Virus record (IMG/VR): IMGVR_UViG_3300030117_004344
Coordinates: 1-34,860 of that record
Length of the DNA stretch: 34,860 bases
Source of the DNA: a virus
Reading direction: 5' to 3' (one strand)
Each line of letters starts with the position of its first letter. Positions within the stretch are counted from its first letter, which is position 1. Below are positions 1 through 34,860 of this stretch, piece by piece. A model generated the notes under the pieces. It was given only the letters and a program-made list of their open reading frames with translations. It did no database searches and had not been told where the DNA came from. The translations under genes and the position numbers were made by a program.

Positions 1-125
1 GTTACTTCAGTTCCTGTATCAGAGTTTCTTACACCAACTATATTAATATTATAGTCACCTGTTTCGAACCATTTGTACCCTTTGGCTTTCACGCCTTGCT
101 CTATTATTTCTTTTGTTAGTTTCAT
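1..125 (-). CDS. Partial gene cut by the window edge; unrecognised phage protein
   Basis: The first 41 codons of a gene that runs off the left edge, starting at the ATG at 125. The protein begins MKLTKEIIEQGVKAKGYKWF and continues with a polar, mixed alpha/beta-looking segment containing NIVGVRNSDTG. The start lies 7 bases after the stop of the 95-residue gene and is preceded by TATATAATAAAAAA with no Shine-Dalgarno sequence, as elsewhere here. The opening resembles, from memory only, a family of small phage proteins found near tail-fibre and lysis genes. I cannot assign an activity. It is probably the next gene of the fibre/lysis block. Confidence 0.7.
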   Translation of the reverse strand, partial: MKLTKEIIEQGVKAKGYKWFETGDYNINIVGVRNSDTGTEV

Positions 126-132
126 TTTTTTA

Positions 133-420
133 TTATATAATTGTTATTAATGTTGCCGCTGTAGTGCTTGTTGTTATTTGTAAATTATATACTGATGAGT
201 CAAAAGCTATACCATCAGTTAGCACTAAAGCAGCTTTTGCCGGAACATCAACATTGTATATTATAGTTGCAGAGCTACCGTCATGTAATTGTACTATATA
301 ATTACACGAATCAGTAGCATCAACATTAGATATTATTAATTTTTTAATACGCCCACTAATGCTGCCACCTTTAGTTAATAAAGATGTTGTTGTTGCTGAT
401 GATATTGATGTTCTTATCAT
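133..420 (-). CDS. Small beta-rich structural-type protein (95 aa)
   Basis: A 95-residue protein rich in Ser, Thr, Ile and Val, with alternating hydrophobic residues expected of a beta-sandwich. No signal peptide or membrane segment is evident. Its start at 420 overlaps the stop of the preceding 134-residue gene by one base (TAATG), so the two are probably translationally coupled. It follows the tail fibre and the 134-residue protein, so a fibre accessory or head/tail decoration role is plausible. That role is inferred from position and composition only; no catalytic motif is visible. The plus-strand reading frame over the same bases is a shadow. Confidence 0.8.
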   Translation of the reverse strand: MIRTSISSATTTSLLTKGGSISGRIKKLIISNVDATDSCNYIVQLHDGSSATIIYNVDVPAKAALVLTDGIAFDSSVYNLQITTSTTAATLITII

Positions 421-824
421 TATGCTAATGTTAATTTATGTGTTGCTGTTGTTACCTTACCATTAGAAGGATTAGTGTAAACAGCTGTAATTGTTATAGT
501 CGAATTTCTTGCACCAACAACCATATCACCAAATGATACTGTTGTATTAGCGCCAATACTTATTAATTTAGTATCACCTACTAATGCTGTAGAGTTACTA
601 GTACCAAAACCTGGAAATGTAGTTTTATCTTTATTAGAGGATATTTCTGTTCTAAGATAATCTAATTCATCTTGCATTTTTTGCATTTGATATATAATAG
701 CAGCTTCAGGTTCAAAATCAACTACGTTCAAGTGTTTAGCATTGTCAAACTTATCTTGCATGCTAGTTAAATCACTGCCCGTCTTTGTATGTATTGCTGA
801 ATATTTTTTACTTGTTAAAGCCAT
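420..824 (-). CDS. Fibre-associated protein with central coiled coil (134 aa)
   Basis: A 134-residue protein. Residues about 1-25 are polar. Residues about 38-65 hold a heptad-like helix (IIYQMQKMQDELDYLRTEIS), typical of short trimeric coiled coils in phage fibres and baseplates. The C-terminal half (about 70-134) is Thr/Val-rich and beta-like. It starts 16 bases after the fibre gene stop and overlaps the next gene by one base (TAATG). The start is preceded by AAAATAATAACT without a Shine-Dalgarno sequence. The context suggests a small fibre companion or attachment protein. No enzyme motif is seen, and the exact role is unknown. Confidence 0.8.
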   Translation of the reverse strand: MALTSKKYSAIHTKTGSDLTSMQDKFDNAKHLNVVDFEPEAAIIYQMQKMQDELDYLRTEISSNKDKTTFPGFGTSNSTALVGDTKLISIGANTTVSFGDMVVGARNSTITITAVYTNPSNGKVTTATHKLTLA

Positions 825-840
825 AGTTATTATTTTAAAA

Positions 841-2874
841 TTAAGTTGCTGCTACTGTTACATAGCCACCGTATATTTCTTCACCAGAACCTTGCTCTAC
901 CAGTATAAACAAATAATTAGTTGCACTACTTGTTACATCTGTTATATTTATTTCTGTGCCAATATTACCAGTTCCTTTACTCACGCCAAGTTTGTCACTT
1001 ATTTGATGTTCCCAAACCTCAACCGCTGAGGTACCATTACCGTATATCATAACGTGAGTTGCGTCATATCCAGTTGGTATCGCCACAGTGACAAAACAAG
1101 GTGCTGTACTATTGGTTTCACCAAATAATTTTTCAGCACCAATGCCTGAGTCGTCAATCATATAAGGTCTACCAGTGTCAGATATGATAAAATCACTATG
1201 TAGTATTTTTATTCTAGTAGTTGACCCATGCCAACCACTTACTATATCACTAGTTAAAGCTACGGTTCCAGTAGCATCAGGTAATGTTATCGTTTGTCCA
1301 GAAGTTGCTGCGGGTCCCGCTAGCGTAACCATATCAGATCCATTATCTGTATCTTCAGATAATGATATTCGACCTGATTGTGTAGAAGATCCAGCAACCC
1401 TAATACTATCGCCCTGTAATACGACATCACCAGCGATAGTACATGTAGATTCAACACCGTAACCTAGCGTAGTATTAACTGTATTAGCACTAGCGCTACC
1501 TACGCCAGTTATCATATTTTGTCTAGAGCTTACTGTACCAGTACTAGTAGCACAAGTGTGAATGACCCTAGCAAATTCATCACCAGCAACAACACCCGCG
1601 GCTTGCACATATTGTTCCGCATAATACTTAGCAGTACCACTAGCATTATCACTTATCCAACTAGTAAAACCAATGAGGTCATCAGCGGCAGCTGTTGAGC
1701 TAGCTCTATTTTTTATAAAACTAAAGTTGGTTGGTTTATTACCATCAGCAGTAGCGGTAAGTGTTAAAGCGGCACAACCAGTATTAACTGATGTTAAACC
1801 TAAAGTAGAACCGTCCCATGTTGCTCCAGATTCTGATGTTACTGTTCCATCTCCGTCGTCTGTTAATAATTGATTAGCAGACCCGTCAACCCCAGCTCCA
1901 TGTAAATCAGTTATATTATTTGTGTGTATAACAGAAGATGCACTAACATCTCCTGTCCAATCTATATGTTCATTAGCTACAAAGTTAGCTAACGAATCAT
2001 GATCAATAATGCCTTGCGTCGCAACTTGTATAACACCTGAGCTGTTTATAGTGGATGTTACACCCATAGTTAATGATCCAGCTATTGTAACAACTGAAGT
2101 TGAAAGCGTACCCATTGTAACGTCTACCCTTCCATCAGTTGTTGTACCAAGTACAGCTAATCCAGTGGTGAGAGTTCCATCGTACTCAGCAACCTTAAAC
2201 TCTAATTTTCCAGTTTCTGATCCGTGATCTGATTCTATTACATCGCCAATTATTCTTGAATAAATTTGATAATTTCCAGCAGCGTCGGTTCCAGAAAATT
2301 GAACTACCCCAAGTACGTCTCCATCGTTCAAACCATTACTATCTCTATAGTTCGAAAGTTCAAGATAACCGCCAGCGCCGTCGTTAACGTCGTTCCGACA
2401 TTGTATATAAGGACCAGCGGTGCTAGAAGTTAATGAAAGAAGATAAGCATCAGCAGTAATTGCCTGCGAGGCTGGATCAAGGACTATATTACCATCTGGT
2501 TGTAAAGTTAAATGAGCCGCTGTAGCATCATCGTCAACCGTAGATATAGTTGTAGCCCCATGTGCAGAAGTTTGTATTAAAAAATAATCATTTGGAGGAT
2601 CTAAATTTGATATTATTGCTAAACTAGAAACGTCGCCAGTATTTTCAAAAGACAAATATGTTTCAGCATTTAGTCCACTTGTGCCAACAGCCGTAACAAC
2701 CCTATTATCAGCTCCATTAGTCATGTTAACCCCTGAGGTTGTATTTTTACTAACTTTACCATTACTGTCTACAACAAGAGCGCTAGTCTCTGTAGTTGTA
2801 GATAGATTTTCTAAATAAACGTCGTTACGGAATCTAGATACAAAATCATATATATGTTGGCTTATCCATTTCAT
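841..2874 (-). CDS. Tail fibre protein (677 aa)
   Basis: A 677-residue protein with the build of a phage tail fibre. The N-terminus MKWISQHIYDFVSRFRNDVY is a short probable attachment helix. A long Ser/Thr/Gly/Asn-rich beta-repetitive body follows, with phrases common in trimeric fibres (VVDSNGKVSKNTTSG; TITLPDATGTVALTSDI near residues 530-550). The C-terminal ~130 residues, from GWHGSTTRIKIL onward, form a more complex beta domain (YDATHVMIYGNGTSAVEVWE, SGEEIYGGYVTVAAT) that resembles a domain frequent in marine phage fibres. It is the likely receptor-binding or adhesin part of the virion. Its ATG overlaps the stop of the 23-residue gene (ATGA). It lies in the gp17 position relative to a T7-type gene order. 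The name rests on composition and context. Confidence 0.85.
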   Translation of the reverse strand: MKWISQHIYDFVSRFRNDVYLENLSTTTETSALVVDSNGKVSKNTTSGVNMTNGADNRVVTAVGTSGLNAETYLSFENTGDVSSLAIISNLDPPNDYFLIQTSAHGATTISTVDDDATAAHLTLQPDGNIVLDPASQAITADAYLLSLTSSTAGPYIQCRNDVNDGAGGYLELSNYRDSNGLNDGDVLGVVQFSGTDAAGNYQIYSRIIGDVIESDHGSETGKLEFKVAEYDGTLTTGLAVLGTTTDGRVDVTMGTLSTSVVTIAGSLTMGVTSTINSSGVIQVATQGIIDHDSLANFVANEHIDWTGDVSASSVIHTNNITDLHGAGVDGSANQLLTDDGDGTVTSESGATWDGSTLGLTSVNTGCAALTLTATADGNKPTNFSFIKNRASSTAAADDLIGFTSWISDNASGTAKYYAEQYVQAAGVVAGDEFARVIHTCATSTGTVSSRQNMITGVGSASANTVNTTLGYGVESTCTIAGDVVLQGDSIRVAGSSTQSGRISLSEDTDNGSDMVTLAGPAATSGQTITLPDATGTVALTSDIVSGWHGSTTRIKILHSDFIISDTGRPYMIDDSGIGAEKLFGETNSTAPCFVTVAIPTGYDATHVMIYGNGTSAVEVWEHQISDKLGVSKGTGNIGTEINITDVTSSATNYLFILVEQGSGEEIYGGYVTVAAT

Positions 2875-2942
2875 TTAATTGTTTTTATTATTCCTGCTGC
2901 TGTAATAACCGCTACAGCTACACAGACTGGGCAGGGACACAT
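2871..2942 (-). CDS. Tiny Cys-rich hydrophobic protein (23 aa)
   Basis: A 23-codon reading frame beginning MCPCPVC, followed by a hydrophobic run (VAVAVITAAGII) and a basic end (KTIK). Its ATG overlaps the stop of the 59-residue gene by one base (TAATG), and its TGA overlaps the fibre ATG (ATGA). That exact stop/start nesting on both sides is the main evidence that it is translated. The three cysteines could bind metal or form disulfides, and the hydrophobic run could sit in or on a membrane, so a lysis-related or virion micro-protein is possible. It might instead serve only to couple translation to the fibre gene. No function can be assigned. Confidence 0.55.
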   Translation of the reverse strand: MCPCPVCVAVAVITAAGIIKTIK

Positions 2943-3121
2943 TATATTTCAAATCCAAAATTAAAGATCATAAATCTAAATCTAGGACATGTGCCTTTGT
3001 TTTTACACTTGAAGCAAGGACAAAACATTATCTCAAACATTGTCCACGTTCCTAATCTAAACGTTAATTCATACACTTCTTTTTTGTTACCTGCTCTCCA
3101 GGAATTTATCCAATTAATCAT
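2942..3121 (-). CDS. Small Cys-containing protein with CPCxxC motif (59 aa)
   Basis: A 59-residue frame starting at the ATG at 3121 (MINWINSWRAGNKKEVYELT) and ending FRFMIFNFGFEI. Four cysteines at residues 34, 36, 39 and 45 (FCPCFKCKNKGTCP) make a compact metal-binding-like cluster flanked by aromatic and hydrophobic residues. It is the first gene after a promoter-like repeat at 3138-3157 and overlaps the 23-residue gene by one base (TAATG). With both neighbours it fills the whole space between the 3868-residue gene and the fibre gene. The cysteine cluster and coupling support a real gene. Its role is unknown; a zinc-binding structural or host-interaction protein is one option. Confidence 0.65.
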   Translation of the reverse strand: MINWINSWRAGNKKEVYELTFRLGTWTMFEIMFCPCFKCKNKGTCPRFRFMIFNFGFEI

Positions 3122-3137
3122 ATTTTTATTATTTTTG

Positions 3138-3157
3138 TTTACTATAATATTATTACA
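3138..3157 (-). promoter_or_regulatory. Promoter-like repeat, copy C (ahead of the fibre block)
   Basis: On the minus strand this reads TGTAATAATATTATAGTAAA, identical at 17 of 20 positions to the element at 16434-16454 and 26275-26295. The -10-like hexamer is TATTAT here against TATAAT in the other two. It lies in the 39-base gap between the giant gene and the 59-residue gene, about 22 bases from the ATG. No clear -35 box is seen. It would drive the 59-residue, 23-residue and fibre genes. Confidence 0.55.
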
Positions 3158-3160
3158 CGT

Positions 3161-6100
3161 TTATTGGTGAGCATAACATTTTTTGTTTGTATTCTCTGTC
3201 TTGTTCTTACATCTCTGGCCATTAGATTTAATAGCTGTACACCTGTATTCTTTCTTGCCATCGCCATCAGTATCGCTACCATCTACAAAATCTCTATGAT
3301 GAGGACACTTCCAAGATTTCTTGCTTGTTTCAGTTGTATTGCCACATCTTTCTCCATTTGATCGTATACCAGAACACCTAACTCTTTTAATGCCTTTCTT
3401 TTTCTTTTCTTCTTCTTCTTTCTTTTTCTCTTCTTCCTTTTTCTTTTTCTCTTCTTTTTTCTTTTCTTCTTTTTTCTTTTTCTTTTCTTCTTTCTTTTCT
3501 TCTCTAACTTCTTCTTTTGCTTCTTCTAACTCTTCATCTTTAACTCCAATATCCCATCTGTTCCAACCCATTACTAACATAATTCTCTGCCATGTCTCAT
3601 GATTACCAGTTATAGCTTCTTCTAAATTATTGGCTTTATTAATAACTCTTGCTAAAGGCAAATTAGTTGCGGCTTCTATAATATTAGCCCATTTTTGTAA
3701 TTCTGGATTTTCAATACTCCAACCTAATTTTTCTCCAACACCTTTATTATATTGTTCAGTTTTAAAAGCATTTATTACTTTTCTAATTTTACTACCTATT
3801 GGTGGAGAAAGATTTATTAACTCAAGCGCTATCTTGCTAGCATCCTGTTGACCGTACCCTTTCTTTTTTTGCATATGCCATTGTAAAATGGTATTTTTAA
3901 GAGTTGACAATAAAGCCCCATATAAACCAGTACCACGTAAAAATGAATCCAAAGCTTGATTTAATGTTCTAGTTGTTCTATCTTCAATTTCTTCTTCATC
4001 GTCTCCCCACATTATAGCTGCCAATGCTGTTTGTAAAGAAGCAAATATAATATTTTGAGCAACCGCATAATAAACTATTTTTGATACATTAGTTTTCCAA
4101 TCACCTCTACCATTAACTAAATCTGATAAAGACTTCTTAGTTAACCTACCCATCTGCATTGTAACGTTCTGAAACGCTAAAACCATTCTACCAAGAACGC
4201 TAGCTTGTTGTTGTGATACTAAATCTTCTCTTGATGACTGTTGCGTTTCTTCTGAAATCTCTTGAAAATCTAACATAGCTTGTTCTTGAGCCTGCTTGTC
4301 AGACATCCCTTCTTTTTTATATTTATTAAATCTATTTCTAAAGAAACTAGCACCACCAAAAGCAATAGCAAAACTATCTGCAATTTGCGTTGGCGTAAAA
4401 CCTTTTGATAACAAATAATTAATTACAGCTCTCGGCGTGCCCTTCCCTTCAGCAAATGATTTAGTTAATTCTGAAGCTGACACATCAGTTTGTAACCCCG
4501 CTCTTCTTTGTTTCAATTGAGGTGAATTAAATAACATAACAAAGTCTTTCCAAAACTGAGGCTGGTTTGCGAATGCAGCAGCAGCTTTAAATGCGTTATT
4601 ATCCGACCAGTTTATGAAGTTAACTGTAGATATAGTTTGAAGTAAAGCAGATCTCATATTAAAAAACATAACAGCTCCAACAGATCCGTTTATCCATTCA
4701 ATAAAACCATTAACTGTTTTATCTGGGCTAACACGTCTATTACCGCCATTTTCCATACGATCTAGTATATTTTCTAAAGCGTCTGCAAAACCATCACCAT
4801 ATGTGGCTCTTATTTTATTTAAATTATCTTTACTAAATATAGTATTTTTTAAATTTATCCATTCTTGTAAAAATTGTTTTCTACTAATTTTACCTGTAAG
4901 ATTATTCATATCACCAGGTATAGAGCTAACTGCCCAATTATCAGTTGGTGCAGGATATCCATCTTTAGAACGAGTTACTAATGACAAACCATCTGCAAAA
5001 GCTCTTAATTCAGGATTGTTAGCAACATGATCTATTAGTTGTCTTTTTTGTGCATTTGATATACCAGGAACATCATGCCCTGCTTTTGCAAATAAATAAA
5101 CTCTTACAGCTGTGTCATTTGTAAACGCTGTTCCAGGAATTACTTTATTTAATGACTTAACAACCTTAGGGAATTTTTTCTTTAACGCCTTGTATTCATC
5201 AACCATGTTTTGCTTATACGCATTCCATGATCTTATACCTTTAGCAAATGGATCGAATAACTTTTCTTTAAACCATTTTAAATCAGCATCACCTTGCTTT
5301 CCTTTACCAACAAAGTAATACATTAATCCTTTAAAATCTTCTGCTGATGGTGGTATATAAAGACTTTTTAAGAATCTAACTATGTTAGGTTGTGATCCTC
5401 TTCTTTTAGCTTCAGCTTCAGATATTATTGTTTCAGAATCAACTCCTTTTTTACGTTCAATCATATCATTGAACTCTTTATCAATTGGGTCTCTTCTATT
5501 AGGATCATTGGGATCAGGTTCAACAACCTTGCTTTGCGAAGCGTTACTCTTATCAACAAATCTATTAGTTTGATCTAGTTTAGCTTGAACAACATCTGAT
5601 TTAATATCTAGTTGATCTAACACTTCTCTTACTGCCTCAACGTTTTGTGTAGCGTCATCAGCAAAATACATATCATTATAACCTTCCGCAAACTTATCTA
5701 GCATCCAATCTGCTTTAGCAGCGCCAGTACTATCAGCTAAACCTGTTATATTTTCTAATGGTATATTTAATCCTTGTGATTTTAAAAATTGTTGAATGGC
5801 TTTAGCTGACTTTTGTGTTCTAGCAGTTAAAACAAATATATCTTTAGTGCCATATTTTTTAGCTCTTTCTAATGCTTTACCAAGTAGTGGCCCAGGTCTA
5901 CCTTCTATAACTTGATCAAATTCTGTAAAATCAAATTTACCACCTTGTTCTAATATAGCGTCTCCTTGCTCAGCAAACTCTGTAGCATCTAGCCTACGTT
6001 TTTCATGACCACTAACAAAATTATCCATTTGGTCAACAAGCTTCTTAGGCATTGGATCACCCATTTCTAAATTGTCTGTTTTAACTTCCATGAATCGATC

Positions 6101-9100
6101 ACCAAACATTTCTTTAAATGCAGACTTATTACCTTGAACGGCTTCGTGATTACGTTTAACGATAACATCTAATAAAGATCTTTCTTTCCTAGCTCTATTT
6201 CTTTCTATAGCTGTATCTAAAGACGTTTCAACAAATACCATACTAACATCATATCCTTTGGCTTCAAACTCAGCAACTAACTTTTGCATTTGCTTTAATG
6301 AACCTCCAGTACCGTCAACTACTACTCCATCACCTTCACCTTGGTACTTCATCATTTTATTTCTAGCAATACCTCTAGCTTGATGACCTAACTTACCTAA
6401 TATGCTTCTTTGCTCTGGTGTTAAATCTCTCATGTCCTCAGGTAGACCATGATTCTTTTTTAACCACTCTAATGATATGTCAGAATTAACTACTTTAAAT
6501 CCATCTTTTTCTAAACCTAGTTTTTTAATAACATTACCTTTACCACTACCGGCTCCACCAGCTAAGAATATAACTTTTCTTTTTGGCTTAGGGGTTCCAT
6601 CAGGATTTGGCATTGTAACTCTAACGCCTGATTTAGTTATACCTAATGTATCATCAAAATCAAATACAGATAAACCTTGAACTTTAATTGGTGGTTTACT
6701 AGACATTTTATTACTAGAATCTTGTTTTTGTTTTTGAAATTTCTGTTCACTTTTTTGTTCAGTAGTTGGATGTAAAATTTCATTTATAGGGCCTTCTAAA
6801 CCTTCAGCTACTTCAACAGCAACAGTTTTACCTGTAGCTGTGTTATAAATATTTTTTTGAAAACCTTTTGCAAATTTAACTAATCTATTAACTCCTTCTA
6901 AATTAACTTTATTATCTACAAATTTATCACCAACTTTAACTTTAGCGTCTAGCGCTTTATCAGTAATAAACTTTGGGCCATAAAATGTTTGATGATTACC
7001 AACTAAACTATTTAAATCCTGATTACCACCTAAAGTATAAACAGCTTTTCTAGCGTGTGTCTCTGCTGACGTAGTTAAATGTTCATTTTTTGGTTTTAAA
7101 AGATTTATAACTTTATCATTAAATTTATCACTGTTAACATCTAATTTTGGATTTTCTTTTTTAACTATATCTCTAGCTATTTTCCAGTCAGCTGTTTCTT
7201 TCCAAGAGTCGACATAAGCTTCATACTCTGCTTTATATTCAGGCGTATTTGTTCTATCTTTTTTATTTATAGATCTTTTTGGAGGTTTGCCTCCTAATTG
7301 AGGACCATCTGATAAATATACATAACTTAATGTGCTAAGCGCTCTAGTTCCTCCTACAATATTTGTTTGGAATTGATTTAAGTTAATTACGTTTTCTTTA
7401 CTTATTTTTCCTTTGTCAAATAATTGTTTTTGCTTACCAGCAATATACTTATGTAGTGCTTTATTTGCAAAATTTATTTTTTCAATTTTAGCTTTTTCTT
7501 GAGTCAGTATATCTAATTTTTCTTTTATTGAAGGAGCATTCCATAAACGCTCCATGGTCTTCTTAATTTCACCTTTCCACTCCATCATAGCAAAGTCACC
7601 GTTCTCAATAGCTGTTATTTCAGCATCAGTCATGCCTAGCTTATCTTTCATAAATCTTCTTTCAGACTTAATAGTAGCTTTACGTGGAATATTTTTATTA
7701 AGATAAGTTGGATGCAGCGTTCTAGTTGATGTAGCTGGCAATCCATTGATATATACTATTTTACCGTTTACTTTTAATAGCCCAGAATCTTTAACACCCA
7801 TAACGCCAAGCCCAAAAGCTTCTTTAATAACTGGATGTAGATTTTCTATAAATATTTCTGTTGATCTGGTAAGGCCAAGTAACCCTTTATTAGGAATACC
7901 TTTATCAGAATACCCTTCTACTTTGGTGAATTTATCAACTACGTTTCTAAACTTATCACCCTTTTTAGTTGCTTGAAACATTTTTGCTATATCTTTATCA
8001 TTAGCAAAAAATTTCATTACAAATTCATTGTATCCACCAGGTCCTTGCAAAAAGTTTTGTAATGCTTGATCTCTTAACATATTAGCAAGTAGTTCTGCAT
8101 TTTCTGGAGATACACCATAATCTTTTATAAGTTCATCTATAAGAAGATCTGTATCACCAGTACCATGTGATTCTACGATTCTTTTAAGCGCTTTTGCTAA
8201 ATCAGGAGTTTTTGGAGCTTTACTATATAATCCTTGCGATAAACCATCAGTTAATCTATTATTAGCGTTACCATTGCTTGTTAATTCAGTTACCGTTAAT
8301 GTTGTTGCTATTTGAATAACTAATTGTCTCAGCGCTCCATCAAAGTCCGTCGTGTTTCCTTTAAGTCCAGTTTTTTCAAAAGTTCCGTCAGGGTTGATTC
8401 CAAACATGTCTAAAAATTCTGTTTGTGAAACATCAGTTCTTTTCATTTGTAAAGGCAAACCAGCTCCAGTTGCACCTTTACTCATTCTAGCTCTTTCTCC
8501 TTTAGTATAAAATTGTCCTAGTACAGTATCAGCAATACCTGTTGCTCTACCACTTCTATCTTGACCATCTGGCAGTAAATGAAATAATATATCATTAAAG
8601 CTACCGTCTGGATTAATTGACATGTTTTTAATCCAATTTCTAACTTTATTTCTTTGAAGTTCGTTTAAATTTTGATTTGCTAGTAATCTAAGTGGATCAA
8701 CACCTATTTCATTAGCAAAAGCTTCTAAGATAGGATACAATGAGCCAGTTGGATTAACGTCACTAGCTTTAGTAGGATTTACTAGCTTTCCTTTTTTATT
8801 TTTTACTTTTGGTTTTTCAGTTAAATTTTGATTAACACTTTTGTAATTTAAGTTTTGATCACTATAATCAGTTGTTTTTACTGTATTTTCTAATACCTTT
8901 CTAGCTTTACTTTTTTTATTTTTTTGAATAGGAAGTACAGCATCTTTTACTTTAATGCCAGAAATTTCAGTGTCTGTTTCTGAAGTAAGTTTTATTTCTT
9001 GATTATTAAATTTATCTATTGTTTGTTGATTTACGTCTCCCTCTATAATATCAGCTATAGTACCCGTCTCACTTATTTGTCTCTCTGTTGAAACAACAGT

Positions 9101-12100
9101 TCCTCTTCCACCTGGATTATCTTTTTTCCATTGGGCCATCACGTCACCCCTTGCTCTATATACAACAGATTTACCTTGGCCACCAGCCACACCTGTTAAC
9201 CAACCAAATAAACTACCATTAGCTTCCGTTGGATCAAATCCTTTCTTATTGTTGTCAGGATTGTTTTTAATTTTATTTATTCTCTCTGCAGCCTCTTTAG
9301 CTGTTATTTCACCTTTAGCTCTTTGCTCTTTTATTGCATCAATTTTATCTCTAGCATTTTTTGTTAGTCCACCTAAATATCTTTCTGATATGAGATATAA
9401 AGTTTTTCTAACAAAGTCATTCATTTCTTGCTCTGTGTTAATACCTGTTTCTGCTGCTACCCCTGATTCTATTAATTTTCTTAAAGGCACTGAATTCATT
9501 ATTTCCTTAAAGCCATCCCAAAAATCGTCAGACATTTGAAAATCTTCTTTTGAATTATACTTAGGTTTACCATCTGGACCTAGCGTATATTTGTCAAAAT
9601 CAGGCCTCCAATTAGAGTTTTTATTTATAATATTTTTTAAACTCTTGTTAAACATAGCTTGATTTTTTATTTCAGCAGGTGTTCTAGCGTCTTTAAATAT
9701 TTTACCATTAGCTCCTTTAGCTAACATTTTAGCTATAGCTGGATTTACTTTATTATTTTTAATAGACTTATGGTAGTCTATCATAAAGTTTCTAATATCA
9801 TTTACATTATCAAATTTTATTTCAGCTCCAAGATGATGTTGAGCAAATCTTCTCCATACTCCAGCTAACTTTTGCAATGCTGATTCTTTAATTTTTAAAG
9901 TACCATCAAATTGCATTTCAGAAGCGATAGCCATTTTTTCTTCACCTCTTTGATCTGGAGGATATTGATTGATTCTATTATTAAAATGTCTACGCGCTGC
10001 ATCAGACATTTCTATATTGTCACCATCTAATATAGCGTCAACTTGAGCGCCTAATATTTTTCTCATAGCTGGATCAGCTTTTAAAGTCTGACGCCATGTG
10101 GCGTGTATAAACTCATGAGCGGGTGTATTAAACATTCCGTTTTTCATAACCGCATCTCTATTAATGGCTATATCCATACCAATTATTCTACCATCAGAGG
10201 AAAATTGTGGTTGCATAACTCCAGCATCACTACTTTTCAATATATTGTTAGCTATATTAACTTGTTTATCAGCATCTTTAAGTAATTCTTTAGCGGCTCT
10301 TATTTCTTGTGGTGTAGAATCTGGGTCATTTATTACCTCATTAAGACCTTCTACCATTCCCTCAAAATGACTAGCGGTGTCCTCAACTCTCTTACTTGAC
10401 ATGCCTTGTTCTTTTGATTCGTATTTTTTTACACGCTCTTGGAAATTTTCTTGGTTTTCAACGTGTAGTCTAGTTGGCACACCTCCATATTTTTTAGCTA
10501 AATCAGCCGTTGCTTGTAGTGTTTGAACTTGATCTCTATAATTTTCATCAACAAGATTCTTAGGATATTTACTTATTATAGCTTCTTTACGACTTTCTCT
10601 ACTTTCTATTTTTTGATTTATCTCATTTATTTGTTTAGTTCTTTCTTCTTTTGATAAATCTTTATTTGCTTTTATTTCACGTATTTTTTGTCTGTCTGCA
10701 TTATTTCTTTTTTCTATTTCAATTAAGGTATTTTTTTCTGTAGGATGCAATAAGTCAACTCTTTTAATATCTGTTTCTATTAACTTACCACTAAGGTCAG
10801 CATATTCAGCTAGTTCAGTTTCTAACTGTTCTAATTTTTTTATATCTTGAGGATTTTTAGAATCTTTCAACGCATCCATTTCTGTTGAAATTCTATTCAT
10901 TTCTACATTAACTCGTCTTAATTGATCTTTTGTTGTATTAGATGTAAATGGGGCTGTTGCTAAAACAGCAACTCTAGGTGATTGTAGTGTTCCAGCTAGA
11001 AAAACACCATCAACAAATGCTCTATCCATATTGTCAAAAATACCAACATCTTTTCGGCCAGATATAACTATGTCAGCGGCATTTTCTGCAAACGATGTTA
11101 GCGCTTCTGAAAATCCTTCTGTAAACCATTCTTTTCCTGCTGAAAAAGTTCCACTAGCTAAATTTCTAAGACTAAATGGAGATGCTAGTATATTTTTTAC
11201 ACTAGGAGTAAATAATTTTGAACCTCCTAACATTTTTATTGTTTTACCTCCAATTTTAGCAGTGTAAGTTTCAAAAAGAGCTTCAGCGCCACCTGTTATA
11301 ATAGAATTAGCAACCATACTACCAACAGTATGATTATACCCATATAGACCACCGGTTCTATAATACGTGTCCTTCTGATCCTGCATACTATAGTATTTAT
11401 TAGTAGCAGAGCTTGTACCTATAACAAACATACCAGCCCCAGCACCACCAGTAAGAACAGAACTAACAGCTAAAGTCGCTAAAATAGGCGCTTGCGTAAT
11501 AAGCATTTGAGCTGTGTAATCCCCAGCCTTTCCTTGTATTCTAGCTTCTCTCATTGTTAATGGATCATTAAGAACATCACTAAGATATTTATCTCTTTTT
11601 TCATCTTTTAATGGCCCAGGGAGAAAAAAATCTCGAGACGCTTTTTCAAGCGAAAGAAGAGTATGATTTGAGAGAAAATGATCTTCAAGAACTTTCCCTG
11701 CTTGATGTTCGTTTAAACCATAACCTATTGCTGATAAATTTGTTATATCTAAATTTTCAGAAAGACGCTTGTCAAGATCCGCTATTGTTTTAATAGAAGC
11801 GCGAGAAGTTGTAATCTTTTCATTTAAAAGATCAAACTCTTTAACTAGTTCTCCATCTGTTTTGCCAGTCTTTTCTAAAATTTCTTTATTATATCCATCT
11901 ATATTTTTTTGATTGTTTTTTTGTATACTATTTACTTTTTTATTATATATATCTCTATTCTTTTGCTGTTCATTAATATAGCTAGTAACCTTATTGTTAT
12001 AATTATCAATTTCTTTTTGGTATACGTTTTGATATTCATTAATTTCTTTTTGGGCTAAAGTAGCATCTTGCTGCATGTTTTGAACATAAGATTCCCATTG

Positions 12101-14767
12101 AGCTTGCCCAACTTGAGGTGATAGTTCCCCGCTTTTAACTTTTTGTTGTATATCTTTAAAAGCATTATTTATATCATCTTCTGAAGGAAGATTATATTTA
12201 GTATTTATTTCCTCAATTCCTTTATGATATTCTTCTTCAGTTCTTATTTCATTTTTCCAAGTCTCTATTTTTTTATCAGACTCTTCGTCAGTATCAATAC
12301 TTAATTTTGTTTTTAAAGTGTCTAGTTCTTTTTTTAATTGTTTGTTGGTTTTTATATTATTATTTTTGGATGCCTCCTCTCTTATATTTTTTATTACTTT
12401 CTGCCTTTCTGTACTATCATTTATTACAGTTATTTCTTCTTCAAAAAGTTCATTATTAGCAATTTTTTGATCTATAATTTCATTACTTTTTTCAATTGCT
12501 TCGTCTTTAAGAAAAGCATATTCTCCTTCTTCTATTTCTTTTTTATCTTTAGGTAAATATTTTGTAGTGTTTTTAACATGCTCAGCGAATTCATTTTGAG
12601 TTGCCCTTGATATCATGCTTTCTGTGTACGCATCAAAATAACCATCGGCATTACCTTCTTTATTTTTTAATTCAGAAATTGCTTTATTAAATTGTTCTCT
12701 AGTAATTTTGTCATCATTCAAATCTTTTTTTAGCTTAAGTCTTTCTTCCATAAAAAACATAGCACTATTTCTTTCTTTATTATATTCATCTTGAAAATCA
12801 TCTGAATATGTAGAATAGCGCTTGCCAAGATTATCCCATATGAGATTGTCTATTATATCATCTTTTTCACTACTTTGATACTCCGCTTCAGTTAATTCAC
12901 CACTGTCTAACTTCTTTTTTATAAAATTATTTTTTGCATTATTAAAAATAACATCATCAACTTCTAATCCATTAAGATCTGGAAAGCTTGTATATTGAGA
13001 AGTATATCCATGCTCCAATTGGCTAAATGCGGTATCTGATCGATGTTCTCTAATCTTATTTAATTCTTTAACAAGTTGGACTACAACTCTAGAATTTGGC
13101 TTGTGTCCTTCGGCTTTTTTTTGCCTTATTTCTTCTTCTAATTTTTTTATTCTATTTTGCTTATATACATAGCCGTGCATCTGGTCTTCGATTGCATGCT
13201 CAACGTCGTTTAAATAATTTTGACTAATATTATGTGATTTAGTTTCATCAAGCCAATCATTTTTTTTATCTATTACTATTTTTTCAGTAACAGTTTTTTT
13301 CTCTTGTAATCTTTCCTTTTCATCTTTTACCCAAGGTGTTTTATTATCTTGCATCCAATCCGAAATATATTTAGCGGCATCTATTCGGATTCCTTCTGTA
13401 CCTTTGGTCTTAAATGTTGTGCTTGCTCCAGTGGAAGTATTTGTAACTTTAACTCTATTAACACCTATTCCGCCTAATAAAGAATCTTCACCAGTAAGCC
13501 AATTATAATCATCAATCTCAAATACAAAATCATTAACACCATCACCGTTTGTGTCGTAGTTATACTTCTCGTTAAGTAACTTCGTCGCTTTTCCATCAGA
13601 TTGCTTTAAAATGTAATCCCAATTTAATTCTGGATTCTCATGGTTATACGCATGGCTTTTGTTAAATGCATCATTAATTTTTTCTTCTTGTTCTTTACGT
13701 TTAGCAGTATAAGCAGGATTGTCTATTTTGGATACTTTATAACCATTAGCTAACATTTCGTCATGAGTCATCGGCTTATTAGTATCTTTATTCATTACCT
13801 TAGTAACGCGCTTGCCGCTAGGATCAATATATACTTGTTGACCATTACGTGTTTTTTCGTCTACTTGGTCAACACCTATTTCATCATAATCTCTATCTGG
13901 ATTGTATATATGGTCTTTATTAACCCATTTGTTCATAGAATTATTATATACTTCATTTCCTCCATCTCTGTAACCAAACATCTGTGCGTCTATCTCACCC
14001 ATGCTTTCTGCAGCTTTACGTTGCGCAGGGTGCACGTATCCACCTTGCCCCTGTGTTATATGATCTAGAAATTTATTTTCAAAATAATCTTTAGAGAACT
14101 TATAATTATTTTTTTTATGTTGTTCAAGACGAAGATTTTTTAAGTCAAAAGGCTTAAGAAGATTTTTATGAGCGATGCTAGATTCATCCGGTTTTTTAAT
14201 TTTAAAACCACTTTTTTCCATTGCTTCTTCTTGACTGTAACCTTTGGTTATTAATTCTTCAAAAAGCTTCATATTACCTTTTTCAGGAACTTCGTTTTTT
14301 GAACTTGGTAAATCTTTTTTATCTACTTCTTCTATATTAATATTTAAATCTTTTGTCTCTTCTAAAAATGCGTCTACTTTATCGATTGGGATTTCTTGTA
14401 ATTCTTTCCCATTAGGAAATTTTCCACCACCAACTATTTTAAATTTTTTAGTATTACTTTTTGGAATAGGTAATTCCGAAGAAGATTCTTCCGATTTGGA
14501 TTCCGTATCTGTTTGTTGATTTTTTTGAGACAGGTCTGTCTTCTTGATTTGCTCGTTCGGCTGCAAGTTTAGTTTCTTGCTTACTTCTAAGGCCTTGGAG
14601 CCTGGCAGCTTTCCCGGCGTTGCAGGAGTATAATTGACAAGCTTGCCATACATATTATAAATTTTTTTATCTTTGTGTTCAGCGAAAAAATTATCTTTTT
14701 CACTTTCTGACATTTTGTACGCTTGACGATTTTTACCGTCGTCTACTATGTAAAGTTTTTTTTCCAT
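3161..14767 (-). CDS. Giant multidomain internal/ejected virion protein (polyvalent type, 3868 aa)
   Basis: One uninterrupted 3868-residue frame taking a third of the window. Visible in order: two short related N-terminal units (about 5-33 and 108-138); a calcium-loop-like DTNGDGVND near 403; long charged coiled coils (about 500-1080 and 1290-1440); a Gly/Ala-rich hydrophobic stretch (about 1085-1280); an HExxH metallopeptidase-like site (1551-1555); a large unrecognised region (about 1650-2650); a HAD phosphatase (D2703 to D3038) interrupted by a P-loop kinase (about 2730-2865); an alpha-helical module (about 3290-3700) resembling C-terminal domains of giant phage polyvalent proteins; a Lys/Glu helix; and two zinc-knuckle-like repeats (3798-3867). 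It starts 10 bases after the 306-residue gene, in the position of T7 gp16. I infer packaging in the head and injection with the DNA, carrying enzymes that act early in the host. No RNA polymerase motif was recognised. Confidence 0.85.
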   Translation of the reverse strand: MEKKLYIVDDGKNRQAYKMSESEKDNFFAEHKDKKIYNMYGKLVNYTPATPGKLPGSKALEVSKKLNLQPNEQIKKTDLSQKNQQTDTESKSEESSSELPIPKSNTKKFKIVGGGKFPNGKELQEIPIDKVDAFLEETKDLNINIEEVDKKDLPSSKNEVPEKGNMKLFEELITKGYSQEEAMEKSGFKIKKPDESSIAHKNLLKPFDLKNLRLEQHKKNNYKFSKDYFENKFLDHITQGQGGYVHPAQRKAAESMGEIDAQMFGYRDGGNEVYNNSMNKWVNKDHIYNPDRDYDEIGVDQVDEKTRNGQQVYIDPSGKRVTKVMNKDTNKPMTHDEMLANGYKVSKIDNPAYTAKRKEQEEKINDAFNKSHAYNHENPELNWDYILKQSDGKATKLLNEKYNYDTNGDGVNDFVFEIDDYNWLTGEDSLLGGIGVNRVKVTNTSTGASTTFKTKGTEGIRIDAAKYISDWMQDNKTPWVKDEKERLQEKKTVTEKIVIDKKNDWLDETKSHNISQNYLNDVEHAIEDQMHGYVYKQNRIKKLEEEIRQKKAEGHKPNSRVVVQLVKELNKIREHRSDTAFSQLEHGYTSQYTSFPDLNGLEVDDVIFNNAKNNFIKKKLDSGELTEAEYQSSEKDDIIDNLIWDNLGKRYSTYSDDFQDEYNKERNSAMFFMEERLKLKKDLNDDKITREQFNKAISELKNKEGNADGYFDAYTESMISRATQNEFAEHVKNTTKYLPKDKKEIEEGEYAFLKDEAIEKSNEIIDQKIANNELFEEEITVINDSTERQKVIKNIREEASKNNNIKTNKQLKKELDTLKTKLSIDTDEESDKKIETWKNEIRTEEEYHKGIEEINTKYNLPSEDDINNAFKDIQQKVKSGELSPQVGQAQWESYVQNMQQDATLAQKEINEYQNVYQKEIDNYNNKVTSYINEQQKNRDIYNKKVNSIQKNNQKNIDGYNKEILEKTGKTDGELVKEFDLLNEKITTSRASIKTIADLDKRLSENLDITNLSAIGYGLNEHQAGKVLEDHFLSNHTLLSLEKASRDFFLPGPLKDEKRDKYLSDVLNDPLTMREARIQGKAGDYTAQMLITQAPILATLAVSSVLTGGAGAGMFVIGTSSATNKYYSMQDQKDTYYRTGGLYGYNHTVGSMVANSIITGGAEALFETYTAKIGGKTIKMLGGSKLFTPSVKNILASPFSLRNLASGTFSAGKEWFTEGFSEALTSFAENAADIVISGRKDVGIFDNMDRAFVDGVFLAGTLQSPRVAVLATAPFTSNTTKDQLRRVNVEMNRISTEMDALKDSKNPQDIKKLEQLETELAEYADLSGKLIETDIKRVDLLHPTEKNTLIEIEKRNNADRQKIREIKANKDLSKEERTKQINEINQKIESRESRKEAIISKYPKNLVDENYRDQVQTLQATADLAKKYGGVPTRLHVENQENFQERVKKYESKEQGMSSKRVEDTASHFEGMVEGLNEVINDPDSTPQEIRAAKELLKDADKQVNIANNILKSSDAGVMQPQFSSDGRIIGMDIAINRDAVMKNGMFNTPAHEFIHATWRQTLKADPAMRKILGAQVDAILDGDNIEMSDAARRHFNNRINQYPPDQRGEEKMAIASEMQFDGTLKIKESALQKLAGVWRRFAQHHLGAEIKFDNVNDIRNFMIDYHKSIKNNKVNPAIAKMLAKGANGKIFKDARTPAEIKNQAMFNKSLKNIINKNSNWRPDFDKYTLGPDGKPKYNSKEDFQMSDDFWDGFKEIMNSVPLRKLIESGVAAETGINTEQEMNDFVRKTLYLISERYLGGLTKNARDKIDAIKEQRAKGEITAKEAAERINKIKNNPDNNKKGFDPTEANGSLFGWLTGVAGGQGKSVVYRARGDVMAQWKKDNPGGRGTVVSTERQISETGTIADIIEGDVNQQTIDKFNNQEIKLTSETDTEISGIKVKDAVLPIQKNKKSKARKVLENTVKTTDYSDQNLNYKSVNQNLTEKPKVKNKKGKLVNPTKASDVNPTGSLYPILEAFANEIGVDPLRLLANQNLNELQRNKVRNWIKNMSINPDGSFNDILFHLLPDGQDRSGRATGIADTVLGQFYTKGERARMSKGATGAGLPLQMKRTDVSQTEFLDMFGINPDGTFEKTGLKGNTTDFDGALRQLVIQIATTLTVTELTSNGNANNRLTDGLSQGLYSKAPKTPDLAKALKRIVESHGTGDTDLLIDELIKDYGVSPENAELLANMLRDQALQNFLQGPGGYNEFVMKFFANDKDIAKMFQATKKGDKFRNVVDKFTKVEGYSDKGIPNKGLLGLTRSTEIFIENLHPVIKEAFGLGVMGVKDSGLLKVNGKIVYINGLPATSTRTLHPTYLNKNIPRKATIKSERRFMKDKLGMTDAEITAIENGDFAMMEWKGEIKKTMERLWNAPSIKEKLDILTQEKAKIEKINFANKALHKYIAGKQKQLFDKGKISKENVINLNQFQTNIVGGTRALSTLSYVYLSDGPQLGGKPPKRSINKKDRTNTPEYKAEYEAYVDSWKETADWKIARDIVKKENPKLDVNSDKFNDKVINLLKPKNEHLTTSAETHARKAVYTLGGNQDLNSLVGNHQTFYGPKFITDKALDAKVKVGDKFVDNKVNLEGVNRLVKFAKGFQKNIYNTATGKTVAVEVAEGLEGPINEILHPTTEQKSEQKFQKQKQDSSNKMSSKPPIKVQGLSVFDFDDTLGITKSGVRVTMPNPDGTPKPKRKVIFLAGGAGSGKGNVIKKLGLEKDGFKVVNSDISLEWLKKNHGLPEDMRDLTPEQRSILGKLGHQARGIARNKMMKYQGEGDGVVVDGTGGSLKQMQKLVAEFEAKGYDVSMVFVETSLDTAIERNRARKERSLLDVIVKRNHEAVQGNKSAFKEMFGDRFMEVKTDNLEMGDPMPKKLVDQMDNFVSGHEKRRLDATEFAEQGDAILEQGGKFDFTEFDQVIEGRPGPLLGKALERAKKYGTKDIFVLTARTQKSAKAIQQFLKSQGLNIPLENITGLADSTGAAKADWMLDKFAEGYNDMYFADDATQNVEAVREVLDQLDIKSDVVQAKLDQTNRFVDKSNASQSKVVEPDPNDPNRRDPIDKEFNDMIERKKGVDSETIISEAEAKRRGSQPNIVRFLKSLYIPPSAEDFKGLMYYFVGKGKQGDADLKWFKEKLFDPFAKGIRSWNAYKQNMVDEYKALKKKFPKVVKSLNKVIPGTAFTNDTAVRVYLFAKAGHDVPGISNAQKRQLIDHVANNPELRAFADGLSLVTRSKDGYPAPTDNWAVSSIPGDMNNLTGKISRKQFLQEWINLKNTIFSKDNLNKIRATYGDGFADALENILDRMENGGNRRVSPDKTVNGFIEWINGSVGAVMFFNMRSALLQTISTVNFINWSDNNAFKAAAAFANQPQFWKDFVMLFNSPQLKQRRAGLQTDVSASELTKSFAEGKGTPRAVINYLLSKGFTPTQIADSFAIAFGGASFFRNRFNKYKKEGMSDKQAQEQAMLDFQEISEETQQSSREDLVSQQQASVLGRMVLAFQNVTMQMGRLTKKSLSDLVNGRGDWKTNVSKIVYYAVAQNIIFASLQTALAAIMWGDDEEEIEDRTTRTLNQALDSFLRGTGLYGALLSTLKNTILQWHMQKKKGYGQQDASKIALELINLSPPIGSKIRKVINAFKTEQYNKGVGEKLGWSIENPELQKWANIIEAATNLPLARVINKANNLEEAITGNHETWQRIMLVMGWNRWDIGVKDEELEEAKEEVREEKKEEKKKKKEEKKKEEKKKKEEEKKKEEEEKKKKGIKRVRCSGIRSNGERCGNTTETSKKSWKCPHHRDFVDGSDTDGDGKKEYRCTAIKSNGQRCKNKTENTNKKCYAHQ
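3167..3376 (-). other. Tandem C-terminal zinc-knuckle-like repeats in the giant protein
   Basis: Two copies of a Cys-x9-Cys ... Cys-x2-His pattern end the giant protein. The first uses C3798, C3808, C3821 and H3824, the second C3843, C3853, C3864 and H3867. Both share the core R-C-x-x-I-x-S-N-G-x-R-C-x-N-x-T-E. Between them sits an acidic loop (DTDGDG, from 3832). The spacing and ligands fit a small zinc-binding module resembling, from memory, DUF5763-type phage domains. Nucleic-acid or protein binding is plausible. Confidence 0.6.
3393..3505. repeat. 113-base uninterrupted pyrimidine tract (purine on the coding strand)
   Basis: Every base from 3393 to 3505 on the plus strand is C or T. On the coding strand it encodes a Lys/Glu run, about residues 3755-3792 of the giant protein, that probably forms a highly charged single helix linking the C-terminal module to the zinc repeats. 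The near-repeated units of AAGAAGAAA type make it prone to length change by slippage. Confidence 0.85.
5654..6661 (-). other. HAD phosphatase domain with inserted P-loop kinase (within the giant protein)
   Basis: HAD motif I is DFDDT at 2703-2707 (nucleophile D2703, acid D2705). The next HAD motifs appear only ~270 residues later: LTAR with T2981, and the acidic ADD at 3036-3038. Between them lies a P-loop kinase: GGAGSGKG at 2737-2744 (K2743), a catalytic-type NSD with D2763, VVVDGTGG with D2818, and a lid-like Arg cluster (R2856, R2858, R2860, R2863). The kinase part looks like the polynucleotide kinase/zeta-toxin group. The pair recalls 5'-kinase/3'-phosphatase end-repair enzymes, but here one domain is inserted in the other. 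Confidence 0.65.
10103..10117 (-). other. HExxH metallopeptidase-like site (within the giant protein)
   Basis: Residues 1551-1555 read HEFIH in the context NTPAHEFIHATW, preceded by a beta-strand-like segment (IGMDIAINRDAV). Downstream, RGEEKMAIASEM (1607-1618) supplies glutamates (E1609, E1610, E1617) that could be the third zinc ligand, as in gluzincins. Zinc peptidase domains are known in giant phage polyvalent proteins. A role in head maturation, self-cleavage or attack on host proteins or peptidoglycan peptides is possible. Confidence 0.55.
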
Positions 14768-14777
14768 GACTGTTTCG

Positions 14778-15698
14778 TTAGTTACCCGTGTATTCGATAG
14801 CTGAATCTTCTATCGCTTTTATTCTTTTTGATTCTTTTATTTCTGCGCTTAAATTATTATTAAAATTTTGTTCTACAGCTTTTGTATAATACTCTGCTAA
14901 ATAATCTTTTAATAAATTTTCGTTTTGCATAATGTGTTGTGTTATAACTTCAGCATCTTCTGAAGTTATAGTATTGTCTCCTTTTGTAGGATCAAATAAA
15001 TGTAATTGCTCCTCTGTCAATCCCATTTCTTGATAATTACCTAATTCTATAGCTGATTTTAAATCATCTTTAAATACTCTATTGCCGAATATTTTATCGT
15101 TAGCTAATGATTTTAAATTACCATTATCAACTATTTTATTTTTTATATTATTAAATTCTTTTTGATAATCAAAATTATAATTTTCATTTGGTAATATATC
15201 TTTAGCTTTCCTCATTGAGTCGTCCATTATAGCTTTAACTCCTTTTCTAGCCATTTCATCAACTTTATTAGGTTCTAATAATTCAACCTTTATAGCATCT
15301 ATAGGCATAAAATGACCAGCATCATTTTTATACCCAGGTTTATTTTCTTTATCAAATGCTAGTTCGTTTTTTCCAGTGGCTATATCTGCTAAAAACTTAG
15401 CTCCATCTTCTCCTAGTTTACCAACCGGATCATGACCAAATTCGTCAGAGTTAGTTGTTGTACTAGCTATTTCTGATTGCAGTTCTAATGCTTTAGTAAG
15501 TATTTGCTTGTCACCGTGAACTTCTCTATTTATTCTTTCTTTTGTAGATGTTCCTTCAGAATCATTTCCAGAATTAGCATATATCTCTTTTCTTTCCATG
15601 TACTTTTTTGTAAGTTCTTTGTACTGCTTATTTGATAAGTCAGGTTCCTTACCAGCAGCCTCTTTCATAGCATAATTAAAATCTTCGTTTGTTATCAT
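14778..15698 (-). CDS. Probable internal virion protein, middle member of the ejection trio (306 aa)
   Basis: A 306-residue, mostly helical, charged protein. The N-terminal ~90 residues are Lys/Glu-rich. A conserved-looking centre contains KLGEDGAKFLADIATGKNE (about 93-112), followed by PGYKNDAGHFMPIDAI. There is no membrane segment or catalytic motif. The start at 15698 lies 18 bases after the 235-residue gene, preceded by AAAATAATAAT. The giant gene follows after 10 bases, so the three are probably one transcription unit started at 16434-16454. By position it corresponds to T7 gp15 in the gp14-gp15-gp16 ejection set. That assignment is inferred from order, not from recognised homology. Confidence 0.75.
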   Translation of the reverse strand: MITNEDFNYAMKEAAGKEPDLSNKQYKELTKKYMERKEIYANSGNDSEGTSTKERINREVHGDKQILTKALELQSEIASTTTNSDEFGHDPVGKLGEDGAKFLADIATGKNELAFDKENKPGYKNDAGHFMPIDAIKVELLEPNKVDEMARKGVKAIMDDSMRKAKDILPNENYNFDYQKEFNNIKNKIVDNGNLKSLANDKIFGNRVFKDDLKSAIELGNYQEMGLTEEQLHLFDPTKGDNTITSEDAEVITQHIMQNENLLKDYLAEYYTKAVEQNFNNNLSAEIKESKRIKAIEDSAIEYTGN

Positions 15699-15716
15699 AT
15701 TATTATTTTTAAACTA

Positions 15717-16424
15717 TTAACCTCCAAACGCTGATCCCACAAAATCACCGACCCCACCAATCATACCAGTCAAAGCTTCAGTTTTTTGTTGACCAGCTAG
15801 AGCCTCTTGTTGTTGTGCGAAGTTTCTTTGATCTCCAGCTAAATTCATTAATGTTTGCTGTTTTTGCATTTCTTGTTGTTGTGCAAATTGTTGGCCTTGT
15901 GCTACTTGTTGTTGCACACTTGCTGCTCCTTCAGCCTCTGCCATTTGTAAATTAGCAGCCTGTTGAGCCATCGCTTGTTGATTAGCCGCTTCTTGTTGAC
16001 CTATACTAGCGGAAGCTTGTTGAGTTGCTAATTGACCTTGCTGAGCCATTGTTTGAGCTAATGCAGCGATACCACTAGCGCCAGCTGCTCCTCTTAAACC
16101 ACTCATTATGTTAGCTTGCTGTTGCTGTACTTGTTGTGCTTGGAATTCAGCTTGTTGTTTATTAACTGTTAAGTCTTCCATTGTATTTTCCATTCCAGCA
16201 AATTGATTTGTTAAGTCTTCAAATGGATTACTAGTGTCTACGTTAGAGTAGACTTCTTTCATTTGATTAAATTCTCTTTGAGCTTTCTTTGCTTCTTTCT
16301 CTTTCTTTTTGTGATCTTTTTTAGCTGCACTGTATTGGATAATACTTCCAGCTAAATTTACAGCGGGCCCAATCATTTGCACCCACTTAAAAGGACTTCC
16401 TGTTTGATTTTTATTATTTGCCAT
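15717..16424 (-). CDS. Gln/Ala-rich internal virion (DNA ejection) protein (235 aa)
   Basis: A 235-residue protein. Residues about 15-30 (IGPAVNLAGSIIQYSAA) form a Gly-containing hydrophobic helix. A Lys-rich helix follows, then about 130 residues of Gln/Ala-rich coiled coil with AAGASGIAALAQ near 115, and a Gly-rich hydrophobic tail (GMIGGVGDFVGSAFGG). This build is typical of phage ejection or pore proteins such as T7 gp14 and P22 gp7, which leave the virion and insert into the host envelope. It is the first gene after the promoter-like repeat at 16434-16454, with a leader of roughly 9 bases. The 306-residue and giant genes follow. Function is inferred from composition and order. Confidence 0.75.
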   Translation of the reverse strand: MANNKNQTGSPFKWVQMIGPAVNLAGSIIQYSAAKKDHKKKEKEAKKAQREFNQMKEVYSNVDTSNPFEDLTNQFAGMENTMEDLTVNKQQAEFQAQQVQQQQANIMSGLRGAAGASGIAALAQTMAQQGQLATQQASASIGQQEAANQQAMAQQAANLQMAEAEGAASVQQQVAQGQQFAQQQEMQKQQTLMNLAGDQRNFAQQQEALAGQQKTEALTGMIGGVGDFVGSAFGG

Positions 16425-16433
16425 ATCTGTTAA

Positions 16434-16454
16434 TTTACTATTATATAGTTACAT
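16434..16454 (-). promoter_or_regulatory. Promoter-like repeat, copy B (ahead of the internal-protein block)
   Basis: On the minus strand this contains TGTAACTATATAATAGTAAA, identical over 21 bases to the copy at 26275-26295. TATAAT lies at 16445-16440, about 16 bases ahead of the ATG at 16424, so a transcript would have a leader of about 9 bases. ACTAT...ATAGT gives it local dyad symmetry. No convincing -35 box is visible. Confidence 0.65.
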
Positions 16455-16464
16455 TTTTTGCTTA

Positions 16465-16842
16465 TTATTTACTACTTTCATCTATTTCACACGCGGCAGC
16501 AAACATCTCAGCTTCTGTTGTAGAATTATTTTTAAATTTAACTGAAGCATAATATCCTAGTAAAGAAGAAGCATTAACAGAATTATCTTTAGAAAATAAA
16601 ATAAAACTAGAAGTTGTAGGTAAAGTAACATCGTTTGCTATATCACAAATAATAGTTAAAGTTGTAGAGCCTCTAGTAATAGAAGTTACAGGCCCTATAT
16701 ATGTTAAATCATTTTGTGTTGAATCATCTGTACTCCATACTTGGAAACCTGAATTGGTTGTAGGATTAACATAATAAGCAATATCACCAACTTGTAATGA
16801 TGGTTGCTCATTTGATGAAAAAGTTAATGTAATATCTGACAT
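16465..16842 (-). CDS. Small beta-rich structural protein (125 aa)
   Basis: A 125-residue acidic protein with a predominantly beta pattern: MSDITLTFSSN, LQVGDIAYYVNP, VTSITRGSTTLTII. The C-terminal segment (SSLLGYYASVKFKNNSTTEA) resembles, from memory, small structural proteins of uncultured marine phages. There is no membrane segment or catalytic motif. It starts 23 bases after the 630-residue gene and is the last gene before the promoter-like element at 16434-16454, so it probably ends the connector/tail unit. A tail, fibre-base or decoration role is likely. The specific function is unknown. Confidence 0.75.
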   Translation of the reverse strand: MSDITLTFSSNEQPSLQVGDIAYYVNPTTNSGFQVWSTDDSTQNDLTYIGPVTSITRGSTTLTIICDIANDVTLPTTSSFILFSKDNSVNASSLLGYYASVKFKNNSTTEAEMFAAACEIDESSK

Positions 16843-16865
16843 AATTTAATATTTAAAATTATACT

Positions 16866-18758
16866 TTATGAGTGGAGAAATTGACCACTAACTAAAACTA
16901 TACTAGAGTTAAAATCTCCGAACTTTTTAATAAGGACATCAAATGTTATAGTTGCTACTGTGCTAGCGCCATTTAAAGAAGCGTTACAATTAAATATTTC
17001 TATATCGTAACCAGCTTCACTTGGTATAAAACTAAGACTGTCCACCCCGTCTATAGATCTTGCTTGAAAAGCAAAATCATTAGTGCTATCATTATTAAAT
17101 CTTGTTTTACTTGACCAAACTGGAACGTCAACTGAACTAAAAGTTCCACTGCTTCTAGTTGCTACAAAAGTGCAAGTAAACAAATCATTATTTAAATTAG
17201 TGCTAGAAGTTCCACCAACAGCGCCCTTGCCTTCTCTTAATTTATTTTTTTTAGCACCAGGACTAGATTCAAATACAACTTTTGAGTCACTTGGAAAAGT
17301 ATAATTAGTACTAGCAAGCGGGATAATTGTTAATTTAGGTTTTGGATGCTGTGTTAATCTAAAATGCGGTTTTGAACTAGGTAAACTTGAGTTAAGTGTA
17401 GAACCTGGTTTTGGATAAATGTTAATATCGTACTTTTCATCTCTTCTAAATTTAACGGTCTCACCTGATGCTTGTATTAAATTAGCTGATAAAACAATTT
17501 CATCAGCGTCGGTTATTGATACTATGGTGACAGGTTCGTTTATGCCGCCACCAGCTATATTAGCCATAGACGTTATAGCGTCGTAAACTAATATGTCTCC
17601 AACTCTAAGACTGCTTGTTGGGCTTGTTCCATTTAATGCCATAGTCGTGCTAGTTTGAGTAGTTTTAATTGTAGTTGATAGTGCATCGGGATTAGCAGGA
17701 AACGCTTGATCAAACTTAAAAGACTTTATTCCACCTCCTGATTCTAATTTTTTATTTATAGAATTAACTGACCCTTGATCTGGACTTAAAACGCTTGAGT
17801 TTGTTATTGTTGTATTTAGTATAGAAGCACCATCACTAACTCTATTTATTGTTACATCAAAATCTGCTTCAGAATCACCAAATATTTCTATTGGTCTAGT
17901 TTCTCCTAAAACTGATATATTAGTTTCCCCATGTGCTATATCTACAATCTCTCTTTTAATTTCTGGTATTTGACTTATATTATATTTTAATTCTGCATAT
18001 GAAGATTTATTTTCTTTTACTTCAACGCTACTCTTAAACATAACATTAAATGTATAAGACGTAACAGGACTATTAGCCTGCATGCTGACAAAGTCCAAAG
18101 TAACTAAGTTAGTATCCATATTATTATAAGCTAAATATGGTTGATTATCTATTTGATAACCTGCGTCAGCATTAACAACAAGTGTTGCTATATTTGTATT
18201 TTCACTAACATTAGTTTGGCCACTTATTGCTAATGTTGCATTATTATTAATTTCAGTAGCTTGGCTTAATCCATTAATATTAACTCCAGTAACTGGCGTG
18301 AGAATAACATTAGAAAAATCTGGAAGACTAATTGAAAAATCAAAAACGTAATCAATAATATCTATTGGTGGTTCTTCAACTTTTCCATCGATGTCAAGTT
18401 TTATAGTTGTATTGCCAGTTAACTCAAAAGAACCTCTTGGGCCTCCACTAACTAAATTTACTGTCACTGTAACTAAATTACCAACTTGCCCAGCCGTAGT
18501 AGTGTCAGTAAACGCAACACTCTGAATCCAGGCGTAGTTTGGGTTATTTGTTCCATCATCTAAAATAGCAGTTGTTAAATCACTTAAATTTGCTACAGAG
18601 AAATCAGATGCGCTAATAACATACCCATCATCTGGAGTTATAGTTAAGGTTCCAGATGATATCATATTACCATCAATAACTTTATCTCCAACAGTTTCTG
18701 TTGCTGTAAAAGTTGATACTTTATATCTGTTTAGTGGATTATACTCAAATGTTGACAT
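16866..18758 (-). CDS. Beta-sandwich appendage/tail structural protein (630 aa)
   Basis: A 630-residue Ser/Thr/Asn-rich protein, nearly all beta. Two segments read like repeats of Ig-like adhesive domains: TLTITPDDGYVISASDF (about 37-53) and TLVVNADAGYQID (near 190). A later segment (about 240-480) contains AHGETNISVLGETRPIEIFG and LRVGDILVYDAI. The C-terminal ~170 residues include FTCTFVATRSSG and another strand-rich fold. It lies 9 bases after the nozzle-like gene, so it is probably an appendage, fibre or head-tail accessory. BACON or Ig-like surface domains occur in crAss-like phages. No enzyme motif is seen. Domain limits are approximate. Confidence 0.75.
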   Translation of the reverse strand: MSTFEYNPLNRYKVSTFTATETVGDKVIDGNMISSGTLTITPDDGYVISASDFSVANLSDLTTAILDDGTNNPNYAWIQSVAFTDTTTAGQVGNLVTVTVNLVSGGPRGSFELTGNTTIKLDIDGKVEEPPIDIIDYVFDFSISLPDFSNVILTPVTGVNINGLSQATEINNNATLAISGQTNVSENTNIATLVVNADAGYQIDNQPYLAYNNMDTNLVTLDFVSMQANSPVTSYTFNVMFKSSVEVKENKSSYAELKYNISQIPEIKREIVDIAHGETNISVLGETRPIEIFGDSEADFDVTINRVSDGASILNTTITNSSVLSPDQGSVNSINKKLESGGGIKSFKFDQAFPANPDALSTTIKTTQTSTTMALNGTSPTSSLRVGDILVYDAITSMANIAGGGINEPVTIVSITDADEIVLSANLIQASGETVKFRRDEKYDINIYPKPGSTLNSSLPSSKPHFRLTQHPKPKLTIIPLASTNYTFPSDSKVVFESSPGAKKNKLREGKGAVGGTSSTNLNNDLFTCTFVATRSSGTFSSVDVPVWSSKTRFNNDSTNDFAFQARSIDGVDSLSFIPSEAGYDIEIFNCNASLNGASTVATITFDVLIKKFGDFNSSIVLVSGQFLHS

Positions 18759-18767
18759 TTTTTAAAT

Positions 18768-21700
18768 TTAATTATTAGGATCAGTATCTGCTAAATCACC
18801 AATCGTTAATGTTGCTTGAACCGGTTCAGTTGCTGTCACGGTACTTGGAAATCCTATTCCTTGTACAGAGAATTCGCTTGAATCTAAATTACTGACTGTT
18901 GTTGCTAAACCGCTTATTTTATTAAACCATTTACCTTCTTTTTCTATAAATTCAGAAATTTTACCTTGCTGTAAATCTGTATTAAATGAATCAACGTACC
19001 AACCATTTTTTGAACTTAAATTATAAAATTCATTATCTTGTAAATTTTGTAAAACTTTAGATTGGCTTCCTTCGTAATTAACAGCTTTAAAAGATTTTAC
19101 AGAACTAGGTATATCATTAAATAATACTTCTATTTCAGATTCGTATTGTTGGCCATAAAAATAATTTCTATTAACAAGGTTGCTATAGTGCTCATATATT
19201 TTATATCCATTAGCAGTAAAATATTTGCCGCTTATAGATACTCCAGTTGAAGGAATAAAAGACTTAAAGCTAATCCAACCTTTTCCAGCCTCATTAAAAG
19301 ACGCTGTTATTGGAGAGAGACTTGGATTCACTTTAGTATCTATATCAAGTGTAACATTATATTCATTATTAACAGAATCAAATGTGCCTAATAAAGTGGT
19401 ACATTTTTTTAAATTTTCTCTGAAATAGGTTCTCATGCCTACATCAGATATTGGCGTTAACCCATCGCCTGACAATCTTAATACAGCTCCTCTTTGCTTG
19501 TCTGTAAAATACATTCTGTAACTATCCCATGCTAAAGATTCTGGATTTTTTGATATACCATAATCACCAGCAAATGGAATAGATTGACCTAAAACTTTAT
19601 TAGTAGCTGTTAATTGAGCGTCACCATCAGCATTAAATACAGCATCTTTATTAGATAACACTTTTAACACTTTGTCTTCTGTAAAAACAACAACATTAGT
19701 ATCTCTGGTTTTCATAGCTTGTATCGAACCATAAATAGGATTTAAACTTTTAGTTATTTTTTCAGCCATATTAAACTGATTCAAATCATTGACGCTAGAT
19801 GTTGAATTATATAAACCAGAATATATCATTCCGCTACCTATAACTTCTTCTCCATAATCTAAAAACGTAGATGATACTTTTACACCATTGTCTATTTGTG
19901 GAGCGTTAAAATCATCACGTATTCTATCTGATTCCACGCCATTACCAAAAGCATAACAATTAAACCAACCTAATTCTACTGGATATCTCCAAACGTCTCT
20001 ATCTAATCTAAATTTTCCAGTAATTTTTATAAACTCAATAGATACATTATCAGAAGTTGTCAAAAATGGTTTACTTATGCTTATTGTATAAGTTGAAAAA
20101 CCACCAATTGATTGTGATTCAATTTCCGAAATAAAAGTTCCTTTTTCTATACCAGTTCCTCTTACTTCCATACCAACTTCTAACATAGTTGCGTTAGGAT
20201 AACTTATTGTGTTTATACCAGTTATTTGACTTTCATTTTCTATAATATTATTTATTATTGAAAATCTTTCAGAAGGAACAGCAACAGCAGTTGAGTCTTC
20301 AAACTTTATATCACAATGATCTATAATTTTAGACTTATTAGCTAATCCATTTTTATTTGTAAATGAAACCACATCATCTATTATTATGCTAATATTATTA
20401 TATGTAACAAGATCCGTATCAGTGCCATCATCATTAGGGTCGTGCCTTACATGAATAACGTCATCACCATAAACACTATATATAAACGGTTTTCCAGATA
20501 TATTAACTTCTTCAGATAATCCTTCCGTTACTAAAATCCTTGTGTCAACTGATAATTTACTTGCTTCTTTTCGTATCTTTGAAGGACTAACAAATAAATC
20601 TATATTATCACTTCTTAATTTTAACGGTATAGCTCCGCTAGCCTCGTAATATATATCTAAACCTACATCTTCTTTAGGTTCTGTTTCCCAACATGCCGCA
20701 TTTGTTGCTAACGAATTATCTCCTAAATCTTGTGGCAAAACTCTTTCTAATATATCTATACTTAAGCCACCAATACCATTATGTTGTACTTCTCCTCTAG
20801 GATCCCATATATCAGTATCTATTCCACCCCCACCAACAACGTTCTCATCAATTTGATCTCCAGTTGCATCTACTTTTACAAATCTAACTATTATTGAGTA
20901 TCTATTATAAAGATCGCTATCAGGATTGTTAAAGTTTTTACTAACAATAGTTTTATCATGAGACGTTACTGGTGATGGATATACGTTAGGCTCTCCACCA
21001 AAACCAACATAAAGAACTTTGTAAACTATTTGATTAGGATCTGCTTTAAATCTAAAAAAAGTACCAGGTGTTTGCATTTTAGATTTAAAAATAGCAGCTA
21101 TGCCAGTAAAATCTTGACCAATTGTTGAAAATGTTAATTGACCTTTAGTACCATTAGCAAAAAATCCATTAGTTAAACCACTAGGTGCCCAGTTAGAATA
21201 TGATGCTGGATTTATATCATCTAAAGTAAAATCACTACCTTCTGGAAAAAGAGAAGTAGCTGGAGATCCTATTGGCCAAGGCCCATCATTTAAAGGGCTT
21301 ATGCAATTTAATAAGGAAAGTAAGTTTCCAGAAGGAAGAGTTTCAGGAACTTGCTCTTCGTATCCAGGTAAAGAAAAATCATTATAAGCAGGTGCATTAT
21401 CAATAAATATATCTGTTGTTCTAGTCGTGTTACCGCCAACGCCCTGATTATACCACCAATTCCAAAATCCTTCAGTATTTACAGAATCGCCAGGTCCAAA
21501 ACTTGGAAGATCCTCAACACCGTCTTCGTCAAAATCTACATTATTTGCTATTGTAGAATTTATAAAACCACCAACTCCACTAGCAGGCCAAGAAAAGTTA
21601 GCATTAGAGCCAGCTTCTTCAGCATCAGCATTAGCTGGATTAGTAGCGACATTATTAATATAAGCTATATTAAAACTTTCTATTATTTCATAATTACCTT

Positions 21701-24620
21701 GACTTTGTCCCAAGACTCTATTTTCTAAAGTGTCATCTTTTTCTATTTTAACAAAAAATCTACCATCAAATTGTGGTTTGTTTTCTACTACCGCGTCCCT
21801 AAGTTGTAAGTAATACTTTATTTCGTAAGTACCACTTTGAACATCTACATCAGCTATATTAGATACTAATGTAGATAAAGAAGTTCCAGACAACTTACCA
21901 ATGATACGCTCATACATGTTTACTTGGTCATTGATAAAAGCATCTCTAAATACTACGCCTCTTATATCATTTTCTGGATCATCATCTTCTTTATTAACTA
22001 TTCTTGATACTGTTTTCCAAGGACTATGCGCTGTAACAACCGTATTGTTATTAACGGAGTCAGTATATTCACCTACTATTCTACCTTTTATTATTCCTTT
22101 AAAATCTTTTCCTTTTATACCTATATCGTCCCAATTACCAGAATTTACTAATATTTTATTATCAGTCGCACTTATTAATTTATCAGGTATTGCATTACTA
22201 ACATCTCCAACAGCTCCGCTATAAACTTGATCTCTATCTATTCTAATTTTTTCAAGATCTCTATTGTCAGTTTTAATGTAATCAGGGGCCTCATTTGATA
22301 TTGCTATAATTTTATATCTAGCCTCTTCAGTTACCGGCTTTTGACTACCATGCTCGTTTTTTAAAATTAGATACGTTCTTTCATCTATTTTATTTCTATC
22401 GACAGACGCAAATGCTAACCACACATTACCATCTCCAGCGTCATACCATCTATCTAATACTAAATTATAGTATTCGTTAGAAGTTTCTTTTACATAATAT
22501 TTAACATAATCAATCCAATCTAAACTAGAAGGATCAGCACTATCCCAACTTTGTTCTATTTTAAATTTATTGCTATTTCCTGAAAAACTTTTTTCAACAG
22601 TTAAATCTCCAGTAACAGTTTCTCCTGATTCATTTTTATAACCATTAGCAATTACTGGAGTTTCTCTACCATACTTATCTCCAAACACAGCTCCAAACTT
22701 ATAATTTCTTATTGATTTTATTGATTTTTTTGGAATAGGAAAATTAACCGTATCTGATACTAAAGATTGTTTTAATCCAAAAGAATTATTTATATCATAA
22801 CCTTGTTTATAATTACCATAAACTATTCTACTAGCTGTTATTTCTTGAGCTATAGCGCTTCTTGGTACATTATCCCAAGATCTAAGCATTTGATTAGCTT
22901 CAACTACCCTGTGTATCATTTCTGACATTACGGTCATAGAACCTGTGTTTACTGAATCAGGATCATTAAAGTTTTTCCATTCAGTATCTATCCCTCTTTT
23001 AATGCTTTTTATAATATAAATATTTGCATTATCTGTAGTTTTCCATAATATATCAACACATTTTACATCAGCTGGTCTTCTTGAAAGATTTGGTATAAAA
23101 TCTTTAATAATTAATTCTCTAAGATTATTAACCATTCCTTCATTAAATCCTTTACTTGGTGTATAAGAAAATGAACTAGGTAAAAACACTAAATCAGACC
23201 AAGGTGAAAAACTAGAATATTCGTTGTCTTCATATTGATATCTATATCCAACTCTACCAAATTTAGTTTCAAAAAAAGGCTTTTTTTGTTCTATTGTTGC
23301 TTTCCATATAGTTGGTTGTTGATCAGCTAACTCGTCATCAACAAATATCATTTTTAATAAAAAAGTAGTAGTTCCTTGAACGTTATTTATTATTTCAAGA
23401 ACTCTAGCTCTTAGTATAACAGGATTAATAGAACCAGACATTTCTTCTATTTTTAACACATCTCCAACTCTAACCCCTGTAGTTTGCGATACAGTTAGAA
23501 ATCTTGTGTCGCCTTCAGTTGGAACTGCTGCGTCTCCACTAATTTCAGCGTATTCATCTGGATAGACAAATTGGTAACTAAAGAAAAATTGAGTAGCGCC
23601 CTCTCTATCAGTATTGCTAATATATGTTGTCGGAGGTGATGTAGGCGCTTTTTTAATTACAGTTATATTTTCTTTTTTTACATCAGCTGTTAGTAAATTT
23701 TCAATATTAGTTATTACTGATAAATCATTAGTATCGTTATTATGAACAAAAAGCTCTGTATGTGTATAATTATTTGTAGTTCCTTTTCTTGATCTTGTTA
23801 TATTTATTTTTTTTGGTTCGTTTTCGCCATCCGTCCAAAATAATAAATCATCAATAACATTAATACCAGTTATTAATTTTTTATGATTAAATTCTAATAC
23901 TCTTTCTTTATGAACAAATTTCATTACAGTACAAAATTCTGAAAGTAAATATTCATTTTGCTCTGCCGCTAGTGTTATTATATTATTTTCAATGTTTATT
24001 ATTTCAACACCAGGCACGGTTTGTTCAGAGTCAGCAAACAAAAAATGATCGCCATTGTTATTTTGAGCATAAACGATCATTCCAATTCTATATTTTGTAG
24101 CGTCAGTAACTTCTATTTGTGAATAAGGTGGGGTTTGATTACCGTTATAATTATACATAGTAGCACCAACATTAGAAAAAGTGTCAGTTACGGCAAATCT
24201 ATCAACAAAAATAGCTTCATTTCTATTACCATCAATATCAATTTCTATTATATTATCTACCCACGCTTGTTCTGATGTTATAAAAGTTGGATTTATATTT
24301 TCTATTCCCCAATCTGGAACTGGAGCCGCAGAAAAAAAATAAGCATTGTTATTCTTTTCATCAGCTACACTTCCTACTATTTTTGTAAGCTCAGTATTGC
24401 CATCAGCATCTATTGTACTTGTTGTAAGATATGCTGCTATTTTTTCTATATTACCTTCTAAATTTTGCACAGTACCTGAATCACCAAGCCCATCAGACCC
24501 GCCGTCAGTTGTTCTAACTTGTATATTTAAAGCATCCCTATATTCGCCATTTTGAACAATTCTTTCATCAAGATCTTTGTTCATTTTTCCAGCGCTGAAC
24601 GTGTGTTTAATTTCTGGCAT
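18768..24620 (-). CDS. Giant tail nozzle/stabilisation-type protein (1950 aa)
   Basis: A 1950-residue protein. Its N-terminus (MPEIKHTFSAGKMNKDLDER, then NGEYRDALNIQV at about 26-37) and a C-terminal region (about 1650-1760: KVLGQSIPFAGDYGISKNPE, then YFTDKQRGAVLRLSGDGLTP) match my recollection of the stabilisation/muzzle proteins of crAss-like and related marine phages. These play the part of T7 gp12, the tail nozzle. The middle (about 950-1500) is Asn/Asp/Gly-rich and holds a calcium-loop-like DFDEDGVED near 1030. It follows the 301-residue connector by 4 bases. T7 gp12 is about 800 residues, so this one is greatly enlarged, probably by inserted surface domains. Assignment rests on remembered family resemblance and order. 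Confidence 0.75.
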   Translation of the reverse strand: MPEIKHTFSAGKMNKDLDERIVQNGEYRDALNIQVRTTDGGSDGLGDSGTVQNLEGNIEKIAAYLTTSTIDADGNTELTKIVGSVADEKNNNAYFFSAAPVPDWGIENINPTFITSEQAWVDNIIEIDIDGNRNEAIFVDRFAVTDTFSNVGATMYNYNGNQTPPYSQIEVTDATKYRIGMIVYAQNNNGDHFLFADSEQTVPGVEIINIENNIITLAAEQNEYLLSEFCTVMKFVHKERVLEFNHKKLITGINVIDDLLFWTDGENEPKKINITRSRKGTTNNYTHTELFVHNNDTNDLSVITNIENLLTADVKKENITVIKKAPTSPPTTYISNTDREGATQFFFSYQFVYPDEYAEISGDAAVPTEGDTRFLTVSQTTGVRVGDVLKIEEMSGSINPVILRARVLEIINNVQGTTTFLLKMIFVDDELADQQPTIWKATIEQKKPFFETKFGRVGYRYQYEDNEYSSFSPWSDLVFLPSSFSYTPSKGFNEGMVNNLRELIIKDFIPNLSRRPADVKCVDILWKTTDNANIYIIKSIKRGIDTEWKNFNDPDSVNTGSMTVMSEMIHRVVEANQMLRSWDNVPRSAIAQEITASRIVYGNYKQGYDINNSFGLKQSLVSDTVNFPIPKKSIKSIRNYKFGAVFGDKYGRETPVIANGYKNESGETVTGDLTVEKSFSGNSNKFKIEQSWDSADPSSLDWIDYVKYYVKETSNEYYNLVLDRWYDAGDGNVWLAFASVDRNKIDERTYLILKNEHGSQKPVTEEARYKIIAISNEAPDYIKTDNRDLEKIRIDRDQVYSGAVGDVSNAIPDKLISATDNKILVNSGNWDDIGIKGKDFKGIIKGRIVGEYTDSVNNNTVVTAHSPWKTVSRIVNKEDDDPENDIRGVVFRDAFINDQVNMYERIIGKLSGTSLSTLVSNIADVDVQSGTYEIKYYLQLRDAVVENKPQFDGRFFVKIEKDDTLENRVLGQSQGNYEIIESFNIAYINNVATNPANADAEEAGSNANFSWPASGVGGFINSTIANNVDFDEDGVEDLPSFGPGDSVNTEGFWNWWYNQGVGGNTTRTTDIFIDNAPAYNDFSLPGYEEQVPETLPSGNLLSLLNCISPLNDGPWPIGSPATSLFPEGSDFTLDDINPASYSNWAPSGLTNGFFANGTKGQLTFSTIGQDFTGIAAIFKSKMQTPGTFFRFKADPNQIVYKVLYVGFGGEPNVYPSPVTSHDKTIVSKNFNNPDSDLYNRYSIIVRFVKVDATGDQIDENVVGGGGIDTDIWDPRGEVQHNGIGGLSIDILERVLPQDLGDNSLATNAACWETEPKEDVGLDIYYEASGAIPLKLRSDNIDLFVSPSKIRKEASKLSVDTRILVTEGLSEEVNISGKPFIYSVYGDDVIHVRHDPNDDGTDTDLVTYNNISIIIDDVVSFTNKNGLANKSKIIDHCDIKFEDSTAVAVPSERFSIINNIIENESQITGINTISYPNATMLEVGMEVRGTGIEKGTFISEIESQSIGGFSTYTISISKPFLTTSDNVSIEFIKITGKFRLDRDVWRYPVELGWFNCYAFGNGVESDRIRDDFNAPQIDNGVKVSSTFLDYGEEVIGSGMIYSGLYNSTSSVNDLNQFNMAEKITKSLNPIYGSIQAMKTRDTNVVVFTEDKVLKVLSNKDAVFNADGDAQLTATNKVLGQSIPFAGDYGISKNPESLAWDSYRMYFTDKQRGAVLRLSGDGLTPISDVGMRTYFRENLKKCTTLLGTFDSVNNEYNVTLDIDTKVNPSLSPITASFNEAGKGWISFKSFIPSTGVSISGKYFTANGYKIYEHYSNLVNRNYFYGQQYESEIEVLFNDIPSSVKSFKAVNYEGSQSKVLQNLQDNEFYNLSSKNGWYVDSFNTDLQQGKISEFIEKEGKWFNKISGLATTVSNLDSSEFSVQGIGFPSTVTATEPVQATLTIGDLADTDPNN

Positions 24621-24624
24621 ATTA

Positions 24625-25530
24625 TTATTTTATATGTTTACTCATACCTTTTAATATTTGAGTAAATTCTTCTATTTTAATATTTGATAATCTTATTTTT
24701 GCTTTTCTAGTTTCTGTAAACTTTTCTCTTTTATATCTTTGAACAAGATATTCTGGAATATTAGATTTAGTAGATAATACTCCATACGCTATATGTTTAT
24801 AACAAGCTTCTTCACAAAACTTATGAACAACCATTTCAGAATCAGTACCTAACCCGTCACTTACGTAATGAAGCGTAACTGTTTCTCCTGATAAATCGGA
24901 ATTAAATTTAATAACGCCTCTTAAATTATCTATAAAAAACGAACCATTCATTTGAGAGTGTTGAGGATCTAATCCATATCTTCTTCCTTCTTGAGATATT
25001 TCTACATCTGAAATAAAATTAATATCATACAAATTATAGTTGTCAGGCGTGTTACCCGTATAACTATTAGAGGTATTACTTGGGGTTTGCTCCGTTAAAC
25101 TATCACTAGTTACTCCATCGCCATCAACATCAAAGTCATAAGTACCATCAGTTTTTTGAGTTATAGCAAATGGATCAGTTGTTTTACGGGTTGGATATAA
25201 AGGTCTTTCTATACCGTCAGTACCTATTCTACATATCTTTATATAATTAACATAATCTTGCGGAAGAATCATAGTTAATGTATTTGGTATCTCTATTTCT
25301 TGAGATTTAAAAGACCTAAGAACATCGTAAGATAATTCTTGCATAGCTCTCATAGCATGAAACTGAACGTCTGTTCTATTTACTTTAGATATTATTTTAC
25401 CTTCACCAACATAAATAACCATAAAAGCATTAATTATATTTTCTAATGAAGTAAATTGATAATTACCATAATTAGCAGAGTTATCTGAATTATAATAAGA
25501 AGCTTGACTTGTTCCGTCTAGTAATCCCAT
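24625..25530 (-). CDS. Head-tail connector / ring (tail tubular A-like) protein (301 aa)
   Basis: A 301-residue protein with SLENIINAFMVIYVGEGKII (about 28-47), VQFHAMRAMQELSYDVLRSF (about 55-74) and ILPQDYVNYIKICRIG, a signature I recall from ring/adaptor proteins of crAss-like and uncultured marine podoviruses. The helical N-terminal half fits a gp11/gp4-type adaptor that extends the portal. A calcium-loop-like DFDVDGDGVTSD lies near 131-142. The C-terminal part (EEACYKHIAYGVLSTKSNIP, then a basic helix) resembles the adaptor helical bundle. Two bases separate it from the 243-residue gene and four from the nozzle gene. It probably forms the ring joining portal and nozzle. Confidence 0.75.
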   Translation of the reverse strand: MGLLDGTSQASYYNSDNSANYGNYQFTSLENIINAFMVIYVGEGKIISKVNRTDVQFHAMRAMQELSYDVLRSFKSQEIEIPNTLTMILPQDYVNYIKICRIGTDGIERPLYPTRKTTDPFAITQKTDGTYDFDVDGDGVTSDSLTEQTPSNTSNSYTGNTPDNYNLYDINFISDVEISQEGRRYGLDPQHSQMNGSFFIDNLRGVIKFNSDLSGETVTLHYVSDGLGTDSEMVVHKFCEEACYKHIAYGVLSTKSNIPEYLVQRYKREKFTETRKAKIRLSNIKIEEFTQILKGMSKHIK

Positions 25531-25532
25531 AA

Positions 25533-26264
25533 TTAACTATTTTGTTGTTGATTTATTAATTGCATATCTTGAGCTCCAGCTTGTTGAATGTCAGGTTGTT
25601 TAATTGCAGTACCTGCCAATATCAATATTCTAGAAACTAAAGATTCTTCTTCTGATGAATGTAATTCGAAATTAACAGTTGTGTTAACATTATATAAAGC
25701 CTTTTCGTTTACTATAACATATCCCCAGCTTGGAGCAGTTGGCTTTTTATAATAACTTACTTCAAATAATTCTTGATTAACAATGCCATCTGTAGTAGTG
25801 TCGGAATCATATGTAGAAGAAGATGGCGCTGGATATATAGTTACCACGCCTGAGTCTTCTCTAACAAAAACTGATCGCGCTAAAGTTGCTTTTAATAAAG
25901 GATTGTTTTGAGTATAAGCTACTTCATGTTTGTTTATTTGAGTAACTTGATTACCATCTCTTGTTATACTAATTATTTTATGAGTGTTTGTGGGAAGTGT
26001 TAAAGAAGAATTATCAGTATACACAGATTCATCTACGTGAAAAGGATGCAATTTTTCTTCAATCATTTCTAATTCATCAGCGTAGTCAACTTGAGCCTTA
26101 GGCTTTGCTTCAGTTGTCCTGATTTTATAAAAATAATTATGAAAAATTTCATTTTGAGCTCTATCTGCTAATAAATTAAATTCTTGAGGCGTTATATATC
26201 CTCTTTGTTCTTTATTAGACAGCGTTAAAACTTTTTGGTATACCGTGTTTATATCTATTGCCAT
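25533..26264 (-). CDS. Second connector/ring-type structural protein (243 aa)
   Basis: A 243-residue protein. The N-terminus has VYQKVLTLSNKEQRGYITPQ (8-27) and EFNLLADRAQNEIFHNYFY, a pattern I recall from ring proteins adjoining the adaptor in crAss-like and marine phages. The middle is beta-rich (KIISITRDGNQVTQINKHEV, VVTIYPAPSSS, FEVSYYKKPTAPSWG), and the C-terminus has a helix (SRILILAGTAIKQPDI) and ends Gln-rich. It is the first gene after the promoter-like element at 26275-26295, and the connector gene follows 2 bases downstream. It probably forms a tail ring or head-completion piece. The precise ring is not assignable from sequence alone. Confidence 0.72.
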   Translation of the reverse strand: MAIDINTVYQKVLTLSNKEQRGYITPQEFNLLADRAQNEIFHNYFYKIRTTEAKPKAQVDYADELEMIEEKLHPFHVDESVYTDNSSLTLPTNTHKIISITRDGNQVTQINKHEVAYTQNNPLLKATLARSVFVREDSGVVTIYPAPSSSTYDSDTTTDGIVNQELFEVSYYKKPTAPSWGYVIVNEKALYNVNTTVNFELHSSEEESLVSRILILAGTAIKQPDIQQAGAQDMQLINQQQNS

Positions 26265-26274
26265 TTGCTTATAT

Positions 26275-26295
26275 TTTACTATTATATAGTTACAT
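26275..26295 (-). promoter_or_regulatory. Promoter-like repeat, copy A (ahead of the connector/tail block)
   Basis: On the minus strand this contains TGTAACTATATAATAGTAAA, identical over 21 bases to the copy at 16434-16454. TATAAT is at 26286-26281, about 17 bases before the ATG at 26264, predicting a leader of about 10 bases. An intrinsic terminator sits about 30 bases upstream (26326-26352), as expected where one transcription unit ends and the next begins. Confidence 0.68.
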
Positions 26296-26325
26296 AATAA
26301 AGTGGAAGGTTAGCCCCTAAATAAA

Positions 26326-26352
26326 AATAGCCACCCGTAATGAGTGGCTATT
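26326..26352 (-). terminator. Intrinsic terminator after the 276-residue gene
   Basis: A perfect 9-bp stem, AATAGCCAC (26326-26334) with GTGGCTATT (26344-26352), around a 9-base loop. On the minus strand the stem is followed by TTTTTATTTAG; on the plus strand no T tract follows. It begins about 20 bases after the 276-residue gene stop. Confidence 0.8.
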
Positions 26353-26372
26353 AATATTAGTTAAAAAAAATG

Positions 26373-27203
26373 TTATTTCATTCTTTTTTCTATGTTTGAA
26401 TATATTTCCATACCTTCATCAGTTTTAAACCAAGCGGCTAAAGCTGAATATGGATGCTCATCAAATGGAACTGTCATTATCTTTCTATCATTAGATCCCC
26501 ACATAAAATATCGTTGATCGCTAGATAGTTTTATTATTCCAGATTCAGTAGCTTTTATACCAAAGTTTCTAAACTCAACATTTTCATCAGTTGTAAGTTC
26601 TATGAATAGTTTAGGATTTCTTTTAGCAAATAACAATAAGTCTCTTCTTAATTCTTTAGAACTTAAAGTACTTACTTCAGATCCTATTTCAACTCTCATT
26701 ATAGCTTCGGCTTTATCTATATCCATATTTTTAGCTATTTGTAAAGCTTCAACTTCAAACTCTAGCCAATCTAATTGATTTTCTGCAAGTTTAACTGGTT
26801 CAAATTCGTAGTATATTTTTCCTCTAGCTGGGTGATATAAAGATAAAAACTTTTGTAATGTTACTTTTTCTTTAGGTACAAATAAGGCTCCACTTCTAAA
26901 AATTATATGTTCTAATCTTTGATCACCTTTCATTTCATCAACAAAAACCGTTCTTTGATTTTGACAATATTTTATTTCTCTTTCGTATCCTTTTTCTTCA
27001 TCAAACCAAAATAAATCACAAGCTTTTATAGATCGCGATAACGGTTTTTTTCTACCTTTTAAATAATAAATTCTATCTTTTATTTCCCAAGTATTCTTTG
27101 GTTTAGCTTTTATTTTAGGAGCTTCAACCTTAGGTTGTTCTTTTACAACCACTGTTTCTTCAACTATAGGTTCTTCAACCTTAGTCACTTTTTTCTTTGC
27201 CAT
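26373..27203 (-). CDS. Unrecognised protein in the head block, single-gene unit (276 aa)
   Basis: A 276-residue protein. Residues 1-36 are a Lys/Val/Glu/Pro-rich flexible tail (KKKVTKVEEPIVEETVVVKE). A folded domain follows: KNTWEIKDRIYYLKGRKKPL (about 37-56), FWFDEEKGYEREIKYCQNQR, then a helical part with LDWLEFEVEALQIAKNMDID, and finally YFMWGSNDRKIMTVPFDEHP. It looks like a conserved hypothetical protein of marine phages, but I cannot name a fold. It lies between capsid and connector genes with a hairpin terminator on each side, so it is probably expressed separately or by read-through. Possible roles are head completion, capsid decoration or binding the capsid interior through the charged tail. 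Confidence 0.75.
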   Translation of the reverse strand: MAKKKVTKVEEPIVEETVVVKEQPKVEAPKIKAKPKNTWEIKDRIYYLKGRKKPLSRSIKACDLFWFDEEKGYEREIKYCQNQRTVFVDEMKGDQRLEHIIFRSGALFVPKEKVTLQKFLSLYHPARGKIYYEFEPVKLAENQLDWLEFEVEALQIAKNMDIDKAEAIMRVEIGSEVSTLSSKELRRDLLLFAKRNPKLFIELTTDENVEFRNFGIKATESGIIKLSSDQRYFMWGSNDRKIMTVPFDEHPYSALAAWFKTDEGMEIYSNIEKRMK

Positions 27204-27230
27204 AATATAATATAATAAAAAATTAATAAA

Positions 27231-27259
27231 AATAGAGGCAGCAAAAAGCTGCCCCTATT
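27231..27259 (-). terminator. Intrinsic terminator after the major capsid gene
   Basis: A 12-bp stem with one mismatch, AATAGAGGCAGC (27231-27242) with GCTGCCCCTATT (27248-27259), around a five-base loop. On the minus strand it is followed by TTTTTATTAATTTTTT. It lies 12 bases after the capsid gene stop and 27 bases before the start of the 276-residue gene. It could also protect the abundant capsid mRNA's 3' end. Confidence 0.82.
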
Positions 27260-27271
27260 AAAAAATAAATA

Positions 27272-28753
27272 CTAGTTCATCAACATAAAGTTGTTAGCAC
27301 CTTGAGTAACTAAACATCTTTCTGATAACATGTGTATTTGCATTGCATCTAAAGCTGATGTAGCAGCTCCAACAGAACCAGTAGTCCAAGTTTTCATTTT
27401 TCTATTGTCTGTTTGAGAAGCTCTATATCTAACATGTAAAAATGGTCGCTTCATGTTTTTACCCATGTTTTGATCATATACAGTAGATACACCAGCAGGA
27501 ATCATAACTCCTCTAATAGCAGCAGAAGAGTTAGCAGCATTAATACCACCTCTTGTTGCTTTATCATTTAAGTATCTGAAATCAGATTTGTAGAAGTCAT
27601 AAGAACCTCTTCGGAAACCTGAGAAACCTAAATTTAATGCCATATCTTCGTCGTTTTCAAATACTCCATAAGAAGTACCTCCAGCTCCGTAAGAATTCAT
27701 TGAAGCTAACATGTCATCGACAGCTAAACTAGTAGATCTGTCAACAAACATCATGTATTCTTCAATAGCTCCTTGCTTATCGAATTCAGCTAAAATAGCA
27801 TCAAATTCAGCTAAGTCAGTAGCAGCATTAACACCTGTTACACCTGAAGTCATATTACCTCTTGCCTCGATAGCAGCGAATAAACCTTCAGTACCAACAG
27901 TTTTTGTACCATCAGCACCGTAAATAAAGTCTTCAACTGCTGTATTAACAGCATCTAATCTGTTAATTTCAGATTCAAGCATTGACATTTCTAAGTAATC
28001 AGTAAATCTAGCTCTTGTGTCAGCCTCAGCTTTTAAATACCAAAGGTAACCACTTTGTCCTTTTTCAGTAGAAACTTCAACCCAACCAATTTTAGAAGTG
28101 TCTGATCCAGATACTTCGTAGTAATCTTTCATTATAATTGGCTTGTTAGTAAAAGTTTTAAACTGAGGTTCGTTAGCTCCTCTAGAATCAGTATGAGTTC
28201 CACCTTTTTGGTTGTAACCAACACCTTTAACGTATTCAGAACCGTAAACTAAAACAGTAGTTCCTTTGTTAGTAGTATTAGCAGCTACTGAACTACCATC
28301 ATAAGTTTTTACAGTTAACTCATCATCGTTAGTAATAGCTGTAACCATACATTTCACGATTCCGTCCGAGTTAGAAAGTATAATAGTATCATTAAGTCTA
28401 ATACCATGAGAAGTCTCAAGACCACCCACTACATAATTACTTTCGTCAATATCAGATTGAACTAAAAAAGTATCAGTGCCTGTTACTTTACCTTTGTAAG
28501 ATAAGTGTAATCTACCTTGTTCAGACCAAACGACTTGATCAGCCGCCATAGCCTCTTCCGCTCCAACTTTAGATAAAAAACCAGAAATAGTTCTCGGTCC
28601 GAAAACTTCTGCTTCTTTTTCCATTAAGTCAGGCAGGTATTGTTGAGCCCACGTTGTATCCGATGTGCCCGTAAAATCTAGATAGTTTGTAACTAGTGTT
28701 TGCTGGCGTGGCGCCGGCACACTATTTAAACTACCTCCTGCAGTTATTGCCAT
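27272..28753 (-). CDS. Major capsid protein (493 aa)
   Basis: A 493-residue protein in the canonical position after portal and scaffold, and the only gene here followed at once by a strong terminator. A polar N-arm (about 1-45) precedes a segment with a small beta insert (about 85-190: VVGGLETSHGIRLNDTIILS). A core follows with TFTNKPIIMKDYYEVSGSDT, GWVEV, GYLWYLKAEADTRARFTDYL, then EEYMMFVDRSTSLAVDDMLA, NLGFSGFRRGSYDFYKSDFR and the C-terminal HMLSERCLVTQGANNFMLMN. These phrases recall the HK97-fold capsid proteins of crAss-like and related marine phages. No protease domain is fused, and no obvious N-terminal propeptide can be delimited. Confidence 0.82.
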   Translation of the reverse strand: MAITAGGSLNSVPAPRQQTLVTNYLDFTGTSDTTWAQQYLPDLMEKEAEVFGPRTISGFLSKVGAEEAMAADQVVWSEQGRLHLSYKGKVTGTDTFLVQSDIDESNYVVGGLETSHGIRLNDTIILSNSDGIVKCMVTAITNDDELTVKTYDGSSVAANTTNKGTTVLVYGSEYVKGVGYNQKGGTHTDSRGANEPQFKTFTNKPIIMKDYYEVSGSDTSKIGWVEVSTEKGQSGYLWYLKAEADTRARFTDYLEMSMLESEINRLDAVNTAVEDFIYGADGTKTVGTEGLFAAIEARGNMTSGVTGVNAATDLAEFDAILAEFDKQGAIEEYMMFVDRSTSLAVDDMLASMNSYGAGGTSYGVFENDEDMALNLGFSGFRRGSYDFYKSDFRYLNDKATRGGINAANSSAAIRGVMIPAGVSTVYDQNMGKNMKRPFLHVRYRASQTDNRKMKTWTTGSVGAATSALDAMQIHMLSERCLVTQGANNFMLMN

Positions 28754-28774
28754 AATCTTAAATTTTAAATGTTA

Positions 28775-29911
28775 TTATTTTCTATTTTTACTTTTAATTT
28801 TGAATTTAAAATCATTAGAACTTTCACCTAAAACCCTTACTTTTATACCCCCAGCTTCGTATTCACCATGAGTTTTTCTTGGCTCTAAGTTAATATTTTT
28901 ATCTTTAGCAACTTGGCCTTTAATTGCGTCTGCCTTGCCTTGCTCATAAAAGTGCTTTGCAATAGCATCTGGATTCATAGCCGTAAATAAAGATTTATGA
29001 TAACCCTCAGCGTCTTCAATTACAGAATTATCTTCGCTAGTATACTTACTAACAAAATTAGCAATATCGCTTTGAGCTTCTTTTACTTTATTAACATCTT
29101 TAACATTAATTCTATATTTTTTGTCTCCAACATTATATTCAAAACCTTTGAATTTATCGTTAAATAGACTATTAGTTTTATTTAAAAATGTTCTTTTGCT
29201 TGCTTCGTTTAATTTTTGTTGTTCTTCAGATTTATTGAAAAAATTAATAGCTTTCTGTTGTTCTTCTGTTAACTTACTTCCAGCTTTAATTTCTTCGTAA
29301 TATTTAGACTTTAACCCGTCTAAGTGGGATCTAGCCTCGGCAACTTGCTCTTTTAGGGCTATCTTTTTTTTACGTATTGTTTTTTCATCATCAATTTCTT
29401 CATCTATACCAAAATTATCTTCTAATAAAAAACTTCTTTCTTCTGGTGTTAAATGAGACTTTGTTGTTCGATAATATTCATCTAATACGTCAGAGTCGTC
29501 CATTTTATCAACTTCTCTATTTAAATTTACGTAGTCATTTATATCACCTCCAGTTTCGTCCATAAAATCTACAAGTTTCTGTATATTTTCTGGTAATGGC
29601 TCTCCAGTTGTTACCGCTTCTTCAACAGTTTCTTCAACAACTTTTTCCATGTTTTCTACTTTTTCTTCTTCAATAACCTCTTCAATTACTGGAATGTCTT
29701 CTTGCGTTTCTGGTTCTTTATCTACGTTTACTTTTGTTATTTCTTGTTCCTCTTTTTCTTGAACTGGAACGTCTAAATCTACTTTAACAACATCGTCGTC
29801 TCCAGCGCTGTTAAATTTAGATTCATCTACTTTTGGTTCAACAACCTCTTCAACTGGTTGCTCGTTAGTTTGCTCTGTTGTTTCTTCAACAACTTCTTTG
29901 TTTTCTTCCAT
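28775..29911 (-). CDS. Probable scaffolding protein (378 aa)
   Basis: A 378-residue highly charged protein between portal and capsid genes, the usual scaffold position. The N-terminal ~110 residues are almost wholly Glu/Val/Pro/Thr (EEVVEPKVDESKF, EEVIEEEKVENMEKVVEETV) and probably disordered. Residues about 110-240 are helical and acidic (ETGGDINDYVNLNREVDKMD, EQVAEARSHLDGLKSKYYEE). The C-terminus turns basic and beta-like (GIKVRVLGESSNDFKFKIKS, then KNRK), as in scaffolds that bind coat protein electrostatically. The start is preceded by AAATTTTATT without a Shine-Dalgarno sequence. Identification is by context and charge pattern, since scaffolds conserve little sequence. Confidence 0.72.
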   Translation of the reverse strand: MEENKEVVEETTEQTNEQPVEEVVEPKVDESKFNSAGDDDVVKVDLDVPVQEKEEQEITKVNVDKEPETQEDIPVIEEVIEEEKVENMEKVVEETVEEAVTTGEPLPENIQKLVDFMDETGGDINDYVNLNREVDKMDDSDVLDEYYRTTKSHLTPEERSFLLEDNFGIDEEIDDEKTIRKKKIALKEQVAEARSHLDGLKSKYYEEIKAGSKLTEEQQKAINFFNKSEEQQKLNEASKRTFLNKTNSLFNDKFKGFEYNVGDKKYRINVKDVNKVKEAQSDIANFVSKYTSEDNSVIEDAEGYHKSLFTAMNPDAIAKHFYEQGKADAIKGQVAKDKNINLEPRKTHGEYEAGGIKVRVLGESSNDFKFKIKSKNRK

Positions 29912-29930
29912 AATAAAATTTTATAAAATA

Positions 29931-32324
29931 TTAAATACTAAATTGATCCATTCCTGCACCTCCCGTAAGTATATCATTACCTGATGATTCAAATTTATTA
30001 ACGGAATCACCCTGTTTTCTTTGTTGTATCATTTCCTTTTGGTGGGCAGCTTGTTTGTCAACTCTTTTATCTCTTCTATCCTCTCTCATTGTCTCCTGTT
30101 GACTACTTGTTTGTTGTTTCATGCTTTCTAATTGAGCGTTTAGTTCAAACTCATATTGCATTAATTCTTTTTTAGATTGAACTTCTTGTTGTAAATATTG
30201 TATCTTTAATTGATTTCTAGTTTGCTCTAATTGAGCATCAGCTTCGACTTTTGCTTGATTTTTTTGAACCTCAGCTTGTGCCGCTGCTTGCTGAGCTTGA
30301 GCGTTTGCTTGAGCCTGAGCCTGCATATTTTGTTGTTGCATAGCTTGATCTTTAGACATCTTAGCTTTTCTTTTTACTTTTAATAATTCATTAGCAAGCT
30401 TAACGTTTCTTACATTACGTAAATCTATAGCGTCGTCTAAATCAATTGATTGCTGTGCTATCGCTGCCTGAATGTTATTTTCAAGTATTTGTTTTTCTTC
30501 TTCATCAGGCATTAGTTCTATAAATATACCAAAATCATAAAGATGTAAGTTTTTCATTTCATCTAATGTTGCTACATTATGAGCGCCAAGTGCTCTTATA
30601 AAAGCTTGCTTTGTTGGAGAATACTCTATAATATCAGCTATACGTAAAGATAAACATTCAGCAACTTCGGCTGTAACGTATAACATTGATTGCAATAAGT
30701 GTCTTGTTGCTGTATTAGAGTTTGCGGCAGCTAATTTTTGCACACCTACTAAAGCATTTTTATCTGGAGTTGTAGCGTCTCTTGCTTCATTTAATCCGGT
30801 CACATCTCTTATCATTTGTAAATAATAATTATATGTTTGAATCAAAGCTTGAAGCTTTCCTCCATTTACTCCATTATTTATTTGTTGTATAGGAACTTTA
30901 CCAGGATTCATTTCTCCTTCAGAAGTAAAACTTCTACCAATAACACTACCAGTTTGAAAGAACATGTTTAAAGCTTCTTGTGGATTGTAATTTGTTCCGT
31001 TTCCTAAATCTATTTCAGCTAAACCATCAGCATCTAAATAAACGCCATCGGGCACCATTCTTGACATTACTTGTTGTAGCTTTAAGTGCGTTAATTGAAT
31101 CATGTCAGCAAAGCTAGTTATTCTACCAACTAAGGATTCAATTCTACCTTCATACATTCTAGGCGCTACGATTTGGTAGTTCATTTTAACATTACTAAAA
31201 TCAGAATCTGTCCTCATCATGTTAGGGCACATTCGCCATCTTAATATTTTATCAGCGCCCACAACATATACTCCTTCGTAAAGCGTTTCTATAACTCTTT
31301 CAAGCTTTTCAAAATCACCTCCCATATCTTGAGGAGGATTAAATGATTCATCTTTTTGTATTACTTTTTGACCGCCCGCTTTAGTTTGTTTTAATTTATA
31401 AACACTATTCATGTGTGTTTTATAATTAAAATATAGAACTTGTACCTTGTTTTTATCTCTATTATTAACGTAGTCTAAAGGATAAGCATTTTTATCTACT
31501 AGTTCTTTAATTTCACTTTCTGATAATTCAGGAAATTCTTTTACTAATTCATTTAATGGTAATTCTTTTACCTCACCAATATAATATATATCTTCAAAAT
31601 AAGGTGAGTCTGTGTGAGAATAAACTAAATCAGCTGGATCTACATATTGAGCTCTAGCACCATTGCTAAAATCAAAAGTTGTTTTTGTTGCTCCTATGCC
31701 TATTACAGTTAAATCATATAATACTCTTCTTCGTATTAAATCATAATCACTATTTTCCATTAAAACATTAATAGCTTGCTCTTCTGCTAATTCAACCGCT
31801 TGCTTGTAGTTAAGTTGCATATGTAATGCTAATTCTTCTTCTGTATCGGGTAATTTTTCTGGATCTGTTTCGTATAGATTTATATTGAACTGCTCTTGTA
31901 CTAAATCATTAAACTCTTTAGCTCTTATATCACGAAGTATAGTTTCCATATACTCGGTTCTTTTACTAACACCATAGTCATCTTGAGAAAAACAATTTAT
32001 TTCGTAGTTTCTTTGCGCCATACCGTTTACCACAATATCAACGAACTTAGGGATAATTGGAACTGGTTTCCAATCTAAATTAAGATAAGATAAATCACCA
32101 TTTATAGATAATTCATTTTTATATTTTTGTATAGGTTGTTCTCCTCTAGCATATAACCTAAGTGTATGAAAATTATTTTTATGGCTATTATATTTAGAAG
32201 TAGAACCTGAAAACCACTCGTGTCTTATAGCTCTAGCTACTTTTAAACCGTATTCCTCACTAAGTTTTTCTAAATCACTTACCGCTTGTGACGGAAAATT
32301 TATAGAATGTTCTATTAATCTCAT
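29931..32324 (-). CDS. Portal protein (797 aa)
   Basis: A 797-residue protein directly after TerL, overlapping its stop by 4 bases (ATGA). N-terminal features HTLRLYARGEQPIQKYKNEL (about 53-72) and NLDWKPVPIIPKFVDIVVNG (about 81-100) match portals of crAss-like and marine podoviruses as I recall them. The centre has the wing/stem-type RITSFADMIQLTHLKLQQVM and MIRDVTGLNEARDATTPDKN, a loop typical of portal proteins. From about 670 to 770 a Gln/Ala-rich helix (QAQANAQAQQAAAQAEVQKN) probably forms an extended barrel into the head. The last residues (SSGNDILTGGAGMDQFSI) look like a single RTX-type turn. It forms the ring through which DNA passes. Confidence 0.85.
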   Translation of the reverse strand: MRLIEHSINFPSQAVSDLEKLSEEYGLKVARAIRHEWFSGSTSKYNSHKNNFHTLRLYARGEQPIQKYKNELSINGDLSYLNLDWKPVPIIPKFVDIVVNGMAQRNYEINCFSQDDYGVSKRTEYMETILRDIRAKEFNDLVQEQFNINLYETDPEKLPDTEEELALHMQLNYKQAVELAEEQAINVLMENSDYDLIRRRVLYDLTVIGIGATKTTFDFSNGARAQYVDPADLVYSHTDSPYFEDIYYIGEVKELPLNELVKEFPELSESEIKELVDKNAYPLDYVNNRDKNKVQVLYFNYKTHMNSVYKLKQTKAGGQKVIQKDESFNPPQDMGGDFEKLERVIETLYEGVYVVGADKILRWRMCPNMMRTDSDFSNVKMNYQIVAPRMYEGRIESLVGRITSFADMIQLTHLKLQQVMSRMVPDGVYLDADGLAEIDLGNGTNYNPQEALNMFFQTGSVIGRSFTSEGEMNPGKVPIQQINNGVNGGKLQALIQTYNYYLQMIRDVTGLNEARDATTPDKNALVGVQKLAAANSNTATRHLLQSMLYVTAEVAECLSLRIADIIEYSPTKQAFIRALGAHNVATLDEMKNLHLYDFGIFIELMPDEEEKQILENNIQAAIAQQSIDLDDAIDLRNVRNVKLANELLKVKRKAKMSKDQAMQQQNMQAQAQANAQAQQAAAQAEVQKNQAKVEADAQLEQTRNQLKIQYLQQEVQSKKELMQYEFELNAQLESMKQQTSSQQETMREDRRDKRVDKQAAHQKEMIQQRKQGDSVNKFESSGNDILTGGAGMDQFSI

Positions 32325-34555
32325 ATTTTATTTTTAATTATCCTAGATGAAAATCCTTTGTTATTATATTTTGATATACTTAGGTTTAATGCGGTTTTTT
32401 CTCTATCTCTATTTGGTCTATATAAATGCCTATTACAAGCCATTATTGCCAACCCTGAACTTATGGATGCATCATGCTTTGTTCTTTTGTTTATATCAAA
32501 TTTAGACCAATCATTTAATGTTTCATTGAAATATACATTTCCATAAGTACCATCTTCTAATAATCCAACATGATCGTTTATGTACATCTCTATTGCTGCT
32601 GCATGTGCTTGTTTTATATCTTCGCTAGAATTAGGTATTCCACCAACTTCTTTTTCTGCAACAGACAATTTGTTCCAAATTTTATCTGGTCTATTCATAC
32701 TAAATCCTCTATAACCTCTCCTTCTTAAATAGTATAATAGTCTTGGTTTATTGTTTTCAGCAAGTAGTGGCATTCCGTAAAATACTAATGCCATTAAAAC
32801 ATCTTCAAAAAATATTTCAGCCGTTTGTGGTCTTGCTATATATTCTAAGAAAAAAGTATTAGCTGGAGCGTCTTCCATTGAAAACTTAGTTAATCCATGT
32901 AAAGCTCCTTTCGATCCAGTGCCATCTACCGTTCCTGATATATCATATGAGTCACAACCAAACGCTCCCATATGTTCATTGCCAGGGTATTTAATACCAT
33001 TTTTTAGTATAACATTATTTTGTAATTTTTTTCCTGGGACCCAACTTACTTTAAATCTACCTTTAGGATCTGGATTAAAAGAAACTTGAGTATCTTTAAT
33101 TCCACTAGACCATTGAAAATTACCAGTTGTTATTACTGAAGAGTTTCTATTACCTTCGTTGTAGTCTATTTGTTCATATATTTTAACCAAATTAAATAAA
33201 CTATTTCCAGTCTCATCTCTAAATGCGTGTTCTTCAGTTCTTGGAAACTGTCGATAAAATTCGTTTAAAGCATCTTGATCATCTTTTAATCCATCAGCCT
33301 CATTCTCCCAATGATCTATAACTCCATAGTCTATTTCTGTTCCGTGTGGATCAAGTGTTTCTTTCTTAGGTGTATTAAAAACAGGTTGCCCGTATTCATC
33401 AATAAATCCTTCATAGTTCCATTCCATTGGTATAAATAAAGAATATAACCCTGATTTAGTTTGTCCGTTTCTGTTTCGTTTTGTAACGTCAGAATTGTAA
33501 TATAAATTTTTAAAATTATCTCCACCTTTATCAAGTGCGTTGCTTGTTGATCCCATCATACATTTACCTATAATTCTACTACCTAATCGTAAACAAGTTT
33601 TAGTAACTCTCCAATTATTTTTTATATTATCAGGTTTTTCCCACTTACCGCTTTCGTCATGTACTAATAGAGAAAGCTTTTCACCATCATAGCTATTATC
33701 GCCAGTATTTTTCCAATCAATAGTTGTATCTAGTCCCTCCATATCATCTTGCTCTTCGTGCTCTCTCATTTTTTTACGAGTAAACTTTTTAGCGGGGACT
33801 CTATAAGCGAGTTCGGACTTTGGCCGGTCCATACCGTCCTGTATTGGTTTAAAGAAGAATGGATAATTAATACTAATTGGTACTACTTTATCAGTAAACA
33901 TCTTTTTTGCATCTGCACCAGTCTTAGATAATATACCATATCTACTATCACTTGATATAGTGGCCAAATTTACAGTTTCAGCTGAACTCATAAATGAAAA
34001 ACCAGAACGTCTATTTTTTAAATAGCACATTCCGTAACATCTTTTATCTGCTTTACACGCTTCCCAAAATATAAAGAATAATCTATTTGCCTCTCTAAAA
34101 TCAGGAGCGCCAACGTCAATTTTACTCCATTGCAAGTACATATAGTGTGTACCTGTTAAATATGTAGGTTTACCATTATTCATAAACCAAAAACCTTCTT
34201 CTCTTCTTTTAAATTCTTCGTCTATATATCCATAATGTTTTTCTTTAAAATCATCTGGATAGTTTTGCCAATCAAAAACTGTTTTAATTCTTTTAAACTC
34301 AGAATTAGTAGGAAACTGTCTCCATTTTTGTTCTGATTTGTTTTTACTACAAGAGTATACTTCTTTAGGTTGTTTGGGTAATGCTATTTTAAAACCTTGT
34401 ATTTCAAGAATTTCACCAATTTGACCGCTTTTACTAATAACAACAATATCATTTTCTTTATTATAACCGTATCTCCACTTTTTAGATTTATTTAATCTTT
34501 TAATAGTATTAGATCTTATAGGTTTTGTAACCTTATATAATGTTTGTCTATACAT
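32321..34555 (-). CDS. terL: Terminase large subunit (744 aa)
   Basis: A 744-residue DNA-packaging motor. ATPase: a degenerate P-loop KNRRSGFSF (180-188), Walker B LSLLVHDES (295-303; acidic D300, E301) and a coupling-type GSTSNALDKGG (335-345). Nuclease (RNase H fold): GCDSYD at 533-538 with D535, and a late acidic HDAS with D695. RQFPRTEEHAF (435-445) is typical of T4-like TerL linkers. It starts one base inside the stop of the 91-residue gene (TAATG) and overlaps the portal gene by ATGA, so translation of the three is probably coupled. About 100 residues at the N-terminus precede the usual core. The enzyme cleaves concatemeric DNA and drives it through the portal. Confidence 0.9.
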   Translation of the reverse strand: MYRQTLYKVTKPIRSNTIKRLNKSKKWRYGYNKENDIVVISKSGQIGEILEIQGFKIALPKQPKEVYSCSKNKSEQKWRQFPTNSEFKRIKTVFDWQNYPDDFKEKHYGYIDEEFKRREEGFWFMNNGKPTYLTGTHYMYLQWSKIDVGAPDFREANRLFFIFWEACKADKRCYGMCYLKNRRSGFSFMSSAETVNLATISSDSRYGILSKTGADAKKMFTDKVVPISINYPFFFKPIQDGMDRPKSELAYRVPAKKFTRKKMREHEEQDDMEGLDTTIDWKNTGDNSYDGEKLSLLVHDESGKWEKPDNIKNNWRVTKTCLRLGSRIIGKCMMGSTSNALDKGGDNFKNLYYNSDVTKRNRNGQTKSGLYSLFIPMEWNYEGFIDEYGQPVFNTPKKETLDPHGTEIDYGVIDHWENEADGLKDDQDALNEFYRQFPRTEEHAFRDETGNSLFNLVKIYEQIDYNEGNRNSSVITTGNFQWSSGIKDTQVSFNPDPKGRFKVSWVPGKKLQNNVILKNGIKYPGNEHMGAFGCDSYDISGTVDGTGSKGALHGLTKFSMEDAPANTFFLEYIARPQTAEIFFEDVLMALVFYGMPLLAENNKPRLLYYLRRRGYRGFSMNRPDKIWNKLSVAEKEVGGIPNSSEDIKQAHAAAIEMYINDHVGLLEDGTYGNVYFNETLNDWSKFDINKRTKHDASISSGLAIMACNRHLYRPNRDREKTALNLSISKYNNKGFSSRIIKNKI

Positions 34556-34830
34556 TACTTAGATCTTCCTTCTGCAAATCCCTTAAACTCTACTTTTTTC
34601 TTTTCTTCTGTAGGTTTTCCCTCTAACATACTTTCTTCTTCATGGATTCTATTTAATATTTCAAATGCATCAAATATAGCTAACTTTTTTGTAGCAGCGG
34701 CGTTTTTTAATCTATCAGCAGATATATCGTCATCAGAATCAACAATAGCTTCTTTAGCTACTTTAATTAATTCTTCAACCGCTTTGTGCCCAGCTTGGAT
34801 TATATTCTTTTTCGTTTCCTTGATATTCAT
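34555..34830 (-). CDS. Putative small terminase-type protein (91 aa)
   Basis: A 91-residue helical protein upstream of TerL, overlapping it by one base. Residues 1-30 (KETKKNIIQAGHKAVEELIK) and 40-68 (DRLKNAAATKKLAIFDAFEI) form two amphipathic helices. The acidic linker DSDDDIS separates them, and the C-terminus is Lys/Glu-rich (EEKKKVEFKGFAEGRSK). Size, helical make-up and position fit a small terminase subunit that recognises DNA and recruits TerL, but no helix-turn-helix can be drawn with confidence. The start is preceded by TTTATTACAATTAAAT. A less likely alternative is an unrelated small head-assembly protein. The 30 bases upstream to the window edge hold no further supportable gene. Confidence 0.62.
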   Translation of the reverse strand: MNIKETKKNIIQAGHKAVEELIKVAKEAIVDSDDDISADRLKNAAATKKLAIFDAFEILNRIHEEESMLEGKPTEEKKKVEFKGFAEGRSK

Positions 34831-34860
34831 ATTTAATTGTAATAAATTTATTCATAACTC

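Follow-up and report, generated by a model that had tools for sequence, protein, structure and literature searches.

Two very small frames that lie end to end on a virus contig are real, protein-coding phage genes, a conclusion that is strongly supported for both. ORF1 (59 aa) is conserved in many uncultured phages, and ORF2 (23 aa) is best read as a gene that is independent of, and mobile relative to, ORF1. We tentatively favor, at somewhat less than an even chance, a reading of two separate late genes in coupled translation, in which ORF1 would be a core virion or assembly protein with an optional Cys loop and ORF2 an independent single-span micropeptide that acts on the envelope.

RESULTS

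The Two Frames and Their Surroundings

The window, i.e., the whole stretch of 34,860 nucleotides that was analyzed, belongs to a virus contig of 48,509 bases, with base 1 of the contig as base 1 of the window. In PHROGs its head genes hit families of portal, terminase and structural proteins. By one structural protein the closest isolated relatives are Flavobacterium (elemo), Cellulophaga and Maribacter (Panino) phages (85 records, all below 60% identity, and 32-35% among the matches listed), and because of these nearest isolates we infer that the host is a member of the Bacteroidota. The genes run on the minus strand in the order giant gene, 39 nt gap, ORF1, ORF2 and fibre-like gene:

3161..14767 (14767-3161), minus strand: giant gene of 3868 aa, upstream of ORF1, with its C terminus as the conserved left border of the site
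3122..3160, minus strand: A+T-rich gap of 39 nt ahead of ORF1, with no promoter-like match in a sigma-70 scan
2942..3121 (3121-2942), minus strand: ORF1, 59 aa, a core small protein of the phage group, MINWINSW...FCPCFKC...FRFMIFNFGFEI; under purifying selection, with 211 relatives from viruses; next after the giant gene in 19/23 loci chosen blind to ORF1
2987..3022, minus strand: ORF1 Cys loop, residues C34-C45, CPCxxCx5C, a putative metal-binding loop; absent from 10/95 distinct relatives
2871..2942 (2942-2871), minus strand: ORF2, 23 aa, MCPCPVC followed by a hydrophobic run and a Lys tail, a micropeptide family by pattern hits and pN/pS
2922..2939, minus strand: CPCPVC signature, ORF2 residues 2-7; varied codons across 57 distinct DNA sequences
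841..2874 (2874-841), minus strand: fibre-like gene of 677 aa (MKWISQHIYDFVSRFR...), next after ORF2, its start overlapping the ORF2 stop (ATGA); no Pfam or PHROG match

Both frames had been marked by a first-pass annotation of this DNA, and both are found where it placed them, at 3121..2942 and 2942..2871, with the junctions that it described. The last base of the ORF1 TAA is the first base of the ORF2 ATG (TAATG), and the ORF2 TGA overlaps the ATG of the fibre-like gene by four bases (ATGA, 2874-2871). Each protein carries a Cys-Pro-Cys cluster with the same CPCxxC spacing, FCPCFKC in ORF1 and MCPCPVC in ORF2, and in ORF2 the predicted hydrophobic run follows. Other parts of that description fared less well. 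The name of fibre gene suits the position and look of the downstream frame but finds no match in Pfam or PHROGs. A promoter-like element had been placed in front of the frames; a scan of 2700-3500 for sites of the sigma-70 type gave 5 sites, where shuffled sequence gave 3.0 ± 1.5, and ahead of ORF1 the minus strand had none. The statement that length cut-offs in gene callers would miss both frames can apply at most to ORF2, as the default minimum of Prodigal is 90 nt and ORF1 has 180 nt.

At the C-terminal end of the giant protein (window 3161-3450, minus strand) two Cys/His repeats of the type RCxxxxxNGxRCxN...CxxH can be seen by eye.

ORF1 Is Conserved behind the Giant Gene

In IMG/VR, relatives of ORF1 were confirmed by a single-sequence scan (98) and by a profile scan (211); 80 of the 98 loci were kept, and 80 of the 211, 21 of them new. 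The 124 stretches of GTDB genome contigs that matched the pattern yielded no confirmed relative, and in the collections searched the family is seen only in phage contigs. ORF1 has no match in PHROGs or NCBIfam and is, as judged by these libraries, a new family. For isolated phages, tblastn against 50,697 phage records gave no significant match for one loop-less ORF1 query, nor for two ORF2 queries (none for one, and a non-significant E = 3 to a Bacillus phage for the other).

The 80 loci aligned with the window (81 sequences) gave a pooled pN/pS of 0.254 and a median dN/dS of 0.167 over 1223 pairs. For 73 sequences in equal-length groups, pN/pS was 0.222 in frame compared with 1.369 and 1.770 in the shifted frames. 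Since the sequences are related and the pairs are not independent, these values are descriptive and are not tests.

To avoid the bias of a search based on ORF1, loci were also chosen using 387 aa of the giant protein alone. ORF1 lies right behind the giant gene in 19 of the 23 loci so picked; it is present in 19/19 at a giant-protein identity of at least 58%, and in 0/4 below 58%. Of these 19 loci, 6 have the ORF2 motif next after ORF1, and among the 13 without it one has its ORF1 cut by the contig end. As a core gene upstream of a variable cassette, ORF1 is most likely a virion or assembly protein.

One large viral record (G026, 245,646 bases, the record of L108) holds two copies of ORF1.

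The Cys Loop of ORF1

The cysteines were counted in 95 distinct relatives, the window being excluded. CPCxxC with four Cys in all is present in 74 of these and another four-Cys layout in 5. Three Cys are found in 6, of which 2 have CPC, and the remaining 10 have no loop, 9 being free of Cys and 1 having a single Cys outside the loop. The conservation of the cysteines that was looked for thus holds for the majority of ORF1 proteins but not for these 10. The set of potential metal ligands is kept as a unit, with four Cys in 79/95 and three in 6/95, and is gone with the loop in 10/95. Where the loop is missing there is a short Cys-free turn instead, and the flanks INSW...NKK and N[FL]GFE are kept. 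Because the Cys come as a set of three to four or vanish with the whole loop, a structural metal site would explain the pattern more readily than would a catalytic disulfide, and to that extent the earlier suggestion of metal binding survives for ORF1. Small structural zinc loops with four Cys occur as zinc ribbons and knuckles. ORF1 resembles these in having its three to four Cys in one loop and losing them together, and differs in that it has no family match and that its zinc loop is predicted from the Cys pattern.

We rejected a CxxC thiol-disulfide oxidoreductase of the thioredoxin fold for ORF1: the whole Cys set is missing in 10/95 relatives, and there is no PHROG or NCBIfam match. Two AlphaFold runs, with 67 and 95 rows, gave short strands (pLDDT 51.2) and one long helix (pLDDT 58.4), respectively. 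As these two low-confidence models contradict each other, we claim no fold.

ORF2 Belongs to a Family of Micropeptides

We searched IMG/VR and GTDB genomes for ORF2 with a degenerate pattern of 21 bases that encodes MCPCP[IVM]C. A hit passed the filter if it encoded a peptide of 20-32 aa that has a hydrophobic run and carries two or more K/R among its final seven residues. From IMG/VR 60 of the 70 pattern stretches passed, whereas from the GTDB genomes, with 119 stretches, 0 of the first 80 passed, the other 39 being read by eye only. In the collections searched this family, too, is seen only in phage contigs. Adding earlier loci and the window gives 57 DNA sequences that differ from one another and 47 different peptides of 22-30 aa. 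Every peptide has CPCP[IVM]C, then a hydrophobic run, and near its end two or more K/R within seven residues, while the choice of codons for the six signature residues varies across the 57 sequences. Because the pattern search itself demanded the MCPCP signature, only the hydrophobic and basic design is independent evidence for ORF2, and the conservation of its cysteines is in part a product of the filter. For 53 sequences pN/pS was 0.404 in frame compared with 0.706 and 1.092 in the shifted frames; in the 20 copies linked to ORF1 it was 0.355. The claimed frame is favored over both shifted frames for ORF1 and ORF2 alike, and with in-frame purifying selection and conserved families, beyond what chance gives, both are the genuine genes that the first-pass annotation took them for.

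By Pfam, NCBIfam and PHROGs, holin families included, ORF2 has no match, and relative to these libraries it is a new family. In the literature the strings CPCPIC and CPCPVC had no occurrence, and MCPCP occurred in papers unrelated by title.

ORF2, a Cys-rich peptide, is probably embedded in the membrane. Four peptides tested average 1.8-2.4 in hydropathy across residues 1-18, which would make a span only with CPCPxC included. The hydrophobic run from C7 to the first Lys has only about 11-13 residues, and a full span would for this reason need CPCPxC inside the membrane. Some variants have MLAI or MLVI ahead of CPCP, and the family therefore does not depend on a free Cys at the N terminus. An outer-membrane lipoprotein has a basic n-region, a hydrophobic h-region and then the lipobox Cys. 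ORF2 was rejected as such a protein of the o-spanin type, its Cys cluster (residues 2-7) preceding the hydrophobic run and its basic residues being C-terminal.

ORF2 Occurs in Several Genomic Contexts

Among 60 ORF2 loci, 34 have the gene directly after ORF1, 14 have it in a second context in another type of phage, and 12 elsewhere. In the second context ORF2 lies between a gene of 73 aa or 81 aa and one of 190-205 aa. The larger neighbor, tested in one locus (L120), matches a GroES co-chaperonin family (phrog_13932, E 1.7e-15), and by eye the two large genes downstream in that locus are terminase- and portal-like. This arrangement resembles that of the Maribacter phage Panino, in which the order is small gene, GroES, terminase and portal. 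No ORF1 match was found in these 14 records, the longest of which has 70,445 bases and several of which are short fragments, completeness not being given.

Among 50 longer ORF1 records without an adjacent ORF2, 12 carry the ORF2 motif elsewhere, compared with 0 for the reversed pattern. In one contig (L065) ORF2 starts just upstream of ORF1.

Another small gene family, FCA[NS]CKSCP, stands next in the row after ORF1/ORF2 in L052, L062, L063, L092, L114 and L117.

ORF1 and ORF2 Are Unlikely to Act through a Shared Motif

The same unusual motif in two adjacent proteins had suggested a joint function, in which ORF1 and ORF2 would cooperate through CPCxxC by sharing metal, by disulfide exchange or in envelope interaction. 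They are indeed direct neighbors with overlapping codons and equal spacing of the motif in the window, and an ORF beginning MCPCP lies directly behind ORF1 in 19 of the 80 fetched relatives (20/81 with the window). However, the patterns of co-occurrence contradict such a function. Most ORF1 loci have no neighboring ORF2. Among the 10 distinct loop-less ORF1s, 7 are nonetheless followed immediately by ORF2. The 14 records of the second context contain ORF2 with no ORF1 match, and six contigs have the two genes apart, with ORF2 2.3-9.4 kb farther downstream. Cooperation is therefore largely refuted, and we consider it very unlikely. Since loop-less ORF1s keep ORF2, ORF2 occurs where no ORF1 was found and most ORF1s lack an ORF2 neighbor, coincidence is the simplest account of the CPC motif that they share, or else parallel use of a thiol site. 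Adjacency still means that the two are co-translated in those phages where they are neighbors.

Genes of the Late Cassettes

Matches to DUF5675, thioredoxin and SNase occur in the late cassettes, as do Pfam matches to a GTA-holin-like protein that fall below the cut-off of that family. Loci with ORF1 only also carry holin-like, DUF5675 and thioredoxin-like genes. Cassette membership consequently says little that is specific to ORF2, and a lysis role is only one of several options for it.

In L091 (7427-7822) and relatives the cassette includes a protein of the thioredoxin fold with a signal-peptide-like start (Pfam Thioredoxin, 7.8e-08), which by eye has WNxxN where WCxxC is expected. A different recurring feature is the tag M[AG][FY]K[ML]x[GAS][FY] (MAFKMKGF...), which starts 43 of 1884 distinct proteins, mostly Lys-rich and of 40-275 aa, that differ afterwards; these occur in L103, L106, L113, L091, L120 and other viral loci. 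The tag is possibly a docking or packaging signal.

DISCUSSION

In the mechanism that we tentatively favor, the core protein ORF1 would be small and soluble and would serve in the virion or in its assembly. It would be produced jointly with the giant protein and with the product of the first fibre-like gene in the variable cassette. Its loop would be held in most members by a structural metal site of three to four Cys, with a short Cys-free turn in some. ORF2 would be an independent micropeptide with a single pass through the inner membrane. The CPCPxC thiol cluster at its N terminus would lie in the bilayer or immediately beyond it, and may bind Cu(I) or Zn. By the positive-inside rule a basic tail faces the cytoplasm, and the Lys/Arg tail of ORF2 is placed there for this reason. 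Because ORF2 moves within late cassettes together with holin-like, DUF5675 and secreted thioredoxin-like genes, it probably helps to change the host envelope late in infection, as an accessory to lysis or takeover.

Other roles in the envelope have to be weighed against this one. ORF2 could be a lysis peptide of holin or antiholin type that permeabilizes the inner membrane. Its short hydrophobic run and basic tail would suit such a role, and 9 of 24 ORF2-only loci, as well as 7 of 61 loci with both ORF1 and ORF2, contain a GTA-holin-like gene (some loci overlap). Yet that gene is also found in 23 of 78 ORF1-only loci, ORF2 does not replace it where it is present, and one short span is unlike the nearby holin of three transmembrane segments. 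We regard this role as unlikely, and the idea that ORF2 replaces known holins is unsupported. ORF2 might alternatively modify the envelope or exclude superinfection, blocking related phages and being exchanged with the neighboring fibre genes. Its patchy occurrence and varied position in a variable fibre and envelope cassette are consistent with this, but the copies in the second context adjoin a GroES-like gene and not a fibre gene, and we judge this reading unlikely. We give hardly any credence to the proposal that the frames are due to chance, or are leader or spacer frames in which translation matters and the product does not. They are very short and their start and stop codons overlap, as such frames might be; against this, there is in-frame purifying selection when compared with the shifted-frame controls, and the hydrophobic and basic design is kept in 47 distinct peptides, also in the second context with other neighbors. 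For ORF1 this explanation is refuted.

ORF2 can be compared with some known systems. A review of phage small proteins (PMC11323111), which lists Fremin et al. 2022 among its references, deals with short phage-encoded proteins that are easily missed, a trait that ORF1 and ORF2 share; these differ in that neither has a PHROGs or NCBIfam match, nor ORF2 a Pfam match. Copper P1B-type ATPases, as a passage of PMC9433437 describes them, have CPC in membrane helix M4, where two Cys and a Met bind Cu(I). ORF2 shares with them Cys-Pro-Cys and a predicted placement in a membrane helix, a resemblance of a three-residue motif only, whereas it is a lone peptide of 22-30 aa and no ATPase. We rejected it as a metal site of this class on grounds of that length and the lack of a Pfam match.

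A cellular lookalike was present in 6 of the 119 GTDB hits (L181, L190, L247, L266, L282 and L283), all titled as Alphaproteobacteria MAGs. As in ORF2, MCPCP[IV]C at the start is followed by a hydrophobic run of about 11 residues and then by Lys-rich sequence. Unlike ORF2, these proteins are cellular, have 48-143 aa with an added Cys/His tail, and lie in a neighborhood of the order SSB, gyrA, ..., cyclophilin-like (resemblances seen by eye at several loci); the likeness is one of sequence layout. A search with one of them gave one match in each of the six genomes. In L282/G079 the match runs through two TGA codons, perhaps in a recoded genome. One speculation, which we think quite unlikely, is that CPCPxC with one short span is a minimal portable intramembrane thiol or metal unit, standing alone in a phage micropeptide that would disturb metal handling or redox in the inner membrane of the host; some Alphaproteobacteria would have it joined to a Cys/His tail, close to gyrA.

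At 23 codons, ORF2 is a frame of the kind that would normally be discarded, yet it represents a conserved family of phage genes. The family occurs in different phage backbones, and its sharp signature is specific enough to be used for annotation across metagenomes. In ORF1 nature has run an experiment of its own, the gain or loss of a putative metal loop in a protein that is otherwise conserved. ORF2, a small synthetic target, makes it possible to ask if single-span peptides affect bacterial membranes through their thiol clusters.

Follow-up and report, generated by a model that had tools for sequence, protein, structure and literature searches.

Kinase and phosphatase pairs in phages

In the known enzymes of the Pnkp type the two domains are fused in tandem. 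In T4 Pnkp and bacterial Pnkp1 a P-loop kinase and a HAD phosphatase share one chain, with the kinase preceding the HAD domain, where an Arg is conserved in motif II. HAD phosphatases of the C1-cap type carry an insert in the flap that follows motif I, a specificity cap. Zeta-like kinases have been described in the survey of polyvalent proteins, the main text of which does not contain the word phosphatase (PMC5512222). Stand-alone kinases of 220-222 aa are found in Pelagibacter phage HTVC008M (gp129) and Methylophilales phage Melnitz (gp118), the HAD being there a separate gene, nearby or further off, and their own leaders suggest capsid packaging. Finally, the cargo of crAssviruses comprises giant proteins, some of them related to RNA polymerase, whose genes come after the muzzle gene in a cassette of podoviral type (PMC10172136).

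The locus described here comes from uncultured virus record IMGVR_UViG_3300030117_004344, the window being the whole stretch of 34,860 nt that was analysed. Its giant protein is comparable to Pnkp in that kinase and HAD phosphatase belong to one chain and the motif II Arg is kept. Unlike in Pnkp, however, the kinase sits inside the HAD domain, after motif I. The flap after motif I is also where C1-cap phosphatases have their insert, but the insert of the window is itself predicted to be a catalytic kinase (an ART-like domain in some relatives), going beyond a specificity cap. The kinase is of the same family as gp129 and gp118 (33-34% identity). Polyvalent proteins (Iyer et al., 2017) are large phage proteins that combine several enzymatic domains and enter with the invading DNA; the giant ORF of the window (3868 aa) contains kinase, HAD and an HEFIH motif, and no PolyVal Pfam domain was found in it. 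In contrast to the giants of crAssviruses, the giant of the window combines a kinase with a HAD domain. A search of open papers, which was not exhaustive, turned up no earlier account of a HAD domain interrupted by a kinase.

Layout of the giant protein

The features discussed below are the following, all on the minus strand:

3161 to 14767, minus strand: giant ORF of 3868 aa that carries the module, downstream of a terminase-portal-capsid-muzzle cassette
6593 to 6679, minus strand: HAD part 1, with the strand of motif I (DFDDT, 6661-6647) and the hairpin arm of the flap that precedes the insert (model strands E9-14 and E26-31; D2703, D2705 and T2707 invariant)
6011 to 6580, minus strand: nested P-loop kinase, P-loop at 6559-6536 (Pfam AAA_33 and Zeta_toxin, Foldseek match to the CthPnkp kinase, invariant catalytic residues)
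5579 to 6007, minus strand: HAD part 2, with the hairpin arm that follows the insert and motifs II-IV, LTAR (motif II) at 5830-5819, the motif III Lys at 5716-5714 and the motif IV DD at 5659-5654 (structure model, invariant residues, uninterrupted versions in 140 distinct relatives)
3164 to 5485, minus strand: C-terminal region of the giant protein (blastp, 43-74% identity to the giants of relatives L052, L053, L050, L069 and L004)

A frame artefact is ruled out by the 3868 uninterrupted codons. Along the ORF, HAD motif I (DFDDT, residues 2703-2707, with D2703 and D2705) is followed by the kinase (about 2730-2919), with GGAGSGKG at 2737-2744, D2763, DGTGG at 2818-2822 and the lid residues R2856, R2860 and R2863; then come HAD motifs II-IV, as LTAR (2980-2983, including T2981), K3018 and ADD (3036-3038, including D3037 and D3038), ending at nucleotide 5654. 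The presumed bifunctional module spans residues 2697-3063, and the junctions around the insert read VRVTMPNPDG-[kinase]-RLDATEFA. A first-pass annotation had proposed this motif order and these coordinates, and both hold on the ORF, except that LTAR, placed at 2981, is present but starts one residue earlier.

By its sequence features the inner domain is a P-loop kinase, having the P-loop, the catalytic Asp and the lid Arg together with scores above gathering for both AAA_33 (PF13671; 6.5e-11, 43.1 bits against 27) and Zeta_toxin (PF06414; 3.1e-10, 40.3 bits against 22.3). In the 45 nested sequences, 14 of the 15 catalytic positions checked are invariant: all 45 share K2743, D2763, D2818, R2856, R2860 and R2863 in the kinase and D2703, D2705, T2707, T2981, R2983, K3018, D3037 and D3038 in the HAD domain. 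The exception is the residue behind the P-loop Lys (Ser in 24, Gly in 19, Thr in 2), a position where Ser or Thr is normal and the Gly form is otherwise known from adenylate kinases. The window has Gly, and the annotators' word 'complete' for this kinase needs qualifying at this one position. Median pairwise dN/dS (0.19 for the HAD domain, 0.20 for the kinase) shows at the sequence level that both are under purifying selection.

The identity of the outer domain required another route. No curated HAD model scores above its cut-off on the giant protein (DUF2608 is sub-threshold), and among uninterrupted relatives L069 gives 13.3 bits with a HAD model, below cut-off, while L055 reaches 24.9 bits with DUF2608 (cut-off 22.6). 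Because curated models miss the domain in the giant protein, it was tested by homologues and fold. Invariant motifs, 140 uninterrupted relatives and the structure model support its assignment to the HAD superfamily. The motif conservation on which the first-pass reading depended is there, the HAD motifs being the same in every nested sequence. The conservation in 45 sequences, the purifying selection and the structure model together rule out a chance motif match.

A hairpin that accepts inserts

A scan of IMG/VR gave 417 relatives, 80 of which were taken for analysis, and further scans enlarged the set to 199 distinct HAD sequences. These are best matches to chosen queries, so that the following proportions are not population frequencies: 140 of the 199 are uninterrupted, with motif I and LTAR 77-87 residues apart; 48 bear the kinase (spacing 277 or 283); five contain an ART-like domain (214 or 216) and five a short insert (100-122); one is incomplete. 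Every type of insert sits between motifs I and II. Spacing in the nested sequences is nearly constant, with the P-loop 34 residues past the start of DFDDT, and in the kinase-free members of the 80-relative set DFDDT (or DFDET) stands 77-80 residues ahead of LTAR, which rules out two unrelated tandem domains preceded by a lookalike DFDDT. Where the hairpin is empty it reads VLYTMP-[DGST]-GKLNAEEFA, and where it holds the ART-like domain, VLYTMP-[about 140 aa]-KLNAEEFA. Read from these alignments, the inserts lie between the arms of one hairpin and the nesting of the kinase is a true insertion into the HAD domain, as had been suggested from the window alone; homologues, empty sites and the structure model agree on it. 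The same comparisons show the nesting to be genuine and conserved, and it is apparently functional.

The nested form was not found in cultured phages, where only relatives of the kinase were met, and the bacterial relatives amount to two loci with the HAD domain alone, both in MAGs. From within the HAD portion that follows the insert, or from immediately beyond it, the window aligns collinearly with kinase-bearing, kinase-free and tandem giants as far as the C-terminus or close to it, at 43-74% identity (blastp). This conserved region fixes the HAD domain as an orthologous position. That this position stays constant with the kinase present or absent, and that the hairpin accepts several unrelated inserts, would suit a HAD domain that is mainly a structural, cap-accepting scaffold, the inserted kinase or ART-like domain being the effector and phosphatase activity secondary. 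We hold this to be improbable, as the HAD catalytic residues are all invariant and under purifying selection.

The predicted fold

AlphaFold2, run on the 45-sequence alignment of the module, returned a model with mean pLDDT 89.7 and pTM 0.78. HAD strands are at positions 9-14, 26-31, 232-237, 288-292, 343-348 and 367-372, and the kinase is continuous from about 42 to 230, enclosed by the flap-hairpin strands 26-31 and 232-237 (pairing read from the DSSP string). The flap between these strands we take to be the C1-cap position of HAD phosphatases, adjoining the active site. In this high-confidence model the hallmarks of the superfamily (DxD, T/S, K and DD) are predicted to come together in one Rossmann core with its strands in order.

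A Foldseek search of the PDB placed Pnkp enzymes in the first three ranks (Pnkp1, 4xrp; T4 Pnkp, 1ltq and 2ia5; E 1.5e-7, 357-365 columns aligned), with a zeta toxin next. Structure prediction, which had been put forward together with a fold search as the way to check the nesting, returned a HAD flap split by the kinase. The rmsd of the two-domain matches is 16-25 A, meaning that domain order and folds agree whereas the arrangement does not. The best single-domain match is the kinase of C. thermocellum Pnkp (TM 0.74-0.75 by target), and the HAD domain of a sister model weakly matches the T4 Pnkp 3'-phosphatase (5uj0, E 0.038, TMt 0.51). Among viral models the best matches are proteins of uncultured viruses, whose identity reaches 75-79% across a portion of the module.

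To be sure, the resemblance to Pnkp that was claimed at the outset is borne out by the fold but weakened by the sequence. A PDB sequence search gave weak matches only, CthPnkp included, and PNK3P had no match in the whole record. The Arg that contacts the acceptor phosphate in Pnkp is the residue at D+3 (T4 R38, CthPnkp R41); the corresponding stretch of alignment A2 is D39-I40-S41-L42, with D+3 an invariant Leu (L42) and Arg absent. R2983, the motif II Arg, corresponds by its motif to T4 R213. The kinase has instead a zeta-like GTG motif, in the pattern VVDGTGG...GYD. Since the D+3 Arg is missing and this motif is present, the enzyme should not be called Pnkp.

Three arrangements of one pair

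Kinase and HAD are associated in three ways: nested (48 distinct sequences), in tandem within one chain (L050 and L051, with a kinase 67% identical) and, in phages of the Melnitz type, as adjacent genes. A fast HAD tree, some of whose forks are unresolved, was made with the insert columns removed; on it the kinase label requires two changes against a shuffled mean of 41. L052 and L053, where the kinase is absent, fall inside the kinase-bearing set (98% SH-aLRT), and the tandem form, with the kinase behind the HAD domain, belongs to a separate DFDET group. Descent of the tandem form from the nested one, tested on the kinase tree, gave an AU p of 0.44. HAD domains with the ART-like insert are 75-87% identical to empty-site relatives over shared columns; at this identity the exchange looks recent.

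That the two domains are kept together in three arrangements suggests a common substrate. Neighbouring kinase and HAD genes occur in 27 of 80 loci, which are mutually close relatives, the HAD being of the NT5C type. In Melnitz this adjacent nucleotidase-type HAD points to nucleotides, and against end healing. One may then imagine salvage or reprogramming of nucleotides or NAD-type molecules, the kinase phosphorylating a nucleoside or nucleotide freed by a defence system and the HAD domain trimming another. An HxGH-type nucleotidyltransferase beside stand-alone kinases in 41 of 80 loci, the NT5C-type HAD itself, the GKG P-loop and sequence matches to adenylate kinases speak for it. Yet the loci with neighbouring genes belong to distant T4-like phages, the matches to adenylate kinases are weak and no nucleotidyltransferase was recognised within the window, so that we consider this scheme unlikely.

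The carrier virus and presumed delivery of the giant protein

From the relatives of its portal (in phages of Flavobacterium, Cellulophaga, Tenacibaculum and Maribacter) the virus probably infects marine flavobacteria. Upstream of the giant gene stands a crAss-like cassette in the order terminase-portal-capsid-muzzle, the last being a tail protein that has the C-terminal domain of the crassvirus muzzle. At the equivalent place Elemovirus elemoA has a gene annotated as structural protein, and the giant protein has no sequence similarity to it. Orthology with the giants of Elemovirus, ctfjg026 and Panino was rejected, HAD and kinase being both absent there; the sole similarity to these proteins lies in residues 1111-1268, which match Panino at 28%.

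T4 internal proteins have capsid-targeting leaders of 10-20 residues, cut behind a Glu (PMC5694885; PMC9026906). Many stand-alone relatives of the kinase, from marine phages of the T4-like kind, have at their start a leader of 8-20 residues that ends in L-x-E and is followed by G (MKTFAELQE|G or MIPFILKE|G; Atu_ph07 gp053 begins MKWNDLNE|A), resembling these prohead-protease signals. Such leaders make it likely that the kinase family is packaged in the capsid. In crAss001 the head and tail store cargo proteins, some of them giant, that are presumed to be ejected (PMC10172136). Cassette position and the leaders of relatives lead us to infer that the giant protein probably travels in the virion and leaves it together with the DNA.

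What the module may do

The explanation that we favour, with a probability of roughly one in two, is that residues 2697-3063 form a single bifunctional enzyme, a HAD phosphatase with a P-loop phosphotransferase in its flap, delivered by the virion, with end healing as its most likely role. The uninterrupted HAD relatives appear capless (C0-type), and the kinase would occupy the classical C1-cap site near the active site. The giant protein would enter the cell with the phage DNA, whereupon the kinase would add phosphate to substrates of one class and the HAD domain would remove it from them. If this were a broken nucleic acid end, 5'-OH phosphorylation and 3'-phosphate removal, as in Pnkp, could repair DNA or tRNA that host defences have cleaved. 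End healing of the Pnkp type agrees with the predicted fold and with an early, virion-delivered role. No ligase was found in a Pfam search of six ORFs from the other 13.8 kb.

With the Pnkp acceptor Arg missing and the zeta-like GTG motif present, candidate substrates can only be ranked: the substrate is quite possibly a nucleic acid end, less probably a nucleotide or other small molecule, and only with low probability a zeta-type cell-wall precursor. For the latter, the kinase would phosphorylate a small molecule such as UDP-GlcNAc on entry, altering cell-wall precursors, with the HAD domain independent or antagonistic. The Zeta_toxin match, the VVDGTGG...GYD pattern (with zeta-like STGR/GTGK in stand-alone relatives), a 75% identical relative that UniProt names UDP-N-acetylglucosamine kinase and the zeta-like kinases known in polyvalent proteins (PMC5512222) all lead in this direction. 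Against it, Foldseek places Pnkp enzymes first, a persistent tie to a phosphatase, seen in three arrangements, is uncharacteristic of zeta toxins, the kinase, unlike a zeta toxin, is nested in a HAD domain, and no epsilon/PezA-type antitoxin gene was recognised in the subset of ORFs scanned; we therefore regard a zeta-type role as a poor candidate beside the bifunctional enzyme.

The hairpin as insertion hotspot is the newest aspect of the nested pair. Tentatively, the flap hairpin of marine phage giants may be a general loading slot, the inserted enzyme serving as cap with both sites acting on one substrate, so that kinase, ART-like domain and small helical elements would be exchanged without disturbing the phosphatase, which has the look of a dock for interchangeable enzymes. 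Here one phosphoryl-transfer enzyme lies nested within another of opposed action, and empty-site, tandem and alternative-insert relatives exist naturally. These variants make it testable whether a catalytic domain can serve as a HAD cap, and the module is a defined candidate for a virion-delivered enzyme that acts in nucleic-acid repair or on nucleotides, in phages that are widespread and uncultured.

Inserts at the HAD hairpin

The flap hairpin between HAD motifs I and II, which receives the P-loop kinase in the giant protein, accommodates other inserts at the same position in related loci:

L058:10001-10939, and L087-L090: candidate ART-like domain, motif YHGAP...FFATD
L264, L265, L267, L269: insert of about 45 residues at the hairpin tip

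The first is tentatively taken as ART-like; its predicted structure (pLDDT 90.2) finds KptA in Foldseek at E 0.33 and its sequence reaches only 15.3 bits against PF18760. The shorter insert is probably helical.

Further features of the virus

Window 3164-3550 (-): C-terminal end of the giant protein, linker and two Cys/His motifs
Window 10103-10117 (-): metallopeptidase-like HEFIH motif, inside the giant protein
Window 18768-24620 (-): tail protein, 1950 aa
L244:3538-5106 (-), same virus record, outside the window: GroEL-like ORF, read from sequence

The long linker is rich in Lys and Glu and precedes RCSGIRSNGERCGNTTE...CPHH and RCTAIKSNGQRCKNKTE...CYAHQ; Pfam searches returned no family at cut-off for this end and no peptidase family for the HEFIH region. 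The tail protein of this flavobacterial-type podovirus matches the crassvirus muzzle C-terminal domain at 7.2e-8, exceeding the cut-off. An annotated GroEL is present also in related flavophages.

Kinases with N-terminal leaders

L083:3221-5557: Agrobacterium phage Atu_ph07 gp053, 778 aa, kinase of the window's family

Read by eye, gp053 appears to fuse an ART-like N-terminus (YRGM...STS) to this kinase, both preceded by the leader MKWNDLNE|A. In T4-like marine phages (L161-L240, L081, L082), leaders of stand-alone kinases close with L-x-E|G. A nucleotidyltransferase with GRFNPPTxGH lies close to the stand-alone kinase in 41 of 80 loci, and several of these nucleotidyltransferases follow a similar E|A. 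These kinases and nearby nucleotidyltransferases may form a set of packaged enzymes.
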